Positions 1-64,000 of a stretch of DNA of 64,000 nt are shown piece by piece. Position 1 is the stretch's first letter. Each line of letters begins with the position of its first letter. The position numbers and the translations under genes were made by a program. Under the pieces are notes generated by a model that was not told the origin of the DNA, ran no database searches, and saw nothing but the letters and a program-made list of their open reading frames with translations. The DNA comes from Devosia sp. A16 (lineage in GTDB: Bacteria > Pseudomonadota > Alphaproteobacteria > Rhizobiales > Devosiaceae), in contig NZ_CP012945.1 in assembly GCF_001402915.1 (NCBI RefSeq), positions 3,449,501-3,513,500 of the forward strand, given 5' to 3'.

Positions 1-370
1 CGAGCCCGACCACGAGGCCGCCGCCGAAGCCGCTGCCCTCACTGCGCGGGGCGCGCCCGGCAAGCCCACTCGCCAACCGTTCAAACTGCAGTTGCAGCCC
101 GGGGGCGGCCAGCACCAGGCCGAGCAGGGCGAGGACGATGGCGCTCAGGGTCCGGTTGATGTCGGGCGGCACGCCGATCAGCCGTACCAGCGCGCTCAGC
201 GCCAGGGTTGCGGCGCTGAAGGCCAGGACGAAGCCGACGATCACCCCGACTGGCCGCGCCTTGCCCTCCTGCGTCGCCGTCGCGAGGATCATCGGCAACA
301 GCGGCAGCACGCAGGGCGAGAGGATGGTGATGACGCCCGCGACGAAGGCGAGCGCGATGGTTGCCAGCAT
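1..370 (-). CDS. Cytochrome c biogenesis protein CcdA/DsbD-type membrane protein (partial, C-terminus outside window)
   Basis: The first 123 residues are visible; the gene runs off the left edge. The protein begins MLATIALAFVAG and has the family hallmark SPCVLPLLP, with the redox Cys at residue 20, inside the first membrane helix. A second hydrophobic helix follows around residues 40-60 and a third around 70-90. CcdA proteins carry electrons from cytoplasmic thioredoxin across the inner membrane to periplasmic thiol proteins. The upstream gene on the same strand is a periplasmic thioredoxin ending 7 bp before this start, a likely direct redox partner. The second family Cys would lie beyond the window, so I cannot confirm function in full. 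Confidence 0.85.
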   Translation of the reverse strand, partial: MLATIALAFVAGVITILSPCVLPLLPMILATATQEGKARPVGVIVGFVLAFSAATLALSALVRLIGVPPDINRTLSAIVLALLGLVLAAPGLQLQFERLASGLAGRAPRSEGSGFGGGLVVGL

Positions 371-377
371 CGGCGGG

Positions 378-794
378 TCAGAGCGCGCTGGTATGGGCGT
401 TGAGGCCGTTGACCCCACCGCTGTTCCAGATTTCGACCCCGTTACCGTCCTTGTCGAGCAGCACGAACGTATCCTGGTAGGTCACGCCGAAGCGGGCCTT
501 CAGCGCCTGCTCCTTGTCATAGTCGGCGATCACCAGCGTCAGGCCGGGATTGACCTCGTCCCAGCGGGCATTGAGCTCGGTCACCGTGGCCCGGCAATTG
601 GGGCACCAGGCGGCATAAAAGAACACCACCGTCGTTCCCTTGGCGGCGAGCTCGGCGAGCTGCGCGTCGCTCTCGTAGGAGAGCACCTGCGACGCCGGCG
701 CCGCGACGGCTGCATCCTCGGCGAGGGCAGGGGGGAGCGCAGCGGGGGATGACAGCAGCAGGGCGGTGAGGAGCAGGCGGAGCAATGGGCGCAT
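378..794 (-). CDS. Periplasmic thioredoxin-fold protein (TlpA/DsbE-like)
   Basis: A 138-residue protein with an N-terminal signal peptide (hydrophobic residues 4-24, cleavage around AEDA) and a thioredoxin core. The active site is WCPNC, Cys64 and Cys67, after the typical beta strand TVVFFYAAW. I chose the ATG at 794; an in-frame GTG at 812 would only add six residues ahead of the signal peptide. Its gene is directly followed by the ccdA-like gene, so the pair probably forms a periplasmic reduction module: CcdA reduces this protein, which then reduces client disulfides. The client is unknown; the rhodanese and sulfur genes across the divergent promoter are candidates by position only. Confidence 0.85.
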   Translation of the reverse strand: MRPLLRLLLTALLLSSPAALPPALAEDAAVAAPASQVLSYESDAQLAELAAKGTTVVFFYAAWCPNCRATVTELNARWDEVNPGLTLVIADYDKEQALKARFGVTYQDTFVLLDKDGNGVEIWNSGGVNGLNAHTSAL

Positions 795-1016
795 GAAATG
801 GTTTTCCGGCACGACGAGCCGTCGTTTTGGCCGGCATTATCGCCCGTGCCGGAGCTTATGCCTATGGGCCCGCAGGGAAATTGATTGCCGCGACGGCGGT
901 GGCCGGCGACGGAAATTTCGGTCTCGCTCCGCAATTTGGAAACCTGTCGGCAGCATCGGAGGGGGCGATGCGACTATGATGCCGGCAAGTTCATGCTCCA
1001 GAGTGAGAATACTTCA

Positions 1017-1940
1017 ATGCGTTTCAACGTCCTCGCCACGGCGCTCGTCATTGGCCTCGCCGCTGCCGGTAGCGCACAGGCCGAGCGCCTGACCAACCAG
1101 CCGCTGGTCGACGCCGCCTGGCTCAACAGCCAGCTCGGCAAACCCGACCTGGTGATCATCGACATCCGCGATACTCCCAAGGACGGCACCGCGCCCTACG
1201 CCGCCGGCCACGTGCCGGGTTCGGTCGAAGCGCAATATGCCGCCTATGGCTGGCGCGCCAAGATCGACGGCGCTCCGGGCCTGCTCCCCAAGCTCGAGGA
1301 TATCTCGGCCAAGATCGCGGCGCTCGGCGTCAGCGACGACACGCAGGTGGTGATCGTGCCGGCCGGCAGTGATGTCGCCGAGTTCGGCGGCGCCACCCGC
1401 GTTTACTGGACCTTCAAGGTGCTCGGCCACGACAACGTCACCGTGCTCGACGGCGGCTACAAGGCCTGGGCCGATGCCGGCCAGCCGGTTTCGACCGATG
1501 TCGTGACCCCGGTCGCCGGCAGCTTCACTGCCAAGCTGCGTCCTGAACTGCGCGCCGAAGTGGCCGAGGTGGAAGAGGCGATCGCCAGCGACACCAACTT
1601 GATCGATGCCCGCTCGGTGGCGCAGTTCATCGGCAAGGAAAAGACCAACACCGTGCAGTCGCTCGGCACCATCCCGACGGCGGTGAACCTCAACTTCGAT
1701 AAGTTCTGGGACAAGGACGCCGGCAAGTTCGCCAGCAAGGCGACGATCGACGCGCTGGTGCAGCAGGCTGGCGTCACCGACACCAACGGGCTCATCACCT
1801 TCTGCAACACCGGGCACCTCGCCTCGATCGCCTGGTTCGGGCTATCCGAGGTCGCCGGCCTCAAGGGCGTGCGGCTCTATGACGGCTCCATGTCGCAGTG
1901 GACCCTCGACCCGGCCCGCCCGGTGGTGGTACAGAACTAA
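1017..1940 (+). CDS. Exported two-domain rhodanese (thiosulfate/3-mercaptopyruvate sulfurtransferase-like)
   Basis: 307 residues: signal peptide (1-22, ending GSAQA), an N-terminal rhodanese domain around 30-160 and a C-terminal one around 175-300. The catalytic loop is in the second domain, FCNTGHLA with Cys263; the first domain has no Cys at the equivalent place, as in tandem sulfurtransferases where it is structural. Such enzymes move sulfane sulfur from thiosulfate or mercaptopyruvate to a thiol acceptor through a Cys persulfide. The ATG at 1017 is preceded by a purine-rich GAGTGAGAA and begins the signal peptide. Being periplasmic and next to a redox pair and a sulfur transporter, it probably handles inorganic sulfur, but the substrate is not shown by sequence. 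Confidence 0.9.
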   Translation: MRFNVLATALVIGLAAAGSAQAERLTNQPLVDAAWLNSQLGKPDLVIIDIRDTPKDGTAPYAAGHVPGSVEAQYAAYGWRAKIDGAPGLLPKLEDISAKIAALGVSDDTQVVIVPAGSDVAEFGGATRVYWTFKVLGHDNVTVLDGGYKAWADAGQPVSTDVVTPVAGSFTAKLRPELRAEVAEVEEAIASDTNLIDARSVAQFIGKEKTNTVQSLGTIPTAVNLNFDKFWDKDAGKFASKATIDALVQQAGVTDTNGLITFCNTGHLASIAWFGLSEVAGLKGVRLYDGSMSQWTLDPARPVVVQN

Positions 1941-1963
1941 GCTGCCGAACCAGCTGCGGTAGG

Positions 1964-2060
1964 CCTCCCTCCCCCTTGAGGGGAGGGATTGAGGGTGGGG
2001 GTGGTGCGGTTATCACCGATGGACCGCCACCCCCGCCCCTCCCCTCAAGGGGGGAGGGAG
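1964..2060. repeat. GC-rich nested palindrome 1
   Basis: Fills much of the gap between the rhodanese and the YeeE-like gene. Outer arms of the type CTCCCTCCCCCTTGAGGGG pair with their complement at the far end, and each arm is itself a small hairpin (CCCCTTGAGGGG). Likely a repetitive extragenic palindrome that can act as a transcription terminator for the rhodanese gene. Related elements recur throughout the window. Confidence 0.8.
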
Positions 2061-2193
2061 CAGCCTGGTGAGCGCCTGGCTACCGTGCCCGACGCGAACG
2101 CCTTCGACCAATCGCCAAGGGCGCCCGAGATTGCGGTCTCGGGCGCTGCCATTTACGACAGGCGATAGACTGCCTGCATAGGATTTGACTCTC

Positions 2194-3408
2194 GTGACCA
2201 ATATCAGCGCCTCCCCACCTGCTCCTTCCTTCAGCTGGCCGAAACTCGATCGCGGCCCGGTCATCGTGGCGCTCCTGATGTTCGTGATCGGCAGCGTGGT
2301 GATCGGCCAGGTGGTCGACCTGCGCCAGACCGTCCTCTTCCTGATCGGCGGGCTGCTCGGCGCGACGCTCTATCACGCCTCCTTCGGCTTCACCGGTGGC
2401 TGGCGCCGGCTGGTGGTCGAAAAGCGCGGCGCAGCCGTGCGCGCCCAGATGCTGATGGTGGCCATTGCCGCGGTCGTCTTCATTCCGTTGCTCGCCGGCG
2501 GCAGCGCGTTCGGCCGGCCGCTGGCCGGGGCCGTCGCCCCGGTCGGTGTCTCGGTGCTGGTCGGCGCGGCGATTTTCGGGCTCGGCATGCAACTGGGCGG
2601 CGGTTGCGGTTCGGGCACCCTGTTCACCGTCGGCGGCGGCAGCGCGCGCATGCTGGTGACGCTGGCGGCCTTCATCTTCGGCGCGCTGCTCGGCACGGCG
2701 CACCTTCCCTGGTGGCTGGCGCAGCCGTCGCTCCCCAGTATCAGCCTCGGCACCAGTCTCGGCGCGCCGCTGGCCGTCATCGTGACGCTTGCCGGCCTCG
2801 CCGCCGTCGCCGGCATCACCGTGCTGATCGAACGCCGTGCCCATGGCGGGCTCGAGCAGGCATCAAAGCCCAAGACCCGCGGGCTGTCGCGCTTGCTGCA
2901 GGGGCCGTGGCCGCTGGTCGGCGCCGCGGTGCTGCTGGCGCTGCTCAACATCGCGACGCTGCTGATCGCCGGCCACCCCTGGTCGATTACCTATGGCTTC
3001 GGGCTGTGGGGCGCCAAGATTGCGCAATCGGTCGGCGTGCCGGTCGAAACCTGGACCTTCTGGACCGCGCCGGCCCAGGCCCAGGCGCTCGGGCGCAGCG
3101 TCTTGTTCGACATCACTTCGGTGATGGATTTCGGCATCCTGCTCGGCGCGGCTTTGGCCGCTGGCCTCGCCGGCAAGTTCGCGCCCAAGGCCGCCCTGCC
3201 GCTGAAATCGGCGCTCGCCGCGGTGATCGGCGGCGTGCTGATGGGCTATGGCGCGCGGCTGTCGTTCGGCTGCAATATCGGCGCGCTGTTCAGCGGCATC
3301 GCCTCGGGCAGCCTCCATGGTTGGGTTTGGTTCGCCGCCGCCTTTGCCGGCAGCTTCGTCGGCATCGCGCTGCGTCCGGTATTCGGTCTCGATGGGTTCA
3401 AGAAATGA
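2194..3408 (+). CDS. YeeE/YedE (TsuA-like) sulfur-compound transporter
   Basis: 404-residue polytopic membrane protein of the YeeE/YedE family, members of which import thiosulfate (TsuA). It shows the duplicated family layout with two sulfur-relay motifs: GGGCGSGT with Cys138 and SFGCNIGALFSG with Cys360, plus FGFTGGWR near residue 64. In TsuA, equivalent cysteines pass the substrate through the pore. I prefer the GTG at 2194 because AGGA sits ten bases upstream; a TTG at 2185 is possible. Its stop overlaps the next start (ATGA), so it is coupled to the Cys-repeat gene. Thiosulfate is the best-guess substrate; the nearby exported rhodanese supports a sulfur role. Confidence 0.85.
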   Translation: MTNISASPPAPSFSWPKLDRGPVIVALLMFVIGSVVIGQVVDLRQTVLFLIGGLLGATLYHASFGFTGGWRRLVVEKRGAAVRAQMLMVAIAAVVFIPLLAGGSAFGRPLAGAVAPVGVSVLVGAAIFGLGMQLGGGCGSGTLFTVGGGSARMLVTLAAFIFGALLGTAHLPWWLAQPSLPSISLGTSLGAPLAVIVTLAGLAAVAGITVLIERRAHGGLEQASKPKTRGLSRLLQGPWPLVGAAVLLALLNIATLLIAGHPWSITYGFGLWGAKIAQSVGVPVETWTFWTAPAQAQALGRSVLFDITSVMDFGILLGAALAAGLAGKFAPKAALPLKSALAAVIGGVLMGYGARLSFGCNIGALFSGIASGSLHGWVWFAAAFAGSFVGIALRPVFGLDGFKK

Positions 3409-3803
3409 GCGGTTCGCGTAACACCCTGCTGTTCGGCGCGGCGCTGCTCGCCGCCACTGCGGCCGTCGCCGCCGACCACGTGACCCGCGGCAGCGGCGCG
3501 GCCGCGCCTGCCGCGGTGACGGCCGGAGCGGATGCAGCGTCCAACCCTTGCGCCGCGGCTTCGCCATGCGCCGCTGAATCTCCATGTGCGGCTTCCTCGC
3601 CTTGTGCAGCCTCGTCGCCCTGCGCGGCAGCCTCGCCCTGTGCCGCTGCCTCTCCATGTGCCGCAGCCGCCCCCTGCGCCGCGGCTGCTCCATGTGCAGC
3701 GGCTGCGCCTTGCGCTGCGGCCGCCCCGTGCGCTGCGGCCGCCCCGTGCGCTGCGGCAGCGCCCTGCGCGGCAGCCGCTCCCTGCGCGGCAGGCAGCCTC
3801 TGA
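3405..3803 (+). CDS. Exported Cys-rich hexapeptide-repeat protein (14 PCAAxx units), unknown function
   Basis: 132 residues. Residues 7-22 are a hydrophobic export signal ending AAVAA; a short Ala/Gly-rich linker follows; then the rest is 14 tandem hexapeptides of the form P-C-A-A-x-x. The variable pair is AS, ES, SS, SS, AS, AS, then AA seven times, then GS before the stop. All 14 Cys are in the repeat and equally spaced. The reading frame is supported by ATGA coupling to the transporter upstream and TGATG coupling to the gene downstream, and by varied synonymous codons (TGC/TGT; CCT, CCA, CCC, CCG) that keep the peptide constant. I do not recognise a characterised family. Regular exported thiols beside a sulfur transporter suggest a sulfane-sulfur carrier or soft-metal buffer; that is inference. 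Confidence 0.8.
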   Translation: MSGSRNTLLFGAALLAATAAVAADHVTRGSGAAAPAAVTAGADAASNPCAAASPCAAESPCAASSPCAASSPCAAASPCAAASPCAAAAPCAAAAPCAAAAPCAAAAPCAAAAPCAAAAPCAAAAPCAAGSL

Positions 3804-4408
3804 TGGCCGACCCGGCGGAGCGGCTTCGCGCGGCGCAGGAAGCGCTGTTCTGCGAGGAGGTTCTGTTGAAGGGCGGCGACAACGTCTTGCACGCCACCCT
3901 CCGTGATGCGCCGGTCATCGCCTGGACCCACTACCCGCCGGGCGATGTCTATGACCCCGCTTCGGGCGGCCAGTGGTATTATCACTGCCATATTCCGGCA
4001 GCCGAGGCCGAGCACGGGCACTTCCACTGCTTCGTCCGCCCGGACGGCAAGGACGGTCCGGTGCATCACCTGATCGCCGTCGGCGTCGATGCGCATGGCA
4101 GGCTGCTACGCTTGTTCACCGTCAACCAGTGGGTGGTCGGCGACAGCTGGCTCGATGCCGAACCGAGCATTGCGCTGCTCGAGCGCTTCGACATCCAGAT
4201 GCCGCAGCCCTCCTACCTCACCAACCGCTGGTTGAGCGCCATCCTTCGCCTCTACGCCGACGAAATCGCCGGCCTGATCCGCGCGCGCGACGCCATTCTC
4301 GCGGCGCGCCAGACACCGGGCGGCGCGCCGATCCGTGACGACCGCGCGCTGGAGGTGACATCGGAACTCCGTGTGGATCTGCCGTCGACGGTTCGGGCCT
4401 TGAGCTGA
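3803..4408 (+). CDS. Conserved-type hypothetical protein with dense His/Cys cluster
   Basis: 201 residues, soluble, no signal peptide or membrane segment. The notable part is a His/Cys-rich stretch HCHIPAAEAEHGHFHC, giving His61, Cys62, His63, His71, His73, His75 and Cys76, with another His pair at 88-89 (VHHL). This spacing could bind a metal. The C-terminal half looks helical with several Arg. I do not recognise the family with certainty; it may be one of the uncharacterised DUF families found in proteobacteria. Start and stop both overlap neighbours (TGATG), so it is made together with the Cys-repeat protein and the acetyltransferase. An ATG reading through from further upstream would overlap the repeat gene in another frame and is unlikely. 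Confidence 0.75.
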   Translation: MADPAERLRAAQEALFCEEVLLKGGDNVLHATLRDAPVIAWTHYPPGDVYDPASGGQWYYHCHIPAAEAEHGHFHCFVRPDGKDGPVHHLIAVGVDAHGRLLRLFTVNQWVVGDSWLDAEPSIALLERFDIQMPQPSYLTNRWLSAILRLYADEIAGLIRARDAILAARQTPGGAPIRDDRALEVTSELRVDLPSTVRALS

Positions 4409-4830
4409 TGAGCGAACTGTCGATCAGCGTCACCGAAACCCCGACCGCCGATGAGCTGGCCACCATCGGTGGGCGCCTCACCGCCTTCAACGAGGGTGAC
4501 GTCGGTCCGGCCGATCGCCGGCCGCTTGCCGTCGTGGTGCGCGATGAGGCCGGCGCCATCGTCGCCGGCCTTTCCGGCTATACCGCCTGGGGCTGGCTCT
4601 ACGTGCAGTGGCTGTGGGTCGCCGAGGAGCAACGGGGCGCCGGCCTCGCCGGCCGCATGCTGACGGCGGCCGAGACGGACGCCAAGGCCCGCGGCTGCCA
4701 CGGCGCCTATATCGACACCTTCAGCCCGGTGGCGCTGAAAACCTATCAGCGCGCAGGCTACGTGTCGTTCGGCGCGCTCAAGGATTTTCCGCCGGGGCGA
4801 ACGCGGACGTTTCTGCAGAAGCGGCTTTGA
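4408..4830 (+). CDS. GNAT-family N-acetyltransferase
   Basis: 140-residue single-domain GNAT. The acetyl-CoA loop EEQRGAGLAGRML lies at about 73-85, after the beta strand WGWLYVQWLWV, and the C-terminal YQRAGYVSFG strand-turn matches the family fold. It is the last gene of the four-gene operon starting with the YeeE-like transporter, with a one-base TGATG overlap to the preceding stop. The substrate cannot be told from the sequence; acetylation of an amino group on a small molecule or on a protein of this operon are both possible. Confidence 0.85.
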   Translation: MSELSISVTETPTADELATIGGRLTAFNEGDVGPADRRPLAVVVRDEAGAIVAGLSGYTAWGWLYVQWLWVAEEQRGAGLAGRMLTAAETDAKARGCHGAYIDTFSPVALKTYQRAGYVSFGALKDFPPGRTRTFLQKRL

Positions 4831-4849
4831 GTACGAGCGCCGGTGGAGA

Positions 4850-4966
4850 CTGACCCCCACCCCTGTCCCCTCCCCCTAAGAATGGGGAGGGAGACCCTAT
4901 CACCGCTATCGAGGCTGACGTCTCCCTCCCCCTGTTTCAGGGGGAGGGGACAGGGGTGGGGGTCAG
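4850..4966. repeat. Long perfect palindrome 2 between convergent genes
   Basis: The outer arms, 4850-4877 and 4939-4966, are perfect 28-base inverted repeats; a second 12-base pair (4884-4895 with 4920-4931, GTCTCCCTCCCC type) is nested inside. It lies between two convergent genes, the GNAT and anmK, so it likely works as a two-way transcription terminator. Same family as the elements near 10.7, 35.7 and 61.7 kb. Confidence 0.9.
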
Positions 4967-4994
4967 CCCGCATCAGCGGCAGCGGTGAGCCCGA

Positions 4995-6113
4995 CTAAGC
5001 CGCCAACCGTCCACCCAGCAGCGGGTGCGGGGCACCGGTCGTCGTCGGAAAGCTGATCGGCAGCCCGCGCAATACCCGCACTGCGAGAAACGCGAAGCAC
5101 TCCGCTTCGATCGCGTCGCCGCGCCAGCCGACGGTTTCTGCCGGAGCCGCGTCCACCCCGGCGCGGGCCTTCAGCATCTCCATCATCAGCGGGTTGTGCC
5201 GCCCGCCGCCTGAAACGATCAACCGCGTCGGCCGCGTCGGCAGCAGGTCCAACCCCTTGCCGACGGCGGCGGCGGTGAAGGCGGTGAGCGTCGCCGCGCC
5301 GGTGGCCGGGTCGAGCCCGTCGGCCATGGCGGCGGTGAAATCGAAACGGTCGAGCGATTTGGGCGGCGGTGCGCTGAGATAGGGGTGCTGCAGCAGCTTC
5401 TTGAGCCGCGCCTCGTCCACGGTGCCGCTCCGCGCCAGGGCGCCGTCCCGGTCCATGTCGCCCAGTCCGCGCGCCTTCATGAAATCGTTGAGCGGCGCGT
5501 TCGCCGGGCCGGTATCGAAGGCGACCAGCCGGTCGGCGCCATCCCAGTAGGTGACATTGGCGACGCCGCCGAGGTTCAGCACTGCGGTCTCGCCATGCGT
5601 GCCTAGCCCGCGCAGCAGCGCCTGGTGGTAGATGGCGGCGAGGGGCGCGCCCTGTCCGCCGGCCCGCACGTCGGCCGATCGGAAATCATAGGCGACCTTG
5701 GCGCCCAGCAGCTGATGCATCAGTTCGCCGTCGCCGAGCTGCCGGGTGGCGCCGATCCGCCCCGGCTGCGGCGCGCGATGCAGCACCGATTGGCCGTGAA
5801 AGCCGACGACCCCGATATCGGCCATGTGGAGGCCGGCGCTTTCCACCAGCGCCTTGACCGCTGCCGACTGCGCCCGGGTCAGCATCTCTTCCGCCCGGGC
5901 GAAGATGGCTGGATCCGGCCCCTCGAAATTCCACTTGCGCGCCTCGGACAGCGTCTCTTCGAGCGTGTCGCGGATGGCCTGCGGGTAGGGAGCGAGCGTA
6001 TAGGCGCCGAATTGCTCGATGCTCTCGCCGTCCGTCTTCAGCAGCGCCACGTCGATATTGCCGTCGAGCACGGTGCCGGTCATCAGGCCCACGGCCCAGA
6101 TCGGTGCGGCCAT
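4995..6113 (-). CDS. anmK: Anhydro-N-acetylmuramic acid kinase AnmK
   Basis: 372 residues, close to the usual length. AnmK cleaves the 1,6-anhydro ring of anhMurNAc while phosphorylating it with ATP, giving MurNAc-6-phosphate for MurQ. Motifs seen: [13 protein letters not shown] at residues 9-21 (the family GxMSGTSxDGxD ATP loop, with Thr for Ser) and [13 protein letters not shown] carrying the catalytic Asp of DTGPxN. The ATG at 6113 follows a good GGGAGAG site and begins MAAPIWAVG; the upstream TTG is less likely. It is the last gene of the leftward murQ operon, 12 bp after the serine hydrolase. Confidence 0.95.
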
Positions 6114-6124
6114 CTCGCTCTCCC

Positions 6125-7129
6125 TCAATTGTCGTTGACCAGCTCGCCCACGGCGCGGCGCAGCGCGATGATGCCGCTGTCGAAATGCCGGGTCGGATGC
6201 ACGCGGTTGGTGAGCAGCGTCCAGGCCCGCCCCCCCGCGAAGTCGATCCAGAGGCCGGTGCCGGTGAAGCCGGTATGTCCGATGGTTTCGGCCGAGCAGC
6301 GGTCGCCGCCCGACCAGCCTTCGTACGGCCGCTCCCAGCCATGGGTGCGGCGCGGCGACAGGGCGGTGCGCATCAGGGCGATGCTGGCCGGCGCCGCGCC
6401 GGTGCCGGCAAGCAGGCCCCGCGCATAGTCGAGCACCGACGCGGCCGTGCCGAACAGCCCGGCATGCCCCGAGCCCTGCAGTGCATAGCAGTTCTCGTCA
6501 TGCACTTCGCCGACGATGACCCGGCCGCGCCAGGCGTCGCGCTCGGTGGCCGCGGCTTCCAGCGGATCGGCCGACCAGGCGAATCCGGGACCGGGGTCCT
6601 GCTGCCGGATCAGCTTGCCGCTCAGCCGTTCGAGCGCAATGCCGAGGAGGATGAAGTTGATGTCGGAATAAACCGGCGGGCCCGCCTGCCACTCGTGCTG
6701 CAGCACCCAGGCGCGGAGGAGGTTCGGGTCGCTGCCATAGGTGTAGATCGGCACCACCCCGGGGAACGGGGTCTGGTGCCCGAGGCACTGCCGGAAGCTG
6801 AGCTTCCGCTCCCAGCTGCCGTCGGGGTTGTACTGGCGGAAATCGGGGATCACCGAGGTCAGCGGCGCATCGAGGTCGATCGTGCCGGCTTCAGCCAGCG
6901 CGAGAATGCGCGGCGTGGTGAAGATCACCTTGGTGAGCGAGGCGAGATCGAACCAGGTGGCGTCGGTCATCGGGCGTGCGGCCGGAACCAGTTGCGCCGA
7001 GCCGATCGAACGCACCGCCCGATTGCCCTCGCGGTCGACGATGCCGAGCACGCCGCCGGGAATGCGCTTTGCCGCCACCGCCGCCTGCAGCGGCGCGAAG
7101 GCGCGATCGAGAACAGCGTTGACGCTCAT
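6125..7129 (-). CDS. Serine hydrolase, beta-lactamase/penicillin-binding-protein-like
   Basis: 334 residues of the class C beta-lactamase-like fold. Active-site motifs are SLTK (Ser64, Lys67), YSD at Tyr154 in the YxN position, and HTGFTG near residue 283 in the KTG position. No signal peptide, so it would act in the cytoplasm. Position between an ABC importer and anmK suggests it cuts an imported cell-wall fragment, perhaps as an amidase, esterase or D-peptidase on muropeptides. Similar hydrolases do occur in MurNAc utilisation clusters of Gram-positive bacteria, but the exact reaction is unproven. Its ATG overlaps the stop of the ATPase gene by four bases. Confidence 0.85.
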
Positions 7130-8856
7130 GCGGTTTCCTCCACGCGCACGCGGTGATCTTCTCCCGCCTCACGCCATTTCGCCGGTGGCGGCTCGAACCC
7201 CGACGGACGCACCAGTGACGGGACATGCGTCGCATCGAGGGTGAAATGCTGGCGCCGCCGTTCGATCGCCGGCACCGCCGCGATCAGCCGCCGGGTATAG
7301 CTGTGTTGCGGTGCGCCCAGTACGGCCGCCGCCTTGCCGATCTCGACGATCTGGCCGGCATACATCACCGCCACTCGGTGAGCGATGCGTTCGACCACTG
7401 CCATGTCGTGCGAAATGAACAGATAGGCGAGGCCGAATTCGCGCTGCAGGTCGATCAACAGATCGAGCACACGGGCCTGGACGCTGACATCGAGCGCCGA
7501 CACCGCTTCGTCCAGCACCACCACATCGGGGTTCAGCATCAGCGCTCGCGCTATGCACAGTCGCTGCCGCTGCCCGCCCGAGAACTGATGCGGGTAGCGG
7601 GTCAGTGCCTCCTTGCCCAGCCCCACCCGCTCGAGCAGGAACACCATCCGCTCGCGCAGCTTGCTGCCGAGCCTTTGGCCCGCGGCGATCGCCGGTTCGG
7701 CCAGCAGCGCCTCCACCGTGAGGCGCGGGTTGAGCGAGGCATAGGGATCCTGGAACACCATCTGCACCGGCCGACCGCTGCGACCCGCCTTGGCTTCGAT
7801 CCGGCCGCGCGTCGCCTTGACGAGGCCGAGGATGGCCCGCGCCGTGGTGGATTTGCCGGAGCCGCTTTCTCCCACGATGGCCAGCGTCTCGCCCGGCCGC
7901 AAATCGAAGTCGACGCCGTCGACGGCATGGATCGCGCCGCCTCGGCGCCGGAACAACCCACGCGCCACCGGGAAGCGCACCGCCAGGTTATCGACGGTGA
8001 CGATCGGCGCCGCTTCGCGCGCCGGGTCGTCGCTGCGCACGGCGCTGCCCGAGGTAAAGTGCGGCACCGCCTGCAGCAGATGCTGCGTGTACTGGTGCTG
8101 CGGGTTGTCGAGCACCGCGTCGAGCGGCCCTTGCTCCACGGCGATGCCGTGCTGCATCACCATGATGTCGTCGGCAATCCCCGCGACGAGGCCGATATCG
8201 TGGGTGATGAAGATCATCGCCATGCCGAGCTCTTCGCGAAGTTCCGCCAGCAGTGCCATGATCTGCGCCTGCACGGTGACGTCGAGCGCCGTGGTCGGCT
8301 CGTCCGCGATCAGCAGCCGAGGATTGCTGGCCAGCACCATGGCGATCATCACCCGCTGTCGCATGCCGCCCGACAGCTGATGCGGGTAGTATTTGAGCCG
8401 CTGTGCCGCATCGGGGATCCGCACCCGCTCGAGCGCTTCCCGGGCTGCCCGTGTTGCCTCGGCGCCGACCAGCCCGCGATTCAGCCGGAAGGCTTCCTCG
8501 ATCTGCGCGCCGACCGTATGCACCGGGTTGAGCGAGGTCATCGGCTCCTGGAAGATCATCCCGACCTGACGGCCGCGGATCCGCTGCATCGCGGGCTCGT
8601 CCGCCGCGGTGATGTCGACCACCGTGCCGTCGGCGCGTTGTAGAGCGATCGAGCCGCCGGTGATGCGGCCGCCGCCGAAATCGACCAGCCGGTTGACCGA
8701 GAGCGCCGTCACCGACTTGCCCGAGCCGCTCTCGCCGACGATGGCGAGCGTCTTGCCGACGGCGAGCTCGAAGCTCACCCCCTTCACCACTTCGTTGGCG
8801 TGGGGATCGCGACCGAAGCCGACACGGAGGTCGCGCACATTGAGCAGGGTGGTCAT
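7126..8856 (-). CDS. Fused dual ABC ATPase of a family-5 importer (DppD-DppF type)
   Basis: 576 residues containing two complete ABC ATPase domains in one chain, equal to DppD plus DppF. The first has Walker A GESGSGKS at 41-48, signature LSGGMRQR and Walker [14 protein letters not shown]; the second starts around residue 290 with its own [17 protein letters not shown] and [12 protein letters not shown]. The start ATG at 8856 ([10 protein letters not shown]) overlaps the permease stop. It drives the importer formed with the two permeases and the SBP gene at 10.9 kb. The second transporter across the divergent promoter uses two separate ATPase genes, so the two systems are not simple recent duplicates. 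Confidence 0.93.
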
Positions 8857-9692
8857 GCGGTCCTCGCTTGCGAGCGTGGATCGAGGATGTCGCGCAGGGC
8901 GTCGCCGAGCAGGTTGAAGCCGAGAATGGCGAGCATGATGGTGAGGCCCGGAAAGATCATCAGCCAGGGGGCGCGCGTCATCATCGACTTGCTCTCGGCC
9001 AGCATCACTCCCAGCGACGGCGCCGGCGGTTGCGTGCCGAGGCCGAGAAAGCTCAGGCCGGATTCGGTCAGCAGCGCCCAGGCGAGCGCCAGGGTGATCT
9101 GCACGGTCAGCGGCGCCACCAGGTTGAGCAGCAGGTGCCGCGTCAGGATGTAGCCCTGCGAGCTGCCGAAGGTGCGGGCCGCCTCGACGAACTCGCGGCC
9201 CTTGATCGCCAGGGCAGGGGCGCGCACCACGCGGGCGAAGATCGGGGTGTAGACGATGCCGATCGCGACGATGCTGGTGACCATGCCCGCCCCTTCGATG
9301 GCGACGATCAGCAGCGCCAGGAGGATGGCCGGAAAAGCCAGCAGCACGTCCATGGTGCGCATCAGCACACCGTCCCACAGGTGCCCCCACCAGGCGGCGA
9401 ACAGCCCGATGATCGTCCCGGCGGTCGCCGCGACGGCGACCGAGGCGAACGCGACGATGAACGACTCGCTGATCCCCAGCATCAGGCGGCTGAAGGTGTC
9501 GCGGCCGAGCAGGTCCGTGCCGAACCAGTAGGTGAGGCTGGGGGGCTTCAGCCGGTCGACGACGAACTGCTTTAGCGGATCGTGCGGCGTTAGGCCGAGT
9601 AGCCCCAGCAACGCGAGGACGAGGAAGAGCGCGATGATCGCGGCGCCGATGCGGCCGCTGGGATGCCGCAGCACGGCCTTGAGCAACGCCAT
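8853..9692 (-). CDS. ABC importer permease, DppC/OppC type
   Basis: 279-residue inner-membrane protein with about six helices, the OppC N-terminal extension (HPSGRIGAAII, then FGTDLLGRDTFSR) and the EAA loop EFVEAARTFGSS that docks on the ATPase. ATG at 9692 overlaps the stop of the DppB-type permease as TGATG; a GTG one codon upstream is also possible. Part of the leftward murQ-anmK operon, so the substrate is probably a peptidoglycan fragment. Confidence 0.92.
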   Translation of the reverse strand: MALLKAVLRHPSGRIGAAIIALFLVLALLGLLGLTPHDPLKQFVVDRLKPPSLTYWFGTDLLGRDTFSRLMLGISESFIVAFASVAVAATAGTIIGLFAAWWGHLWDGVLMRTMDVLLAFPAILLALLIVAIEGAGMVTSIVAIGIVYTPIFARVVRAPALAIKGREFVEAARTFGSSQGYILTRHLLLNLVAPLTVQITLALAWALLTESGLSFLGLGTQPPAPSLGVMLAESKSMMTRAPWLMIFPGLTIMLAILGFNLLGDALRDILDPRSQARTA

Positions 9693-10651
9693 CACTTGCC
9701 CCCGAGCCGGATGCGCGGATCGAGCGCGGCGTAGGCGAGGTCGACCAGGAGGTTCACCACGAGGAAGTTGAGCGCGATGAACAGCACTGCGCCCTGCACC
9801 AGTGGATAGTCGCGCTGGCTGATCGCATCGAGCGTCAGTCGGCCGAGGCCGGGCAGCGCGAAGATCTGCTCGACGATCACCGCGCCGCCGAGCAGATAGC
9901 CGAACTCGACGCCCGACAGCGTCACCACCGGGATCAGCGCATTGGGCAGCGCATGCCTCCAGACCACGTCACGCTGCGACGCGCCCTTGCTGCGGGCGGT
10001 GCGCACATAGTCGTCGCTCAGCACATCGAGCATCGCCGAACGCGAAATGCGAGTGACCGCAGCGGCAAAGGACAATCCCAGCGTGATCGCCGGCAGCAGC
10101 ATCTGGCTGAGATTGCCGATCGGATCGTCGAACAGCGGAGTGAAGCTGCCCATTGCCGGCAGCATGCGGAAGGTCACCGAAAGGAAGTAGATCAACACCA
10201 GCCCGACCACGAAGCTCGGGGTCGATTGCCCGAGCATGGCGAAGAGCCGCACCAGCAGGTCGCTTGGCCGGTCGGCGCGCGTCGCCGCGAACACGCCGGC
10301 CGGGATGCCGACCGCCAGCGAGATCAGCATCGACAGGAGCGCCAGTTCGAGCGTCAGCGGGAAGCGGGCGAGGATCACCTCGAGCACCGGTTTGCCATAG
10401 GTGACGGAGATGCCGAAATTACCTTCGAACAGCCCGGCGAGCCAGCGGCCATATTGCACGATGATCGGCTGGTCGAGGCCGAAATAGGCCTCAAGCGAGC
10501 TGCGCTGCGCATCGGTCAGCAGCCCGGCCTCGGTCCCCAGCATGGCGATGATCGCATCGCCCGGCACCAGCCGGATGGCGAAGAACACCAGCAGCGATAC
10601 CCCCAGCAGCACCAGCGGAAAGGTCAGCAGCCGTTGCGTCAGATAGTTCAT
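9692..10651 (-). CDS. ABC importer permease, DppB/OppB type
   Basis: 319 residues; N-terminal helix MNYLTQRLLTFPLVLLGVSLLVFF followed, in OppB fashion, by RLVPGDAI and an extended periplasmic segment, then the conductance helices. The EAA motif DYVRTARSKGASQRDV is present. It is separated from the upstream SBP gene by a 267-bp gap containing a large palindrome, unlike the tight spacing of the other genes of this operon, which suggests lower expression than the SBP. Confidence 0.92.
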   Translation of the reverse strand: MNYLTQRLLTFPLVLLGVSLLVFFAIRLVPGDAIIAMLGTEAGLLTDAQRSSLEAYFGLDQPIIVQYGRWLAGLFEGNFGISVTYGKPVLEVILARFPLTLELALLSMLISLAVGIPAGVFAATRADRPSDLLVRLFAMLGQSTPSFVVGLVLIYFLSVTFRMLPAMGSFTPLFDDPIGNLSQMLLPAITLGLSFAAAVTRISRSAMLDVLSDDYVRTARSKGASQRDVVWRHALPNALIPVVTLSGVEFGYLLGGAVIVEQIFALPGLGRLTLDAISQRDYPLVQGAVLFIALNFLVVNLLVDLAYAALDPRIRLGGK

Positions 10652-10716
10652 GTCAGGCGCATGTGAGTTGGCATGGCTATCGTATCTGGCGTGAGGATAG
10701 CTCGGTTCGGGAAGGG

Positions 10717-10822
10717 TACCCCCCACCCTGTCCCTCCCCCGCAAGGGGGGAGGAGACGCCAACACTGACGCCGGTGTTTTGGTCTCCCTCCCCCTTGCGG
10801 GGAGGGGACAGGGGTGGGGGTA
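10717..10822. repeat. GC-rich palindrome 3 between SBP and permease genes
   Basis: Inverted arms of the type TACCCCCACC...GGTGGGGGTA with nested GTCTCCCTCCCC arms, same family as the element at 4850. It lies inside the leftward operon, after the SBP stop and before the permease start, where it could stop or process the transcript and protect SBP mRNA. Confidence 0.85.
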
Positions 10823-10918
10823 GGTTTCCCGCACCGGCTCATCAGCTGCGTTGCCGCCATATGCACTAAGGTCCTGACTGCGTGGGGAGAAGGCGGGCCC
10901 TCGGCCCGCCTCAAGTCG

Positions 10919-12436
10919 TTATTGACCCAGCGTCACTTTGCTCAGCGCGAACAGCAGGTTGCTCGGGTTGATCTCATAGCCCTTCACCGTCGCGAGGTTG
11001 GCCGTGTAGGTCACGGTGCTGGAAATCCAGACCCACGGCGCCTGTTCGGCGAGGCGCGCCTCGAACTGCTGGAAGATCGGCTTGCGCTTGGCGACATCGG
11101 TTTCGACCCGGCCTTCCTGCAACAGCTTGTCGAGTTCGGGATCGCTGAAGTTCGACACCTTCACCAGGTTCCCGTCCTTGGTGAAGTAGCGATTATACAT
11201 CGGATAGGGGTCCGGCCGGCCGCCGTTCTGTGCCACAGCCATGTCGAAATCGCCCTTCAGCCAGGTGTCGACATAGACCTTCAAATCCATGGTCTTGATG
11301 TTGAGCTTGACGCCGATCGCGGCGAGCTGGCTCTGCAGCACCTGCGCCTCGTTGGCGGCATAGGGCGGCTCGCCCGTGGCGGCGATCACGTCGACCGAGA
11401 AGCCGGCTTCCTGGCCCGCCTCCTTCATCAGCGCCTTCGCCTTCTCGACGTCCTGCTTGTAGCAGAACAGCGTCGAGGGATCCGACGCATAGGCTTCCAT
11501 GGTCAGGGGCCCGGTGACCTTGCCCTCGCCCACGAGCGCGGTGTCGATGATTTCCTGCCGGTTGACGGCGCAGGAAATCGCCTGCCGCACCTTGAGGTTG
11601 TCCATCGGCGGCCGCGACGGGTTCATCTGCAGCACGTTATAGGCGAGGCCGGGGATGCGGTTCAGCGTCATGCCCTGCTCGCCCGGAATGAGCGTCGCGA
11701 TGGTCGGGTCGTTGAACAGCGCGAAGTCGGTCTGGTTTGCGCGCATCGAGTCGATGATGGCGCTCTCGCTGGGCAGCACCGAAATGGTAATGCCGTCGAT
11801 GCCGACCTTGCCGCCGGCCCAGTTCGGGTTGGCGCTCAGCACGTCCTTGACGTTGGGCTCCCACTGGTCGAGCACGAATGGACCCGAACCGATGGCCTTG
11901 GTGCCGATGCTGCCATCGGCGATGGCGCTCGCCGGCACGATCGAGGCGTTGGTGCCCGACATGGCGACGAGGATCGGCGCGTCAGGCTGGCTGAGGTGGA
12001 ACACCACGGTCTGCGGATCGGGCGTGTCGATCGAGGCGATCGAGAGGAAGTTGGCGCGCGCCGCCGCCGCCGTCGCCTCGTCGAGCAGGCGTTCGAACGA
12101 CGCCTTCACGTCGGCAGAGGTGACCGCATCGCCGGTGGAGAACTTCGCGTTGGGGTCGAGCTTGAAGGTCAGCGTCAGCCCGTCGGCCGAAAACTCCCAG
12201 CTGGTGGCGATCGCGGGCACCACATTGTACTTGGCGTCGAGCCGCACCAGCGGCTCGTAGACCAGCTCGAGCAGGCGCAACGACGAGAACGCCGTTTGCT
12301 TGTGCGGGTCGAGCCCGGTCGCATCCTGCGACCACGCCATGCGCAGGTTTGCTGCCTGTACCGGCAAGGCGAAGGCGGTGGTCAGGGTTGCCGAGACGGC
12401 AAGGCCGGCGAGCCATCGTTTGGTGGTCAAGTGCAT
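10919..12436 (-). CDS. Family-5 ABC substrate-binding protein (murQ operon)
   Basis: 505 residues. Signal peptide 1-28 (ending LPVQA), mature start ANLRMAWSQDATGLDPHKQ, typical of the DppA/OppA family, with the family block YEPLVRLD around residues 60-67 and a conserved RQAISCAVNRQEI segment near 280. Binds a peptide-, sugar- or muropeptide-like ligand in the periplasm. Its gene is immediately downstream of murQ (71 bp) and upstream of the permeases and anmK. Ligand is inferred to be a cell-wall fragment such as anhMurNAc-containing saccharide or peptide. Confidence 0.93.
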   Translation of the reverse strand: MHLTTKRWLAGLAVSATLTTAFALPVQAANLRMAWSQDATGLDPHKQTAFSSLRLLELVYEPLVRLDAKYNVVPAIATSWEFSADGLTLTFKLDPNAKFSTGDAVTSADVKASFERLLDEATAAAARANFLSIASIDTPDPQTVVFHLSQPDAPILVAMSGTNASIVPASAIADGSIGTKAIGSGPFVLDQWEPNVKDVLSANPNWAGGKVGIDGITISVLPSESAIIDSMRANQTDFALFNDPTIATLIPGEQGMTLNRIPGLAYNVLQMNPSRPPMDNLKVRQAISCAVNRQEIIDTALVGEGKVTGPLTMEAYASDPSTLFCYKQDVEKAKALMKEAGQEAGFSVDVIAATGEPPYAANEAQVLQSQLAAIGVKLNIKTMDLKVYVDTWLKGDFDMAVAQNGGRPDPYPMYNRYFTKDGNLVKVSNFSDPELDKLLQEGRVETDVAKRKPIFQQFEARLAEQAPWVWISSTVTYTANLATVKGYEINPSNLLFALSKVTLGQ

Positions 12437-12507
12437 GGTTTCATCCCTCCTGTTTCATCCGGCCCGCTTTTGACGGCGCGCCATCGTTCAGACGTCGTCC
12501 AGTCGCG

Positions 12508-13437
12508 TCACGCTTCGAGGGCGCGACGCAGAAAGCCACCCGATCTCGCCATGGCGGCGCGCGCCGCCTCGACATCGAGGCCGGTAAGGATCACGAGGAT
12601 CGCCAGCTTCACCTCGTTGCCGGTGCGCTGCAGCGCTGCCTCGGCGACCTCTTCGGGGCAGTCGGTCGCCTGCATGACGATACGCACCGCGCGCGCCAGC
12701 AGCTTTTCGTTGCTGGTCCGCACGTCGACCATCAGGTTCTGGTAGGTCTTGCCGATGCGGATCATGCTCGCCGTCGAGAGCATGTTGAGCACCAGCTTCT
12801 GCGCCGTCCCCGACTTGAGCCGGGTCGAGCCGGTAACCACCTCCGGACCCACCAGCGGCGCAATCGAGATGTCGGCGAGGCCGGCGATGGTGGAAGCGGG
12901 ATTGCAGGTGAGGCCCACCGTTACCGCCCCCAACGACCTGGCGTAGTCGAGTGCGCCGATCACATAGGGCGTGCGGCCGCTCACCGCGATCCCCACCACC
13001 ACGTCGTCGGCGGTGAGCTCGATGGCTCTCAGATCTGCCGCACCGGCCTCCGCATTGTCTTCGGCGCCCTCGACGGCGCTGACCAGCGCTCCGAGGCCAC
13101 CGGCGATCAGGCCCACCACCATGGTCGGCGGCACGCCGAAGGTCGGTGGGCACTCCGAAGCGTCGAGCACGCCCAACCGTCCGCTGGTGCCGGCGCCGAT
13201 ATAGACCAGTCGGCCACCCTTGCCGAAGGCTGCCACGATCGCCTCGACTGCCTGCGCCACCTGCGGCAGCGTCTTCCCCACGGCTTCGGGCACCAGCCGA
13301 TCCTCGGCATTGATGGTGGCGACGATCTCAGGCGTCGCCATCAGGTCGATGCCCATGGTGCGCGGGTTGCGCTCTTCGGAGACCAGTTGCTCGAGCTCGC
13401 TCAGCAGCACCCGGCGATCGCTGGCGACGGCGGTCAT
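12508..13437 (-). CDS. murQ: N-acetylmuramic acid 6-phosphate etherase MurQ
   Basis: 309 residues, standard length. MurQ removes D-lactate from MurNAc-6-phosphate to give GlcNAc-6-phosphate. It shows the SIS sugar-phosphate fold with the family motifs [10 protein letters not shown] near residue 21, [23 protein letters not shown] around 70-92, and [20 protein letters not shown] around 205-225. I chose the ATG at 13437 (MTAVASDRR) with AGGGAGCG upstream; an upstream extension would reach into the control region. First gene of the leftward operon and divergent from the RpiR regulator, so probably controlled by it. Confidence 0.96.
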
Positions 13438-13571
13438 GGGCGGGCGCTCCCTGCGGATTCGGTGCGAGACATCTGGGCTCCTGAATGTCACCGGAAGGTA
13501 GAAACGGAGCGCTTTCGCTGTCAATTGTTTTCAGTGTCAGCGCACACGTTGCACTTTTGTTTCGCGTGGGT
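13438..13571. promoter_or_regulatory. Divergent control region of murQ and the RpiR regulator
   Basis: Only 134 bp separate the two divergent starts, so both promoters and any regulator site must lie here. On the minus strand TTGACA at 13519-13524 could be the -35 of murQ, with a poor -10 (CTACCT) 17 bases on. On the plus strand TTGCAC at 13549-13554 is followed 16 bases later by TATGAA at 13571-13576. The middle (about 13505-13560) is less GC-rich than its surroundings and is the best place for MurR-type operators; I see no long perfect palindrome. Confidence 0.5.
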
Positions 13572-14444
13572 ATGAATGTCGGCATGGGGATTCAGTCGAA
13601 CATCGAGGCCTCCGCTGCGAGTTTCACGCCGACCATGCGGCGGCTCGCCAAGGCCATCCGCGACAACCCCGCGATCGTCCTCGAAAAGACCATCTCGCAG
13701 ATCGCCGAGGCCTGCGGCACCTCGGTGGCCTCGGTGGTGCGCTTCTGCCGCGCCGTCGGCGTCAGCGGCTATGCCGAGCTGCGCATGGCCCTCGCCACCG
13801 AGCTCGGCAAGGAGGCGGCGCAGTTCGGCTCCGGTATGACGCTGGGCGCCGAGATTGCCCGCACCGATACGCTCGAAGAGGTTGCTGCCAAGGTCGCCTC
13901 GCTTGAGATGCTGGCGATCGAGGAAACCGTTTCGAACCTCGACTTCGGGACGCTGGAGCGGGTGGTCGCGGCGCTCGACCAGGCAGAACGCATCCTGCTG
14001 TTCGGCATCGGCGCCAGCCATTTCGTCGCCCAGGACCTGCATCACAAGCTGTTTCGCGTCGGCCGCAACGTCTTCCTGATGGCCGACGCGCACGAGGCCT
14101 GGACGGCGGCGGTGCTGTCGCCGGCCCATACCGTCGCGATCGGCTTCTCGCATTCGGGTACCACTGCCGATACCGTGCAGTTCCTGAGGCTCGCCCGGGA
14201 GAATGGCGCCCTGACCGTCGCGGTCACCGGCATGAAGGATTCGCCTCTGGCCCGCGCCGCCGCGGAGCGGCTCGTCACCCATGCTCGCGAAAGCACGTTG
14301 CGCGCCGGCGCCATGGTCAGCCGCATCGCCCAGCTGGCGCTGGTCGATTGCCTGTTCATGGGCGTCGCCCGGCTGCGCTACGAGCAGACCATCGATGCCC
14401 TGAAGCGTACCCGCGACATCACCCACCCCGAGCAGGCCGTATGA
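13572..14444 (+). CDS. RpiR-family transcriptional regulator, MurR-like
   Basis: 290 residues: N-terminal HTH_6 domain (about 1-80; TISQIAEACGTSVASVVRFCRAVG is the recognition region) and a C-terminal SIS sugar-phosphate-binding domain (about 120-270; ILLFGIGASHFVAQD, AIGFSHSGTT). MurR represses murQ-type genes and responds to MurNAc-6-phosphate; the SIS domain and the position back to back with murQ support the same role here. Start could be the ATG at 13572 or 13584; a TATGAA box overlapping the first ATG argues for the second. Its stop overlaps nagZ (ATGA), so it also lies at the head of the rightward operon. Confidence 0.9.
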   Translation: MNVGMGIQSNIEASAASFTPTMRRLAKAIRDNPAIVLEKTISQIAEACGTSVASVVRFCRAVGVSGYAELRMALATELGKEAAQFGSGMTLGAEIARTDTLEEVAAKVASLEMLAIEETVSNLDFGTLERVVAALDQAERILLFGIGASHFVAQDLHHKLFRVGRNVFLMADAHEAWTAAVLSPAHTVAIGFSHSGTTADTVQFLRLARENGALTVAVTGMKDSPLARAAAERLVTHARESTLRAGAMVSRIAQLALVDCLFMGVARLRYEQTIDALKRTRDITHPEQAV

Positions 14445-15469
14445 CCACTACTTCCGCGCCACTGGCCCTGTTCGTCGGGGTCTCCGGCTACGAGCTCACA
14501 GCCGACGAGATTGCCTTCCTCAGCGACGCCAACCCCTATGGGCTGTTCCTGTTCCGCCGCAACCTCGACCACCGCGAGCAGGCCCTGAGGCTCTGCGCGC
14601 AGTTCAGAGAAGTCGTCGGCCGTCCGGATGCGCCTGTTTTCATCGACCAGGAAGGCGGTCGCGTACAGCGCCTTGACAACGGCAACTGGCCGAGCTTCCG
14701 CAGCCTTGGTTCGTTCGGCGCCCTGGCGAAAAAGGATCTTGTACTGGCGCGGCGCGCCTTGCGCCTTTCGACCCAGGCCATGGGCGCCATCATGACCGAC
14801 CTCACCATCGACAGCGGCACCACGCCGGTGGTCGATCTCGCGCGGCCGGGTACTCACGACGTGATCGGCCAGCGCGCCTTCGGCGACGATCCGGAGCTGG
14901 TGGTGACCCTCGCCCGAGAGGTGATCGACGGCATGCTCGAGGTCGGCGCGCTGCCGATCATCAAGCACATTCCCGGCTATGGCCGGGTGACGGTCGACCC
15001 GCATTTCGATTGCCCGGTGGTCGATGCCGCGCTCGACGACCTTCGCGCCAGCGATTTCCAGCCCTTCGTCAAACTCCGCGACGCGCCTTGGGCGATGGTC
15101 GCCCACCTGATCTTCACCCAGATCGACCCCGAGCGGGCGGCCTCGGTTTCGCCCCGGGTCTACGATCTGATCCGCAACGACATCGGCTACGATGGGGTGC
15201 TGATCACCGATTGCCTCAGCATGGAAGCGCTACAGGGCACGCCGCGCGATCGCGTCGCCGCCGCCCTCGAGGCCGGTTGCGATATCGCGCTGCTTACCCA
15301 GGGCGGGCTCGAGGCCAGCATTTCGGCCGCTGGCGGTGCCCGCCCGCTAACTGGGCAAACGATCGAACGAATCACGCGCGCAGCGCGCAAACGCGGTAAC
15401 CTTCGCGTGGATGCCATGGCCCTCCACGCTGAAGTCGAAGGGATTTTTCGGGAGAACGGCCTCGCCTGA
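14441..15469 (+). CDS. nagZ: Beta-N-acetylglucosaminidase NagZ (GH3)
   Basis: 342 residues, single GH3 TIM barrel, no signal peptide, so cytoplasmic like NagZ. It removes GlcNAc from GlcNAc-anhMurNAc (peptides), feeding AnmK. Motifs: FIDQEGGRVQR at about 66-76, KHIPGYGRVTVDPH at 175-188 with the Asp186/His188 pair, and ITDCLSMEAL carrying the nucleophile Asp. The usual KHFPGHG is KHIPGYG here (Tyr180 for His) and DSH is DPH, a divergent form. Coupled to the RpiR gene by ATGA and followed 30 bp later by the SBP gene. Confidence 0.92.
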   Translation: MTTTSAPLALFVGVSGYELTADEIAFLSDANPYGLFLFRRNLDHREQALRLCAQFREVVGRPDAPVFIDQEGGRVQRLDNGNWPSFRSLGSFGALAKKDLVLARRALRLSTQAMGAIMTDLTIDSGTTPVVDLARPGTHDVIGQRAFGDDPELVVTLAREVIDGMLEVGALPIIKHIPGYGRVTVDPHFDCPVVDAALDDLRASDFQPFVKLRDAPWAMVAHLIFTQIDPERAASVSPRVYDLIRNDIGYDGVLITDCLSMEALQGTPRDRVAAALEAGCDIALLTQGGLEASISAAGGARPLTGQTIERITRAARKRGNLRVDAMALHAEVEGIFRENGLA

Positions 15470-15499
15470 GGCGGCGCCGCGACAAAGAGGAGACTGGAA

Positions 15500-17155
15500 G
15501 TGTTAAAGAGCAAGCTGATTGCGGCCACCGCCCTGGCGCTCGCGATGACCGCACCCGTGAGTGCGCAGGTCGTCCTGACCGTCAGCTCCGAGCAGACCAC
15601 TACCTATGTGCGGAACTTCAATCCGTTCAACCAGACGTCGGCCCGCGCCACCACCAAGGATTTCATCTATGAGCCGCTGGCGATCTTCAACCGCCTCGCC
15701 GGCGCCAAGTGGGAATATCGCCTCGCCGAGAGTTTCGAGCTGGCCGACGACCTCAAGTCGATCACCTTCGTGCTGCGCGACGGGCTGAAGTGGTCCGATG
15801 GTCAGCCGCTCACCGCCGACGACGTGGTCTTCACCTATGACTATCTGAAGAAATTTCCGGCGCTCGATTTCAACTCGGTCAGCAAGCTGATGGACTCGGT
15901 GGAAAAGGTCGACGCGCGCACCGTGCGCTTCAACCTTGCCCAGCCCAATTCTCTGGTCGCCACCACCATCGTCGCCATGCCGATCGTGCCGGAGCATATC
16001 TGGAAGGATGTTGCCGACCCGGTGACCTTCACCAACGAGAACCCGGTCGGCTCAGGTCCCCTCACCGAGATCACCCGCTTCACCCCGCAGGTCTACGAGC
16101 AGTGCCGCAACCCCAACTACTGGGACGCGGCGAGCCTGCATGTCGACTGCATCCGCATGCCGCAGCTCGCCGACAACCCGCAGGTGCTGGCGGCGCTCGC
16201 CGATGGCACGCTCGACTGGGCGACGAGCTTCATCCCCGATATCGACAATACCTTCGTCGCCAAGGACCCCGAGCATAACCATTACTGGTTCCTGCCCTCG
16301 AGCCTCGTCGCGTTCACGCTGAACCTCGAGAGCCCCGACGCCAACAACAAGAAGGCGTTCAACGACGTCAACTTCCGCCGCGCCGTGTCGATGCTGATCG
16401 ACCGGCAGTCGATCATCGATATCGCCGGCTACGGTTACCCGGTGATCAACGAAGACCCGGCGATGCTCGGCTCGTTCTACAAGGCCTTTGGCAACCCCGA
16501 GGTCGCCACCCAGTTCGGCCAGTACGGCAAGTTCGACCTCGAGGCCGGCAAGGCTTTGCTCGACAAATCCGGCTATGTCGACAAGGACGGTGACGGCTTC
16601 CGCGACAATCCGGACGGCACGCCGATCGCCATCGACATCGAGATCCCCAACGGCTGGACCGACTGGATCGATGCCGTGCAGATCGCCATCGAGACGCTGA
16701 AGCAGGGCGGTCTCAACGTGAAGATGTCGACCCCCGAGGAATCGGTGTGGGCTTCCGACCTGATCGACGCCAAGTACTCGATGTCGCTCAACGCCATCGC
16801 CTCGGCGGCCAATCCGTATTTCCCCTATATCCGCTCGTTCAACCCGGAAGATTTCGGCAAGAGCCGCACCTCGGCGCAGCGCTGGACCGATCCGGAAGTG
16901 GTGGAGATGCTCAACAAGTATACCCAGGTGAAAGACCCGGCCGAGCAGAAATCGATCATGGACGCCATCCAGCTCAAGGTGGCCGCGGCCATGCCGGTGA
17001 TCCCGGTCTACAACAGCCCGTCCTTCTACCAGTACAGCACCAAGCGCTTCACCGGCTGGGCCAATGCCGACAACCAGATCACCTCGCCGGTGGTCTCCAA
17101 CGCCAACCCGGGCCGCCTGATCCAGCTCCTGGCCCTGCGCCCGGTCGCGCAGTAG
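15500..17155 (+). CDS. Family-5 ABC substrate-binding protein (nagZ operon)
   Basis: 551 residues with a signal peptide (1-22, ending APVSA) and mature start QVVLTVSSEQ. The block YVRNFNPFNQTSARATTKDFI followed by YEPLAIFNRL resembles family-5 proteins that bind oligosaccharides (cellobiose/chitobiose type) rather than dipeptides. GTG start at 15500 has an excellent AAGAGGAGACT site. It sits between nagZ and two permeases. A GlcNAc-containing disaccharide or muropeptide is the likely ligand by context; the sequence alone does not decide. Confidence 0.92.
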   Translation: MLKSKLIAATALALAMTAPVSAQVVLTVSSEQTTTYVRNFNPFNQTSARATTKDFIYEPLAIFNRLAGAKWEYRLAESFELADDLKSITFVLRDGLKWSDGQPLTADDVVFTYDYLKKFPALDFNSVSKLMDSVEKVDARTVRFNLAQPNSLVATTIVAMPIVPEHIWKDVADPVTFTNENPVGSGPLTEITRFTPQVYEQCRNPNYWDAASLHVDCIRMPQLADNPQVLAALADGTLDWATSFIPDIDNTFVAKDPEHNHYWFLPSSLVAFTLNLESPDANNKKAFNDVNFRRAVSMLIDRQSIIDIAGYGYPVINEDPAMLGSFYKAFGNPEVATQFGQYGKFDLEAGKALLDKSGYVDKDGDGFRDNPDGTPIAIDIEIPNGWTDWIDAVQIAIETLKQGGLNVKMSTPEESVWASDLIDAKYSMSLNAIASAANPYFPYIRSFNPEDFGKSRTSAQRWTDPEVVEMLNKYTQVKDPAEQKSIMDAIQLKVAAAMPVIPVYNSPSFYQYSTKRFTGWANADNQITSPVVSNANPGRLIQLLALRPVAQ

Positions 17156-17204
17156 CGCCGTAGAAACCTCCGTGGATTTGCGGACGTTTCAGGTGTCTCG
17201 GTTG

Positions 17205-17400
17205 CCCCCTCTCCCCTCAGGGGAGAGGGCCGCAAAGCTTGTGAGCGTCAGCGAACTAGCGTCGCCGGGTGAGGGGTGCAGCCTCCCGGTCATGCTGGAT
17301 CAACCAGCTCTACGCCGCCGCTTCACCCCTTATCCCACGGCGGCGGCGCTAGCCGCCGTCCGCCTACTACGCGCCACCTTCTCCCCTCAGGGGAGAAGGG
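17205..17400. repeat. Palindromic element 4 between SBP and permease genes
   Basis: Both ends are hairpins of the CTCTCCCCTCAGGGGAGAG / TTCTCCCCTCAGGGGAGAAG type, and the ends also pair with each other; GTGAGGGGTGCAG and GCTTCACCCC form an inner pair. It occupies nearly all of the 286-bp gap between the SBP gene and its permease in the rightward operon. Confidence 0.85.
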
Positions 17401-17441
17401 AACCCCTGCCCACCATTTTCCGACAGCGGAATATCTAATCC

Positions 17442-18419
17442 ATGGCCTTTCTGCTCCGTCGTCTGGTGTTCTACCTGGCGGCCTTCATCGCTGCGGCAAC
17501 CATCAACTTCTTCCTGCCGCGCCTGATGCCGGGCGATCCGATCCAGAAGATGTTCGCCGGCGCCGGCTCCGACCTGTCGCTGGAAAACCTCAATGCGCTG
17601 AAGCTCACCTTCGGTTTCATCGATGCGCCGATCGGCGAGCAGTATCTGGCCTATCTGAAGAGCGTCTTCACCGGCGATCTTGGCCGCTCCATCCGTTTCT
17701 TCCCTCTGCCGGTGACCGAGCTGCTCGGCCGCGCCCTGATCTGGACCGTCGGTCTGGTCGGCACCGCCACCATCATCAGCTTCGCCATCGGCACGCTGCT
17801 GGGTGTCATGGCAGCCTGGCGCCGCGGCAGCCGCTTCGACACGCTGATCTCGCTGAGCGCCATCTTTTCGAGCTCGGTGCCGGCGGTGGTGGTGTCGCTG
17901 ATCACGCTGTTCGCCTTCGGCTACACGCTGCGCTGGTTCCCCAACGGCTATGCCGCCAACCCGATGCTCGACCCATCCTGGGGCTGGGACTACGTGCTGA
18001 GCGTGCTCTATCACGGCACCTTGCCGATGCTCACCATGGTGATTGTCCTGACCGGCGGCTTCGCCGTGACCATGCGCAACAACATGATCAACCTGCTCGG
18101 CGAGGATTACATCGTCATGGGCCGGGCCAAGGGCCTGTCGGATCGCGGCGTGATGCTCTGGTATGCGGCGCGCAATGCGCTGCTCCCCACCGTCTCGGCC
18201 CTCGCCATCTCGCTGGGCGCCGTGCTCGGCGGATCGCTAGTGACCGAGGTGGTGTTCAACTACCCCGGCATGGGGAACACGCTCTACCAGGCCATCCTCG
18301 CGCGCGACTACCCGGTGATCCAGGGGGCGCTGCTGATCATGACGGCCGCAATGCTGACCGCCAATTTCATCGTCGATCTCAGCTACGTGCTGCTCGACCC
18401 ACGCCTGAAGCGGGCCTGA
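17442..18419 (+). CDS. ABC importer permease, DppB/OppB type
   Basis: 325 residues, OppB-type: N-terminal MAFLLRRLVFYLAAFIAAAT helix, RLMPGDPIQKMF, a periplasmic loop and five further helices; EAA loop EDYIVMGRAKGLSDRGV. First permease of the nagZ-linked importer, four bases before the second permease gene. Sequence clearly different from the permease of the murQ-linked importer, for example the longer GDLGRSIRFFPLPV periplasmic loop. Confidence 0.93.
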   Translation: MAFLLRRLVFYLAAFIAAATINFFLPRLMPGDPIQKMFAGAGSDLSLENLNALKLTFGFIDAPIGEQYLAYLKSVFTGDLGRSIRFFPLPVTELLGRALIWTVGLVGTATIISFAIGTLLGVMAAWRRGSRFDTLISLSAIFSSSVPAVVVSLITLFAFGYTLRWFPNGYAANPMLDPSWGWDYVLSVLYHGTLPMLTMVIVLTGGFAVTMRNNMINLLGEDYIVMGRAKGLSDRGVMLWYAARNALLPTVSALAISLGAVLGGSLVTEVVFNYPGMGNTLYQAILARDYPVIQGALLIMTAAMLTANFIVDLSYVLLDPRLKRA

Positions 18420-18422
18420 CCG

Positions 18423-19310
18423 ATGACCCTGCTCAAGCAATTGCTGCGCAACCGCAAGGCCATGGTCGGGGTGACCATCCTGGTGATCGTCATCCTCCTC
18501 GCCATCTTCGCCCCGCTGCTCACCGAGTACAGCCCGACCCAGCGCGTCGGCCGGCCGCACCAGGCCCCTTCGGCCGATCACCTGCTCGGCACCACCCGGC
18601 TCGGCCACGACGTCTTGACCCGGCTGCTCTACGGCGCGCGCATCTCGCTGGCTGTCGGTTTCGGCGCCGGGCTGCTGATCACCGTCATCGGCACGGTGCT
18701 CGGCATCATTGCCGGCTACAAGGGCGGCGTGGTCGACGAGGTCATCACCTTTCTGACCAATATGGTGCTGGTCATCCCCAACCTGCCGCTGCTGCTGGTG
18801 CTCGCCGCCTTCATCGGCCAGGCGAGCCCCTTGGTCATCGCCGTCATCCTCGGCTTCACCTCCTGGGCCTGGGGGGTGCGCGTCACCCGCTCGGAGACGC
18901 TGTCGATCCGCCAGCGCGACTTCGTCAAATCCGCCGAGATGCTGGGCGAGCCCGGCTGGCGCATCATGGCGTTCGAGATCTTTCCCAACCTGATCTCGAT
19001 CGTCGGCATCAACTTCATCGGCAGCGTGCTGTTCGCGGTGATCACCGAGGCGACGCTCGAGTTCCTAGGCCTGGGCGACCCCAACACCGTCTCCTGGGGC
19101 ATCATGCTCTACAATGCGCAGAACGCCTCGGCCCTCTCGGTCGGTGCATGGTGGGACATCCTCACGCCCTGCTTCGCATTGGCGGTGCTCGGCCTCGGCC
19201 TGGCGCTGATCAACTTCGCCATCGACGAGATCGCCAACCCGCGGCTTCGCACCGGCGGCATGCTGGCGCGCTGGACCGGGCTGATCCGCCGCGGGGAGGG
19301 TACGCTGTGA
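18423..19310 (+). CDS. ABC importer permease, DppC/OppC type
   Basis: 295 residues, about six helices, OppC features (LLGTTRLGHDVLTRLLYG after the first periplasmic segment) and the EAA loop RDFVKSAEMLGEPGWRI. Partner of the preceding DppB-type permease. Its TGA overlaps the GTG start of the next ATPase gene. Confidence 0.93.
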   Translation: MTLLKQLLRNRKAMVGVTILVIVILLAIFAPLLTEYSPTQRVGRPHQAPSADHLLGTTRLGHDVLTRLLYGARISLAVGFGAGLLITVIGTVLGIIAGYKGGVVDEVITFLTNMVLVIPNLPLLLVLAAFIGQASPLVIAVILGFTSWAWGVRVTRSETLSIRQRDFVKSAEMLGEPGWRIMAFEIFPNLISIVGINFIGSVLFAVITEATLEFLGLGDPNTVSWGIMLYNAQNASALSVGAWWDILTPCFALAVLGLGLALINFAIDEIANPRLRTGGMLARWTGLIRRGEGTL

Positions 19311-20122
19311 GCGATCCTGTCCTTTCGATCCGCAACCTCTCGATCGACTACGTCGGAGCCACCACCGACTTCCACGCGGTCAAGAATGTCAGCTTCGACA
19401 TCGGCAAGGGCGAGTTCTTCGGCCTCGCCGGCGAAAGCGGCTGCGGCAAGAGCACCATCGCCTTCGCCATCAGCCGGCTGCACCGTCCGCCGGCGCTGAT
19501 CCGCTCGGGCAGCCAGATCCTGCTCGATGGGCGCGACGTGCTGACCCTCGACGACCAGGCCCTCAAGCAGCTGCGCTGGCGCGAGGTCGCCATGGTGTTC
19601 CAGAGCGCCATGAACTCGCTCAATCCGGTACTGACCATCGAGCGCCAGTTCTACGATGTGCTGAAAACCCATACCGGCATGTCGCGCCTCGCTGCCCGGA
19701 CCCGCGCCGCCGAACTGCTTCAGCTCGTCGATATTCCTGCCGACCGGCTGAGCGCCTATCCGCACCAGCTCTCGGGTGGCATGCGCCAGCGCGTCGTCAT
19801 CGCCATCTGCCTGGCGCTCAACCCGAAACTTCTGATCATGGACGAGCCGACCACGGCGCTGGACGTGGTGGTGCAGCGCGAAATCCTCGAACGTATCCAC
19901 AAGCTGCGCCAGGAGCTCGGCTTCTCGGTGCTGTTCATCACCCACGACCTGGCGCTGATGGTGCAGGTCTCGGACCGCATCGGCATCATGCTCGAGGGCG
20001 AACTGGTCGAGGTGAACGAGGCGCAGGCGATCTACCGCTCGCCGCAGCACGACTACACGCGAAAACTCTGGGCCTCGATCCCGCGCCTCACCGGCGCCCG
20101 CATCGCCGAGGCGACCCCATGA
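19307..20122 (+). CDS. ABC importer ATPase, DppD/OppD type
   Basis: 271 residues. Walker A GESGCGKST at 42-50, Q-loop MVFQSAMNSLNP, signature LSGGMRQR, Walker [15 protein letters not shown]-loop FITHDL. I chose the GTG at 19307 overlapping the upstream stop; it starts MSDPVLSIRNLSIDY. Slightly shorter than many OppD proteins (usually 320 or more) because the C-terminal oligopeptide domain with its Cys cluster is nearly absent. Confidence 0.93.
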   Translation: MSDPVLSIRNLSIDYVGATTDFHAVKNVSFDIGKGEFFGLAGESGCGKSTIAFAISRLHRPPALIRSGSQILLDGRDVLTLDDQALKQLRWREVAMVFQSAMNSLNPVLTIERQFYDVLKTHTGMSRLAARTRAAELLQLVDIPADRLSAYPHQLSGGMRQRVVIAICLALNPKLLIMDEPTTALDVVVQREILERIHKLRQELGFSVLFITHDLALMVQVSDRIGIMLEGELVEVNEAQAIYRSPQHDYTRKLWASIPRLTGARIAEATP

Positions 20123-21030
20123 ACGACGCGGCCCCCATCCTCGCCCTCGACAAGGTGTCGAAGGTGTTCCATCGCGGCGGCAGCACCGTGCACGCGGCGC
20201 GGGCCGTGTCGTTCGCGCTGCATCCCGGCCGCACCCTGGCGCTGGTCGGCGAGTCCGGCTCGGGAAAGACCACCGCGGCCCGACTGATCATGCGCGAATA
20301 TCGTCCCGACCAGGGCCGCCTGCTGTTCCGGGGAGAGCCGATCGAGGGCAGCGCCGTCAACGACATGCAGGCCTATCGCAGCGCCGTGCAGATGGTGTTC
20401 CAGGATCCGTTCTCTTCGCTCAATCCGGTTCACACCATCCGCTATCATCTGGAGCGGCCGATGCGGCTGCACCAGCCGAACCTCAGGGGCAAGGCGCGCG
20501 ACGCCGCCATCGCCGAGGTGCTGAGCCGGGTGAAGCTCGATCCCGCGCTGATCCTGCCGAAATATCCGCACGAACTGTCGGGCGGCCAGCGCCAGCGCAT
20601 CAGCATCGCCCGGGCCCTGGCGGTGAACCCCGAGGTGATCATCGCCGACGAGCCCACCTCGATGCTCGATGTCTCGGTGCGGCTCGGCATCCTGAATCTG
20701 CTCAACGACATGAAGCGCGAGCTCAAGCTCGCCGTGCTCTACATCACTCACGACATCGCCACCGCCCGCTACGTCGCCGAAGACATCATGGTGATGTACG
20801 CCGGCCAGATCGTCGAATGGGGCGAGACCGAAAGCGTGCTCGGCAACCCGCAGCACCCCTACACCCGGCTGCTGCTCTCCGCCGTCCCCGACCCCGACCG
20901 CCGCTTCGGCGACACCCGCTTCAGCGATGAACTCGACCGCATCGAGCTGATCCGCCGTCAGTCGGCTTTGGAGCAGACCGAGGTGCGGGAGATCGGGCCG
21001 AACCACTTCATCCGGCCAATGCCGGTGTGA
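20119..21030 (+). CDS. ABC importer ATPase, DppF/OppF type
   Basis: 303 residues. Walker A GESGSGKTT at 44-52, signature LSGGQRQR, Walker B VIIADEPTSMLDV, H-loop YITHDI, and a C-terminal extension with HPYTRLLLSAVPDPD of the oligopeptide-ABC C-terminal domain. Start overlaps the DppD stop (ATGA). Last gene of the rightward RpiR-nagZ operon. Confidence 0.93.
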   Translation: MNDAAPILALDKVSKVFHRGGSTVHAARAVSFALHPGRTLALVGESGSGKTTAARLIMREYRPDQGRLLFRGEPIEGSAVNDMQAYRSAVQMVFQDPFSSLNPVHTIRYHLERPMRLHQPNLRGKARDAAIAEVLSRVKLDPALILPKYPHELSGGQRQRISIARALAVNPEVIIADEPTSMLDVSVRLGILNLLNDMKRELKLAVLYITHDIATARYVAEDIMVMYAGQIVEWGETESVLGNPQHPYTRLLLSAVPDPDRRFGDTRFSDELDRIELIRRQSALEQTEVREIGPNHFIRPMPV

Positions 21031-21048
21031 CCACGACGTGCCGGCCCC

Positions 21049-21205
21049 GACCCCTCTCCCCTGAGGGGAGAGGGTAGTGCAGCTAGGACCGTCAGGTCCG
21101 TAGCGAAACTGGGGTGAGGGGTTCAGTCTTTCAGCGAGGGCGTATTGCGACGCTTCACCCCTCAACCGGCCTTCGGCCACCTTCTCCCCCTGAGGGGAGA
21201 AGGGA
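21049..21205. repeat. Palindromic element 5 between convergent operons
   Basis: End hairpins CTCTCCCCTGAGGGGAGAG and CTTCTCCCCCTGAGGGGAGAAG, with inner pair GGGGTGAGGGGTTC / GCTTCACCCCTC. It separates the rightward nagZ operon from the leftward NlpC/P60 operon and probably ends transcription from both sides. Confidence 0.85.
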
Positions 21206-21238
21206 GTGGGCACCTCGTCCGAGCGACCAAGCTCGGAG

Positions 21239-22081
21239 TCAAATCCGCCGATACCCCGTCGGCTCGCCGCCACCGCGGCTGATGGTCCGTGCCACTGCCT
21301 CGGCGAGCGGTTCAATCACCACTGCCATGTGGTAGGCGTTGGCGTGGACGATGTCGGTGGGGCTGGTGAGCAACGCCACGTGTCCACGCCAGAACATCAG
21401 GTCGCCACGCTGCAACGCCTCGACCGCAATGGGTTGGCCGAGCCCCGCCTGCTGGTCGCTGTCGCGCGGGCAGGCAAGGCCGCCGGCGTAGAGGGCTTGC
21501 TGCACCAGGCCCGAGCAGTCGAGCCCCAGGCTCTCGCGCCCGCCCCACTGGTAGGGCGTGCCGACGAAGCTTTCGGCAACCGCCACATAATCCGGCGCGT
21601 CATCGCCGATCGGCGCCAGGTGCTCCTCGACCATCCAGCCGCCAGCCGTCTTCACGAACCGCCCTTCGCGCCCTTCCTCGGCGACCGGAGTGTTCATCGA
21701 ATAAAGCCCGATCGGCGCCGCCTTGATGCTGGGTGCGCTGAAGCCATAGGACCTGAGCGCCCGCACCGTGTGGGTCGGCGCCGCGCCCGGAGCCCCCAGT
21801 GCGCCGGACGCGACGTAGCCGACATAGCCGTCCCGCTGCGCCTGCCCGAAGGCCCAGCCATCGGCCTCGTCCAGCACCTCGAACACCTCGCCGAACAGCA
21901 GCTGGTCGAGCTGTTCGGCCTCGGGGGAGGGGGCGCGCCGCAACGCGGCTGCCGGGACGCGAGCCTGCCGCGTCACGGTGTCGACATAACGCGCCGCCGC
22001 AACGATCCCCTCGAGCGATCGCGCGGCAATTCCGTCGCGGGCGAGGGTGAGGCGCGGATCAGACGATGGTGTCATGTTCAT
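21239..22081 (-). CDS. NlpC/P60 family endopeptidase with N-terminal SH3-like domains (YkfC-like)
   Basis: 280 residues, no signal peptide. Residues 50-160 look like bacterial SH3 modules; 165-280 are NlpC/P60 with Cys189 (LDCSGLV), His234 (RGHVALL) and His246 (VHANAYH). YkfC-type enzymes cut the gamma-D-Glu to diamino-acid bond in murein peptides inside the cell. Being last in an operon of a family-5 peptide importer (41 bp after the ATPase) parallels the Bacillus dpp-ykf operon. It probably degrades imported cell-wall peptides. An alternative ATG two codons later is possible. Confidence 0.9.
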   Translation of the reverse strand: MNMTPSSDPRLTLARDGIAARSLEGIVAAARYVDTVTRQARVPAAALRRAPSPEAEQLDQLLFGEVFEVLDEADGWAFGQAQRDGYVGYVASGALGAPGAAPTHTVRALRSYGFSAPSIKAAPIGLYSMNTPVAEEGREGRFVKTAGGWMVEEHLAPIGDDAPDYVAVAESFVGTPYQWGGRESLGLDCSGLVQQALYAGGLACPRDSDQQAGLGQPIAVEALQRGDLMFWRGHVALLTSPTDIVHANAYHMAVVIEPLAEAVARTISRGGGEPTGYRRI

Positions 22082-22122
22082 CCGGCCACGCTAGCGCCGC
22101 GGCCCTGTCCTGTCATCACCGC

Positions 22123-22842
22123 TCAGGCCGCGGCGATCAGCGCCTTGGTATAGTCCTCTGCAATGGCGCCGGAGCGCAGTTGCTCGCGGGTCAGCGTTTC
22201 GACCGGCTGGGCGTTGCGCATCACCATCAGCCGCTCGCACATGTAGCTGATCACCGCCAGGTCGTGGCTGACGATCACGAAGGTGAGGCCGAGTTCCTTT
22301 CGCAGCCGGTTGAGCAGGTTGAGGATTTCCGCCTGGATCGACACATCCAGTGCCGAGGTCGGCTCGTCCAGCAGCAGCAGTTTGGGGCTGAGCGCCAGGG
22401 CGCGTGCGATGGCGACGCGCTGTCGTTGCCCGCCCGAGAGTTCGTGCGGGAAGCGGAACTGGAATTTCGAGCCGAGCCCGATCAGCTCCAGCAGCTCAGC
22501 GGTGCGGCGCTCCGGATTGGCGATGCCGTTGATCTTCATCGGCTCGGCGATCTGCTGGCCGATGACGTAGCGCGGGTGCAGCGAGGAGTAGGGATCCTGG
22601 AACACCATCTGGACCACCTTGGCCAGCTGCTTGCGCGGGATCTTGCGCACGTCGTGGCCATCGACGGTGATGCTGCCGCTCCAGTTGGCGTTGAGGCCCA
22701 TGACGGTCCGGAGGATCGTCGATTTGCCCGAGCCGGATTCGCCGACCAGCCCGAAGCTCTCGCCGGGCTGCACCGAAAAGCTGGTGTCACGGACTGCCAG
22801 CTTGCCGGAGAATTCGACATTGAGATCACGTATCTCGAGCAT
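22123..22842 (-). CDS. ABC importer ATPase, DppF/OppF type
   Basis: 239 residues, a compact ATPase without the oligopeptide C-terminal extension. Walker [10 protein letters not shown] at 34-42, signature LSGGQRQR, Walker B LLLLDEPTSALDV, H-loop IVSHDL. ATG at 22842 (MLEIRDLNVEF) overlaps the upstream stop. Forms the third family-5 importer of the window with the next four genes upstream. Confidence 0.93.
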   Translation of the reverse strand: MLEIRDLNVEFSGKLAVRDTSFSVQPGESFGLVGESGSGKSTILRTVMGLNANWSGSITVDGHDVRKIPRKQLAKVVQMVFQDPYSSLHPRYVIGQQIAEPMKINGIANPERRTAELLELIGLGSKFQFRFPHELSGGQRQRVAIARALALSPKLLLLDEPTSALDVSIQAEILNLLNRLRKELGLTFVIVSHDLAVISYMCERLMVMRNAQPVETLTREQLRSGAIAEDYTKALIAAA

Positions 22843-23687
22843 CACGCAGCTCCCGCCCAGCTGGCGTCGCGGTTGAGCACGGGCAACGGCTCCAGCGATC
22901 CGTCGATATGCGGCAGGCACGATAGCAGCCCGCGCGTGTAGGGATGCGTCGCCTCGTTGAGGCGGCTCGCTTCGATGCTCTCTACGATGCGCCCGGCATA
23001 CATGACGATCACCCGGTCGCAGAACTTCGAGACGAGGTTGAGGTCGTGGCTGATGAAGATCAGCCCCATGCCCCGCCGCGTCACCAGCTCGTCGAGGATC
23101 GACAGCACCTGGGTGCGCACCGTGACGTCGAGCGCCGAGGTGGGTTCGTCGGCGATCAGCAGGTTGGGCTCGCGCACCACCATCATGCCGATCATCACCC
23201 GCTGCCCCATCCCGCCCGAGAGTTCGTGCGGGTAAAGGCCGAACACCCGCTCCGGCTCGCGGATATGCACCGCATCGAGAATGCCCAGCGCCTTCTTCCT
23301 GGCGTCGTTGCCCGAAATCCGGCGATCGCCGATGCGGATCGCCTCGACGATCTGCTTGCCGACGGTCATCACCGGGTTCAGCGAGAATTTCGGATCCTGC
23401 AGGATCATCCCCATGCGGCCGCCGCGCAGCGAGCGGCGCAGCTTCGGGCTGGCCGACCTGAGGTCGATGCCGTCGAAGCTCATCCTGTCGACACCGATGC
23501 GCGCATAGGGCGGCAGCACGCCGAGCAGGGCGCGACCGGTGAGGCTCTTGCCCGAGCCGCTCTCGCCCACGATGCCCAGTTTCTCGCGGCCGAGCGATAG
23601 CGTCACGCCGCGCACCGCGTCATTGTAGCCACCCTCGTCGTTGCGGAAGGCGACCCGCAGGTTTTCGATCTCGACCAGAGGGCTCAT
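22842..23687 (-). CDS. ABC importer ATPase, DppD/OppD type
   Basis: 281 residues. Walker A GESGSGKS at 41-48, Q-loop MILQDPKFSLNP, signature LSGGMGQR (Gly for the usual Arg), Walker [15 protein letters not shown]-loop FISHDL, C-terminal HPYTRGLLSCLP. Start overlaps the permease stop by four bases. Confidence 0.93.
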   Translation of the reverse strand: MSPLVEIENLRVAFRNDEGGYNDAVRGVTLSLGREKLGIVGESGSGKSLTGRALLGVLPPYARIGVDRMSFDGIDLRSASPKLRRSLRGGRMGMILQDPKFSLNPVMTVGKQIVEAIRIGDRRISGNDARKKALGILDAVHIREPERVFGLYPHELSGGMGQRVMIGMMVVREPNLLIADEPTSALDVTVRTQVLSILDELVTRRGMGLIFISHDLNLVSKFCDRVIVMYAGRIVESIEASRLNEATHPYTRGLLSCLPHIDGSLEPLPVLNRDASWAGAA

Positions 23688-24586
23688 TTGCGCTGCCTCA
23701 GGTGCGGATCGAGCAGGTCGCGCATGGCGTCACCCAGGAGGTTGAAGCCGAGCGAGACGATGAAGATGGCAAAGCCCGGAACGGTCGCCACCCACCACTG
23801 GTCGAAGATGAACTTGCGCCCGGTGGAGATCATCGCGCCCCATTCCGGTAGCGGCGGTTGCGCGCCGAGCCCGATGAAACCGAGACCGGCAGCGGTGAGG
23901 ATGATGCCGGCCATGTCGAAAGTCATGCGGACGATCACCGAGCTCAGGCACATCGGGATGACATGGAACACAATGATGCGGAACTCGCTGGCGCCGGCAA
24001 GCCGCACGGCGTTGACGTAATCGGAGTTGCGCACGATCAGCGCCTCGGCCCGCGCGAGGCGTGCATAGGGTGGCCAGGCGGTAAGCGTGATGGCGAGCGC
24101 CGCATTGACGATGCCGGGCCCGAGCGCCGCAACGAAAGCGAGCGCCAGCAGGAGCTTCGGAATGGCGAGGAACACGTCGGTGATCCGCATGAAGATCACA
24201 TCGACCCAGCCGCCGACCGTGCCCGACACCGCGCCGATGATCAGCCCGATCGGCGCCGAGGTGACGATCACCAGCGCCACGATCAGCAGGGTCAGCCGCG
24301 AGCCGTAGACGACGCGCGAATAGATGTCGCGGCCCAGCTCGTCGGCCCCCAGCCAGTAGGTGGCGCTCGGCGCGGCGAGTCGGTCGGCAAGGTTGGGCAG
24401 ATAGGGATCATGCGTCGCTAGCAGCGGCGCGAAGGCAGCGCAGGCCAGCAACAGCACCACGATGGCGAGACCCACCACGCCGAGCGGATTGCGCATGAAG
24501 CGGCGGGCAAAGATCTTGAACTCGGCCCAGCGGGCGGCGCGCACCGCGCGCTTCGGGTCATCGACGAGATCGGGGGTGACGCTCAT
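23684..24586 (-). CDS. ABC importer permease, DppC/OppC type
   Basis: 300 residues; N-terminal cytoplasmic segment of about 30 residues, first helix GVVGLAIVVLLLACAAFAPLL (split here: about residues 36-56), then WLGADELGRDIYSRVVYG and the EAA loop YVNAVRLAGASEFRI. ATG at 24586 (MSVTPDLVDD) overlaps the DppB-type permease stop. Ends with the OppC-type LGFNLLGDAMRDLLDPH. Confidence 0.92.
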   Translation of the reverse strand: MSVTPDLVDDPKRAVRAARWAEFKIFARRFMRNPLGVVGLAIVVLLLACAAFAPLLATHDPYLPNLADRLAAPSATYWLGADELGRDIYSRVVYGSRLTLLIVALVIVTSAPIGLIIGAVSGTVGGWVDVIFMRITDVFLAIPKLLLALAFVAALGPGIVNAALAITLTAWPPYARLARAEALIVRNSDYVNAVRLAGASEFRIIVFHVIPMCLSSVIVRMTFDMAGIILTAAGLGFIGLGAQPPLPEWGAMISTGRKFIFDQWWVATVPGFAIFIVSLGFNLLGDAMRDLLDPHLRQRK

Positions 24587-25617
24587 CTGGCGAACTCCCG
24601 TGAGCGCGGATCGAGTGCGCGGTACAGCACGTCGCTCAGCATGTTGAGAAGGACGAACACCACGCCGACCAGCAGCGTGCCACCCAGCACGGCATTCATG
24701 TCGGCGGCGAACAGCGAAGAATAGATGTAGTTGCCGATGCCCGGCCACGAGAAGATCGTCTCGATCAGCACCGAGCCTTCGAGCAGGCCGCCATAGCTGA
24801 GCGCGATCACCGTCACCAGCGGGATGGCCGCATTGCGCAGCGCGTGCCCGGCGACGGCGCGGAACTCGCTGGCCCCCTTGAGGCGCGCGGTCAGGACATA
24901 CTCGCGGCTCAACTGATCGAGCATCACCGAGCGGGTCATCCGCGAGATATAGGCGAGGCTGTAATAGCCGAGCAGCAGCGCCGGCAGCGTCATGTGGCTG
25001 ATGGCGTTGAAGAAGATGTCCCATTCGCCGGCGATGGCGCTGTCGATCAGGATCGAGCCGGTGATCCGCTTGACCACCCCGACATAGAACACGTCGAGCT
25101 GGCCCGGCCCCGACACCCAGCCAAGCAGATAGTAGAAGATGAAGAGGCCTACGAGGCCGAGCCAGAACACCGGCACCGAATAGCCGACGAGGCCGACGAC
25201 ACGCAGCACATGGTCGGGCCATTTCTCGTGCCAGTAGGCCGAGGCGACGCCCATCGGCACGCCCAGCACGACGCCGATGATCAGCCCGATGGTGGAGAGT
25301 TCGAGTGTCGCGGGGAAGAAATTGAGGAGGTCGGTCAGCACCGGCCGTGAGGTCGAGAACGACGTGCCGAAATCGCCGCGCAGGAGCTTGCCCAGATAGT
25401 CCCAGAACTGCGCCCAGAGCGGCTTGTCGAGGCCGAGCTCGAGATAGACCCGCTGGTACACTTCCGGCGTCGCCTTTTCGCCGACGATCGACAGCACCGG
25501 ATCGATCGGCAGCACGCGACCGATAAAGAAGGTGAGGGCAGCAAGGCCGACGAGGGTGATCGCCACCGTGATCAGCCAGGAGCCGATGTCGATGAACAGG
25601 CGGAGGGGGCGGTTCAT
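24583..25617 (-). CDS. ABC importer permease, DppB/OppB type
   Basis: 344 residues with OppB layout: first helix at about 14-34, RVLPIDPVLSIVGEKATPEVY periplasmic opening, then conductance helices; EAA loop EYVLTARLKGASEFRAV. It follows its SBP gene by 106 bp containing a perfect 26-base palindrome. Confidence 0.92.
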   Translation of the reverse strand: MNRPLRLFIDIGSWLITVAITLVGLAALTFFIGRVLPIDPVLSIVGEKATPEVYQRVYLELGLDKPLWAQFWDYLGKLLRGDFGTSFSTSRPVLTDLLNFFPATLELSTIGLIIGVVLGVPMGVASAYWHEKWPDHVLRVVGLVGYSVPVFWLGLVGLFIFYYLLGWVSGPGQLDVFYVGVVKRITGSILIDSAIAGEWDIFFNAISHMTLPALLLGYYSLAYISRMTRSVMLDQLSREYVLTARLKGASEFRAVAGHALRNAAIPLVTVIALSYGGLLEGSVLIETIFSWPGIGNYIYSSLFAADMNAVLGGTLLVGVVFVLLNMLSDVLYRALDPRSREFAR

Positions 25618-25686
25618 TGGGTTGCCCCTTCAGATGGCAGGCCGGCGCGGTAAGAGCTGATGTTCGCCAAAGAGCGACTCCGAGGA

Positions 25687-25712
25687 GAACCGGAGGCCAT
25701 GGCCTCCGGTTC
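25687..25712. terminator. Perfect 26-base palindrome after the SBP gene
   Basis: Thirteen-base arms, GAACCGGAGGCCA and its exact complement, with no loop bases unpaired beyond what a hairpin needs; 11 bases past the SBP stop on the minus strand and 70 bases before the permease start. No T-run follows, so it is more likely a mRNA-stabilising or partial-stop hairpin than a full terminator. Confidence 0.7.
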
Positions 25713-25723
25713 GGGATTGTAGG

Positions 25724-27334
25724 TTATTCCTTGCTCACGCCGCCATAGCGGTCGTCGGAGAAGGTGATGCCGAGCACCACGCCCTTGACGTTCTTGCGCA
25801 TGGAAACCTTGCGGCTGTCCTGGAACATGAACACGAACGGCGAGGTGTCGGTGTGCAGCCGCTGGGCTTCGTCGTAGAGCGCCTTGCGCTTTTCGACGTC
25901 CTGCTCCTGCACGGCCTGGTTCACCAGTTCGGAGACCTTGCCCGAGTCCCAGCCGAAACGATCGGCGAGGTTGCCCTTCTGGCCGTCCGGATCGGACGGG
26001 TCATGGTTGCCGAACGCCTTGGCGTTGGAGTGCGGATCGGGATAGTCCGGACCCCACAGGCCGAACCAGACGTCGAGATCGTGCGAGCGGTAGCGATCGA
26101 GCCACGGGCCGCCATCCACCACCTGCAGGTCGAGATCGACACCGATCTGGCTCAGGGTCGCCTGCACGGCCTGGGCGTAATCGGGATAGGGCGGCACGTT
26201 CCACACCACGGTCGCGAGCTTGATCGGCGTGGCGACGCCGGACTCGGCGATCAGCGCCTTGGCCTTCTCGATATCGAGCGAGTAGGGGTTGTAGTTGATG
26301 CCGCCGCCCAGGAACCCGTCCGGGATCATGGTCTGGTGCACCTTGATGGTGCCCTTGCCGATAGTATCGGCGATGCCCTGGTAATCGACGCCGTACTTGA
26401 TGGCTTCGACGACCTTGGGGTTGGCCAGGGCCGGGTTACGCACGTTGAGGCCGAAATAGTACATCGTCGAGGACACGCCCTCGAGGATCTGCACGTCGGG
26501 GTTGGCCGACACGGCGCCGATATCGTCCGGGCCGAGCTTGTTGGCGATGTCGATGTCGCCCTTTTCGAGCGCCAGGCGCTGCGTCGCCGATTCCGGCATG
26601 TGCTGCAGGAACACCCGGTCGACCCCCGGAGCGGTGCCCCAGTAGTTTTCGTTGCGGCTGAGCAGGATCGAAACCTTGGGGTCCCACTTGGTCAGCACGT
26701 ACGGACCCGAGCCGGCCGAATTCTCGGCCTTCAGCCAGGCGTTGCCGTAGTCGTTGGAGCCGTCTTCCCGCTTGCCCTCGTGCTGCTTGACGACGGCGGA
26801 GTCGACGATGCCGCCGGTGAACGAACTCAGCACGTAGAGCACGAAGCTCGGCGCATACTTCTGGTCGACGACAAGCTGCAGGGTCTGCGGATCGACAGCC
26901 TTGATGTTGTCCTTGACGTTATCCTTGTTGAGCCCGAACTGGGTCAGGATGAACGAGATGCGGCTGTCGAGCAGGATGACGCGTTGCAGCGAGTACTCCG
27001 CGTCGGCCGCCGTCACCGGATTGCCCGAGGCGAACTTGGCATTCGGGTTCATCTTGAAGGTGAAGGTCTTGCCGTCCTCCGACACCGACCAGCTCTCGGC
27101 GAGGACGCCGTTGATCTTGGTCGGGTCGGCCGGGTCGAAACTGACCAGCGGCTGATATATCTGCTGGCTCGCCAGCACGCCGCCCACTTCCGACACTTCG
27201 GCCGGATCGAGCGTGATGATGTCGTCGATCGCATCGGCGATGACGAGGGTATTCTTGGGTGTTTCGGCGATCGCTCCGGACGCGGTCATCACCGCGCCGA
27301 CGGCAACCGCCATAAGCGTCTTGAACAAACGCAT
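25724..27334 (-). CDS. Family-5 ABC substrate-binding protein (XRE-GAF operon)
   Basis: 536 residues; signal peptide 1-23 (ending SGAIA), mature start ETPKNTLVIADAIDDIITLDPAE, family block YQPLVSFDP. The core resembles DppA/OppA-like peptide binders. It lies between the GAF gene and the permeases. Given the NlpC/P60 enzyme at the operon end, the ligand may be a murein-derived peptide; general di- or oligopeptides remain possible. Confidence 0.92.
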   Translation of the reverse strand: MRLFKTLMAVAVGAVMTASGAIAETPKNTLVIADAIDDIITLDPAEVSEVGGVLASQQIYQPLVSFDPADPTKINGVLAESWSVSEDGKTFTFKMNPNAKFASGNPVTAADAEYSLQRVILLDSRISFILTQFGLNKDNVKDNIKAVDPQTLQLVVDQKYAPSFVLYVLSSFTGGIVDSAVVKQHEGKREDGSNDYGNAWLKAENSAGSGPYVLTKWDPKVSILLSRNENYWGTAPGVDRVFLQHMPESATQRLALEKGDIDIANKLGPDDIGAVSANPDVQILEGVSSTMYYFGLNVRNPALANPKVVEAIKYGVDYQGIADTIGKGTIKVHQTMIPDGFLGGGINYNPYSLDIEKAKALIAESGVATPIKLATVVWNVPPYPDYAQAVQATLSQIGVDLDLQVVDGGPWLDRYRSHDLDVWFGLWGPDYPDPHSNAKAFGNHDPSDPDGQKGNLADRFGWDSGKVSELVNQAVQEQDVEKRKALYDEAQRLHTDTSPFVFMFQDSRKVSMRKNVKGVVLGITFSDDRYGGVSKE

Positions 27335-27395
27335 GACAGTCTCCCTGGTTGAAGTCGTCAGTTTCCGGCTGATGAGCCGGTTCTCGTCGCAGGCG

Positions 27396-27911
27396 TCATC
27401 TCCCGCTGACCGCCGCGGGCAATGTGGAAATGCCCTCGAAGGTGAAAATCAGCGCAGCGATGGGTAGAAGGGTGTCGATCCGGGCGAGCGCCGCCGGGGT
27501 GAAGATGCCGGCATCGCCGAGCAGTGCCACCACGCCGCGCGTCTCGCCCCCGATCACGATAGGAAAGCACGAACAGGCGCCGTAGCCCATGGCGACGAGC
27601 CCGTCGGTTTCGGGCAGGAACGCCGCCATGCTGTCGACGCTGTCGCCGATGACCGGCTGCATCTTGCCGAGGATGGTGTTGTTCCACACGTCGTCGCCCA
27701 CCGGGTCGACGTTGCCGACCGGGAAATCGGTCGGATTGGAGGTGCCGATACGGTGCGTCACGCTCTTGTCCGGCGCCACCGCGATGAACGTCGCCGTGCG
27801 CACGCCCGGCACGGCGGTAAACAGCTCCGACAGCACGGCGAACAGCTTCGTCGGGCCGGCCGCGAGGCCTGTGGCGAGCTGCGTGGCGATGGCAGGATCG
27901 ATCACGGTCAT
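27396..27911 (-). CDS. GAF-domain protein
   Basis: 171 residues forming a single GAF-like sensor domain: TAVPGVRTATFIAVAPD, a central stretch around VGDDVWNNTILGKMQ and the C-terminal strands CFPIVIGGETRGVVALLG. No catalytic or output domain. ATG at 27911 (MTVIDPAIA) overlaps the regulator stop (ATGA). Such one-domain GAF proteins beside transporters could bind the imported ligand or a derivative and modulate the regulator; no ligand residues are recognisable. Confidence 0.8.
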   Translation of the reverse strand: MTVIDPAIATQLATGLAAGPTKLFAVLSELFTAVPGVRTATFIAVAPDKSVTHRIGTSNPTDFPVGNVDPVGDDVWNNTILGKMQPVIGDSVDSMAAFLPETDGLVAMGYGACSCFPIVIGGETRGVVALLGDAGIFTPAALARIDTLLPIAALIFTFEGISTLPAAVSGR

Positions 27912-28516
27912 TCGGGAAACAGCTGCATAGTCCCGACCCACAGCTCGAGCGCCGTGCCGGTGCCGATATTGGTGCCGCGATGCGGCCGGCGGCTGTCGAA
28001 ATGCAGGGTATCGCCGGGACCGAGGCGATATTCGATGCCGTCGACTTCGTAGAGCATCTCGCCCGAGACCAGATAGACGAAGTCCTCGCCTTCGTGGCTC
28101 ATCATCTCCGAGGCATGGCCGGGCGGCACGTGCGACAGGCAGGCATTGAGCCTGGCCTCGGGAAAGCCGCGCTCGAGGAACTCGTAGAACCGCGAGGTGC
28201 CGCCCACCTTGTAGGTCTGGCGCTGGCCGGAATGGCTGACGACGCTGTGCTGGCGGGCGGGAGCCGCCGACACGAACATGTCGACGCTGGCCTCGAGCGC
28301 CTTGGCGACATTGTAGAGCGAGGCCAGCGAAGGCGTGGAGATCCCACGTTCGATCTGCGAGATGAAGCCGACTGTCAGCGATGCCTCATCGGCCACCTGC
28401 TGCTGCGTTTTCCCCAGCTCCTTGCGGCGGTCGCGCAGGCGCTGCCCAAGGCTGGGGTCGATCGGGGTCGATGCCTCGACCGGATCGGAACGCTTCTCAA
28501 ACTTCAAGACTGGCAC
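27908..28516 (-). CDS. XRE-family transcriptional regulator with C-terminal cupin domain
   Basis: 202 residues: HTH_3 domain at about 24-78 (LRDRRKELGKTQQQVADEASLTVGF recognition region, written only in part: TQQQVADEASL) and a cupin sensor at about 125-200 (HEGEDFVYLVSGEM, LGPGDTLHFDSRRPHRG). I chose the GTG at 28516: GAGG lies six bases upstream, and the longer TTG start at 28561 would place the operator palindrome inside the coding region. Heads the leftward operon GAF-SBP-permeases-ATPases-NlpC/P60 and probably controls it and itself. Confidence 0.88.
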   Translation of the reverse strand: MPVLKFEKRSDPVEASTPIDPSLGQRLRDRRKELGKTQQQVADEASLTVGFISQIERGISTPSLASLYNVAKALEASVDMFVSAAPARQHSVVSHSGQRQTYKVGGTSRFYEFLERGFPEARLNACLSHVPPGHASEMMSHEGEDFVYLVSGEMLYEVDGIEYRLGPGDTLHFDSRRPHRGTNIGTGTALELWVGTMQLFPE

Positions 28517-28531
28517 GGGCGCCCTCGCGAT

Positions 28532-28546
28532 TTTAGTGACACTAAA
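28532..28546. promoter_or_regulatory. Perfect palindromic operator TTTAGTGACACTAAA upstream of XRE-cupin gene
   Basis: Seven-base arms TTTAGTG and CACTAAA around one central base, 15 bases upstream of the GTG start. AT-rich within a GC-rich genome. Position and symmetry fit an autoregulatory operator for the dimeric XRE protein and would control the entire transporter operon. Confidence 0.75.
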
Positions 28547-28594
28547 GTAGCGCGCGCCCAAGTCAATCCCGGCTGGTGCGGGAGCTGTTGGAAG

Positions 28595-29563
28595 CTAGCC
28601 CTGGGCCAGCTCCCACTCGATGGTGCGGCGCAGCGCCTGCTCCTCGGGAACGATCTCACTGTAGCCCAGTTCGGCTCGAATACGAGCGGAATCCAGCGTC
28701 AGCGGATAGCTGAGGTCGCTGCTGTCGGCGCGATCGGCGAGGATCCCGTCGGCATCGGCATCGACCAGCACGATCTCGCTGTCGACGCCCATCAGCGTCA
28801 GCACGGTGCGGGCCCAGTCGGCCTGCGTCCTGACGAATGGTTGGGCCACATTGTAGATACGGCCTTCGGCTTCGGGCAGCGTGGCGGCCAGCGCCAGCGC
28901 TTCGGCCACGTCGTCGATATAGGCGTAGGAGTTGAGCCAGGCCGCGCCACGCCGGTCCAGCCGGAACGGCTCGCCGGCCTTGGCGCCCCTGATCGCCCAG
29001 GCGAAGCGGTGCTGCTTGTCGTCCGGCCCGAAGATCATCGGCAGCCGCAGCACGGTTGCCTGTGGTGCCCCTGCCGCCATGGCGAATTCTTCGATCGGGA
29101 TCTTGTCGTATTCGTCGAACAGGTCGTCCTCGATCCCCTTGGGTCGCCGGGCGTTCTGCCGGTAGGGATAGCGCAGGGTCCTGAGCGGTGAGTCCTCGGT
29201 GGCCGGCTCCGGTCGGATCGCCGGGCTCTCCTTTTTTAGGAGACCGCCATAGTTGGAATAGACGTCGGTCGAACTGACCAGCACATAGCGTGCGCCGGCC
29301 TTACCGGCCGCCTCGATCACCGGCTGCGTGTTGCGCAGGCTGATGGTGAAGATATCGATGACGGCGGTGACCTTGTTGTCCCTGAGCAGCTTCGTCAGCG
29401 CCTCGCCGTCCGTGCGGTCGGCCTGTTCGAACCGGACCCCGTCGGGCAGCGCCACCGGGTGCCGGCCGCGCGCCACCACCAGCACGTCATGCCCTCGCTC
29501 CCTGAGTCGCCTCGCCGTGGCGGTGCCGAGAAAGCCCGTGCCTCCGATGATTGCGATGGTCAT
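28595..29563 (-). CDS. NAD(P)-dependent epimerase/reductase, extended SDR family
   Basis: 322 residues with an N-terminal Rossmann fold, GGTGFLG at 7-13, and a substrate domain with SSTDVYSNYGG around residues 97-107. The canonical YxxxK is not clear; a Tyr-rich region (YPYRQNARRPKG) follows instead, so this may be an atypical extended SDR or an NAD-binding non-catalytic member. Substrate unknown. It lies upstream of the XRE regulator on the same strand with a 78-bp gap that holds the operator, so it is probably a separate unit. Confidence 0.85.
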   Translation of the reverse strand: MTIAIIGGTGFLGTATARRLRERGHDVLVVARGRHPVALPDGVRFEQADRTDGEALTKLLRDNKVTAVIDIFTISLRNTQPVIEAAGKAGARYVLVSSTDVYSNYGGLLKKESPAIRPEPATEDSPLRTLRYPYRQNARRPKGIEDDLFDEYDKIPIEEFAMAAGAPQATVLRLPMIFGPDDKQHRFAWAIRGAKAGEPFRLDRRGAAWLNSYAYIDDVAEALALAATLPEAEGRIYNVAQPFVRTQADWARTVLTLMGVDSEIVLVDADADGILADRADSSDLSYPLTLDSARIRAELGYSEIVPEEQALRRTIEWELAQG

Positions 29564-29892
29564 GCCGCGACTCCTTTTTGCGAAAGAGGCGGGAGGGTGT
29601 TCGAGACCGCGGCGGGGAGCAAGGCGTAAGATTGCCGCTCTGGTTCACCAGCCCTCACCCCAATGGCATCTGGTGAGGCACCGGCGACGACGCGAGTGCC
29701 TTCTCCCCTTGTGGGAGAAGGTGGCCGAAGGCCGGATGAGGGGTTCTCTCCGCGTACTGGATCGCTCCTCGCTACGCTCGGATCGCGCTACACTTCGTTT
29801 CGCGAACCCCTCATCCGCCCTTCGGGCACCTTCTCCCACAAGGGGAGAAGGCCACTGCTGCACTGCCGGTGGATGTCCATATGCGACAGCCG
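29564..29892. repeat. Intergenic region with palindromic element 6 (core 29699-29850)
   Basis: No gene seen in this 329-bp gap. The core has end arms CCTTCTCCCCTTGTGGGAGAAGG-type (29698 onward) and CACCTTCTCCCACAAGGGG (to 29850), inner arms GGATGAGGGGTTC and GAACCCCTCATCC, and a small central hairpin. The stretch GGGGTTCTCxCCGCGTACTGGATCGCTCCTCG (29740-29770 area) is almost identical to a stretch near 60028-60059, showing both are copies of one element. Confidence 0.8.
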
Positions 29893-31092
29893 TCAGTTCA
29901 CCAACCGCCCGTGGTGGCGCAGCACCAGCCCGACGGCGCCCATGCAGGCGCCATTGTCGGAGAACTGGCTTGGCCTGAGCGTGGTGCGGGCGACGTCGGG
30001 AACGTCCCCATGCTTGACCAGCGTGTAGCGCTCGAAGCTCTCGGCAAGCGGCTTCATCAGGATCTCGCCGGCCATCGCCAGCCGCCCACTTACCACCACC
30101 AGCGTCGGGTTGAACACCGAACCGATCAGGCCAAGGCCATGCCCGCCCGCTTCCCCCGTCCGGGCGATCAACGCGCTGCACAAAGGATCTCCGCCCAGCG
30201 CGAGATCGACCACCTCGGCCAGCCGCAGCGAGCGTCCGAAATGGGTCTCTGCCTCGGTCAACGGCTCGCGGAAGCTGGCATAGACCTCGATGCAGCCGCG
30301 GTTGCCGCAGCGGCAGAGCGGACCGTCGGGGTCGATCACCACGTGTCCGAACTCTCCCGCGCCCCCGGCAATGCCGCGCAGCACGCGACCGCCTGCGACG
30401 ATCGCGCCGCCGATGCCGAGATCGAGAGTATAGAGGACGAAATCATCATATCCCTGCGCCGCCCCCCAGGTCATCTCGGCGATGGCGGAGCAGTTGGATT
30501 CGTTGTCGCAGAAGATCGGCACTTCAGGAAAGATCGGTCCGAACAGCTCACGGATGTCGACGCCCGCCCAGGTCGGCATGCCGCCGGCGCGAAGCACTGT
30601 GCCGGTCACCGGGTTCACTGGCCCGCCCACGGCGATTCCCACCCCCAGCAATCCATCCCGGCGTTGCCACTGGCCTTCGTAGGCTTCGGTGATCAGCCGG
30701 CGCACATGCTGGATAGCGGTGTCAGGCGAATAGTCGATCTCGAGATTGATCGTGCGGTCCGACAGCACGGTGTGGGCGACATCGGCCAGAATCACCTGGA
30801 TTTCGGTGGAGCCGATCAGGATGCCGATACAGGTGCCGGCGTGCGGATTGAGCGTCAGCGCCGTCGCCGGCCGGCCCACGCCGCCCGCCGACTCGGTGCC
30901 GATTTCCACCACCATCTGCGAGCGTCTGAGCTCGGTCAGGGCGGTGGACACCGTGGACTTTGCCAGCCCGGTCAGGCGCGCGATCTGCGTTGCGCTCAAA
31001 GCGCCGCGCTCGCTCAGGGCCCGCACGATGCGGCCCGACGGCGTGGCTAAAGCACTGTCAGCAAGTAGAGATTTGAGCTCGATCCGATTCAC
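29893..31092 (-). CDS. ROK-family transcriptional repressor (NagC/Mlc/XylR type)
   Basis: 399 residues: winged HTH at about 15-75 (LSATQIARLTGLAKSTVSTAL) and a ROK sugar-binding domain with GVGIAVGGPVNP, DNESNCSAIAE, LDLGIGGAIVAGG and the zinc site CRCGNRGCIE. Full length for a regulator rather than a kinase. It is divergent from a sugar ABC operon (166-bp shared region), so it most likely represses that operon until the sugar or its phosphate binds. Confidence 0.93.
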   Translation of the reverse strand: MNRIELKSLLADSALATPSGRIVRALSERGALSATQIARLTGLAKSTVSTALTELRRSQMVVEIGTESAGGVGRPATALTLNPHAGTCIGILIGSTEIQVILADVAHTVLSDRTINLEIDYSPDTAIQHVRRLITEAYEGQWQRRDGLLGVGIAVGGPVNPVTGTVLRAGGMPTWAGVDIRELFGPIFPEVPIFCDNESNCSAIAEMTWGAAQGYDDFVLYTLDLGIGGAIVAGGRVLRGIAGGAGEFGHVVIDPDGPLCRCGNRGCIEVYASFREPLTEAETHFGRSLRLAEVVDLALGGDPLCSALIARTGEAGGHGLGLIGSVFNPTLVVVSGRLAMAGEILMKPLAESFERYTLVKHGDVPDVARTTLRPSQFSDNGACMGAVGLVLRHHGRLVN

Positions 31093-31113
31093 GCCTCTCC
31101 CTCCCCAAGCGCG

Positions 31114-31147
31114 TTGACAAGCCGAATAAGTTCACCATAGAACTAAT
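31114..31147 (+). promoter_or_regulatory. Promoter and candidate ROK operator for the sugar ABC operon
   Basis: TTGACA at 31114-31119 is followed after 17 bases by ATAGAA at 31137-31142, a good sigma-70 pattern for the plus-strand operon. An inverted repeat ATAAGTTC-N6-GAACTAAT (31126-31147, seven of eight bases paired, inner five perfect) covers the -10 box. This AT-rich palindrome is the best operator candidate for the divergent ROK repressor. Confidence 0.65.
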
Positions 31148-31258
31148 ACGACGGTGCGCAGGAGGATGTGCACCGCCGGGAGAAAAGCGCAAGTAGCCAC
31201 AAGGACCGGCCGGGAGCGCCGGGGTGGGAACGGGCGTTTTCAAGGGAGAGAGACAATT

Positions 31259-32533
31259 ATGACCTTCACGACCAAGGTCGCGGCCGCCGCGACCACGATG
31301 CTTGCTGCCGCGCTGCTTTCGGGCACCGCGATGGCCGCCCCCAAAGTGCTGATGCTACACCAGTGGGCCTCCGGCAACGATGCCGCCTCGATCGCCAAGC
31401 TCGGTGAGATGTTCACCGCTGCCGGCGGCACCTGGGAGCAGACCGCCATTGCCGGTCACACCGCCAACACCCTCGCCAAGCTCCGCGCTGACGTCGTCGC
31501 CGGCAACGCCCCGGCCGCCGTGCAGCTGAAGGGCCCGGAAATCGCCGAGTGGAACGCCACCGGCGGCACTGCCGACATGGACGAACTGGCCAAGGCCGAG
31601 AACTGGGATGCCGTCGTCGCCCCCGAACTGCTGCCGGTGATGAAGCCGGAAGGCAAGTGGGTCGCGGCCCCGATGAACATTCACCGCATCAACTGGATCT
31701 GGGGCAACAAGGCCGCCATGGAAGCGGTCGGCGTCACCGAGCTGCCCAAGACCTGGGCCGATTTCAACGCCGCCTGCGACAAGGCGGTTGCCGGTGGTAA
31801 GATCTGCCTCGCGCACCTCAGCGCCGACTGGACCGACGCCACCACCTTCGAGACCATCGTCTACGGCCAGGACATCGACCTCTACAAGAAGGCCTTCGTC
31901 GAGGCCGACGTCGACTCCCTGCGCTCGCCCGGCATGATCAAGGCCTTCGACCAGATGCGCCTGATGGTCTCCAAGTACATGGATCCGGCGATCGCCGGCC
32001 GCGACTACGACACCGCCTCCAACATGATGGTCAACGGCGATGCGCTGTTCTTCATCATGGGCGACTGGGAACTGGGTGCCATCAAGTCGGTGGGCCATGA
32101 GCCCGGCGGCGACATCCTGTGCGGCCAGTCTCCGACCGACTGGGGCAAGCCGGGCTTCATCCTGAACTCCGACTCCGTGGTGTTCTTCAAGCAGAAGGAT
32201 CCGGACTATCAGGAAGGCCAGAAGCTGCTCGCCAGCCTGATCCTGTCGCCCGAGTTCCAGAAGGTGTTCAACATCACCAAGGGCTCGATCCCGGCGCGTC
32301 TCGACGTCGACCTCAAGGACGGCTTCAACGTCTGCCAGCAGGAGAGCCAGGCGGCCCTGAAGGCCTCGATCGATGACGGCACCCTGGTCCGCTCGATGGC
32401 GCACAACATGACCGTGCTGCAGAAGTATCGCGGCGCGATGATGGACACCATCACCGAGTTCGTGAACACGCCTGAAATGACTTCGGAAGAGGCGGCCAAC
32501 CTGATGGCCGACGCCGTCGAAGCTCAGATGTAA
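31259..32533 (+). CDS. Family-1 ABC sugar-binding protein
   Basis: 424 residues; signal peptide 1-26 (ending GTAMA), mature APKVLMLHQWASGNDAASIAK. The pattern WASGxDAASIAKL, PMNIHRINWIWGNK and GDWELGAIKS is that of carbohydrate-binding family-1 proteins (AraN/glucose-mannose-binding GtsA-like). ATG at 31259 is preceded by AAGGGAGAGAGA. First gene of the ROK-regulated operon. Sugar not identifiable; a monosaccharide such as glucose or a related hexose is plausible by the family look. Confidence 0.93.
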   Translation: MTFTTKVAAAATTMLAAALLSGTAMAAPKVLMLHQWASGNDAASIAKLGEMFTAAGGTWEQTAIAGHTANTLAKLRADVVAGNAPAAVQLKGPEIAEWNATGGTADMDELAKAENWDAVVAPELLPVMKPEGKWVAAPMNIHRINWIWGNKAAMEAVGVTELPKTWADFNAACDKAVAGGKICLAHLSADWTDATTFETIVYGQDIDLYKKAFVEADVDSLRSPGMIKAFDQMRLMVSKYMDPAIAGRDYDTASNMMVNGDALFFIMGDWELGAIKSVGHEPGGDILCGQSPTDWGKPGFILNSDSVVFFKQKDPDYQEGQKLLASLILSPEFQKVFNITKGSIPARLDVDLKDGFNVCQQESQAALKASIDDGTLVRSMAHNMTVLQKYRGAMMDTITEFVNTPEMTSEEAANLMADAVEAQM

Positions 32534-32547
32534 CCACCTGAGGACAG

Positions 32548-32578
32548 CCGGTCGCGGTGGCTTTGTCGCCGCGACCGG
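32548..32578 (+). terminator. Hairpin after the sugar SBP gene
   Basis: Perfect 10-base stem CCGGTCGCGG / CCGCGACCGG with an 11-base loop, 14 bases past the SBP stop and followed by TTTCC. Likely a partial terminator or 3' mRNA-protecting hairpin. Confidence 0.7.
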
Positions 32579-32586
32579 TTTCCATT

Positions 32587-32671
32587 GGAGCGTTTTCAGG
32601 AAAGTTGTGAGACTTTTCCGCTTCGAAAGCGCCACCAGGCAGAGACTTTGGAGCGTTTGTTGAAACGCTCC
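32587..32671. repeat. Intergenic repeat-like element ending in a 9-base hairpin
   Basis: Begins GGAGCGTTTTCAGGAAAG, continues with a degenerate inverted segment (CTTTTCCGCTTCGAAAGCG), and ends in GGAGCGTTT-GTTG-AAACGCTCC (32650-32671, perfect). Elements with the start GAGCGTTTTCAGGAAA are, from memory, dispersed in rhizobial-type genomes; I see no second copy in this window. Confidence 0.55.
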
Positions 32672-32696
32672 AGCGGCCGGTTGGGAGGGTATTCCG

Positions 32697-33623
32697 TTGG
32701 CAATGGCAGGTCAGGCCGTTTCGGCTGGCACGAGCACCTGGGACCGCATCAAGAAGTGGACGCCGATATTCATTATCGCCCCGTCCATCCTGGCGTCCTT
32801 CATCTACGTCTTCGTCTTCGCGGGCTGGACCTTCTACATCTCGCTCAGCGACTCCACCCTGTTGCCCAGCTACGGCTTCAAGGGGTTTGAGAACTACGTC
32901 TCGCTGTGGACCAACCGGCGCTGGAGCGTCGCCTACAACAACCTGCTGTTCTTCTCGCTGTTCTACGTCACCATCTCGATGGCCTTCGGCCTGCTGCTGG
33001 CCATCCTCATCGACCAGAAGATCCGCGCCGAGTCGTTCTGGCGCACGATCTTTCTCTACCCGCTGGCCGTCAGCTTCATCGCCACCGGTACGGTGTGGCA
33101 GTGGCTCTACAATCCCTCGAGCGGCATCCAGTTCCTGGTCAACTCGCTGGGCTGGACCGATTTCCAGTTCGCGCTGACCACCGATCGCAAAAACGCCATC
33201 TGGGCCATCATCATCACCGGCATCTGGGGCTCGGCGGGCTTCTCGATGGCGCTGTTCCTCGCCGGCCTTCGTTCCGTCGACCCCGATATCATCAAGGCCG
33301 CACAGATCGACGGCGCCAGCTGGTTCCGTACCTATCGCAAGGTGATCCTGCCCACCATCGGGCCGATCTTCCTCGCCGTCGCGGTAGTGCTGCTGCAGTT
33401 CGCCATCAAGACCTTCGATCTCGCCGTGGCGCTGACCAATTCCGGTCCCGGCATTTCGACGACGTTCCCCGCCACCTACGTCTACGATTTCATGTTCCAG
33501 CGCGGTGAAATCGGGCAGGGCGCTGCCGCGGCCATGATGGTGCTGGCGGCGCTGGCTATCGTGCTCGTCCCCTATTCGCTCTATCTCGTGTGGCGCCGGC
33601 GCCGGGAGGCCTCCAATGGCTGA
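32697..33623 (+). CDS. ABC sugar permease, MalF/UgpA type
   Basis: 308 residues, six predicted helices; EAA loop IIKAAQIDGASWFRTYRKV (about residues 199-217). TTG start at 32697 has GGGAGGG seven bases upstream; the ATG at 32703 has poorer spacing. Pairs with the next gene to form the channel. Separated from the SBP gene by two hairpins. Confidence 0.92.
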   Translation: MAMAGQAVSAGTSTWDRIKKWTPIFIIAPSILASFIYVFVFAGWTFYISLSDSTLLPSYGFKGFENYVSLWTNRRWSVAYNNLLFFSLFYVTISMAFGLLLAILIDQKIRAESFWRTIFLYPLAVSFIATGTVWQWLYNPSSGIQFLVNSLGWTDFQFALTTDRKNAIWAIIITGIWGSAGFSMALFLAGLRSVDPDIIKAAQIDGASWFRTYRKVILPTIGPIFLAVAVVLLQFAIKTFDLAVALTNSGPGISTTFPATYVYDFMFQRGEIGQGAAAAMMVLAALAIVLVPYSLYLVWRRRREASNG

Positions 33624-34521
33624 CGCTGTCATGGGCACCGTGGTCGAAGACCGCGAAGCGGCAGTCGCCAGCCGCCGCCGCCTGATCTCCCGCATCGTCG
33701 TCTACGGGCTGCTCGGGCTGATCTCGATCGTCTACATCGTTCCGCTGCTGGTTGTGATCCTCAACTCCTTCCGAACCAATGCGGAGATCGGCGCCAACGG
33801 CCTGATCTCGCTGCCCAACAGCTTCCGCCTCGATGCCTGGCCGCAGGCCTGGAGCGACTTCTGCATCGGCGGGCAGTGCGACGGTGTCGCCCGCTACTTC
33901 TGGAACTCGGTCATGATGGTGGTCCCCGCGACCATCATCTCGACGACGCTGGGGGCCATCAACGGCTACATCCTCAGTAAGTGGAAGTTCCCCGGCTCCG
34001 AGATCGTCTTCGGCTGCATGCTGCTGGGCGTGTTCATGCCCGGCCAGATCGCCTTGCTGCCCTGGGCCTTCCTGCTCGGCCAGATCGGGCTTTCGAACTC
34101 GGTTTACGGCCTGATCCTGGTGCATTGCATCCAGGGGCTGAGCTTCACCACGCTGTTCTTCCGCAACTACTACGTGTCGATCCCCGACGACCTGCTGAAG
34201 GCGGCGCGCATCGACGGCGCCGGCTTCTGGCGCATCTTCTGGAAGATCATCATCCCGCTGTCGCCGCCGATCATCATCGTCACCGTGATCTGGCAGTTCA
34301 CCGGCATCTGGAACGAGTACCTGTTCGGCGTGGTGCTCAACTCGGGCGCCAACCAGCCTATCACCGCGGCATTGGTCGCCCTCTCGATGAGCGGCACCAC
34401 GGTTCGCACCTATGACGTGATGAGTGCGGCCGTGCTGATCGGCGCGCTGCCGCCGCTGCTCGTCTACTTCTTCGGCGGAAAGTACTTCGTCCGCGGCCTT
34501 ACCCAGGGAGCAATCAAGTAA
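33616..34521 (+). CDS. ABC sugar permease, MalG/UgpE type
   Basis: 301 residues, six helices, EAA loop LLKAARIDGAGFWRIFWKI. Overlaps the upstream permease by eight bases and abuts the ATPase gene without a gap. The extra periplasmic segment WSDFCIGGQCDGVARYFWNS contains a Cys pair, typical of the glucose/mannose-type subgroup as I recall it. Confidence 0.92.
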   Translation: MADAVMGTVVEDREAAVASRRRLISRIVVYGLLGLISIVYIVPLLVVILNSFRTNAEIGANGLISLPNSFRLDAWPQAWSDFCIGGQCDGVARYFWNSVMMVVPATIISTTLGAINGYILSKWKFPGSEIVFGCMLLGVFMPGQIALLPWAFLLGQIGLSNSVYGLILVHCIQGLSFTTLFFRNYYVSIPDDLLKAARIDGAGFWRIFWKIIIPLSPPIIIVTVIWQFTGIWNEYLFGVVLNSGANQPITAALVALSMSGTTVRTYDVMSAAVLIGALPPLLVYFFGGKYFVRGLTQGAIK

Positions 34522-35628
34522 ATGGCGTCCTTGACCATCAGGAACCTGCGTAAGAGCTTCGGCGTCGTCGAAGTGCTGAAGGGTGTCGACCTCGAAGCCA
34601 ATACCGGCGAGTTCATCGCCCTGGTCGGGCCCTCCGGCTGCGGCAAGTCCACGTTGCTGGCGATGATCGCCGGCCTCGAGACCGTGACCTCCGGCGAGAT
34701 CTATATCGGCGACCGCCTCGTCAACTCGGTGCAGCCCAAGGACCGCGACATCGCCATGGTGTTCCAGTCCTACGCGCTCTATCCGACCATGACCGTCAAG
34801 GAGAACATGGCCTTCGGCATGGAGAGCCGCGGCGTCCCCAAGGCGGAGCAGGAAGCGATCATCGCCCGTGTCGCGGCGCTGTTGCAGATCGAGCCATTCC
34901 TGAAGCGCAAGCCCGGCCAGCTTTCGGGCGGTCAGCGCCAGCGCGTCGCCATGGGCCGCGCCCTGGTGCGCGATCCGGCGCTGTTCCTGTTCGACGAGCC
35001 GCTGTCGAACCTCGATGCCAAGCTTCGCGTCGACATGCGCACCGAGATCAAGAAGCTGCATCAGCGCATCGGCAAGACCACGATCTATGTCACCCACGAC
35101 CAGGTGGAGGCCATGACGCTGGCGTCGCGCATCGCGGTGATGCACCAGGGCGAGGTACAGCAGTTCGCCGACCCGGATACGGTCTACAACCGCCCGGCCA
35201 ACATCTTCGTTGCCGGTTTCATGGGTTCGCCGTCGATGAACTTCATCGATGCCGAGATCACTTCGTCAGGCGGCGCGCCGGCGGTCAACTTCCCCCTTGC
35301 GGGTGGTGGGGTTGCCAGCCTGCCGCTGCACAACGGCGTCGCCGACCGCGTGCAGAGCAAGAAGGTGATCCTCGGCATTCGTCCCGAGCACCTCAGCCGC
35401 CAGTCGTCGAGCAACAGCGGCAAGCAGGGCATCGCCACCATGTCGGCGCCCGTCGAAGTGGTGGAGCCCACCGGGGCTGAGACCATGGCGGTGCTGAAAT
35501 TCGGCGATCGCGAGGTGGTCGGCCGGTTCTCGCCCGACGAGGCGCCCAAGACCGGCGAGAACATGCCGCTGGCCGTCGACATGACCCGCGCCTGCCTGTT
35601 CGATCCGGCAACGACGCGGCTGATCTGA
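34522..35628 (+). CDS. ABC sugar ATPase, MalK/UgpC type
   Basis: 368 residues: ATPase domain 1-235 with Walker A GPSGCGKST at 36-44, signature LSGGQRQR, Walker B LFLFDEPLSNLDAKLR, H-loop YVTHDQ, and a C-terminal TOBE-type regulatory domain (RPEHLS, PTGAETM). Starts directly after the permease stop. Completes the importer. Confidence 0.94.
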   Translation: MASLTIRNLRKSFGVVEVLKGVDLEANTGEFIALVGPSGCGKSTLLAMIAGLETVTSGEIYIGDRLVNSVQPKDRDIAMVFQSYALYPTMTVKENMAFGMESRGVPKAEQEAIIARVAALLQIEPFLKRKPGQLSGGQRQRVAMGRALVRDPALFLFDEPLSNLDAKLRVDMRTEIKKLHQRIGKTTIYVTHDQVEAMTLASRIAVMHQGEVQQFADPDTVYNRPANIFVAGFMGSPSMNFIDAEITSSGGAPAVNFPLAGGGVASLPLHNGVADRVQSKKVILGIRPEHLSRQSSSNSGKQGIATMSAPVEVVEPTGAETMAVLKFGDREVVGRFSPDEAPKTGENMPLAVDMTRACLFDPATTRLI

Positions 35629-35657
35629 GGGCTTGACTGATGATCCGGCGCGCGCTG

Positions 35658-35787
35658 CCCCCCACTCTTGATCCCTCCCCGCAAGGGGGAGGGAGACGAA
35701 AACTGGGACGTCAGTGTAAGCGTCTCCCTCCCCCTCGGGGCGACATCTTGTCGTCCCCTTGCGGGGAGGGGACAGGGGTGGGGGTCC
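35658..35787. repeat. Palindromic element 7
   Basis: Outer arms of the CCCCCAC...GTGGGGG type plus nested GGGAGACG / CGTCTCCC; an extra small hairpin CGACATCTTGTCG at about 35741-35753 sits within the right arm. Same family as the elements at 4850, 10717 and 61691. Between the ATPase gene and the downstream SDR of the same operon. Confidence 0.8.
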
Positions 35788-35822
35788 ACCCGCACTGATG
35801 TTCAAAGAGTAGGTCCCAGGAA

Positions 35823-36575
35823 ATTTCCAACTTCGCAAAATACCCCAGTCTCGAGGGGCGGGTGGTGTTCGTCACCGGCGGTGCCTCCGGCATCGGCGCC
35901 GATATCGTCCGCGCCTTTGCCGGGCAGGGCGCCAAGGTCGGTTTCGTCGATATCCTGGACGAGGACGGCCGCGCTCTCGCCGACGAGACCGGCGCGCAGT
36001 TCATCAACTGCGACATCACCGATGTGACGGGGCTGAAGGCCGCGATCGACGTGATCAGGAACCGGCTCGGCAACATCACCGTGCTGGTCAACAATGCCGC
36101 CAACGACGACCGGCACGAGATCGACGCGGTCACCGAGGAATATTGGGACGCCTCGCTCGACCTCAACCTCAGGCCGCAGTTCTTCGCGGCCCAGGCGGTG
36201 CGCGAGCAGATGAAGGCCGAGGGCGGCGGCTCGATCATCAACTTCTCGTCCATCGCCTGGCGCGGCGGCGCTTCCAACATGCCGGTCTACGCCACCGCCA
36301 AATCGGCGATCATCGGCCTGACCCGGGCGCTGGGCCGCGGCTTCGGGGCGGACAATATCCGCGTCAATGCGATCGAACCGGGCGCCGTCATCACCGAGCG
36401 ACAGAAGCGGTTGTGGTTCAAGGATCAAGCCTCGATCGACCAGGTCGTGTCGCGCCAGACCATCCAGCAGGTGCTGCTCGGCGACGAGATCGCCCGCACG
36501 GTGCTGTTCCTCGCATCCGACGACAGTCGAATGATCACCAAGCAGTCGATTACTGTAGATGCTGGACTGCGCTAA
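35823..36575 (+). CDS. Short-chain dehydrogenase/reductase with a non-standard start
   Basis: Classical SDR: TGGASGIG cofactor loop, NNAAND, Ser in INFSSIAWRG and YATAK active site. The first ordinary start codon is GTG at 35862, which would begin MVFVTGG, immediately at the first beta strand. In-frame coding sense continues upstream as ISNFAKYPSLEGR back to an ATT at 35823, after a stop at 35796; this looks like the conserved N-terminus of such SDRs. I therefore start at the ATT with low certainty on the exact codon. Probably oxidises the imported sugar or its product; pairs with the isomerase-like and second SDR genes downstream. Confidence 0.85.
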   Translation: MSNFAKYPSLEGRVVFVTGGASGIGADIVRAFAGQGAKVGFVDILDEDGRALADETGAQFINCDITDVTGLKAAIDVIRNRLGNITVLVNNAANDDRHEIDAVTEEYWDASLDLNLRPQFFAAQAVREQMKAEGGGSIINFSSIAWRGGASNMPVYATAKSAIIGLTRALGRGFGADNIRVNAIEPGAVITERQKRLWFKDQASIDQVVSRQTIQQVLLGDEIARTVLFLASDDSRMITKQSITVDAGLR

Positions 36576-36602
36576 CTCTACTGACCTGACAACGGTGACC
36601 CG

Positions 36603-37586
36603 ATGAAACTCACGACCGGCCTCAACCCCTATGGCCTCACCTATTATCTCGGCCTGCAGGGCGCGGGCACGCCGCGCCACAACCCCAACGGGGCCGGCCT
36701 CGAGGGTTTCATCAGGCTCACCGAGGAATTGGGCGGCAAGGCCATCGAGCTGTGGGACGGCTGGCTGAAGGACCAGTCCGACGCGGAGCTCGCGGCGCTG
36801 AAGCAGCGCCTCGATACCCTGGGCTGGAAGCGCGTCGTGAGCTCCGGCCTGCAACATGGCCACATGGACCAGTTGATCCGCTGCGCCAAGGCGCTCGATG
36901 CCAGGTACATCCGCGTTGCGTTGACCCCGATCCTGTGTGGTGATCGCGCCGCGGCCGGCCAGAAATGGCATGATCTCGTCGCCTCGGTGCACGAGAAATT
37001 GCAGGCCGCCGTGCCCAAGCTCACGGCTGCGGGGGTGGTGCTGCTGATCGAGAACCACCAGGATTTCACCAGTCGCGAGCTGGTCAATTTCTGTGACGAG
37101 TACGGCCCTCATGTCCGCATCGTCTTCGATATGGCCAACACCTTCCCGGTGGGCGAGTCGCCGCTCGATTTTGCCCGGGTGATCGCGCCATACGTGCGCC
37201 ATTGCCACGTCAAGGACTACCGCGCCGTGATCGAGCCGGACGGCTTCCGCCTGGTGCGCTGTCCCTCGGGCGATGGCTGCGTGCCGCACAAGCAGATGTT
37301 CGACATTCTCGCCGAGCACAATGACGAGATGGTCGCCTGCATCGAGATCGGCGCGCTCGATGACCGGCATGTGAAGCTCTACACCCCGGAGTGGTGGCAT
37401 GGGTACGCCCCCAAGCAGGCCGAGGACCTCGCCGCGTGCCTCCTCGCCGTGCAGAAGAACCGCTTCGAGCCTGGCGAGGAGTGGCGTACCCCGTGGCAGC
37501 GCAATGCCGACCACGAACTGATCGATTACGAGCTGTCGCAGTACAGAAAGAGTGCTGCGAACCTGAAGGCTCAGGGCCTGATGTAG
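36603..37586 (+). CDS. TIM-barrel sugar phosphate isomerase/epimerase (xylose isomerase-like fold)
   Basis: 327 residues of the AP endonuclease 2 / xylose isomerase-like superfamily. Likely metal ligands: Glu in LLIENHQDF, Asp in IVFDMANTF, His in RHCHVKDYR and Glu in ACIEIGALD, in the expected order. Catalyses isomerisation, epimerisation or dehydration of a keto-sugar or polyol; the reaction is not determinable. Between two SDR genes in the ROK-regulated operon, suggesting a oxidation-isomerisation-reduction route for a sugar, as in inositol-like or keto-sugar catabolism. Confidence 0.87.
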   Translation: MKLTTGLNPYGLTYYLGLQGAGTPRHNPNGAGLEGFIRLTEELGGKAIELWDGWLKDQSDAELAALKQRLDTLGWKRVVSSGLQHGHMDQLIRCAKALDARYIRVALTPILCGDRAAAGQKWHDLVASVHEKLQAAVPKLTAAGVVLLIENHQDFTSRELVNFCDEYGPHVRIVFDMANTFPVGESPLDFARVIAPYVRHCHVKDYRAVIEPDGFRLVRCPSGDGCVPHKQMFDILAEHNDEMVACIEIGALDDRHVKLYTPEWWHGYAPKQAEDLAACLLAVQKNRFEPGEEWRTPWQRNADHELIDYELSQYRKSAANLKAQGLM

Positions 37587-37628
37587 GCAGGCCGACGCTC
37601 AACTAGACTTATGTGATTGGAGGCCGTT

Positions 37629-38441
37629 GTGGCAGGAAAAGATCTCTCGGGAAAAATCGCTTTCGTAACCGGCTCCGGCCGTGGCCTCGGCAGTGTCATG
37701 GCGCGCAAACTTGCCGCGCGCGGCGCCGATGTCGTGGTGCATGACCTCACCTGGGACGCGCCGGCCAAATACAACGAAGGCGACAATCTCGGCGTCATGA
37801 TCAAGACCATCGAGGGTCTTGGGGTGCGTTCGATGGGCGTCACCGGCAATATCGGCGACCGCGAGGCGGTCAACAATATGAGAAAGGAGATCGAGGAGAA
37901 GTTCGGCCCGGTCGAAATCCTCGTCAACTGCGCCGGCGGCGATATCGGCGCGGCGGGCGGCAAGCCGGTGCCCAACAACATCCTCGGCATCACCTACGAC
38001 GACCTGATCACGCTGACGAACAACAACCTGATCGGCACCATGCTGGTGACCCAGGCCTTCGTGCCGCAGATGGTCGAGCGGCAGCACGGCATCGTCGTCA
38101 ACATCGCCTCGGTCGCCGCCCATATCGGCGTGTCCGGCGGCGGCATCTACGCCACCCTGAAGGCCGCCGTGACCCACTATACCCGCTGCCTCGCTGACGA
38201 GGTGCGTGAGCATGGCGTGCGCGTCAACGTGGTGAGCCCGGGGCCGTCCAAGACCGCCCGCTTCCAGGCGACCCGCACCGTCGATCCCGACAAGATGAAC
38301 TCCAACAAGGTGTCGATGGACCGCTATGCCGAACCCGAGGAAATCGCCGATGCGGTGGTGTTCCTCTGCTCGCCGGAAGCCAAGTTCATCCACGGCCAGT
38401 TGCTGCGCGTCGATGGCGGGTTGCAGCTCTACGCGGGTTGA
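37629..38441 (+). CDS. Short-chain dehydrogenase/reductase
   Basis: 270 residues. TGSGRGLG cofactor loop at about 13-20, NCAGGD, Ser in VNIASVAAHIG, YATLK active site, and a C-terminal LRVDGGLQ. GTG at 37629 is chosen because GGAGG lies five bases upstream; the TTG at 37617 would put the site inside the gene. A longer-than-usual insertion (TWDAPAKYNEGDNLG) after the second strand resembles SDRs acting on carbohydrate-like substrates. Last gene of the operon. Confidence 0.88.
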   Translation: MAGKDLSGKIAFVTGSGRGLGSVMARKLAARGADVVVHDLTWDAPAKYNEGDNLGVMIKTIEGLGVRSMGVTGNIGDREAVNNMRKEIEEKFGPVEILVNCAGGDIGAAGGKPVPNNILGITYDDLITLTNNNLIGTMLVTQAFVPQMVERQHGIVVNIASVAAHIGVSGGGIYATLKAAVTHYTRCLADEVREHGVRVNVVSPGPSKTARFQATRTVDPDKMNSNKVSMDRYAEPEEIADAVVFLCSPEAKFIHGQLLRVDGGLQLYAG

Positions 38442-38912
38442 TTGTCAGGTGAAACGACACCCTCTCTTGCGAAAACCAAGGACTTGGCTGCGCTAAGCCC
38501 GAGTTTTCGCTTTCTCCCCGCCGAGGGCAGGGCAATCGCACATGGCCTGGCGCACTGCCCTCTCCGTGGTCCTCCACCGTGAAACGGGGGAGGGGGACCG
38601 CCGAAGGCGGTGGAGGGGGCGGCGGGAAGCGCCGGTGTTTGTGGCCGCCCCCTCCACCAGCTTCGCTGGTCCCCCTCCCCCGCTACGCGGTGGAGGACCA
38701 CTGAGAAGCCGGTGACCCTCCGTATGCGATAGCCCTGCCGCCGAGGGGAAGATGGAGTTCCGGGCACCTGCCGCGCGCACCCTCTCCCCCTTGGCGGGGA
38801 GAAAGCAGTTTCTTGGGCTTGGCGTAGCCAAGTCCTTAGAAACTGCAAGAGAGGGGTTGCGGACCCTCCGCTTGCGCCATTACCGCTTCTGGGTCTGTCT
38901 CCCGGAGCGCCC
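38442..38912. repeat. 471-bp intergenic region built of nested inverted repeats (element 8)
   Basis: No gene seen. Outer arms 38460-38489 and 38826-38855 (CCCTCTCTTGC...AAGGACTTGGCT and complement) pair imperfectly; next inside, GCTTTCTCCCCGCC pairs with GGCGGGGAGAAAGC; then GAGGGCAGGGC with GCCCTGCCGCC-type; and inside that a shorter complete palindrome, 38567-38700, begins TGGTCCTCCACCG and ends CGGTGGAGGACCA with its own inner arms. It looks like one palindrome inserted in another. Confidence 0.75.
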
Positions 38913-39950
38913 ATGCCCACACTCGGCCTTGCCATCGCAGCCATCGCGGCGCTTGTCTCGTTCCTCACCACCTGGTTCATCATGCGCCGGGCCGGCCGGC
39001 TTGGGCTGGTGCAGCAGCCGAACGATCGCTCCTCGCACGTGACGCCCACCCCGGGCGGCGGCGGCGTCGGCATCGTCGCCGGCGGTTCGATCGCCGGGCT
39101 GCTGATGGCGCTGCTTCTGCCCTGGCTCGGTGTGCCGGTGATCATGGCCGGCATCCTCCTCGCCTTCATCGGCTATTCCGACGACCGACGGCCGATCGCC
39201 GCGCGCTGGCGGTTGGGCGCGCAGGTGCTGCTGATGGGCGCCATCGTCGCGGTGCTGCCGATCGACCAGCTCGGCCTGCCGGTGCCGGAATCGGTGCTGC
39301 TGGTGCTCCTCACCCTGGGCGGGGCGCTGTGGATCAACCTGTTCAACTTCATGGACGGCATCGACGGCCTCGCCGCCACGGAAGCCATCTTCCTGCTCAC
39401 CGGCGCGGCGCTGCTGGCCTACCTGTTCGAGCCCGGGGTCATCGACGATCCGCGCCTGTGGTGGATGCTCGGCCTCGCCGCGGCGTGCCTCGGCTTCCTG
39501 CTGCTCAACTGGCCGCCGGCCAGAATCTTCATGGGTGATGCCGGCAGCACCTATCTGGGGCTGATGCTGGCCTTTTTCGCCCTCACCACCATGCTCAGCT
39601 TCTGGCTTACCCCCTGGCAATGGCTGATCCTCGCCGGCCTGTTCCTCGCCGACAGCCTCACTACGCTGGTGCGTCGCATGCTGCGCCGCGAGCGCTTCTG
39701 GGAGGGCCACAAGCGCCACGCCTATCAGGCACTGCAGCGCCGCTTCGGTTCGCATCGCCGGGCGACGCTGCTCTATGTCGCGATCAACGTGGTGCTGCTG
39801 CTGCCGCTGGCCTGGCTCGCCGGCGTCTATCGGGAGTGGAGCCCGGCGATCGGGGTGCTGACCTATGCCGCGCTGGTCGCGGCAGCCCTGTGGGCCGGGG
39901 CAGGGGCTCCCCTAGAGCAGGAGGCCGAGAAAGAAGGCGCCGGCGCCTAG
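38913..39950 (+). CDS. Glycosyltransferase family 4 (WecA/MraY-like polyprenyl-phosphate sugar-1-phosphate transferase)
   Basis: 345 residues, about ten membrane helices. Family motifs: NDRSSHVTPTPGGGG at about 37-51, GYSDDRR near 88, NLFNFMDGIDGLA near 145, FMGDAGSTYLG near 206, and the C-terminal GHKRHAYQ near 267. Transfers a UDP-sugar phosphate to undecaprenyl phosphate at the inner face of the membrane, starting O-antigen, exopolysaccharide or similar polymer. Stands alone, with no polysaccharide genes adjacent here. Confidence 0.9.
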   Translation: MPTLGLAIAAIAALVSFLTTWFIMRRAGRLGLVQQPNDRSSHVTPTPGGGGVGIVAGGSIAGLLMALLLPWLGVPVIMAGILLAFIGYSDDRRPIAARWRLGAQVLLMGAIVAVLPIDQLGLPVPESVLLVLLTLGGALWINLFNFMDGIDGLAATEAIFLLTGAALLAYLFEPGVIDDPRLWWMLGLAAACLGFLLLNWPPARIFMGDAGSTYLGLMLAFFALTTMLSFWLTPWQWLILAGLFLADSLTTLVRRMLRRERFWEGHKRHAYQALQRRFGSHRRATLLYVAINVVLLLPLAWLAGVYREWSPAIGVLTYAALVAAALWAGAGAPLEQEAEKEGAGA

Positions 39951-40070
39951 AATGGCCAGCGATGCCGCGCTCGCTGCAAACAGCATATTGCGCGCATAGG
40001 CGGTACGACGCAGCAGTTCGTGCCGGGTGATGGCGCGGACGTCGAAATGTTCGAATTCCTGGTCAAGCAT
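39912..40070 (-). CDS. Small membrane protein, 52 residues (unrecognised)
   Basis: ATG at 40068-40070 with GAGGGG eight bases upstream, stop TAG at 39912-39914. The N-terminal half is charged (MLDQEFEHFDVRAITRHELL, RR, AR) and the C-terminal half is one hydrophobic helix (MLFAASAASLAILGAGAFFLG, about 29-49). It overlaps the 3' end of the glycosyltransferase gene by 39 bases, convergently. The soluble-then-helix layout, good ribosome site and fit to the 3' gap support a real gene. Function unknown. Confidence 0.6.
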   Translation of the reverse strand: MLDQEFEHFDVRAITRHELLRRTAYARNMLFAASAASLAILGAGAFFLGLLL

Positions 40071-40274
40071 GATGCGAGCCCCTCAGCTTCGAGCCAAAGG
40101 GTGCGCGCCTGGGCTCGCTTCAGCCAGCGCAACGCAAAATCATGCTTAATTAGCTTCAAATGCCTTGTAGTTCGGCCTCCGCTCGCGCAACCGTGTGCTG
40201 GAGATCGGCGGGATGCCATTCCGCCGCCACGATTTACGCGCTGTTGCCGCCGCCTTGCTCTGGAACACTCGCCG

Positions 40275-40802
40275 ATGACGCTGCTGCGCTGCGGTCTTCT
40301 TGCTCTGCTTACCCTGACATTGCTCTCCGCCTGTACCTCGGTGGTGCCCCCCGCCAAGCCGCCGGGCAGCAGTAGCCCGTCCAGCATCACCCCGATCCAG
40401 CTGACCCAGGGCAGCATCCTCGCCGCCATTAACGGCACCCGGGCCGCCGCCGGCAAGCCGCCGCTGCGCTACAACATCAAGCTCGAGAACGCCGCCCGCT
40501 CGCAGTCCAACCTGATGGCGGCCAAGGATACCCTGTCGCACGATCTGGGCGTCACCCTGCGCCAGCGCGTCACCAATGCGGGTTACGAGGGCGCGGTGGG
40601 CGAGAACGTGGCCGGCGGCCAGTCGACGCTCGAGCAGGCGATCGAAGGCTGGCTCGCATCCCCGGCGCATCGCGACACCTTGCTGTCGACCAAGTTCCAG
40701 GAGTTCGGCCTCGCCGTCGCCACCGTGCCGGCCAACCGGCCGAGCAAATACCGGACCTACTGGTCGTTCATCGCCGGCGGGCCGTTCGAAGCTTGGCGTT
40801 GA
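40275..40802 (+). CDS. CAP (SCP/PR-1-like, YkwD type) domain lipoprotein
   Basis: 175 residues. Lipobox LLSAC with Cys20 at the end of a signal peptide, then a Ser/Pro linker and a CAP domain from about 45 to 170. Conserved CAP residues are present: His in TLSHDLG, Glu in GENVAGG, His in SPAHRDTLLS. Bacterial CAP proteins are exported, often of unknown activity. Function unknown; no clear operon partner. Confidence 0.88.
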   Translation: MTLLRCGLLALLTLTLLSACTSVVPPAKPPGSSSPSSITPIQLTQGSILAAINGTRAAAGKPPLRYNIKLENAARSQSNLMAAKDTLSHDLGVTLRQRVTNAGYEGAVGENVAGGQSTLEQAIEGWLASPAHRDTLLSTKFQEFGLAVATVPANRPSKYRTYWSFIAGGPFEAWR

Positions 40803-40933
40803 GCCGTTACGCGTTCGCCGAGGCGGGCGGCGCGCGGCAATCCCACCGAAGCCGCAGCGAAGAGCTTGTGGCCTTTCAGCAAAAGTGTACCAATGAGGCT
40901 CGAGTGGGATAGGCCGCAAGCCCTTGGGAGTTG

Positions 40934-42352
40934 ATGTCCGCAACGCCGTTTGACGAAATGACCAATGCGGATGCCTCTGTCCGCGCGCCCTACCACATCC
41001 TGGAAGAGTGGCTGAAAGAACAGCCTCCGCAAGCCCTGGGTCTGATGTCGGCTGACGCCGAAGCCCTGTTCCGGCGCCTGGGGATCACCTTCGCCGTCTA
41101 CGGCAGCAACGAAGGCACCGAAAAGCTCATCCCGTTCGACATCATCCCGCGCATCATCTCGGCGATGGAGTGGCGCCGGCTATCCAAGGGCATCGAGCAG
41201 CGGGTGCGGGCCCTCAACGCCTTTCTCTACGACATCTATCACCGCCAGGAGATCCTCAAGGCCGGGCGGGTGCCGGAAAAGCTGATCCTCAACAACTCGG
41301 CCTTCTGCCCCGAAATGATGGGGCTCGATCCGGCGCGCGGCGTCTATTCGCACATCATCGGCGTCGACATCGTCCGCACCGGGCCGGACGATTTCTACGT
41401 GCTCGAGGACAATCTGCGCACCCCGTCGGGCGTCAGCTACATGCTGGAGAACCGCGAGGCGATGCTGCAGCTCGCTCCCGAGCTGTTCCAGCGCTACAAG
41501 GTGGCGCCGGTCGAGACCTACCCCGAAACGCTGCGGCGGACGATGGAGAGCGTCGCGCCAGCCGGCGTCAGCGGCTCGCCCAACCTCGTGGTGCTGACCC
41601 CCGGCATCTACAACTCCGCCTATTTCGAGCACTCGTTCCTCGCCGACCAGATGGGCGCCGAGCTCTGCGAGGGCCAGGACCTGTTCGTCGATGGCGGCAA
41701 GGTCTATATGCGCACCACCAAGGGCCCCGAGCGGGTCGACGTGATCTACCGCCGCATCGACGACGACTTCCTCGACCCGCTGACCTTCCGTCCCGATTCC
41801 ATGCTGGGCGTGCCGGGCCTGTTCGACGCTTACCGGGCGGGCAACGTGACGCTAGTCAATGCGCCCGGCACCGGCATCGCCGACGACAAGGCGGTGTATG
41901 TCTACGTGCCGGAGATCATCGAGTTTTACCTCGGTGAGAAGGCGCTCTTGAAGAACGTCCCCACCTACAACTGCACCAATGACGACGAGCGAGCCTATGT
42001 GCTCGATCATCTCGAGGAACTGGTGGTCAAGGAGGTGCACGGCTCAGGCGGCTACGGCATGCTGGTGGGGCCGGCCTCTACCAAGGCGATGCGCGAGGAG
42101 TTCCGAAAGAAGATCCTTGCCCGACCGGACAACTACATCGTGCAGCCGACACTGGCGCTTTCGACCTGCCCGACCTTCGTCGACAACGGCATTGTGCCAC
42201 GGCATGTCGATCTCAGGCCCTATGTGCTGTGCGGCGACGACATCCGCATCACCCCCGGCGGGCTGACGCGCGTGGCGCTGAAGAAGGGCTCGCTGGTGGT
42301 GAACTCGTCGCAGGGCGGCGGCACCAAGGACACCTGGGTGCTGGAGGATTGA
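40934..42352 (+). CDS. Circularly permuted ATP-grasp protein (DUF404/DUF407)
   Basis: 472 residues of the circularly permuted ATP-grasp family (DUF404/DUF407), predicted to ligate amino groups to carboxylates. Visible blocks: FYVLEDNLRTPSGVSYM (acidic metal site), VDVIYRRIDDDFLDP, KEVHGSGGYGMLVGP (glycine-rich nucleotide loop) and the C-terminal SSQGGGTKDTWVL. ATG at 40934 has GGGAG upstream. Always found with an alpha-E protein and a transglutaminase-like gene, as here; that set has been predicted in the literature to make or tag peptides, without biochemical proof that I know of. Confidence 0.9.
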   Translation: MSATPFDEMTNADASVRAPYHILEEWLKEQPPQALGLMSADAEALFRRLGITFAVYGSNEGTEKLIPFDIIPRIISAMEWRRLSKGIEQRVRALNAFLYDIYHRQEILKAGRVPEKLILNNSAFCPEMMGLDPARGVYSHIIGVDIVRTGPDDFYVLEDNLRTPSGVSYMLENREAMLQLAPELFQRYKVAPVETYPETLRRTMESVAPAGVSGSPNLVVLTPGIYNSAYFEHSFLADQMGAELCEGQDLFVDGGKVYMRTTKGPERVDVIYRRIDDDFLDPLTFRPDSMLGVPGLFDAYRAGNVTLVNAPGTGIADDKAVYVYVPEIIEFYLGEKALLKNVPTYNCTNDDERAYVLDHLEELVVKEVHGSGGYGMLVGPASTKAMREEFRKKILARPDNYIVQPTLALSTCPTFVDNGIVPRHVDLRPYVLCGDDIRITPGGLTRVALKKGSLVVNSSQGGGTKDTWVLED

Positions 42353-42385
42353 GGATGCAGTTCGACCTCGAAACCAGCCCCCCGG

Positions 42386-42540
42386 TCCCTTCTCCCCTGA
42401 GGGGAGAAGGTGGCGCGCAGCGCCGGATGAGGGGTTCAGCCTCTCCATTCGCGCTCGCTGCACCGCTGAACCCCTCACCCAAGCTCTGCTACGTCGCTTC
42501 GCTCCTAGCGCCGCTACCCTCTCCCCTCAGGGGCGAGGGG
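42386..42540. repeat. Palindromic element 9 inside the ATP-grasp/alpha-E operon
   Basis: End hairpins CTTCTCCCCTGAGGGGAGAAG and CTCTCCCCTCAGGGGCGAG; inner arms GGATGAGGGGTTCAG and GCTGAACCCCTCACC. Fills most of the 216-bp gap between the ATP-grasp gene and the alpha-E gene. Confidence 0.85.
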
Positions 42541-42568
42541 GCGCTCGCTATTCACGTCGGGATAAACC

Positions 42569-43513
42569 ATGCTCGGTAGAACCGCCCAGAACCTGTTCTG
42601 GCTCTCCCGCTATATCGAGCGGGCCGAGAACGTGGCCCGCATGTTCGAGGTGGGCTATCGGATGAGCCTCACCTCGCGCCGCGAAGGTGGCGCGTCCGAG
42701 CATCTCGTCTCGATGCTGCAGGCAGCCGAGGCCGATGAAGGCTTCAATCTCAAGCACAAGCAGGCGGACGTGCAGAGCGTCGCCAACTACATGCTGTTCG
42801 ACGAGGAGAACTACTCCTCGGTGAAATCCTGCCTGCTCGCCGCGCGCACCAACGCGCGCTCGGTGCGCACGGCGCTGACCACCGAGATGTGGGAATCGAT
42901 CAACACGGCGTGGCTCGAATTCTCCGCCATCCGGCCGCGCGACATCTCGGGGGCCAAGCTCCAGGAGCTGCTGTTCTGGGTCAAGCAGGTGAGCCACCGC
43001 TACCGCGGTGCGCTGCTCTCGACCTTTCTACGCGATGCCGGCTACGCCTTCAGCCAGATCGGCAATTTCGTCGAGCGGGCCGATAACACGGCGCGCATCC
43101 TCGACATGAAGTATTACGTGCTGCTGCCGCGCGCCACCATGGTGGGCGGCGACGTCGATATCCAGCAATGGACGATGATCCTGCGTGCGGCCTCGGCGCA
43201 CCGCAGCTACCGGCATGTCTACCACGACCGCTACAAGGCTTGGAACATTGCCGACTACCTGATCCTCAGGCCGGAAATGCCGCGTTCGCTGATCTTCTGC
43301 GTGCAGTGGATCAACCGCACCATCGACATGCTGGAGGAGATCTATGGCGAGCGCACCGCCGGGCACGACGCGGCCGACGCGGTGACGGCGCTGTTGATGG
43401 ATGCCAGCGTCGACAAGATCTTCGAGCACGGCCTGCACGAGTTCCTGACCGAGTTCATCGACCGCAACAACCGCATGACCGACGCCCTTGCCGAGAGTTA
43501 CAACTTCTACTGA
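42569..43513 (+). CDS. Alpha-E domain protein (DUF403)
   Basis: 314 residues, almost entirely alpha-helical, starting with the family signature MLGRTAQNLFWLSRYIERAEN and containing repeated acidic/arginine helices (FVERADNTARILD). Standard partner of the DUF404/407 ATP-grasp; in other bacteria the two are often fused, suggesting a complex. Its stop overlaps the next start (TGATG). No enzymatic motif is known. Confidence 0.92.
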   Translation: MLGRTAQNLFWLSRYIERAENVARMFEVGYRMSLTSRREGGASEHLVSMLQAAEADEGFNLKHKQADVQSVANYMLFDEENYSSVKSCLLAARTNARSVRTALTTEMWESINTAWLEFSAIRPRDISGAKLQELLFWVKQVSHRYRGALLSTFLRDAGYAFSQIGNFVERADNTARILDMKYYVLLPRATMVGGDVDIQQWTMILRAASAHRSYRHVYHDRYKAWNIADYLILRPEMPRSLIFCVQWINRTIDMLEEIYGERTAGHDAADAVTALLMDASVDKIFEHGLHEFLTEFIDRNNRMTDALAESYNFY

Positions 43514-44322
43514 TGAAGATCGCCATCCGACATTCGATGAGTCTGGCGCTGGGGGCTGGCGTGTCCCGCAGTGTGCAGCATGTGTTGTTGACCCCGGTGA
43601 GCGGGCCGACCCAGACGGTGCGCGAGTGGTCCATTCAGATGCCGGGCATCGACAGGGCAGCGAGCTTTGCCGATGCTTTCGGCAACCGGGCGCATCTGGT
43701 GAACCAGCTCAAACCCGATCCCGAGCTGCAGATCGCCGTAGCGGGGATCGTCGAGACCATCGACCGCAACGGTGTCGTCGGTCGCGTACCCGGTGACATC
43801 CCGCCGGCGCTCTATCGCCGTCCCACCGCCGCCACCAAACCGGTGGCGGCGATCACCTCGAAGTTTCGTGCGGCGCCGAGGACCGGCAGGGATCGCATTG
43901 CGCTGCTGCACGCTCTGATGGCGCGGGCGGCCGAAGTGGTGAGCGGCGGCGAACAGACCCAGGCGCAGGACGGGCAGAACCAAAGCCAAACCCAGTCGCA
44001 GGCGGGCGCCGTGCACGCTCCGGCAAGCGACTACGCCCACGGCTTCATCGGCGCGGCGCGGGCGCTGGAGATTCCGGCGCGCTACGTCACGGGCTATCTC
44101 CAGAGCAGCGACAGCGAGCAGTCGGCCCTGCACGCCTGGGCGGAGGCATGGGACGATGGACTCGGCTGGATCGGCTTCGATGCGATGCTGCAAGTCTGCC
44201 CGACCGACCGGCACGTCCGCGTCGCTGTCGGGCTCGACGCCACCTCCACCATGCCGGTCCGCTCGATCCCGGTGGCCGGGGAGCCCCAGGTGCTGACCAT
44301 GAGCATTGAGGCGGCGCAGTAG
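43513..44322 (+). CDS. Transglutaminase-like protein lacking the catalytic Cys
   Basis: 269 residues: N-terminal beta-rich domain (about 1-90) and a transglutaminase-like core (about 130-225). The core has ALEIPARYVTGYL, HAWAEAW with His207 and GWIGFDAM with Asp223, in the places of the catalytic His and Asp. The segment that should read CQDxAH is ASDYAH (Ala171, Ser172, Asp173), so the nucleophile Cys is missing and a Gln-rich linker (TQAQDGQNQSQTQSQ) precedes it. Likely an inactive binding or scaffold version. Coupled to the alpha-E gene (TGATG). Confidence 0.88.
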   Translation: MKIAIRHSMSLALGAGVSRSVQHVLLTPVSGPTQTVREWSIQMPGIDRAASFADAFGNRAHLVNQLKPDPELQIAVAGIVETIDRNGVVGRVPGDIPPALYRRPTAATKPVAAITSKFRAAPRTGRDRIALLHALMARAAEVVSGGEQTQAQDGQNQSQTQSQAGAVHAPASDYAHGFIGAARALEIPARYVTGYLQSSDSEQSALHAWAEAWDDGLGWIGFDAMLQVCPTDRHVRVAVGLDATSTMPVRSIPVAGEPQVLTMSIEAAQ

Positions 44323-44346
44323 CCATCGCAACCACCTCCGGCGCGA

Positions 44347-45282
44347 TCAGAGCCCCAGCACGTACAGCCACCCGCTCACCGTGAGGACGCTCAGCACCGT
44401 CGAGATCAGGATGGTGTTCGCAGCGATGTGGACGCTGCGATTGTAGTAGGTAGCAAAGACATAGACATTGATGCCGGCAGGCATGGCGGCAAGCAGCACG
44501 CCGTAACGGGCGAGGTCGTGGTCGATATGGAGGATCGGCACCATGATCACCCAGGCGATGGCCGGCTGCAGCAGCAGCTTCAGCAGCGACATGGTGAGCG
44601 ACTGACCCCAGCTGTCGGAGAGCTTGTAGTCGTTGAGCGCGCCGCCGAGGCCGAACAGCGCCGCGGGCGTGACGGCGGCCGCCATCATGGCGATGAAGGC
44701 CTGGGCCGGCTCGACCAGTTTTACGTGCATCAGGTTGGCCGCGGCGCCCGCCGCGATGCCCCACAATAGCGGGTTGGCGACGACGCGCATCAGCGCGACC
44801 CCCAGCGTTTTGTGCAGCGGCGCGCCGTCACGGCGCAGCAGTTCCATGGTGATCATGCCGGCTGTGATCAGCACCGGGGCGTGGAAGGCGATGATCGAGA
44901 AGGCCGTCGCCAACGCCTCCCCGCCATAGGCGCGCTGCAGCACCGGAATGCCGATCAGCACGGTATTGGTGAACGTGGCCGAGAAGCCCGATGCAACGGC
45001 CTCTCCCGGCTTGTCGCGAAACACCCGGCCGGAAACGATGATGCCGATGATGAACACCACGATCGCCCCGACATAGAACGGCACGATGACCGCCCAGTTG
45101 AACGTCGTGGCGAAATCGGTGTTGAGCATGGCGTTGAACAGCAGGCACGGGGTCGCGAAATTGTTCACGAACACCACCAGCCCGCGTACGCCTTCGGAAG
45201 GGAACAGTCGCAGCCGTACAGCGCCATAGCCCAACGCGAGGATGGCAAAGACCGGCAGGATGACGTTGAGAATGGCGAGCAT
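44347..45282 (-). CDS. AEC-family transporter (auxin efflux carrier type)
   Basis: 311 residues, about ten helices in two five-helix bundles; begins MLAILNVILPVFAILALGYGAV and contains the family FVNNFATPCLLFNAML and a central NTVLIGIPVL. Bacterial members export or exchange small organic acids such as malate. Convergent with the transglutaminase-like gene (24-bp gap) and divergent from glpR. Substrate unknown. Confidence 0.9.
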   Translation of the reverse strand: MLAILNVILPVFAILALGYGAVRLRLFPSEGVRGLVVFVNNFATPCLLFNAMLNTDFATTFNWAVIVPFYVGAIVVFIIGIIVSGRVFRDKPGEAVASGFSATFTNTVLIGIPVLQRAYGGEALATAFSIIAFHAPVLITAGMITMELLRRDGAPLHKTLGVALMRVVANPLLWGIAAGAAANLMHVKLVEPAQAFIAMMAAAVTPAALFGLGGALNDYKLSDSWGQSLTMSLLKLLLQPAIAWVIMVPILHIDHDLARYGVLLAAMPAGINVYVFATYYNRSVHIAANTILISTVLSVLTVSGWLYVLGL

Positions 45283-45359
45283 GGTCGGCCGGTCGGGAGG
45301 GGTGTTCCCTGATGCACGCTCACGCGCCGGGGGTCAATGGCGGGCTGCTGACAGATAGA

Positions 45360-45482
45360 GACCGCCCCCTCCCAGCCTCCCCATAAAGGGGGAGGTGAAG
45401 AGGCGAGGCCCTGTCTTCGATGGTGCCAAACTCACCAGCGGGGCACCTCCCCCTTCATGGGGGAGGATGGGAGAGGGCCGTC
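45360..45482. repeat. Palindromic element 10 in the AEC-glpR divergent region
   Basis: Outer arms GACCGCCCCCTCCCA and TGGGAGAGGGCCGTC, inner arms CCTCCCC...GGGGGAGGTG and CACCTCCCCC...GGGGGAGG. Unusual in being between two divergent starts, so it cannot be a terminator for either flanking gene. Confidence 0.8.
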
Positions 45483-45496
45483 TGCTTCGGCTCAAT

Positions 45497-45534
45497 AACG
45501 AACCTCACACGAACATTTCGCTACCGAAACGAAC
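45497..45534 (+). promoter_or_regulatory. Candidate GlpR operator cluster
   Basis: Three direct copies of ACGAAC at 45498, 45509 and 45529 (spacings 11 and 20, about one and two helical turns) and an inverted repeat TTTCG-CTAC-CGAAA at 45516-45529. TCG/CGA half-sites resemble those of GlpR-type DeoR regulators. It lies about 40-75 bases before the glpR start. Confidence 0.55.
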
Positions 45535-45573
45535 CTGATCCGCGTATAGGTGAAGGCAGATCAGGGGGGCCGA

Positions 45574-46356
45574 TTGGACGCGCTCACGCAGCGGCAGGAC
45601 GACATCATGGCGCTCGCCCGGCAGCACGGGCGGGTGGATGTCGACACGTTGGCGCAGCAGTTCGCGGTGACGCCGCAGACCATCCGCAAGGACCTGAACG
45701 AACTCTGCGACAGGAAGCTGCTCAACCGTCTGCATGGTGGCGCCGCCTATCCCTCCGGGGTCAGCAACTATGCCTACGAGGCCCGGCGCCTGCTGGCGGC
45801 CGACGGCAAGCGACGCATCGGCTTGCGCGCCGCCGACCTGATCCCCGACAACGCCTCGCTGATCCTCAACATCGGCACCACCACAGAGCAGGTGGCCATG
45901 TCATTGCGCCGTCACGCCGGTTTGCTGGTGGTGACCAACAACATTAACGCCGCCAACATCCTGCGCGAGGTGCCGAGCGCCGAGGTGGTGATCGCAGGCG
46001 GTGTGGTGCGGCATGCCGATGGCGGCGTGGTGGGGGAGGCGGCGGTGGATTTCATCCGGCAGTTCCGGGTCGACTACGCGGTGATCGGCGCTTCGGCGAT
46101 CGATGCCGACGGCACGCTCTTGGATTTCGACTTTCGCGAGGTGAAGGTGGCGCAGGCGATCATCGAGACGGCGCGCAAGACCATCCTCGTCGCCGACGCC
46201 ATGAAGTTCGGCCGCACCGCGCCGGTGCGCATCGGCCATCTCGAGCAGATCGACGTCTTCATCACCGACGAGCCGCCCCCACCCGCCATTGCCGCCATCT
46301 GCAACGCCGCCGGCGTCACGCTCGACATCGCAACCGAAGGGCAACCCGTCCAATGA
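45574..46356 (+). CDS. glpR: DeoR-family regulator, GlpR-like
   Basis: 260 residues from the TTG at 45574 (AGGGGGG just upstream); a GTG at 45550 would add eight residues. N-terminal HTH_DeoR (QRQDDIMALARQHGRVDVDTLAQQF; recognition part TPQTIRKDLNELC) and a C-terminal sugar-phosphate sensor domain with LNIGTTTEQVA, VTNNINAANIL and GASAIDADGTLLDFDFREV. Overlaps glpD by four bases, so it represses its own operon and is expected to respond to glycerol-3-phosphate. Confidence 0.9.
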   Translation: MDALTQRQDDIMALARQHGRVDVDTLAQQFAVTPQTIRKDLNELCDRKLLNRLHGGAAYPSGVSNYAYEARRLLAADGKRRIGLRAADLIPDNASLILNIGTTTEQVAMSLRRHAGLLVVTNNINAANILREVPSAEVVIAGGVVRHADGGVVGEAAVDFIRQFRVDYAVIGASAIDADGTLLDFDFREVKVAQAIIETARKTILVADAMKFGRTAPVRIGHLEQIDVFITDEPPPPAIAAICNAAGVTLDIATEGQPVQ

Positions 46357-47869
46357 CCGACACACAGCAGCCTGTCGACGTCTTCGTCATCGGTGGTGGC
46401 GTCAACGGCACCGGCATCGCGCGCGACGCGGTGGGACGCGGGTACAGCGTGATGCTGGCCGAGATGCACGATCTTGCCTCGGGCACCTCGTCGGCGGCGA
46501 CCAAGCTGGTGCACGGCGGGCTGCGCTATCTCGAGCACTACGAGTTCCGCCTGGTGCACGAGTCGCTGGCCGAGCGCGAAGTGCTGTGGGCCTCGGCGCC
46601 GCACATCATCTGGCCGCTGCGCTTCGTCCTGCCCTATGAGAAGAACCTCCGGCCGGCCTGGCTGCTGCGGCTCGGGCTGTTCGTCTACGATCATCTGGGC
46701 GGGCGCAAGCTGCTGCCCGGCACCCGGACGCTCGACCTGACCCGCGATCCCGCCGGGCGACCGCTGAAGCCGGGACACAAGGTGGCGTTCGAGTATTCCG
46801 ACGGCTGGGTCGACGATGCGCGGCTGGTGGCGCTCAATGCCCGCGACGCCGCCGACCGCGGCGCCCGCGTGGTGACGCAGACCAAGGTGACCTTGGCGCG
46901 CCGCGACGGCGGGCTGTGGCGCATCGAAATGGCGGGGCCGGCGGGGACCGAGACGGTGTCGGCGCGGCTGCTGGTGAACGCCGGCGGACCATGGGTCGAT
47001 ACCGTGATCCGCGAGACCGTGGGGCGGCACGAAGCGCACCACGTGCGACTGGTCAAGGGCAGCCACATCGTGGTCAACAAGCTGTTCGACCACGACCGCT
47101 GCTATTTCTTCCAGAACGCCGACGGCCGCATCTTCTTCGCCATTCCCTATGAGGGCGATTACACGCTGATCGGCACCACCGATATGGACTTCGAGGGCGA
47201 TCCGGCCGCGGTGAAGATCAGCGATGAGGAGACCGATTACCTCTGCGCCGCGGCGAGCGAGTATTTCATCAAGCCGGTGACCCGGGCCGACATCGTCTGG
47301 ACCTATTCCGGCGTGCGACCGCTGTTCGACGATGGCGCCAGCGCCGCGCAGGAGGCGACGCGCGACTATGTGCTGAAGACCGAAGGTGAGGCTGGCGAGG
47401 CGCCGCTGATCAACATCTTCGGCGGCAAGCTGACCACGCACCGCCGGCTCAGCGAGCAGGTGGTCGACCGGATCGACGGGCTGCTCGGCGGGAAAGGCCC
47501 GCGCTGGACCAAGGGCGCGCACCTGCCTGGCGGCGACTTCCCGCCCACCGCGTTCGACGCCGAGGTGCGCAAGCTCGCGGCGCGGAAATCCAGCTTCGAT
47601 CCGGCCTTCATCCGGCGGCTGGTCCGCGCCTATGGCACATTGGCAGCCGACGTCCTGGGCGAGGCGCAAAGCCCCGCCGACCTGGGCCGGCATTTCGGCG
47701 CCACGCTTTACGCCCGCGAGGTCGACTACCTGATGGATCGGGAGTGGGCGCGGACTGCCGACGACGTGCTATGGCGTCGCAGCAAGTTGGGTTTGCGATT
47801 CAACGCACATGAGAGGGCGGAACTGGCCGGGTACATGGCCGAGCGCCTCGCTGGAATGGGGAAGAGACA

Positions 47870-47873
<4 letters not shown>
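46353..47873 (+). CDS. glpD: Aerobic glycerol-3-phosphate dehydrogenase GlpD
   Basis: 506 residues, full length. FAD site [19 protein letters not shown] near residues 12-30; [26 protein letters not shown]; and [20 protein letters not shown] with TLIGTTD. Membrane-associated flavoenzyme oxidising glycerol-3-phosphate to DHAP and passing electrons to quinone. Four-base overlaps with both glpR and glpK. Confidence 0.96.
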
Positions 47874-49360
<1,487 letters not shown>

Positions 49361-49405
49361 GACGTTGGGGGAGGGCAGGGCGCCGCCGGTTGTCCCACCA
49401 ACGTC
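49361..49405 (+). terminator. Possible terminator after glpK
   Basis: GACGTTGG (49361-49368) pairs perfectly with CCAACGTC (49398-49405) across a GC-rich 29-base loop with further pairing. It begins directly after the glpK stop; no T-run follows. Confidence 0.4.
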
Positions 49406-49462
49406 GCCTTCACCCCCGCGTGAAACTGCCATACAACCGTCCCTCGAATAGGGATGGGACCA

Positions 49463-50392
49463 ATGCCGGAAGAGATTCTTCAGACTCACAAGCTGCTCGA
49501 TCGCTGCGAAAAAGCGCTTGCCGAACGCTACACCGTGCACAAGCTGCACGAGGCTGCCGACAAGGACGCGCTGATCAGGTCGGTGGCGGGCAAGGTCCGC
49601 GCCATTGCCGGCGGCAATGTCGACGGCGCGCTGATGGATAAGCTCCCCAAGCTGGAGATCATCGCCAATTTCGGGGTCGGCTACGACTCGATCGATACGA
49701 GGGCCGCCAAGGAGCGCAACATCCGCGTCACCAACACCCCGAACGTGCTCAACGACGCGGTGGCCGAACTCACCCTCGGGCTGATGATCGGCCTCGCCCG
49801 TCGCATCCCGCAGGGCGATCAATTCGTCCGGCAGGGCAAGTGGCCCAAGGCGAGCTTCCCGCTGCTCACCGAGCTCAACGGCAAGACCGTCGGCATTCTC
49901 GGGCTTGGCCGCATCGGCAAGGAAATCGCCACCCGCTGTCAGGCCATGAAGATGCGGGTGGTCTATCACGGTCGCACGCGCCAGCATGACGAGCCCTATA
50001 TCTTCTACGACAAGCTGATCGACATGGCCCGCGACAGCGACTGGCTGGTGATCATTGCGCCGGGCGGCAAGGGCACCGAAAAGATCGTCTCACGCGAGGT
50101 GCTGGAGGCGCTGGGCCCCGAGGGGTTCATCGTCAATGTCGCCCGCGGCACGCTGATCGATGAGGCCGCGATGCTCGAGCTGCTGCAATCGAAGAAACTC
50201 GGTGGCGCGGCGCTCGACGTGTTCGAAAAGGAACCGCAGGTTCCCGCCGGCTTCTTCGAGCTCGACAATGTCGTGCTGTCGCCGCACCAGGGCAGCGCCA
50301 CGCATCAGACACGCAACAAGATGGGTGACCTGGTCGTTGCCAACATCGTCGCGCATTTCGCCGGCGAACCCTTGCTCAGTGCGGTGGTCTGA
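49463..50392 (+). CDS. D-isomer-specific 2-hydroxyacid dehydrogenase (glyoxylate/hydroxypyruvate reductase-like)
   Basis: 309 residues. NAD(P) loop GILGLGRIGKEIA and the catalytic triad Arg in NVARGTLIDEAAM, Glu in DVFEKEP, His in LSPHQGSATHQTR. The TxxVLND segment NTPNVLNDAVAELTLGLM is typical. I chose the ATG at 49463 with AGGGA upstream; the ATG at 49454 adds three residues. Followed by an SDR gene two bases after its stop, so the two are co-transcribed. Exact substrate unknown. Confidence 0.9.
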   Translation: MPEEILQTHKLLDRCEKALAERYTVHKLHEAADKDALIRSVAGKVRAIAGGNVDGALMDKLPKLEIIANFGVGYDSIDTRAAKERNIRVTNTPNVLNDAVAELTLGLMIGLARRIPQGDQFVRQGKWPKASFPLLTELNGKTVGILGLGRIGKEIATRCQAMKMRVVYHGRTRQHDEPYIFYDKLIDMARDSDWLVIIAPGGKGTEKIVSREVLEALGPEGFIVNVARGTLIDEAAMLELLQSKKLGGAALDVFEKEPQVPAGFFELDNVVLSPHQGSATHQTRNKMGDLVVANIVAHFAGEPLLSAVV

Positions 50393-50394
50393 AC

Positions 50395-51177
50395 ATGCTG
50401 ATCGATCTGACGGGCAAAGTTGCCATCGTCACCGGCGCCGGCCGAGGCATAGGCCGCGTCATCGCCAGGACCCTCGCGGCCGAGGGGGTAACTGTTGCCA
50501 TCATCGATTTCCGGCAGGACCTGCTCGACGATGCGGCAGTGGAGTGGACGGAAGCCGGCTGGCCAGGTCTGCGCATTCTGTGCGACGTGCGCGAAGCCGC
50601 GCAGGTGAATGCCGCGGTGAGCGCCGTGGACGAGGCCTATGGCCGGGTCGACATTCTCGTCAATAATGCCGGCGTCGCCAGCGGCGCGCGCGTCGACAAG
50701 CTGCCCGAGGCGATCTGGGACGCCAACTTCGACACCAACACCAAGGGCACCTTCCTCGTGTGCCAGGCAGTGGCGCCGATCATGCAGCGTCAGAACTCCG
50801 GCCGCATTCTCAATGCCGCCTCCTTTGCCGCCATCATCCCCTCGATCGGCAGCGCCGCCTATGCGGCGAGCAAATCGGCGGTGGTGCAGTTTACCCGGGT
50901 GCTTGCCGGCGAGCTCGGCCCGTTCAACGTCACGGTCAACTCCTACTCGCCGGGCATGATTCCCACCGAGATGAACGGCTTCGCCAAGCTGCCTGACGCG
51001 CGCCAGCAGCGGCTGCTCGATACCTTGACGCTGCGCCAATGGGGCAACCCGGAGGACGTGGCAAACCTTCTCTGTTTCCTCGCCTCCGACCAGGCTCACT
51101 ACATCACCGGCGCTTCGATCGACTGCTCCGGCGGCAAATACGCTACGCAGTTCCCGTCGGCGGCCTACGAAAGCTGA
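50395..51177 (+). CDS. Short-chain dehydrogenase/reductase
   Basis: 260 residues, classical SDR: TGAGRGIG near 13-20, NNAGVA, Ser in NAASFAAIIPS, YAASK active site and C-terminal IDCSGGK. Starts two bases after the hydroxyacid dehydrogenase stop, so same operon. Sequence resembles 3-oxoacyl-ACP/gluconate-type reductases; substrate not assignable. Confidence 0.88.
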   Translation: MLIDLTGKVAIVTGAGRGIGRVIARTLAAEGVTVAIIDFRQDLLDDAAVEWTEAGWPGLRILCDVREAAQVNAAVSAVDEAYGRVDILVNNAGVASGARVDKLPEAIWDANFDTNTKGTFLVCQAVAPIMQRQNSGRILNAASFAAIIPSIGSAAYAASKSAVVQFTRVLAGELGPFNVTVNSYSPGMIPTEMNGFAKLPDARQQRLLDTLTLRQWGNPEDVANLLCFLASDQAHYITGASIDCSGGKYATQFPSAAYES

Positions 51178-51181
51178 GCGG

Positions 51182-51209
51182 GGGGCCGCGCCGGCTCGGG
51201 CGCGGCCCC
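51182..51209 (+). terminator. Strong GC hairpin after the SDR gene
   Basis: Perfect 11-base stem GGGGCCGCGCC / GGCGCGGCCCC with a six-base loop, four bases after the stop at 51177. Very stable; no long T-run but likely ends the two-gene operon. Confidence 0.7.
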
Positions 51210-51305
51210 TGTCCCCGAGGTGCGTGGAGGGAGGGCGAGCGCTCTTGACGCCCAGGCCTGGCTTGGAAGCCGCTGCGCCGCCATCGACGCGGAACCCCCA
51301 TGCCG

Positions 51306-51319
51306 TCAAAGCGATTGCC
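51306..51319. promoter_or_regulatory. Weak LacI-family-like operator upstream of the alpha-glucosidase
   Basis: TCAAAGCGATTGCC matches 11 of 14 positions of the general LacI-family pattern TGyAAnCGnTTrCA, with the core AAnCGnTT intact. It lies 52 bases before the GH13 start. A candidate only. Confidence 0.3.
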
Positions 51320-51370
51320 TTTCCGACGGGCCCTCGCGACACTGCGGGCCAGCAAACGGCGGAGACTTCG

Positions 51371-53014
51371 ATGACGGATTGGTGGCGTGGCGCGGTAATC
51401 TATCAGGTCTACCCGCGCTCGTTTCAGGACAGCAACGGCGACGGCATCGGCGATCTGCCGGGCATCATTCGGCGGCTCGATCATATCGCCAGCCTCGGCG
51501 TCGACTGCATCTGGCTGAGCCCCATCAACCAGTCGCCGCAGAAGGACATGGGCTACGACGTTTCCGACTACAAGGAAGTCGACCGCCTGTTCGGCAGCCT
51601 CGAGGATTTCGACCAGCTGATCGAGCGCGCCCACGCGCTGGGTCTCAAGGTGATCATCGACCAGGTGCTGTCCCATTCCTCGGACATGCATCCCTGGTTT
51701 CGCGAAAGCCGGCTCAACCGCACCAACGCCAAGGCCGACTGGTACGTCTGGGCCGACCCCAAGCGCGACGGCTCGCCGCCCAACAACTGGCCGAGCGTGT
51801 TCGGCGGGCGGGCCTGGGAGTGGAATCCCAGCCGCGGCCAGTACTACTTCCACAATTTCCTGATCGAGCAGCCGGACCTCAACTTCCACAATCCAGACGT
51901 GCAGGACGCGGTGCTGGATGTGATGCGCTTCTGGCTTGAGCGCGGGGTCGACGGCTTCCGGCTCGACACCGTGAACTACTATTTCCACGATCGGCAACTG
52001 CGCAGCAATCCGCCAGCGCGCCGGCCGAAGCACCTGCCCTATGCCGTGAACCCCTATGACATGCAGGACCACAAGTTCGGCAAGAGCCAACCCGAGAATG
52101 TCGACTTCCTGAAGCGGGTGCGGAAACTCCTCGACCAGTATCCTGGCACCACCACCGTGGGCGAGGTCGGCGACAGCCATCGCGGCCTGCAACTGATGGA
52201 GGAATACACCTCCGGCGGCGACAAGCTGCACATGGCCTATACCTTCGACATGCTCGGCCCCGAGTTCACCGCCGAGCACTTTCGCACCAAGATGGCCAAG
52301 TTCTTCGCCGGGGCGCCGAACGGCTGGCCGTGCTGGAGCTTCTCCAACCACGACGTCAACCGCCATATGACCCGCTGGGCGCCGTACTCGCGCAACCCCA
52401 GCGATCTCGCCCGCCTCGCCGCAGCGATGCTGCTGAGCTTCAAGGGCTCGGTCTGTCTCTACCAGGGCGAGGAACTCGGCCTGCCCGAGGCCGACATCCT
52501 GTTTGAGGAACTGACCGATCCCCCCGGCATCCGCTTCTGGCCCGAATACAAAGGACGCGACGGCGCCCGCACCCCGATGCCGTGGGATGATGGGGAAGCG
52601 CCGAACGGCTTCTCCAGCGTTAAGCCTTGGCTTCCGGTGAAGCCCAACCACTCGGCGCTCAACGTTGCTGCGCAGAACGCCGATGCCGATTCAACGCTCA
52701 ACTTCTATCGCAAGGCGCTGGCCTTCCGCCGCGCCCACCCGGTCTTTGCCACGGGCGATATCGAGTTCCTCAAGGTCGCCGAGCCGCTGCTCGCCTTCCG
52801 CCGCACCGACAAGGACGGCGCCGTCACCTGCCTGTTCAATCTCTCGGCCGATCCGCTCAGCGTGACGCTGACAGGTGGCGAAGGGCTCGAGCCGCTGGAA
52901 CTGTCGCATGGCGCGGAGCGTCGGAAGGGCCGGTTGAAGCTCGAAGCCAACGGCTTCGCGTTCTTTGCGACCGGGGAGATGAAGGTGACGTTCGGCGGGC
53001 GACGGAAACGATAG
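51371..53014 (+). CDS. GH13 alpha-glucosidase (oligo-1,6-glucosidase / AglA type)
   Basis: 547 residues. Full GH13 set: YQVYPRSFQDSNGDGIGDLPG near residue 11, GFRLDTV with nucleophile Asp199, GEVGD with acid Glu265 and NHDV with Asp328. No signal peptide, so cytoplasmic; hydrolyses alpha-glucosidic bonds in imported di- and oligosaccharides such as maltose, isomaltose or trehalulose. ATG at 51371 preceded by CGGAG. No transporter adjacent; probably a free-standing gene. Confidence 0.92.
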   Translation: MTDWWRGAVIYQVYPRSFQDSNGDGIGDLPGIIRRLDHIASLGVDCIWLSPINQSPQKDMGYDVSDYKEVDRLFGSLEDFDQLIERAHALGLKVIIDQVLSHSSDMHPWFRESRLNRTNAKADWYVWADPKRDGSPPNNWPSVFGGRAWEWNPSRGQYYFHNFLIEQPDLNFHNPDVQDAVLDVMRFWLERGVDGFRLDTVNYYFHDRQLRSNPPARRPKHLPYAVNPYDMQDHKFGKSQPENVDFLKRVRKLLDQYPGTTTVGEVGDSHRGLQLMEEYTSGGDKLHMAYTFDMLGPEFTAEHFRTKMAKFFAGAPNGWPCWSFSNHDVNRHMTRWAPYSRNPSDLARLAAAMLLSFKGSVCLYQGEELGLPEADILFEELTDPPGIRFWPEYKGRDGARTPMPWDDGEAPNGFSSVKPWLPVKPNHSALNVAAQNADADSTLNFYRKALAFRRAHPVFATGDIEFLKVAEPLLAFRRTDKDGAVTCLFNLSADPLSVTLTGGEGLEPLELSHGAERRKGRLKLEANGFAFFATGEMKVTFGGRRKR

Positions 53015-53032
53015 CCGCCGCAAGGGCCGCCT

Positions 53033-53353
53033 TCAGTCCACCTGTTCCCAGGTGTCGGGATCGTAATAGTCGCTGTGCCAGGTGCCGTCGGGGTACTGCA
53101 CGAAGGCTTCGATGCAGCCGTCCGAGGCGCGACTGACCGAACGGGCGTTCACGCCGCGTTTGCGCAGTTCCATCTTGACGATTTCCTGGTCGAAGCTGTC
53201 CCCGTCGCCGCCCTTCTTGCCGCCGATCGAGACGCCGAACTCGATGGTCAGTCCCGGGCGCGTGCCGTTCATGTCGCAATTCTCCCGCGCCAGGGCCGGG
53301 CCGGCGGCGAACAGGGTGGCGGTCAGGGCGGCTAGGGCAAGCGGACGCAGCAT
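53033..53353 (-). CDS. Small exported protein, unrecognised
   Basis: 106 residues from the ATG at 53353 (GGAGA just upstream), with signal peptide 1-22 (ending GPALA) and a mature domain with two Cys (RENCDMNG and DGCIEAF) likely bridged in the periplasm. The middle, KKGGDGDSFDQEIVKMELRKRG, and the end, YPDGTWHSDYYDPDTWEQV, are not a family I recognise. Upstream ATGs at 53365 and 53377 are less well placed. Confidence 0.75.
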   Translation of the reverse strand: MLRPLALAALTATLFAAGPALARENCDMNGTRPGLTIEFGVSIGGKKGGDGDSFDQEIVKMELRKRGVNARSVSRASDGCIEAFVQYPDGTWHSDYYDPDTWEQVD

Positions 53354-53420
53354 TCGAATCTCCATGACGGGAGGCACTTGCCCGTAGATTTGGGCGGGCT
53401 TGCGGCTTCGGGCAACCCGG

Positions 53421-54473
53421 CTAGGGCAACTCCTTGTCGCGAATGAGCATCGCGACGACCGGAATGGCGAAGGTGAGCATCAGCAACCGGCTGACGTGAT
53501 GCGCCGCAATGAACGCGGTGTCGAAGCCCAGGGCGATGCCGAGTGCGCCCATGCCTTCGAGCGCGCCGGGCGATAGCCCGAGCCAGATCTGCCCGAACGG
53601 CATATCGACGAACGGCGCTACGGCGAGGGTCACCAGTGTGGCGATGGCGACGGTCAATGCCGTGCCGGCCAACCCGCCGATCGCCGCCTGCTTGAACTCC
53701 GCCCGGGTGATGCCGTTGAAGCGCGAGCCGATCAGCGCCCCGATCAGGACGAAGGTGGCGATCAGCAGCGGCTGCGGCATCGCGCCCTCGAACAATCCGG
53801 TGAACTTGGCAGTGATCGCCACCGCCATCGCCCCCAGCACATAGCCGGCTGGCGCCCGGAGCTTGGTGAGGACGAACCCGGCGACGGCGCAGGCCGCCGC
53901 CACCGGCAGCAGGGTTTCGAGCGCCATCGCCGCCTGCACCGGGGCGCCTTCATAGTGTCCGATCGGCAGGAACAGCGCCCCGATCGGTACGCAGATGGTG
54001 AGGATCAGGATGCGGATCACCTGGATGATGATGATCTGCCGCGTATCCCCGACCCCCGCCGCCGCGATCGACATGACGAAGCTCAGGTGCCCCGGGAACG
54101 AGCTGAGATAGGCAGTGCCGCGATCGAGCCCGAACAGCTTGCGCAGCAGGAACCCGGTGAGGGAAATGATGAGGATCAGCTCCACGGCAAGTGCCGCCAG
54201 CGTCACCGGCCATTGCACCATCAGGGCCAGCGAATCGCGCGCCACTGCCGCGCCCATCGACAGCCCGGTGAGCACGAAGGTCGCGTCGCGCAGCCAGGTG
54301 GGCAGCATCACCTTGACGCCCAGCAGTGCCGCCACCGCCACCGCCAGCGCTCCGCCCATCAGCCACGCCGCCGGCAGGTTGAACAGCGCCGCCACACCGC
54401 CGCCGGCTGCCGAGATCAGCAATGTGACGAGCGTCCGGCGGACAATCGTGCCGGCGGAAAGGGGGGCGGTCAT
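53421..54473 (-). CDS. AbrB-family membrane protein (AbrB/YpgA-type duplicated helices)
   Basis: 350 residues, about ten helices with an internal duplication: LPAAWLMGGALA near 29-40 and LRAPAGYVLGAMAV near 195. The SFPGHLSFVMSIAAAGVGDTRQI segment is typical of the AbrB membrane family (often annotated as ammonia monooxygenase-like). Transport function is presumed; no substrate known. Confidence 0.85.
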   Translation of the reverse strand: MTAPLSAGTIVRRTLVTLLISAAGGGVAALFNLPAAWLMGGALAVAVAALLGVKVMLPTWLRDATFVLTGLSMGAAVARDSLALMVQWPVTLAALAVELILIISLTGFLLRKLFGLDRGTAYLSSFPGHLSFVMSIAAAGVGDTRQIIIIQVIRILILTICVPIGALFLPIGHYEGAPVQAAMALETLLPVAAACAVAGFVLTKLRAPAGYVLGAMAVAITAKFTGLFEGAMPQPLLIATFVLIGALIGSRFNGITRAEFKQAAIGGLAGTALTVAIATLVTLAVAPFVDMPFGQIWLGLSPGALEGMGALGIALGFDTAFIAAHHVSRLLMLTFAIPVVAMLIRDKELP

Positions 54474-54565
54474 CTGGAACGAGTCGGGATGGCTAGGACG
54501 CTAACTATCGACGAGTTTGGCGAGCGGGGGAAGCGGGCCGTTGGGAGGATACGGGGTGCTTGGCG

Positions 54566-54670
54566 CCCCTCACCCTGACCCTCTCCCCAGAGGGGCGAGG
54601 GGACGATAGGCGCACCGGCCGTGCCACAACGCCCCCTCGCCTCTTTGGGGAGAGGGACGGGGTGAGGGGT
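54566..54670. repeat. Palindromic element 11
   Basis: Outer arms CCCCTCACCCTGACCCTCTCCCC and GGGGAGAGGGACGGGGTGAGGGG nearly fully pair, with inner GAGGGGCGAGGGG / CCCCCTCGCCTC. Between two minus-strand genes (M20 gene upstream, AbrB-type gene downstream). Confidence 0.85.
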
Positions 54671-54683
54671 AGCCCCCGCGCTG

Positions 54684-55844
54684 CTACCTCTGGGACGCAC
54701 CCTCCACCAGCTTCACGAAAAAGCTCACCCCCACCGGGATGATCTCGTCGTTGAAATTGTAGGTGTCCGAGTGCAGCTCCGAGCTCGGCCCGTTGCCGAG
54801 GAAGACATAGGCGCCCGGCCGGGCCTGCAGCATATAGGCGAAGTCCTCGCCACCCATCTTGGGGTCGACATTGGCGTCCACCCTTTCCTCGCCGACCACG
54901 CTGGCGGCGATCGCCGCGGCATAGGCGGTTTCGTCCGGCGTGTTTTCGACCACCGGGTAGCCGCGGCGATAGGTGACCTCGGCCTTGCCGCCGAAGGTTT
55001 CGACGATGCCCTTGGTCACCGCCTTGAGCCGCTCTTCCATCAGGTCGCGCACCTCGTCGTTCAGCGAGCGCACCGTGCCGGTGAGTTTCACCTTCTGCGG
55101 GATGATGTTGAAGGCCTCGCCGCCCTGCATCATCGTCACCGACAGCACGGCGGAGCGGATCGGGTCGATCTCGCGCGACACGATGGTGTGGAGCGCGGTG
55201 ATCAGCTGCGCCGCGATCATCACCGGGTCGACCGTGTTGTGCGGCCAGGCGGCATGTCCGCCCTGGCCCTCGACCACGATGTTGAACTCGTCGCTCGCCG
55301 CCATCAGCCCGCCGACCCGCATCGCGATGCTGCCGGCAGCCTGGCCCGGCATGTTGTGCAGGCCATAGACCTCTTCGACACCGAAGCGGTCCATGATCCC
55401 GGCTTCCACCATGGCGCGCCCACCGGCGCCGCCTTCCTCGGCCGGCTGGAAGATCAGCACTGCGTTACCGTCGAAATTGCGCGTCTCGGCCAGGTACTTG
55501 GCGGTGCCGAGCAGGATCGCCGTATGGCCGTCATGCCCGCAGGCATGCATCCGGCCCGGCGTCTGGCTGGCATAGTCGAGCCCGGTGCGTTCGAGGATCG
55601 GCAGCGCATCCATGTCGGCGCGGATGCCGATGGTCTTGCCCGGTCCGCGGCCCTTGATCACTCCAACGACGCCGCTTTTGGCGATGCCCGTCACCACTTC
55701 ATCGACGCCGAACGAGCGCAGCAGATCGGCCACTTTCCCCGAGGTGCGGGGCAACTCGTACTGAAGCTCGGGGTGAACGTGGAAGTCGCGGCGCCATTCG
55801 GCGACCTCGTCGGCGAATTCCGCGATACGATTGATAACGGGCAT
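54684..55844 (-). CDS. M20-family amidohydrolase (N-acyl amino acid / hippurate hydrolase type)
   Basis: 386 residues. Di-metal site residues: HACGHDGHTA near 97-106 (Cys and His), EEGG with the general-base Glu and metal Glu near 130, His in YGLHNMPG, and the C-terminal His in SELHSDTYNFND. Lid domain between residues 180 and 290. ATG at 55844 (MPVINRIAEF). Cleaves an amide of an acylated amino acid or peptide in the cytoplasm; substrate unknown. Confidence 0.92.
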   Translation of the reverse strand: MPVINRIAEFADEVAEWRRDFHVHPELQYELPRTSGKVADLLRSFGVDEVVTGIAKSGVVGVIKGRGPGKTIGIRADMDALPILERTGLDYASQTPGRMHACGHDGHTAILLGTAKYLAETRNFDGNAVLIFQPAEEGGAGGRAMVEAGIMDRFGVEEVYGLHNMPGQAAGSIAMRVGGLMAASDEFNIVVEGQGGHAAWPHNTVDPVMIAAQLITALHTIVSREIDPIRSAVLSVTMMQGGEAFNIIPQKVKLTGTVRSLNDEVRDLMEERLKAVTKGIVETFGGKAEVTYRRGYPVVENTPDETAYAAAIAASVVGEERVDANVDPKMGGEDFAYMLQARPGAYVFLGNGPSSELHSDTYNFNDEIIPVGVSFFVKLVEGASQR

Positions 55845-56098
55845 GGAAAACCTGAATGCTAGTAAGCGCGCACTGTGCGGGGAGGCGGGTAGGGCGTCAA
55901 CCCGCCGAAGGTACGATCTTGCTGGGGGTGGCCGACGTTGACGTCGGTGTAAGCCGACCCACACCAGCCTATCCGTTTGCGCCAAGGGTGAGGGGCACGC
56001 CATTCTCCCAACCTCCTCCCCAGTAGTCAGAATTTCCCCGCCCGAACTTGCCCCTCTCCGTCATATTTGCCAAACACCCGGCAACACCGGAGGAAGCG
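55845..56098. promoter_or_regulatory. Divergent control region of the M20 gene and etfB
   Basis: 254 bp without a gene. Contains two small inverted repeats, CCGACGTTGACGTCGG (55932-55947) and GTCGGTGTAAGCCGAC (55943-55958), overlapping each other, and the good ribosome site CCGGAGGAAGCG before etfB. No confident -10/-35 pair seen. Confidence 0.4.
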
Positions 56099-56857
56099 AT
56101 GAAAATCCTCGTTGCCGTCAAGCGCGTCGTTGATCACGCGGTGCGCGTGCGGGTCCGTCCCGATGGGTCGGGCGTCGAGACCGAGAACGTGCGCATGTCG
56201 ATGAACCCCTTCGACAAGCACGCCATTGAAGCGGCCGTGCAACTGGCCGAGGCTGGCCATGCCAGCGAGATCGTCGTCGTTTCCATCGGCCCCAAGCAGA
56301 GCAACGACGTCATTCTCACCGCCCTCGCCATGGGTGCGCATCGCGGGATCCTGATCGAAGCCGATGGGCGGGTCGAAACCCTTGCGGTGGCGAAGCTCCT
56401 GAAGGCGGTGGTCGCCGAGGAACAGCCCGATCTGGTGCTGCTGGGCAAGCAGGCCGTCGATGACGATTCCAACCAGGTCGGCCAGATGCTGGCCGGGCTG
56501 CTCGACTGGCCGCAGGCGACCTTCGCCTCCGCCATCAATGTCGTCGATGGCGGGCTCGAGGTCACCCGTGAGGTCGACTATGGCCGCGCCACGGTGGGCG
56601 TCGCGCTGCCTGCCATCGTCACTGCCGACCTGCGTCTCAACAGCCCGCGCAATGCCGCCTTGCCCATGGTGATGAAGGCGCGCTCGAAGCCGCTCGCCGT
56701 CCGTCCCGCTGCCGAATTCGGCGTCGATCTGACCCCGCGGCTCAAGCTCGAGAAGGTCAGCCCGCCGGCCGAGCGTGTCGCCGGCCGCAGGGTCGCCGAC
56801 GCCGCCGCACTGGTTGCTGCCATCAGCTCCGAACTCTCCGAACTGGAGGCGCTCTGA
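56099..56857 (+). CDS. etfB: Electron transfer flavoprotein beta subunit EtfB
   Basis: 252 residues, standard length. Starts MKILVAVKRVVDHAVRVRV and has the family signature VDYGRATVGVALPAIVTAD around 155-175 and GKQAVDDDSNQVGQMLAGLL with AMP/FAD contacts. With EtfA, it carries electrons from acyl-CoA and other dehydrogenases to the quinone pool. ATG at 56099, GGAGG upstream; one-base overlap (TGATG) with etfA. Confidence 0.96.
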   Translation: MKILVAVKRVVDHAVRVRVRPDGSGVETENVRMSMNPFDKHAIEAAVQLAEAGHASEIVVVSIGPKQSNDVILTALAMGAHRGILIEADGRVETLAVAKLLKAVVAEEQPDLVLLGKQAVDDDSNQVGQMLAGLLDWPQATFASAINVVDGGLEVTREVDYGRATVGVALPAIVTADLRLNSPRNAALPMVMKARSKPLAVRPAAEFGVDLTPRLKLEKVSPPAERVAGRRVADAAALVAAISSELSELEAL

Positions 56858-57783
56858 TGGCTGTCCTGGTTCTCGCCGAACACGATTTCGGCGCGCTCTC
56901 CGCCTCCACTGCGCGCATTGTCGCCGCCGCGGAACAACTCGGTCCGGTCGACCTGCTGGTCGCGGGGCAGGGGGTCGAGGCGGTCGCCGCCGAGGCTGCA
57001 AAACTCGCCGGCGTTGAAAAGGTGCTGGTTGCCGACAGCGCCGCGCTCTCCAGCCTTTCCCCCGAGCCCGTCGCGGCGTTGCTGGCCCGTCTTGCCGAGC
57101 CCTACAGTCACATCGTCGCTGCTGCAGCGGCGACTGGCCGTGACGCCATTCCGCGCCTCGCCGCCCGGCTCGACCTGATGCCGGTCACCGATGTCGTCGC
57201 CATTCATGGCCCGACCCGCTTCGATCGGCCGATCTATGCCGGCAATGCCATCGAGACCGTGTCGTCGGGGCAGGCAAAGCAGCTGCTGACCATTCGCGCT
57301 TCGGCCTTCCGGCCGGCGGCCTCGGGCAACAATGCCCCGATCAATCCAGTCGATGCCGATGTGGCCGCAGTGGCCCGCTTCCTCGCCGCGCACCGCACCG
57401 AGAGCGACCTGCCGGAACTCTCGACCGCCCAGGTGGTCGTCGCCGGCGGCGTCTCCTTCGGTTCGGCCGAGAAGTTTGCGCTGGTTTCCGAGCTTGCCAA
57501 GGTGCTCGGCGCCGCGGTCGGCGCGACCCGTGCCGCGGTCGACGCAGGCTACGCGCCCAACGATTGGCAGGTTGGCCAGACCGGCAAGATCATCGCGCCC
57601 GACCTCTATATCGCCATTGGCATTTCCGGCGCCCTGCAGCACCTCGCCGGTATCCAGGGCGCCAAGAAGATCATCGCCATCAACAAGGACCCCGAGGCGC
57701 CGCTGATGAAGATCGCCGACATTGCGCTGGTGGGCGATCTGTTCGAAGTGGTGCCAGAGTTGATTGCGGGCTTGAAACGGTAG
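56857..57783 (+). CDS. etfA: Electron transfer flavoprotein alpha subunit EtfA
   Basis: 308 residues. N-terminal alpha/beta domain and the C-terminal FAD domain with VGATRAAVDAGYAPNDWQVGQTG and YIAIGISGALQHLAG, the ETF-alpha signature. Coupled to etfB. Last gene before a large palindrome that probably ends transcription. Confidence 0.96.
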   Translation: MAVLVLAEHDFGALSASTARIVAAAEQLGPVDLLVAGQGVEAVAAEAAKLAGVEKVLVADSAALSSLSPEPVAALLARLAEPYSHIVAAAAATGRDAIPRLAARLDLMPVTDVVAIHGPTRFDRPIYAGNAIETVSSGQAKQLLTIRASAFRPAASGNNAPINPVDADVAAVARFLAAHRTESDLPELSTAQVVVAGGVSFGSAEKFALVSELAKVLGAAVGATRAAVDAGYAPNDWQVGQTGKIIAPDLYIAIGISGALQHLAGIQGAKKIIAINKDPEAPLMKIADIALVGDLFEVVPELIAGLKR

Positions 57784-57789
57784 GGCTTA

Positions 57790-57921
57790 AAGGCCCCCTC
57801 ACCCGGGCCTTCGGCCCGACCTCTCCCCCAGGGGAGAGGTGGTGCTGGGGCGAGATGGTGCCGCAACGTCACCTCTCCCTGGGGGGAGAGGTCGCCGCGT
57901 AGCGGCGGGTGAGGGGGCCTT
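57790..57921. repeat. Palindromic element 12 after etfA
   Basis: Outer arms AAGGCCCCCTCACCCG and CGGGTGAGGGGGCCTT, then ACCTCTCCCCCAGGGGAGAGGT and ACCTCTCCCTGGGGGGAGAGGT hairpins inside. The right end AGGGGGCCTTTT has a T-run, so it can serve as an intrinsic terminator for etfBA. Confidence 0.85.
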
Positions 57922-58012
57922 TTGGATAAGGCCGAACCACCCATCCGCCCCGTTGCAATTCCCCCACCACCGCCTATAACAGCCCCGCTCTCGTTTTCCC
58001 CGGACAGACCTG

Positions 58013-59197
58013 ATGTTTGAGACCCTCAAGAAGGCCACGCTCGACAAGATTTTCGTGCTGATGGCCGAGTATGCCAACGATCCCCGCGACGGAAAGATCG
58101 ACCTCGGCGTCGGCGTCTACAAAGATCCCAAGGGCGTAACGCCTGTCATGAGCGCGGTGAAAAAGGCCGAGCAGCGCATCCTCGATAGCGCCAAGACCAA
58201 GACTTACAAGGGTGTGGTCGGCAACAAGGAGTTCTCGGCTGCCATCGTCGATCTGGCGCTCGGCGGCGTAGTGGACTTGAAGCGCATTCGCTGCGTCAAC
58301 GGCGCCGGCGGCACCGGCGCGCTGTCGATCCTGATGAACGTGCTCGGCCGCGCCCGTCCGAAGGGCCGCATCTTCATTTCCGATCCGAGCTGGCCGAACC
58401 ATTGGCCGATGGCGGAACTCGCCGGCCTGACTCCGGTCTATTATCCGTATTTCGACCATGCCAAGCGGCTGGTCGACTTCGACAAGATGATGGCGACGCT
58501 AGACACGCTGACGTCTGACGACATCGTCCTGCTGCACGGCTGCTGCCACAACCCGACGGGCGCCAGCCTCACCAATGCGCAGTGGGACGTGGTGGTCGAG
58601 AGCCTCAAGCGCACCGGCGCCTTCCCGCTGGTCGATCTGGCTTATCTCGGCTTCGGCGATGGCCTCGAGGCCGATGCCTACGGCGTGCGCAAAGTGGTGT
58701 CCTCGGTGCCGGAGTCGATGGTCGCCTTCTCGGCCTCGAAGAATTTCGGCCTCTACCGCGAGCGCGCCGGCGTCGCCATCGCCATCGCCAGGGATTCCGA
58801 CAGCGCTGATGTCGTTTCCTCGCAGATGCAGAACGTCATCCGCGCCACCATCAGCCAGACGCCGGACCATGGCGCCGAAATCGTCCGCGTCATCCTCGAG
58901 GACAAGGAACTGCGCGCCGAGTGGGAAGCCGAACTCACCGAAATGCGGGAACGCATGAAGCGCCTGCGCGTCAAACTTGCCGACGCCATCCGGCAGCGCT
59001 CGAACTCGACCGACTTCGATTTCATCGCCGAGCACACCGGCATGTTCTCGCTGCTCGGTCTGCCCGAGAATGTCGTCACCAAACTGAAGCTCGATGACGG
59101 CGTCTACATGATCAACGACAGTCGCATCAATGTCGCGGGGATCCCCGAGGATCGCATCGGCGAACTCGCCGACAAGATGCTTGCCGCCATCCGCTGA
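58013..59197 (+). CDS. Class I aromatic/aspartate aminotransferase (TyrB/AspC-alpha type)
   Basis: 394 residues of the subgroup I-alpha aminotransferases. PLP lysine in SASKNFGLYRERAG; HGCCHNPTG; DLAYLGFGDGLEADA; and the C-terminal RINVAGIPEDRI with the substrate Arg. Transfers amino groups between aspartate, tyrosine or phenylalanine and 2-oxoglutarate in the cytoplasm. TyrB versus AspC preference cannot be told from sequence. Confidence 0.92.
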   Translation: MFETLKKATLDKIFVLMAEYANDPRDGKIDLGVGVYKDPKGVTPVMSAVKKAEQRILDSAKTKTYKGVVGNKEFSAAIVDLALGGVVDLKRIRCVNGAGGTGALSILMNVLGRARPKGRIFISDPSWPNHWPMAELAGLTPVYYPYFDHAKRLVDFDKMMATLDTLTSDDIVLLHGCCHNPTGASLTNAQWDVVVESLKRTGAFPLVDLAYLGFGDGLEADAYGVRKVVSSVPESMVAFSASKNFGLYRERAGVAIAIARDSDSADVVSSQMQNVIRATISQTPDHGAEIVRVILEDKELRAEWEAELTEMRERMKRLRVKLADAIRQRSNSTDFDFIAEHTGMFSLLGLPENVVTKLKLDDGVYMINDSRINVAGIPEDRIGELADKMLAAIR

Positions 59198-59206
59198 AGC
59201 CAATGG

Positions 59207-59230
59207 TCGGGGCGTTGTCTCACGCCCCGA
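59207..59230 (+). terminator. Hairpin terminator after the aminotransferase gene
   Basis: Perfect nine-base stem TCGGGGCGT / ACGCCCCGA with loop TGTCTC, ten bases past the stop, followed by TTGTG. Likely intrinsic terminator, though the T-run is short. Confidence 0.65.
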
Positions 59231-59279
59231 TTGTGACTACCTAAAGCGTAGCTAACCATCTCCCTTGGAGGGGACAGAA

Positions 59280-59933
59280 ATGAAGTTCTTCGTCGATACC
59301 GCCGAGATCAAGGATATCCGCGATCTCTATGAAACCGGCCTGCTGGACGGCGTGACGACGAATCCTTCGCTGATCGCCAAGTCCGGCCGTCAGTTCAAGG
59401 AAGTGATCAAGGAAATCTGCTCGATCGTCCCCGGCCCGGTGTCGGCCGAGGTCGCCGCCACCGACTATGACGGGATGATCGCCGAGGGTCATGTGCTGGC
59501 CAAGCTCGCCGAGAATGTCGTGGTGAAGCTGCCGCTGACCATCGACGGCCTCAAGGCCACCAAGACCTTTTCGAAGGAAGGCATCAAGACCAACGTAACG
59601 CTCTGCTTCTCGGCCAACCAGGCGCTGCTGGCGGCCAAGGTCGGCGCCACCTACATCTCGCCGTTCATCGGCCGCCTCGATGACATCAACGCCGACGGCG
59701 TCGAGCTGATCGAGAACATCCGCACCATCTACGACAACTACTCGTTCGCTACCGAGATCCTCGCGGCCTCGATCCGTACCCCGAACCACATCACCGAAGT
59801 GGCCCTCGCCGGCGCCGACGTCGCGACCATTCCCCCGGCGGTGATCTACAAGCTTGCCGACCACCCGCTGACCAAGTCGGGCCTCGAGGCCTTCGTCAAG
59901 GACTGGAAGGGCACCGGCCAGTCGATCCTCTGA
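59280..59933 (+). CDS. tal: Transaldolase (TalC / fructose-6-phosphate aldolase-like)
   Basis: 217 residues, the short transaldolase type. Starts [20 protein letters not shown], with [14 protein letters not shown], Schiff-base Lys in NVVVKLPLT (near residue 84), [24 protein letters not shown] and the C-terminal [15 protein letters not shown]. Transfers dihydroxyacetone units in the pentose phosphate pathway, or acts as fructose-6-phosphate aldolase. ATG at 59280 has GGAGGGGACAG upstream; upstream in-frame codons are unlikely to be translated. Confidence 0.94.
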
Positions 59934-59957
59934 TCGGCTCACGCGGACATTAGCGCA

Positions 59958-60144
59958 GTCGGGCCTTCCCTTGTGGTCAGCGGACGAGGGCGAAGCCCTC
60001 GCCGCGAGGTGCCCGAAGGGCGGATGAGGGGTTCTCACCGCGTACTGGATCGCTCCTCGTTCGCACTCGGATCGGCGACACTTCGTGTCGCGACCCCTCA
60101 TCCGGCCTTCGGCCACATTCTCCCACAAGGGGAGAAGGCCCGAC
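59958..60144. repeat. Palindromic element 13 (copy of the element near 29.7 kb)
   Basis: Outer arms GTCGGGCCTTC.CCTTGTGG and CCACAAGGGGAGAAGGCCCGAC; inner GGATGAGGGGT / ACCCCTCATCC; an added small hairpin CGAGGGCGAAGCCCTCG lies in the left arm (59984-60000). Its middle shares CCGCGTACTGGATCGCTCCTCG with the element near 29.7 kb. Confidence 0.85.
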
Positions 60145-60165
60145 TGAAAGCCCGGAGGCACTTGA

Positions 60166-61245
60166 ATGGCCAATGAACTCATCGCCGCCGCCGTCCGCAA
60201 CGCCCTCGCTTCCGTGGAGATTCCCGGCGGCGGGGCGCTGGCCGGCTATGGCGGCCTGAGCGAGATCATCGTCACGTCAGGCGCTGTGGCTTTCGCCATT
60301 TCGGTTGCGCCCGGCATGGAGGCTGCCTTCGGCCCGGCCCGTGTCGCGGCCCAGGCGGCGGCCGAGAAGGTCGCCGAGGGCCGCAAGGTGATGGTGTCGC
60401 TGACCTCCGACCGCGCCCAGGCTGCCACCGGCCAGGCCAAGGCGCAGGGCCGTCCCGGCCCGCCGCCGCGCGAAGCCGTCCCGGGTGTCCGCCATATCGT
60501 CGCCGTCGGCTCCGGCAAGGGCGGCGTCGGCAAGTCCACCGTCGCCGTCAATCTGGCGCTCGGCTTTGCCGCCGAGGGGCTCAGAACCGGCATCCTCGAC
60601 GCCGACCTCTATGGTCCATCGATCCCCAAGCTCCTCGGTCTCGAAGGCAAGCCCGCGGTGCGCGACGACGGTATCTTCGCGCCGCACGAGGCCTATGGCC
60701 TCAAGGCCATGTCGATCGGCTCGATGCTCACCGCCAACCAGGCCGTAGTGTGGCGCGGCCCGATGGCCACCTCCGCGTTGCGGCAGCTCTTGCGCGAGAG
60801 CGACTGGGGCGGGCTCGACGTGCTGGTGGTCGACCTGCCGCCCGGCACCGGCGACATCCAGATCTCGCTGGTCCAGCAGGTGCCGCTGCTGGGCGCCGTC
60901 ATCGTCTCGACGCCGCAGGACCTGGCGCTGATCGACGCCAAGAAGGCGATGGACATGTTGCTGAGGACCGACGTGCCGATCCTCGGCCTCGTCGAGAACA
61001 TGAGCTACTTCATCGCTCCGGACACCGGCAAGCGCTACGACATCTTCGGCCATGGCGGCGCCAGGGCAGCCGCCGCGACCTTCGATATTCCGTTCCTCGG
61101 CGAGATCCCGCTGGTGATGAAGATCCGCGAGAGCTCCGACGCTGGCGTCCCCGTCGTCGCCACCGACCCGGCCGGGGCCGAGGCCCAGGCCTTCCGGGCC
61201 ATTGTCGGCGCGATTCTCGCCGCCAACCCACAGCTGAAACCCTGA
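60166..61245 (+). CDS. Mrp/ApbC-family iron-sulfur cluster carrier ATPase
   Basis: 359 residues: an N-terminal MIP18-like segment (about 1-90), a Pro/Gly-rich linker, then the MinD-type P-loop domain with GSGKGGVGKST near 117-127, DADLYGPSIPKLLG, and DLPPGTGDIQIS. Mrp proteins load 4Fe-4S clusters onto target enzymes. The place of the usual C-terminal CPxC cluster-binding motif reads YFIAPDTGKRYDIFG, with no Cys, as is common in rhizobial-type Mrp proteins to my knowledge. Cytoplasmic. Confidence 0.92.
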   Translation: MANELIAAAVRNALASVEIPGGGALAGYGGLSEIIVTSGAVAFAISVAPGMEAAFGPARVAAQAAAEKVAEGRKVMVSLTSDRAQAATGQAKAQGRPGPPPREAVPGVRHIVAVGSGKGGVGKSTVAVNLALGFAAEGLRTGILDADLYGPSIPKLLGLEGKPAVRDDGIFAPHEAYGLKAMSIGSMLTANQAVVWRGPMATSALRQLLRESDWGGLDVLVVDLPPGTGDIQISLVQQVPLLGAVIVSTPQDLALIDAKKAMDMLLRTDVPILGLVENMSYFIAPDTGKRYDIFGHGGARAAAATFDIPFLGEIPLVMKIRESSDAGVPVVATDPAGAEAQAFRAIVGAILAANPQLKP

Positions 61246-61248
61246 TCG

Positions 61249-61692
61249 GTGCTGTCGATCCGCCCCGCGGCCGGCACTGATGTCGACGCGCTGATCGCCA
61301 TCGACCACGTCGCCGTGCACAGCACCGACCGTCGGGAGGCCATTGCCGAATGGGTGGCGCTTGGCCAGTGCCACCTCGCCGAACGCGATGGCGCTGTTGC
61401 GGGCTACGTCGCGCTGACCTGCAGCTTCTTCCGCTCGCCCTTCATCGAAATGCTGATCGTGGGCGCACCGCACCGTCGCACCGGCATCGGCCGCGCGCTC
61501 ATCGAGCACTGCATTGCGCTGACGCCGAGCGGGCAGAAGCTCTGGACATCGACCAACGAGTCCAATGCGCCGATGCGGGCGCTGCTGCCACAGCTGGGTT
61601 TTGAGCAGACCGGCGCATTCGAACACCTCAATCCCGGTGATCCGGAGCTGATTTTTCTGAGGTGGCCCGCGGCCGAAGCCGGCGCGTGCTGA
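61249..61692 (+). CDS. GNAT-family N-acetyltransferase
   Basis: 147 residues. Acetyl-CoA loop APHRRTGIGRALIEH near 75-89 and the C-terminal FEQTGAFEHLNPGDPEL strand-turn. GTG start at 61249, three bases after the mrp stop, so co-transcribed with it. Resembles RimI-like single-domain GNATs; substrate unknown. Confidence 0.85.
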   Translation: MLSIRPAAGTDVDALIAIDHVAVHSTDRREAIAEWVALGQCHLAERDGAVAGYVALTCSFFRSPFIEMLIVGAPHRRTGIGRALIEHCIALTPSGQKLWTSTNESNAPMRALLPQLGFEQTGAFEHLNPGDPELIFLRWPAAEAGAC

Positions 61693-61796
61693 CCCCCACC
61701 CTTGATTCCTCCCCCTAAGAATGGGGAGGGAGACGCATGCTGGGAAGCTGGTGTTTTGGTCTCCCTCCCCAGGGGGAGGGGACAGGGGTGGGGGTC
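61691..61796. repeat. Palindromic element 14
   Basis: Outer GACCCCCACC...GGTGGGGGTC arms and inner GGGAGAC / GTCTCCC arms; same family as elements at 4850, 10717 and 35658. Its left arm begins in the last codon of the GNAT gene. Confidence 0.85.
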
Positions 61797-61841
61797 CGCA
61801 GTCACCAGCGCCCGGGGTGACACATCCGCTTCGCGCTGTTA

Positions 61842-61855
61842 TGCAATCGATTACA
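61842..61855. promoter_or_regulatory. LacI-family operator TGCAATCGATTACA upstream of the beta-glucosidase
   Basis: Matches the general LacI/GalR pattern TGyAAnCGnTTrCA at every position and is palindromic except for one pair. It lies 84 bases before the beta-glucosidase start. A LacI-type repressor for beta-glucoside use is expected elsewhere in the genome; none is in the window. Confidence 0.75.
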
Positions 61856-61938
61856 TCGATCCGTGACCGTCGAGAATCGTCGCTCCGGAACGACCACAAC
61901 GAGCGCCGCAGGCGCCGCCCGCTGAGGAGTGATCCAGA

Positions 61939-63243
61939 GTGTTTTCGATTTCGCGTGACGACCTCGGTCCGAACTTCACCTTCGGCGCCGCCACCGCTGC
62001 CTACCAGATCGAAGGCGGCCAGACCGATGGTCGCGGGACGTCGATCTGGGATACCTTCTCCTCCACCCCTGGCAACGTGAAGAACCTCGATACCGGCGCC
62101 GTCGCCTGCGACCACTACAACCGCTGGCCCGGCGATCTCGACCTGGTTCGCGATGGCGGCTTCGACGCCTACCGCTTCTCGTTCGCCTGGCCGCGGCTGT
62201 TCCCGGAAGGTATCGGCGCGGCGAACCCGAAAGGCCTCGATTTCTACGATCGCCTGATCGACGGCATGCTCGAGCGGGGCATCAAGCCCTATGCCACGCT
62301 CTATCATTGGGATCTGCCCAGCGCCTTGCAGGACAAGGGCGGCTGGATGAACCGCGACATCGCCAACTGGTTCGCCGAATACGCAACGCTGGTGGGGCAT
62401 CATTTCGGCGATCGGCTCGCCGCCACCGCCACCATCAACGAGCCCTGGTGTGTCGCCTATCTCAGCCACTTCCTCGGCGTGCACGCCCCGGGCTACCGCG
62501 ATCTGCGCGCAGCCGCGCGCGCCATGCACCATGTGCTGTTTGCCCATGGCACCGCCATCGACGCGCTGCGCGCCGAAAGCGTCAAGAACCTCGGCATCGT
62601 CCTGAACCTCGAAAAGGCCGAAGCGTTCTCCGACCGACCGGAGGATCTCGAGGCGCAGAACCTGGGCGATGCTCTGTTCAACCGCTGGTATCTCGACGGG
62701 GTGTTCAAGGGCCGCTACCCCGAAGAACTCACCAGCCGCCTTGCCGCCTATCTGCCCGATGGCTTCGAGCGCGATATGGAAGTCGTCTCCCGGCCGCTCG
62801 ATTGGTTGGGCATCAACTACTATACCAGGGGTCTCTACGCTGCCGGTCCCAACGGGCTGTTCGGCGCCGAGCGTCGTTCCGGAGACCTGGAAACCAGTGA
62901 CCTCGGCTGGGAGATCTACCCCAAGGGCCTCGAGGACCTGCTGGTGCGAGTCAACCGCGACTACACCAAGCTGCCGCTCTACGTCACCGAGACCGGCATG
63001 AGCGAGACCAATGACGAGCGTCGAGTGAAGTACTACGACGACCATCTGCGGGCCGTCGCCAACGCCCAGGGGCAGGGCGCCGATGTCAGGGGCTTCTTCG
63101 CCTGGTCGCTGCTCGACAACTACGAGTGGGCGCAAGGCTACACCTCGCGCTTCGGCATCGTGCATGTCGACTACGAGACGCAGATCCGCACCCCGAAGGC
63201 CAGCTACCGCGCCTTCCAGGGCATGCTGCACAACACGCGGTGA
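61939..63243 (+). CDS. GH1 beta-glucosidase
   Basis: 434 residues, full GH1 barrel. Begins FGAATAAYQIEGG, acid/base Glu168 in TINEPW, nucleophile Glu351 in YVTETGM (the usual TENG is TETG), and the C-terminal AWSLLDNYEWAQGYTSRFGIVHVDY. No signal peptide, so it hydrolyses imported beta-glucosides such as cellobiose in the cytoplasm. GTG start at 61939. Preceded by a LacI-type operator; no adjacent transporter. Confidence 0.94.
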   Translation: MFSISRDDLGPNFTFGAATAAYQIEGGQTDGRGTSIWDTFSSTPGNVKNLDTGAVACDHYNRWPGDLDLVRDGGFDAYRFSFAWPRLFPEGIGAANPKGLDFYDRLIDGMLERGIKPYATLYHWDLPSALQDKGGWMNRDIANWFAEYATLVGHHFGDRLAATATINEPWCVAYLSHFLGVHAPGYRDLRAAARAMHHVLFAHGTAIDALRAESVKNLGIVLNLEKAEAFSDRPEDLEAQNLGDALFNRWYLDGVFKGRYPEELTSRLAAYLPDGFERDMEVVSRPLDWLGINYYTRGLYAAGPNGLFGAERRSGDLETSDLGWEIYPKGLEDLLVRVNRDYTKLPLYVTETGMSETNDERRVKYYDDHLRAVANAQGQGADVRGFFAWSLLDNYEWAQGYTSRFGIVHVDYETQIRTPKASYRAFQGMLHNTR

Positions 63244-63281
63244 GGGGCGGCTGCTGAGCTCCTCGACGAGCGACCGCAGTC

Positions 63282-64000
63282 CTACATCGTCGGCGCGGGC
63301 GAGGCCGCATAAGTCACGGTGTGCTTGCCGTCGGCCCAGCTATATGTCGCCCAGCATGCGTCGTTCGCCGCAGCCTTGGGGCAGTTGCTGCCGTCGACCC
63401 ACACCCTGGCGAACGTACCCGCATCCGACTGGGTCAGCGTCGGCGCACCGCCCAGCACCTCGATCGGCTTGGCGAAACTGTCGCCCGAAACCGCAATGTC
63501 GATCTGGCACCCGCCATTGCCGCAGAACGCCGTGGCCGCGGCGCTGCACTGCAGGTTCTGCGGGTTGAGCACGTAGTCCGCGACGCCGTCCCCATCGAGG
63601 TCGGCGCTCATCGTCAGCGGCCGGTCGGCGCCCGCCACCAACGCGCCGCCCAACTGCTTGCAGCTCTCGGCATAGCCTGCGATCACCTTCTCGACGCCTT
63701 CGGGCAGCCCGGGGGAAGCGGGCTCGCCATTCTGCAAGGCGAAGAACTGCTGCATCGACGCCTCGATATTGGCCTTCAGCGCGGCGATCCGTTCGGTATA
63801 GACTTTGCGCAGGCAGGTGATGTCGGCGCCGCATTTGCCACGCGCCGCGAGGAATGCCTCCGCCTCGTCGTGCCGGGCGCCATTGGCGCCCATGAACATC
63901 GGCACCTTTTCATAGGCGAAGTAGAGCCCGCCCATCTCACTGTCGAGCGACGAGGTGACACCGTCGCGGCACACTGCCACTTCATCGGCGGCCGCCGCCT
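63282..64000 (-). CDS. Secreted LprI-like protein with Asp-rich calcium-loop motif (partial, N-terminus outside window)
   Basis: About 239 residues visible; the signal peptide is cut off, and the visible part begins with AAAADEVAVCRDG. The front half resembles the LprI-type (lysozyme inhibitor-like) N-domain: VCRDG, KCGADITCLRKVYTERIAAL. The second half has MSADLDGDGVADYVLNP, an Asp-rich loop of the FG-GAP/dockerin type, with CSAAATAFCGNGGCQI Cys-rich parts. Probably periplasmic or surface protein with several disulfides. Function unknown; a true start may lie upstream at a position outside the window. Confidence 0.7.
   Translation of the reverse strand, partial: AAAADEVAVCRDGVTSSLDSEMGGLYFAYEKVPMFMGANGARHDEAEAFLAARGKCGADITCLRKVYTERIAALKANIEASMQQFFALQNGEPASPGLPEGVEKVIAGYAESCKQLGGALVAGADRPLTMSADLDGDGVADYVLNPQNLQCSAAATAFCGNGGCQIDIAVSGDSFAKPIEVLGGAPTLTQSDAGTFARVWVDGSNCPKAAANDACWATYSWADGKHTVTYAASPAPTM

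Follow-up and report, generated by a model that had tools for sequence, protein, structure and literature searches.

An exported cysteine-tail protein encoded beside a YeeE-type importer and a rhodanese in Alphaproteobacteria, a probable donor of sulfur to the importer

Many alphaproteobacteria encode, beside a YeeE-type importer and a rhodanese, an exported protein carrying a tail with 1 to 31 cysteines which, judging from its sequence and its neighbours, probably hands sulfur to the importer. How sulfur-using bacteria bring sulfur into their cytoplasm is described as poorly understood in the available text of PMC11582611. Our analysis started from a window of 64,000 nucleotides of the Devosia sp. 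A16 genome (NZ_CP012945.1, positions 3,449,501 to 3,513,500), to which all coordinates below refer. The core of the unit is the succession of a rhodanese, a YeeE transporter and a cysteine tail protein; a DUF6969 protein is a frequent accessory and a GNAT acetyltransferase is incidental. The initial annotation knew of no described system with this make-up, and our search of the open-licence literature likewise retrieved no description of the rhodanese-YeeE-tail unit.

The forward strand of the window encodes an exported two-domain rhodanese (1017..1940; PF00581, E 1e-25 in two stretches) whose sole cysteine, C263, sits in FCNTGH, which we take to be the active-site loop. Then come the genes of the YeeE/YedE-family transporter (2194..3408, GTG start), of the 132-residue tail protein (3405..3803), of the 201-residue DUF6969 protein (3803..4408) and of a GNAT acetyltransferase (4408..4830, PF00583), all on the same strand. 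These coordinates bear out the overlaps first noticed across 2194-4830, namely ATGA between the YeeE and tail genes and TGATG both between the tail and DUF6969 genes and between the DUF6969 and GNAT genes. A divergent gene on the reverse strand (378..812, PF00085) encodes an exported thioredoxin-like protein with a WCPNC motif and is followed by a CcdA-like gene, named by eye, that starts at 370 and runs off the window; together the two genes could possibly supply thiol reductant. The Rfam scan of the locus returned 0 matches, and the promoter and terminator scans gave no useful result.

The transporter matches the Sulf_transp profile over its full length (PF04143, 1-310 of 310; 245.6 bits for a cut-off of 27, E 1.2e-72). 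Its only cysteines, C138 and C360, correspond in the alignment to C91 and C293 of TsuA from S. thermophila (6leo/8j4c) and are invariant in 16 aligned sequences, in agreement with the two sulfur-relay motifs seen at the outset; C91 and C293 are called the second and first cysteine in the available text of PMC11073785. The residue at the position of C22, the TsuA cysteine that faces YeeD, is not a cysteine, and the scores stay below the NCBIfam equivalog and exception cut-offs for TsuA (59.3 of 400 and 52.3 of 645 bits). The label "TsuA-like sulfur transporter" thus holds for the Sulf_transp family, whereas identity with TsuA is ruled out by these scores, the third TsuA cysteine being missing as well. 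Where the available text of PMC11582611 gives a three-cysteine rule for TsuA and SoxT (C22, C91 and C293 of S. thermophila), the Devosia protein has two. In comparison with thiosulfate uptake by TsuA-TsuB (YeeE-YeeD), the Pfam family and the two relay cysteines are kept, but an exported rhodanese and a cysteine tail stand in place of an adjacent TsuB/TusA: the single TusA-family match of the genome lies at 1.60 Mb, far from the window (3.45 Mb), and no YeeD/TsuB is therefore adjacent.

The association of transporter, exported rhodanese and exported cysteine-repeat protein is borne out across many genera. Among the 80 named YeeE relatives (the best 80 of 416), a rhodanese lies directly upstream on the same strand, with a gap of at most 293 bases, in 79 loci, the remaining one (L134) offering just 33 bases of upstream sequence. 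The initial annotation held that a missing or broken repeat gene in related species would speak against its proposal, and the proposal withstands this check: of the 78 loci that extend far enough to be read, 77 have a Pro-Cys gene in an intact frame directly after YeeE (complete in 74, truncated in 3). A mechanical test on all 118 non-redundant loci, which looked for an open reading frame with a hydrophobic segment and cysteines after YeeE, was positive in 80/87 loci with the rhodanese versus 5/31 without it, and in 11/13 versus 5/31 when the distant loci alone were considered. On reading, five of the seven loci scored as having a rhodanese and no tail (L138, L178, L188, L207 and L229) do carry a tail gene, L203 lies on a contig that ends after the first cysteine units, and L254 is a rhodanese-linked YeeE truly devoid of a tail gene. 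The five calls of a tail without rhodanese correspond to DUF6969 itself (L226), another exported protein (L237) and doubtful frames (L220, L241 and L245). The members of the unit are inherited together. Linkage of YeeE to the rhodanese changes only twice on a quick tree of 60 sequences, for a shuffled mean of 20.4. Sinorhizobium meliloti and S. medicae possess the unit as well; three of their records contain an intact tail reading frame that the gene tables consulted do not list (the PLSDB tables are incomplete). An annotated sulfate ABC substrate-binding protein follows the unit, complete with its tail frame, in S. medicae ml29.

The tail protein was first described as an exported protein of 132 residues with 14 tandem PCAAxx units, and it is exactly that: its 14 cysteines all fall within 14 PCAA units, six residues apart, in a hexapeptide array running from NPCAAA to APCAAG (3543..3794, forward strand) and detected independently as tandem repeats at 3549-3787 and 3618-3792. 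Among the 14 PCAA cores, each twelve bases long, 11 different DNA sequences occur, and neighbouring cores differ by 0, 0 and 29 changes at codon positions 1, 2 and 3, respectively. The array is therefore kept at the protein level by strong selection on the peptide, and these codon-position differences rule out an origin by chance or slippage. The comparison of repeat counts between genomes that had been suggested gave 2 to 31 cysteines in the tail proteins of the named loci, variable in number and spacing, and proline precedes 719 of these 722 cysteines. No Pfam or NCBIfam profile matched the protein at E<=1; its PDB sequence matches (tektin-5, E 0.022, and two weaker) look like low-complexity or short-motif resemblance and were set aside. 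Among distant rhodanese-YeeE pairs the tail protein takes a minimal form: we found eight proteins of 52-71 residues with one hydrophobic segment and one to three C-terminal cysteines, beyond which some cysteines fall inside the hydrophobic segment. The 14-unit array therefore appears to be an enlarged version within an undescribed family of proteins that partner YeeE.

The N-terminal segment is the other constant of the tail protein. In Devosia it covers residues 1-25 (3405..3479, forward strand) and follows the pattern [RK]N-x2-L[FY]G ... D-H, in which the aspartate stands exactly 19 residues past the Arg/Lys in 75/75 tail rows. Mean pairwise identity reaches 65% in this segment versus 35-39% for the rhodanese leaders of the same loci; the segment is better conserved than the rhodanese leader and even than the mature part of the rhodanese. 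This conserved hydrophobic stretch would act either as a membrane anchor beside YeeE or as a signal peptide that is recognised. Since a signal-peptidase-like site lies right before the aspartate in 68/75 rows, cleavage there may release the tail protein into the periplasm.

We propose, with a probability of about one in two, that the tail protein is a periplasmic, possibly membrane-tethered, carrier of sulfane sulfur between the rhodanese and YeeE. The exported rhodanese would take sulfane sulfur from thiosulfate or another sulfane donor onto its single cysteine and pass it to the thiols of the tail protein. The latter, a hydrophobic segment prolonged by a flexible chain of Pro and Ala that bears Pro-Cys thiols, would keep sulfur, as cysteine persulfide or S-thiosulfonate, close to the mouth of YeeE on the periplasmic side, where it may contact the transporter directly, and YeeE would then move the sulfur inward by way of C360 and then C138. 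Tails with many cysteines could serve as a local sulfur store, while those with one to three C-terminal cysteines would be simple carriers.

The main competing explanation, which we regard as unlikely, is a periplasmic buffer of Cu(I) or another soft metal, in which the Pro-Cys chain would sequester copper (or Ag, Hg) in a bufferin-like role and the rhodanese and YeeE would supply or recycle thiol sulfur. The many thiols of an exported chain would fit such a buffer. So would cleavage before the conserved aspartate, since most rows would then start with X-Asp-His (the histidine follows in 69/75 rows), presumably reminiscent of an N-terminal copper-binding motif. One YeeE locus (L288), which would fit as well, has an NPCAAK gene upstream and, on the opposite strand, a gene that by eye resembles a heavy-metal RND pump. 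Against this reading, no metal gene was recognised by eye among the gene clusters that recur in five or more of the 80 named loci, and the minimal members, with their one to three C-terminal cysteines, look built for carrying more than for buffering. CxC and CxxC clusters are typical of metallothionein-like chelators; CxC occurs in 0/75 and CxxC in 1/75 repeat-type rows, with a median of 0 His and Met in the tail part, yet 3/8 minimal proteins end in CAPCGAPC, which contains CxxC and would suit a metal or disulfide role too. The tail resembles bufferins in being exported and cysteine-rich, possibly with a signal segment that is recognised in the cytosol (as suggested for bufferins in the available text of PMC12452194), but unlike Buf1/DUF2282 and Buf2 its cysteines are not fixed in number and spacing. 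Identity with a Buf1/MNIO bufferin was ruled out: the tail has no DUF2282 match, and the MNIO enzyme (PF05114) gave 0 matches in this one-contig genome, the control being positive in 2/14. Taken together, the minimal forms, the near absence of CxC and CxxC and the absence of MNIO lead us to lean towards sulfur.

The product of the gene downstream of the tail, first described as a His/Cys-rich protein, exists as such a gene product, its identity being corrected to DUF6969 (PF22308, 232.7 bits for a cut-off of 27, E 4e-69). Six histidines (H43, H61, H63, H73, H75 and H89) are invariant in an alignment of 52 sequences; no export signal was seen by eye, and the AlphaFold2 model (pLDDT 95.8) found no PDB fold at E<=0.001. 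Its PDB sequence matches (laccases, E 0.084 or worse) were set aside as apparent low-complexity or short-motif resemblance. DUF6969 was not named in any paper of the open-licence literature searched. Its probable role is that of a metal-dependent accessory in the cytoplasm, with either imported sulfur or cysteine-repeat proteins as its target. Across the class, 20/40 DUF6969 loci have a Cys-repeat reading frame at most 3 kb away, versus 2/40 in the remaining sequence, which is about equally long (p 8e-6), and DUF6969 accompanies elsewhere Cys-repeat proteins without rhodanese-YeeE. Among these companions are exported NPCAAK/NPCNPC proteins, which share Pro-Cys repeats with the tail (one tested member carries Cytochrome_P460) but have another N-terminus, lysine in the units and no usual rhodanese-YeeE neighbour. 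In 14 of the 40 class-wide DUF6969 loci there is a gene belonging to a cluster of which the tested member is an FGE-sulfatase, and this would favour the metal buffer insofar as FGE enzymes are called cuproenzymes in the available text of PMC12452194. The proximity of Cys-repeat frames to DUF6969 also invites the view that the tail is a ribosomally made and modified peptide, DUF6969 being a metalloenzyme that recognises the conserved N-terminus in the cytoplasm and modifies the cysteine units before export. Conservation of the N-terminus beyond the level of signal peptides, the invariant histidines on a model with no PDB match and the idea that signal peptides of bufferin precursors take part in enzyme recognition (available text of PMC12452194) agree with it. 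We nevertheless find this view quite unlikely, as no enzymatic fold was recognised in DUF6969 and the tail gene occurs with no local DUF6969 in all 13 Thalassospira loci, Oceanibacterium and two Devosia loci, where DUF6969 may be encoded elsewhere in the genome. Because DUF6969 is missing from some loci of the unit and is tied elsewhere to Cys-repeat proteins, it lends no specific support to the sulfur reading either.

The remaining neighbours are less constant. The GNAT gene overlaps its neighbour in translation here but, with this GNAT as query, was found in only 3/80 named loci, which rules it out as a core member of the unit. CcdA-like and thioredoxin-like relatives occur in 9/80 and 10/80 named loci, LacI-like and GntR-like genes in five loci each, and 9 loci have an upstream gene that by eye encodes a TetR-like regulator, all of those listed being from Thalassospira. 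One could argue from these genes that YeeE and its tail sense the external sulfur or redox state instead of importing sulfur in bulk, as the available text of PMC11582611 describes the YeeE-like SoxT1B of an alphaproteobacterium as a signal transducer for SoxR. No regulator is general to the unit, 9/80 loci at most, and we consider such a sensing role improbable.

Returning to the sulfur carrier, one of the closest described arrangements is the SoxT1A module of Hyphomicrobium denitrificans, in which, according to the available text of PMC11582611, a YeeE-like importer, a periplasmic DsbA-like thioredoxin and a rhodanese lie close to a short single-TM protein of 56 residues, Hden_0678, encoded nearby like the tail gene. 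In contrast to the Devosia unit, Hden_0678 has no cysteine, the rhodanese of that module is cytoplasmic and sox genes are present. SoxY gave no match in the complete Devosia genome, while the identical search was positive in 27/115 genomes; the canonical carrier was therefore not found in Devosia sp. A16. Assignment to SoxT1 or SoxT2, which are encoded with sox genes, was rejected, judged on the SoxY search alone. SoxYZ bears a single cysteine on a flexible C-terminus, resembling the minimal tails, but differs from the tail protein in being structured and bound to Sox. The tail protein, which lacks any Pfam match, would share with SoxYZ the role of a periplasmic covalent sulfur carrier.

It is tempting to go further, as a tentative proposal, and see here a new class of sulfur carrier: a disordered Pro-Cys chain of freely varying length, with 1-31 thiols, that would be set on a strictly spaced membrane segment next to an importer of the YeeE clade, charged by a dedicated exported rhodanese, and would concentrate persulfide at the mouth of the transporter, DUF6969 then being a new metalloenzyme family dedicated to poly-Cys systems across Alphaproteobacteria. 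In any case, its association with exported poly-Cys proteins places DUF6969 in a biological context. The presence of the unit in S. meliloti and S. medicae makes the question amenable to testing in a tractable organism. This widespread and genetically tight unit offers a candidate for the way in which sulfur may be presented to a YeeE-type importer, in its simplest form by a single cysteine.

The operon that the initial annotation had described in Devosia sp. A16 (5.03 Mb, a single contig) proved correct in its coordinates, with YeeE/YedE at 2194-3408, the repeat protein at 3405-3803, DUF6969 at 3803-4408 and the GNAT at 4408-4830, joined by ATGA or TGATG overlaps; an exported two-domain rhodanese is encoded at 1017-1940. 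The repeat protein holds 14 PCAA units without any further Cys. Neighbouring PCAA cores, of which 11 of 14 are distinct as DNA, show 0, 0 and 29 changes at codon positions 1, 2 and 3. That the cores differ only at the third position indicates that the amino acids of the array are selected, and the same pattern rules out a young slippage array as the origin of the repeats. A palindromic, GC-rich, REP-like element (CCTCCCCCTTGAGGGGAGGG) has seven matches in the window against 0.02 expected (1968-1987, 2037-2056, 10787-10806, 35673-35692 and three weaker ones), and between rhodanese and YeeE two of the copies point towards each other.

The closest named relatives of this YeeE are from Devosia (loci L133-L136). 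DUF6969 occurs in 8 of 19 genomes of the genus, and in all eight, by reading, a Pro-Cys gene, encoding the tail protein, sits between YeeE and DUF6969, with 2, 4, 6, 9, 12, 12, 13 and 14 Cys; in the wider family DUF6969 is found in 52 of 101 genomes, from 30 of which loci were obtained. Sixteen aligned YeeE proteins served to scan a one-genome-per-species collection, and the best 80 of 416 relatives were kept (Devosia, Pelagibacterium, Aminobacter, Mesorhizobium, Sinorhizobium, Chelativorans, Thalassospira, Caenispirillum and others). Among these best 80, the rhodanese adjoins YeeE upstream on the same strand, within 293 bases, in 79, the remaining locus (L134) having just 33 bases there. The initial annotation had called for a comparison of other YeeE loci; it bore the arrangement out, an in-frame Pro-Cys gene following YeeE in 77 of the 78 loci whose sequence runs on for 140 bases or more, those of L137 and L167 stopping 21 and 95 bases past YeeE. 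The gene is complete in 74 and cut by a contig end in three, one of which (L142) shows the conserved N-terminus alone before the cut. Of the best 80 loci, 60 have DUF6969: in 58 it comes directly downstream, and in L188 and L203 a weaker relative precedes the rhodanese; four of the 20 loci without it are shortened sequences. The window-type GNAT recurs in three of the 80, CcdA-like genes in nine and thioredoxin-like genes in ten; other clusters seen in at least five loci look lineage-specific by eye, including a TetR-like regulator in nine, and no metal genes were recognised by eye among clusters recurring that often.

Some loci call for individual comment. The Pro-Cys array of L189 (D. algicola), the exception among the 78, is open after YeeE with the usual N-terminus in a different frame, through either sequencing error or decay. 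S. meliloti and S. medicae retain the conserved tail ORF unbroken behind YeeE (L090 8168-8530; L292 3640-4060; L294 3645-4040), and it has no entry in the gene tables, the PLSDB tables being incomplete. S. meliloti R11 pSymA carries an apparently partial second copy (L092, about 4600-5590), with tail gene and DUF6969 matches in two pieces and no YeeE match within that stretch, while one genome (G022) holds two similar YeeE-tail-DUF6969 units (L043 and L044). L285 (2139-4170), possibly a decaying locus, has YeeE split across two reading frames, then DUF6969; neither a tail gene nor a match to rhodanese is present there. In L288 (4487-6086) an NPCAAK gene lies immediately 5' of YeeE, and the opposite strand bears a long gene resembling, by eye, a heavy-metal RND pump.

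The window YeeE gives a full-length Sulf_transp match and falls far under the TsuA cut-offs. Its only cysteines, C138 and C360, occupy the aligned positions of C91 and C293 of S. thermophila TsuA, named second and first cysteines in PMC11073785, whereas TsuA C22, which meets YeeD, has no counterpart. No TusA-family gene lies near YeeE, the whole genome having one, and SoxY was not found in this genome by a search positive in 27 of 115. In a quick tree of 60 YeeE (30 with and 30 without rhodanese), covering part of the 80 named loci and including some long branches, the label changes twice against 20.4 times in shuffles, so that YeeE with rhodanese form largely one block. We found no published account of the rhodanese-YeeE-tail unit in literature judged mostly by titles and abstract starts, and, at that depth, publications on NPCAAK, on P460 together with FGE or Cys-rich repeats, and on YeeE in connection with cysteine, rhodanese, persulfide, small membrane proteins or repeats do not describe it. 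The closest published observation met is an uncharacterised 56-aa single-TM protein near SoxT1A of H. denitrificans (PMC11582611), which lacks Cys, unlike the tail protein.

From the gene arrangement and sequences, the reading we favour is a sulfur relay, in which the rhodanese would load the thiols of the tail protein, which would offer sulfane sulfur to YeeE, which would bring it in. In 75 complete tail proteins (74 loci and the window) Cys number 2 to 31 (median 6), and Pro precedes 719 of 722; Ala and Pro make up 35% and 23% from residue 23 to the end, CxC is absent, CxxC occurs once, and past residue 25 median His and Met are both zero. The N-terminus follows [RK]-N-[TY]-x-L-[FY]-G ... 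D-H, and in 75/75 the Asp stands at one fixed distance, 19 residues, downstream of R/K. Over 73 loci, with rhodanese starts picked by script (that of L184 wrongly), mean identity is 65% for tail residues 1-25 against 35% for the first 22 rhodanese residues and 60% beyond residue 30; repeating this on 71 loci, with the leader taken up to the conserved PLV (21 to 32 residues), gave 65% against 39%, and 60% for the rest. As the tail N-terminus is more conserved than the rhodanese leader, this segment probably does more than direct export. A signal-peptidase-like site precedes the conserved Asp in 68 of 75, and the tail protein may be cleaved there; its X-Asp-His N-terminus would then resemble a copper site, which counts for the possible alternative that the tail protein is a copper buffer.

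Distant rhodanese-YeeE pairs on Rhodobacteraceae plasmids (L215, L217) and in whole genomes (L218, L225, L227, L233, L270, L271), with YeeE 34-44% identical to that of the window, carry immediately 3' of YeeE a protein of 52-71 residues with one hydrophobic segment, which by eye is followed by an Asp in each of the eight, and one to three Cys close to the C-terminus, in PCG context in five; kinship with the repeat protein is based on position, layout and this Asp, not on sequence score. Three end in CAPCGAPC, whose CxxC would also suit a copper buffer. A mechanical test (N-terminal hydrophobic segment, then at least one Cys, start codon no more than about 115 bases away from the YeeE stop), which makes some misses and false hits, found a tail in 80 of the 87 non-redundant loci that have the rhodanese and in 5 of the 31 that lack it (118 loci, seven more excluded as too short; p 5e-15, uncorrected for relatedness); restricted to the distant loci, the counts are 11 of 13 against 5 of 31 (p 3e-5). 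L254 is a real case of a rhodanese-YeeE pair without tail.

DUF6969 is not named in the open-licence literature searched. Its alignment (52 sequences) shows 23 invariant columns, with His in six, and its confidently predicted structure (pLDDT 95.8) had no match at E<=0.001 in a PDB fold search. Across the class, 90 of 385 genomes encode it. Of the 40 neighbourhoods analysed, 20 have a strict Cys-repeat ORF, mostly of NPCAAK/NPCNPC type, no more than 3 kb from DUF6969, and 2 have one in the rest of the sequence (233 versus 227 kb; p 8e-6). Eleven of the 40 share a cluster of large Cys-repeat proteins, whose one tested member has Cytochrome_P460, and 14 have a gene from a cluster whose tested member is an FGE-sulfatase; FGE neighbours could hint at copper (PMC12452194), in favour of a copper buffer. 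DUF6969 is also present in 32 of 42 genomes with window-type YeeE (E<=1e-60) against 58 of 343 others (p 1e-14, uncorrected for relatedness). By proximity and co-occurrence, DUF6969 is thus a companion of exported poly-Cys proteins in more than one setting. It could possibly modify the tail Cys, which fits relay and copper buffer alike. In L093-L132 (e.g., L097, L102, L111, L114, L122) DUF6969 lies close to large exported NPCAAK/NPCNPC proteins, frequently accompanied by a gene of FGE-sulfatase type and, by eye, by a small cytochrome c-like gene and TRAP-type transporter genes, a group that is an unnamed alphaproteobacterial module.

The strongest argument for the sulfur relay is that in distant lineages nearly every locus keeping the rhodanese-YeeE pair, L254 excepted, also keeps the tail, at times reduced to a single Cys, which suits a carrier; under a relay, the Cys array would merely multiply the carrier sites.
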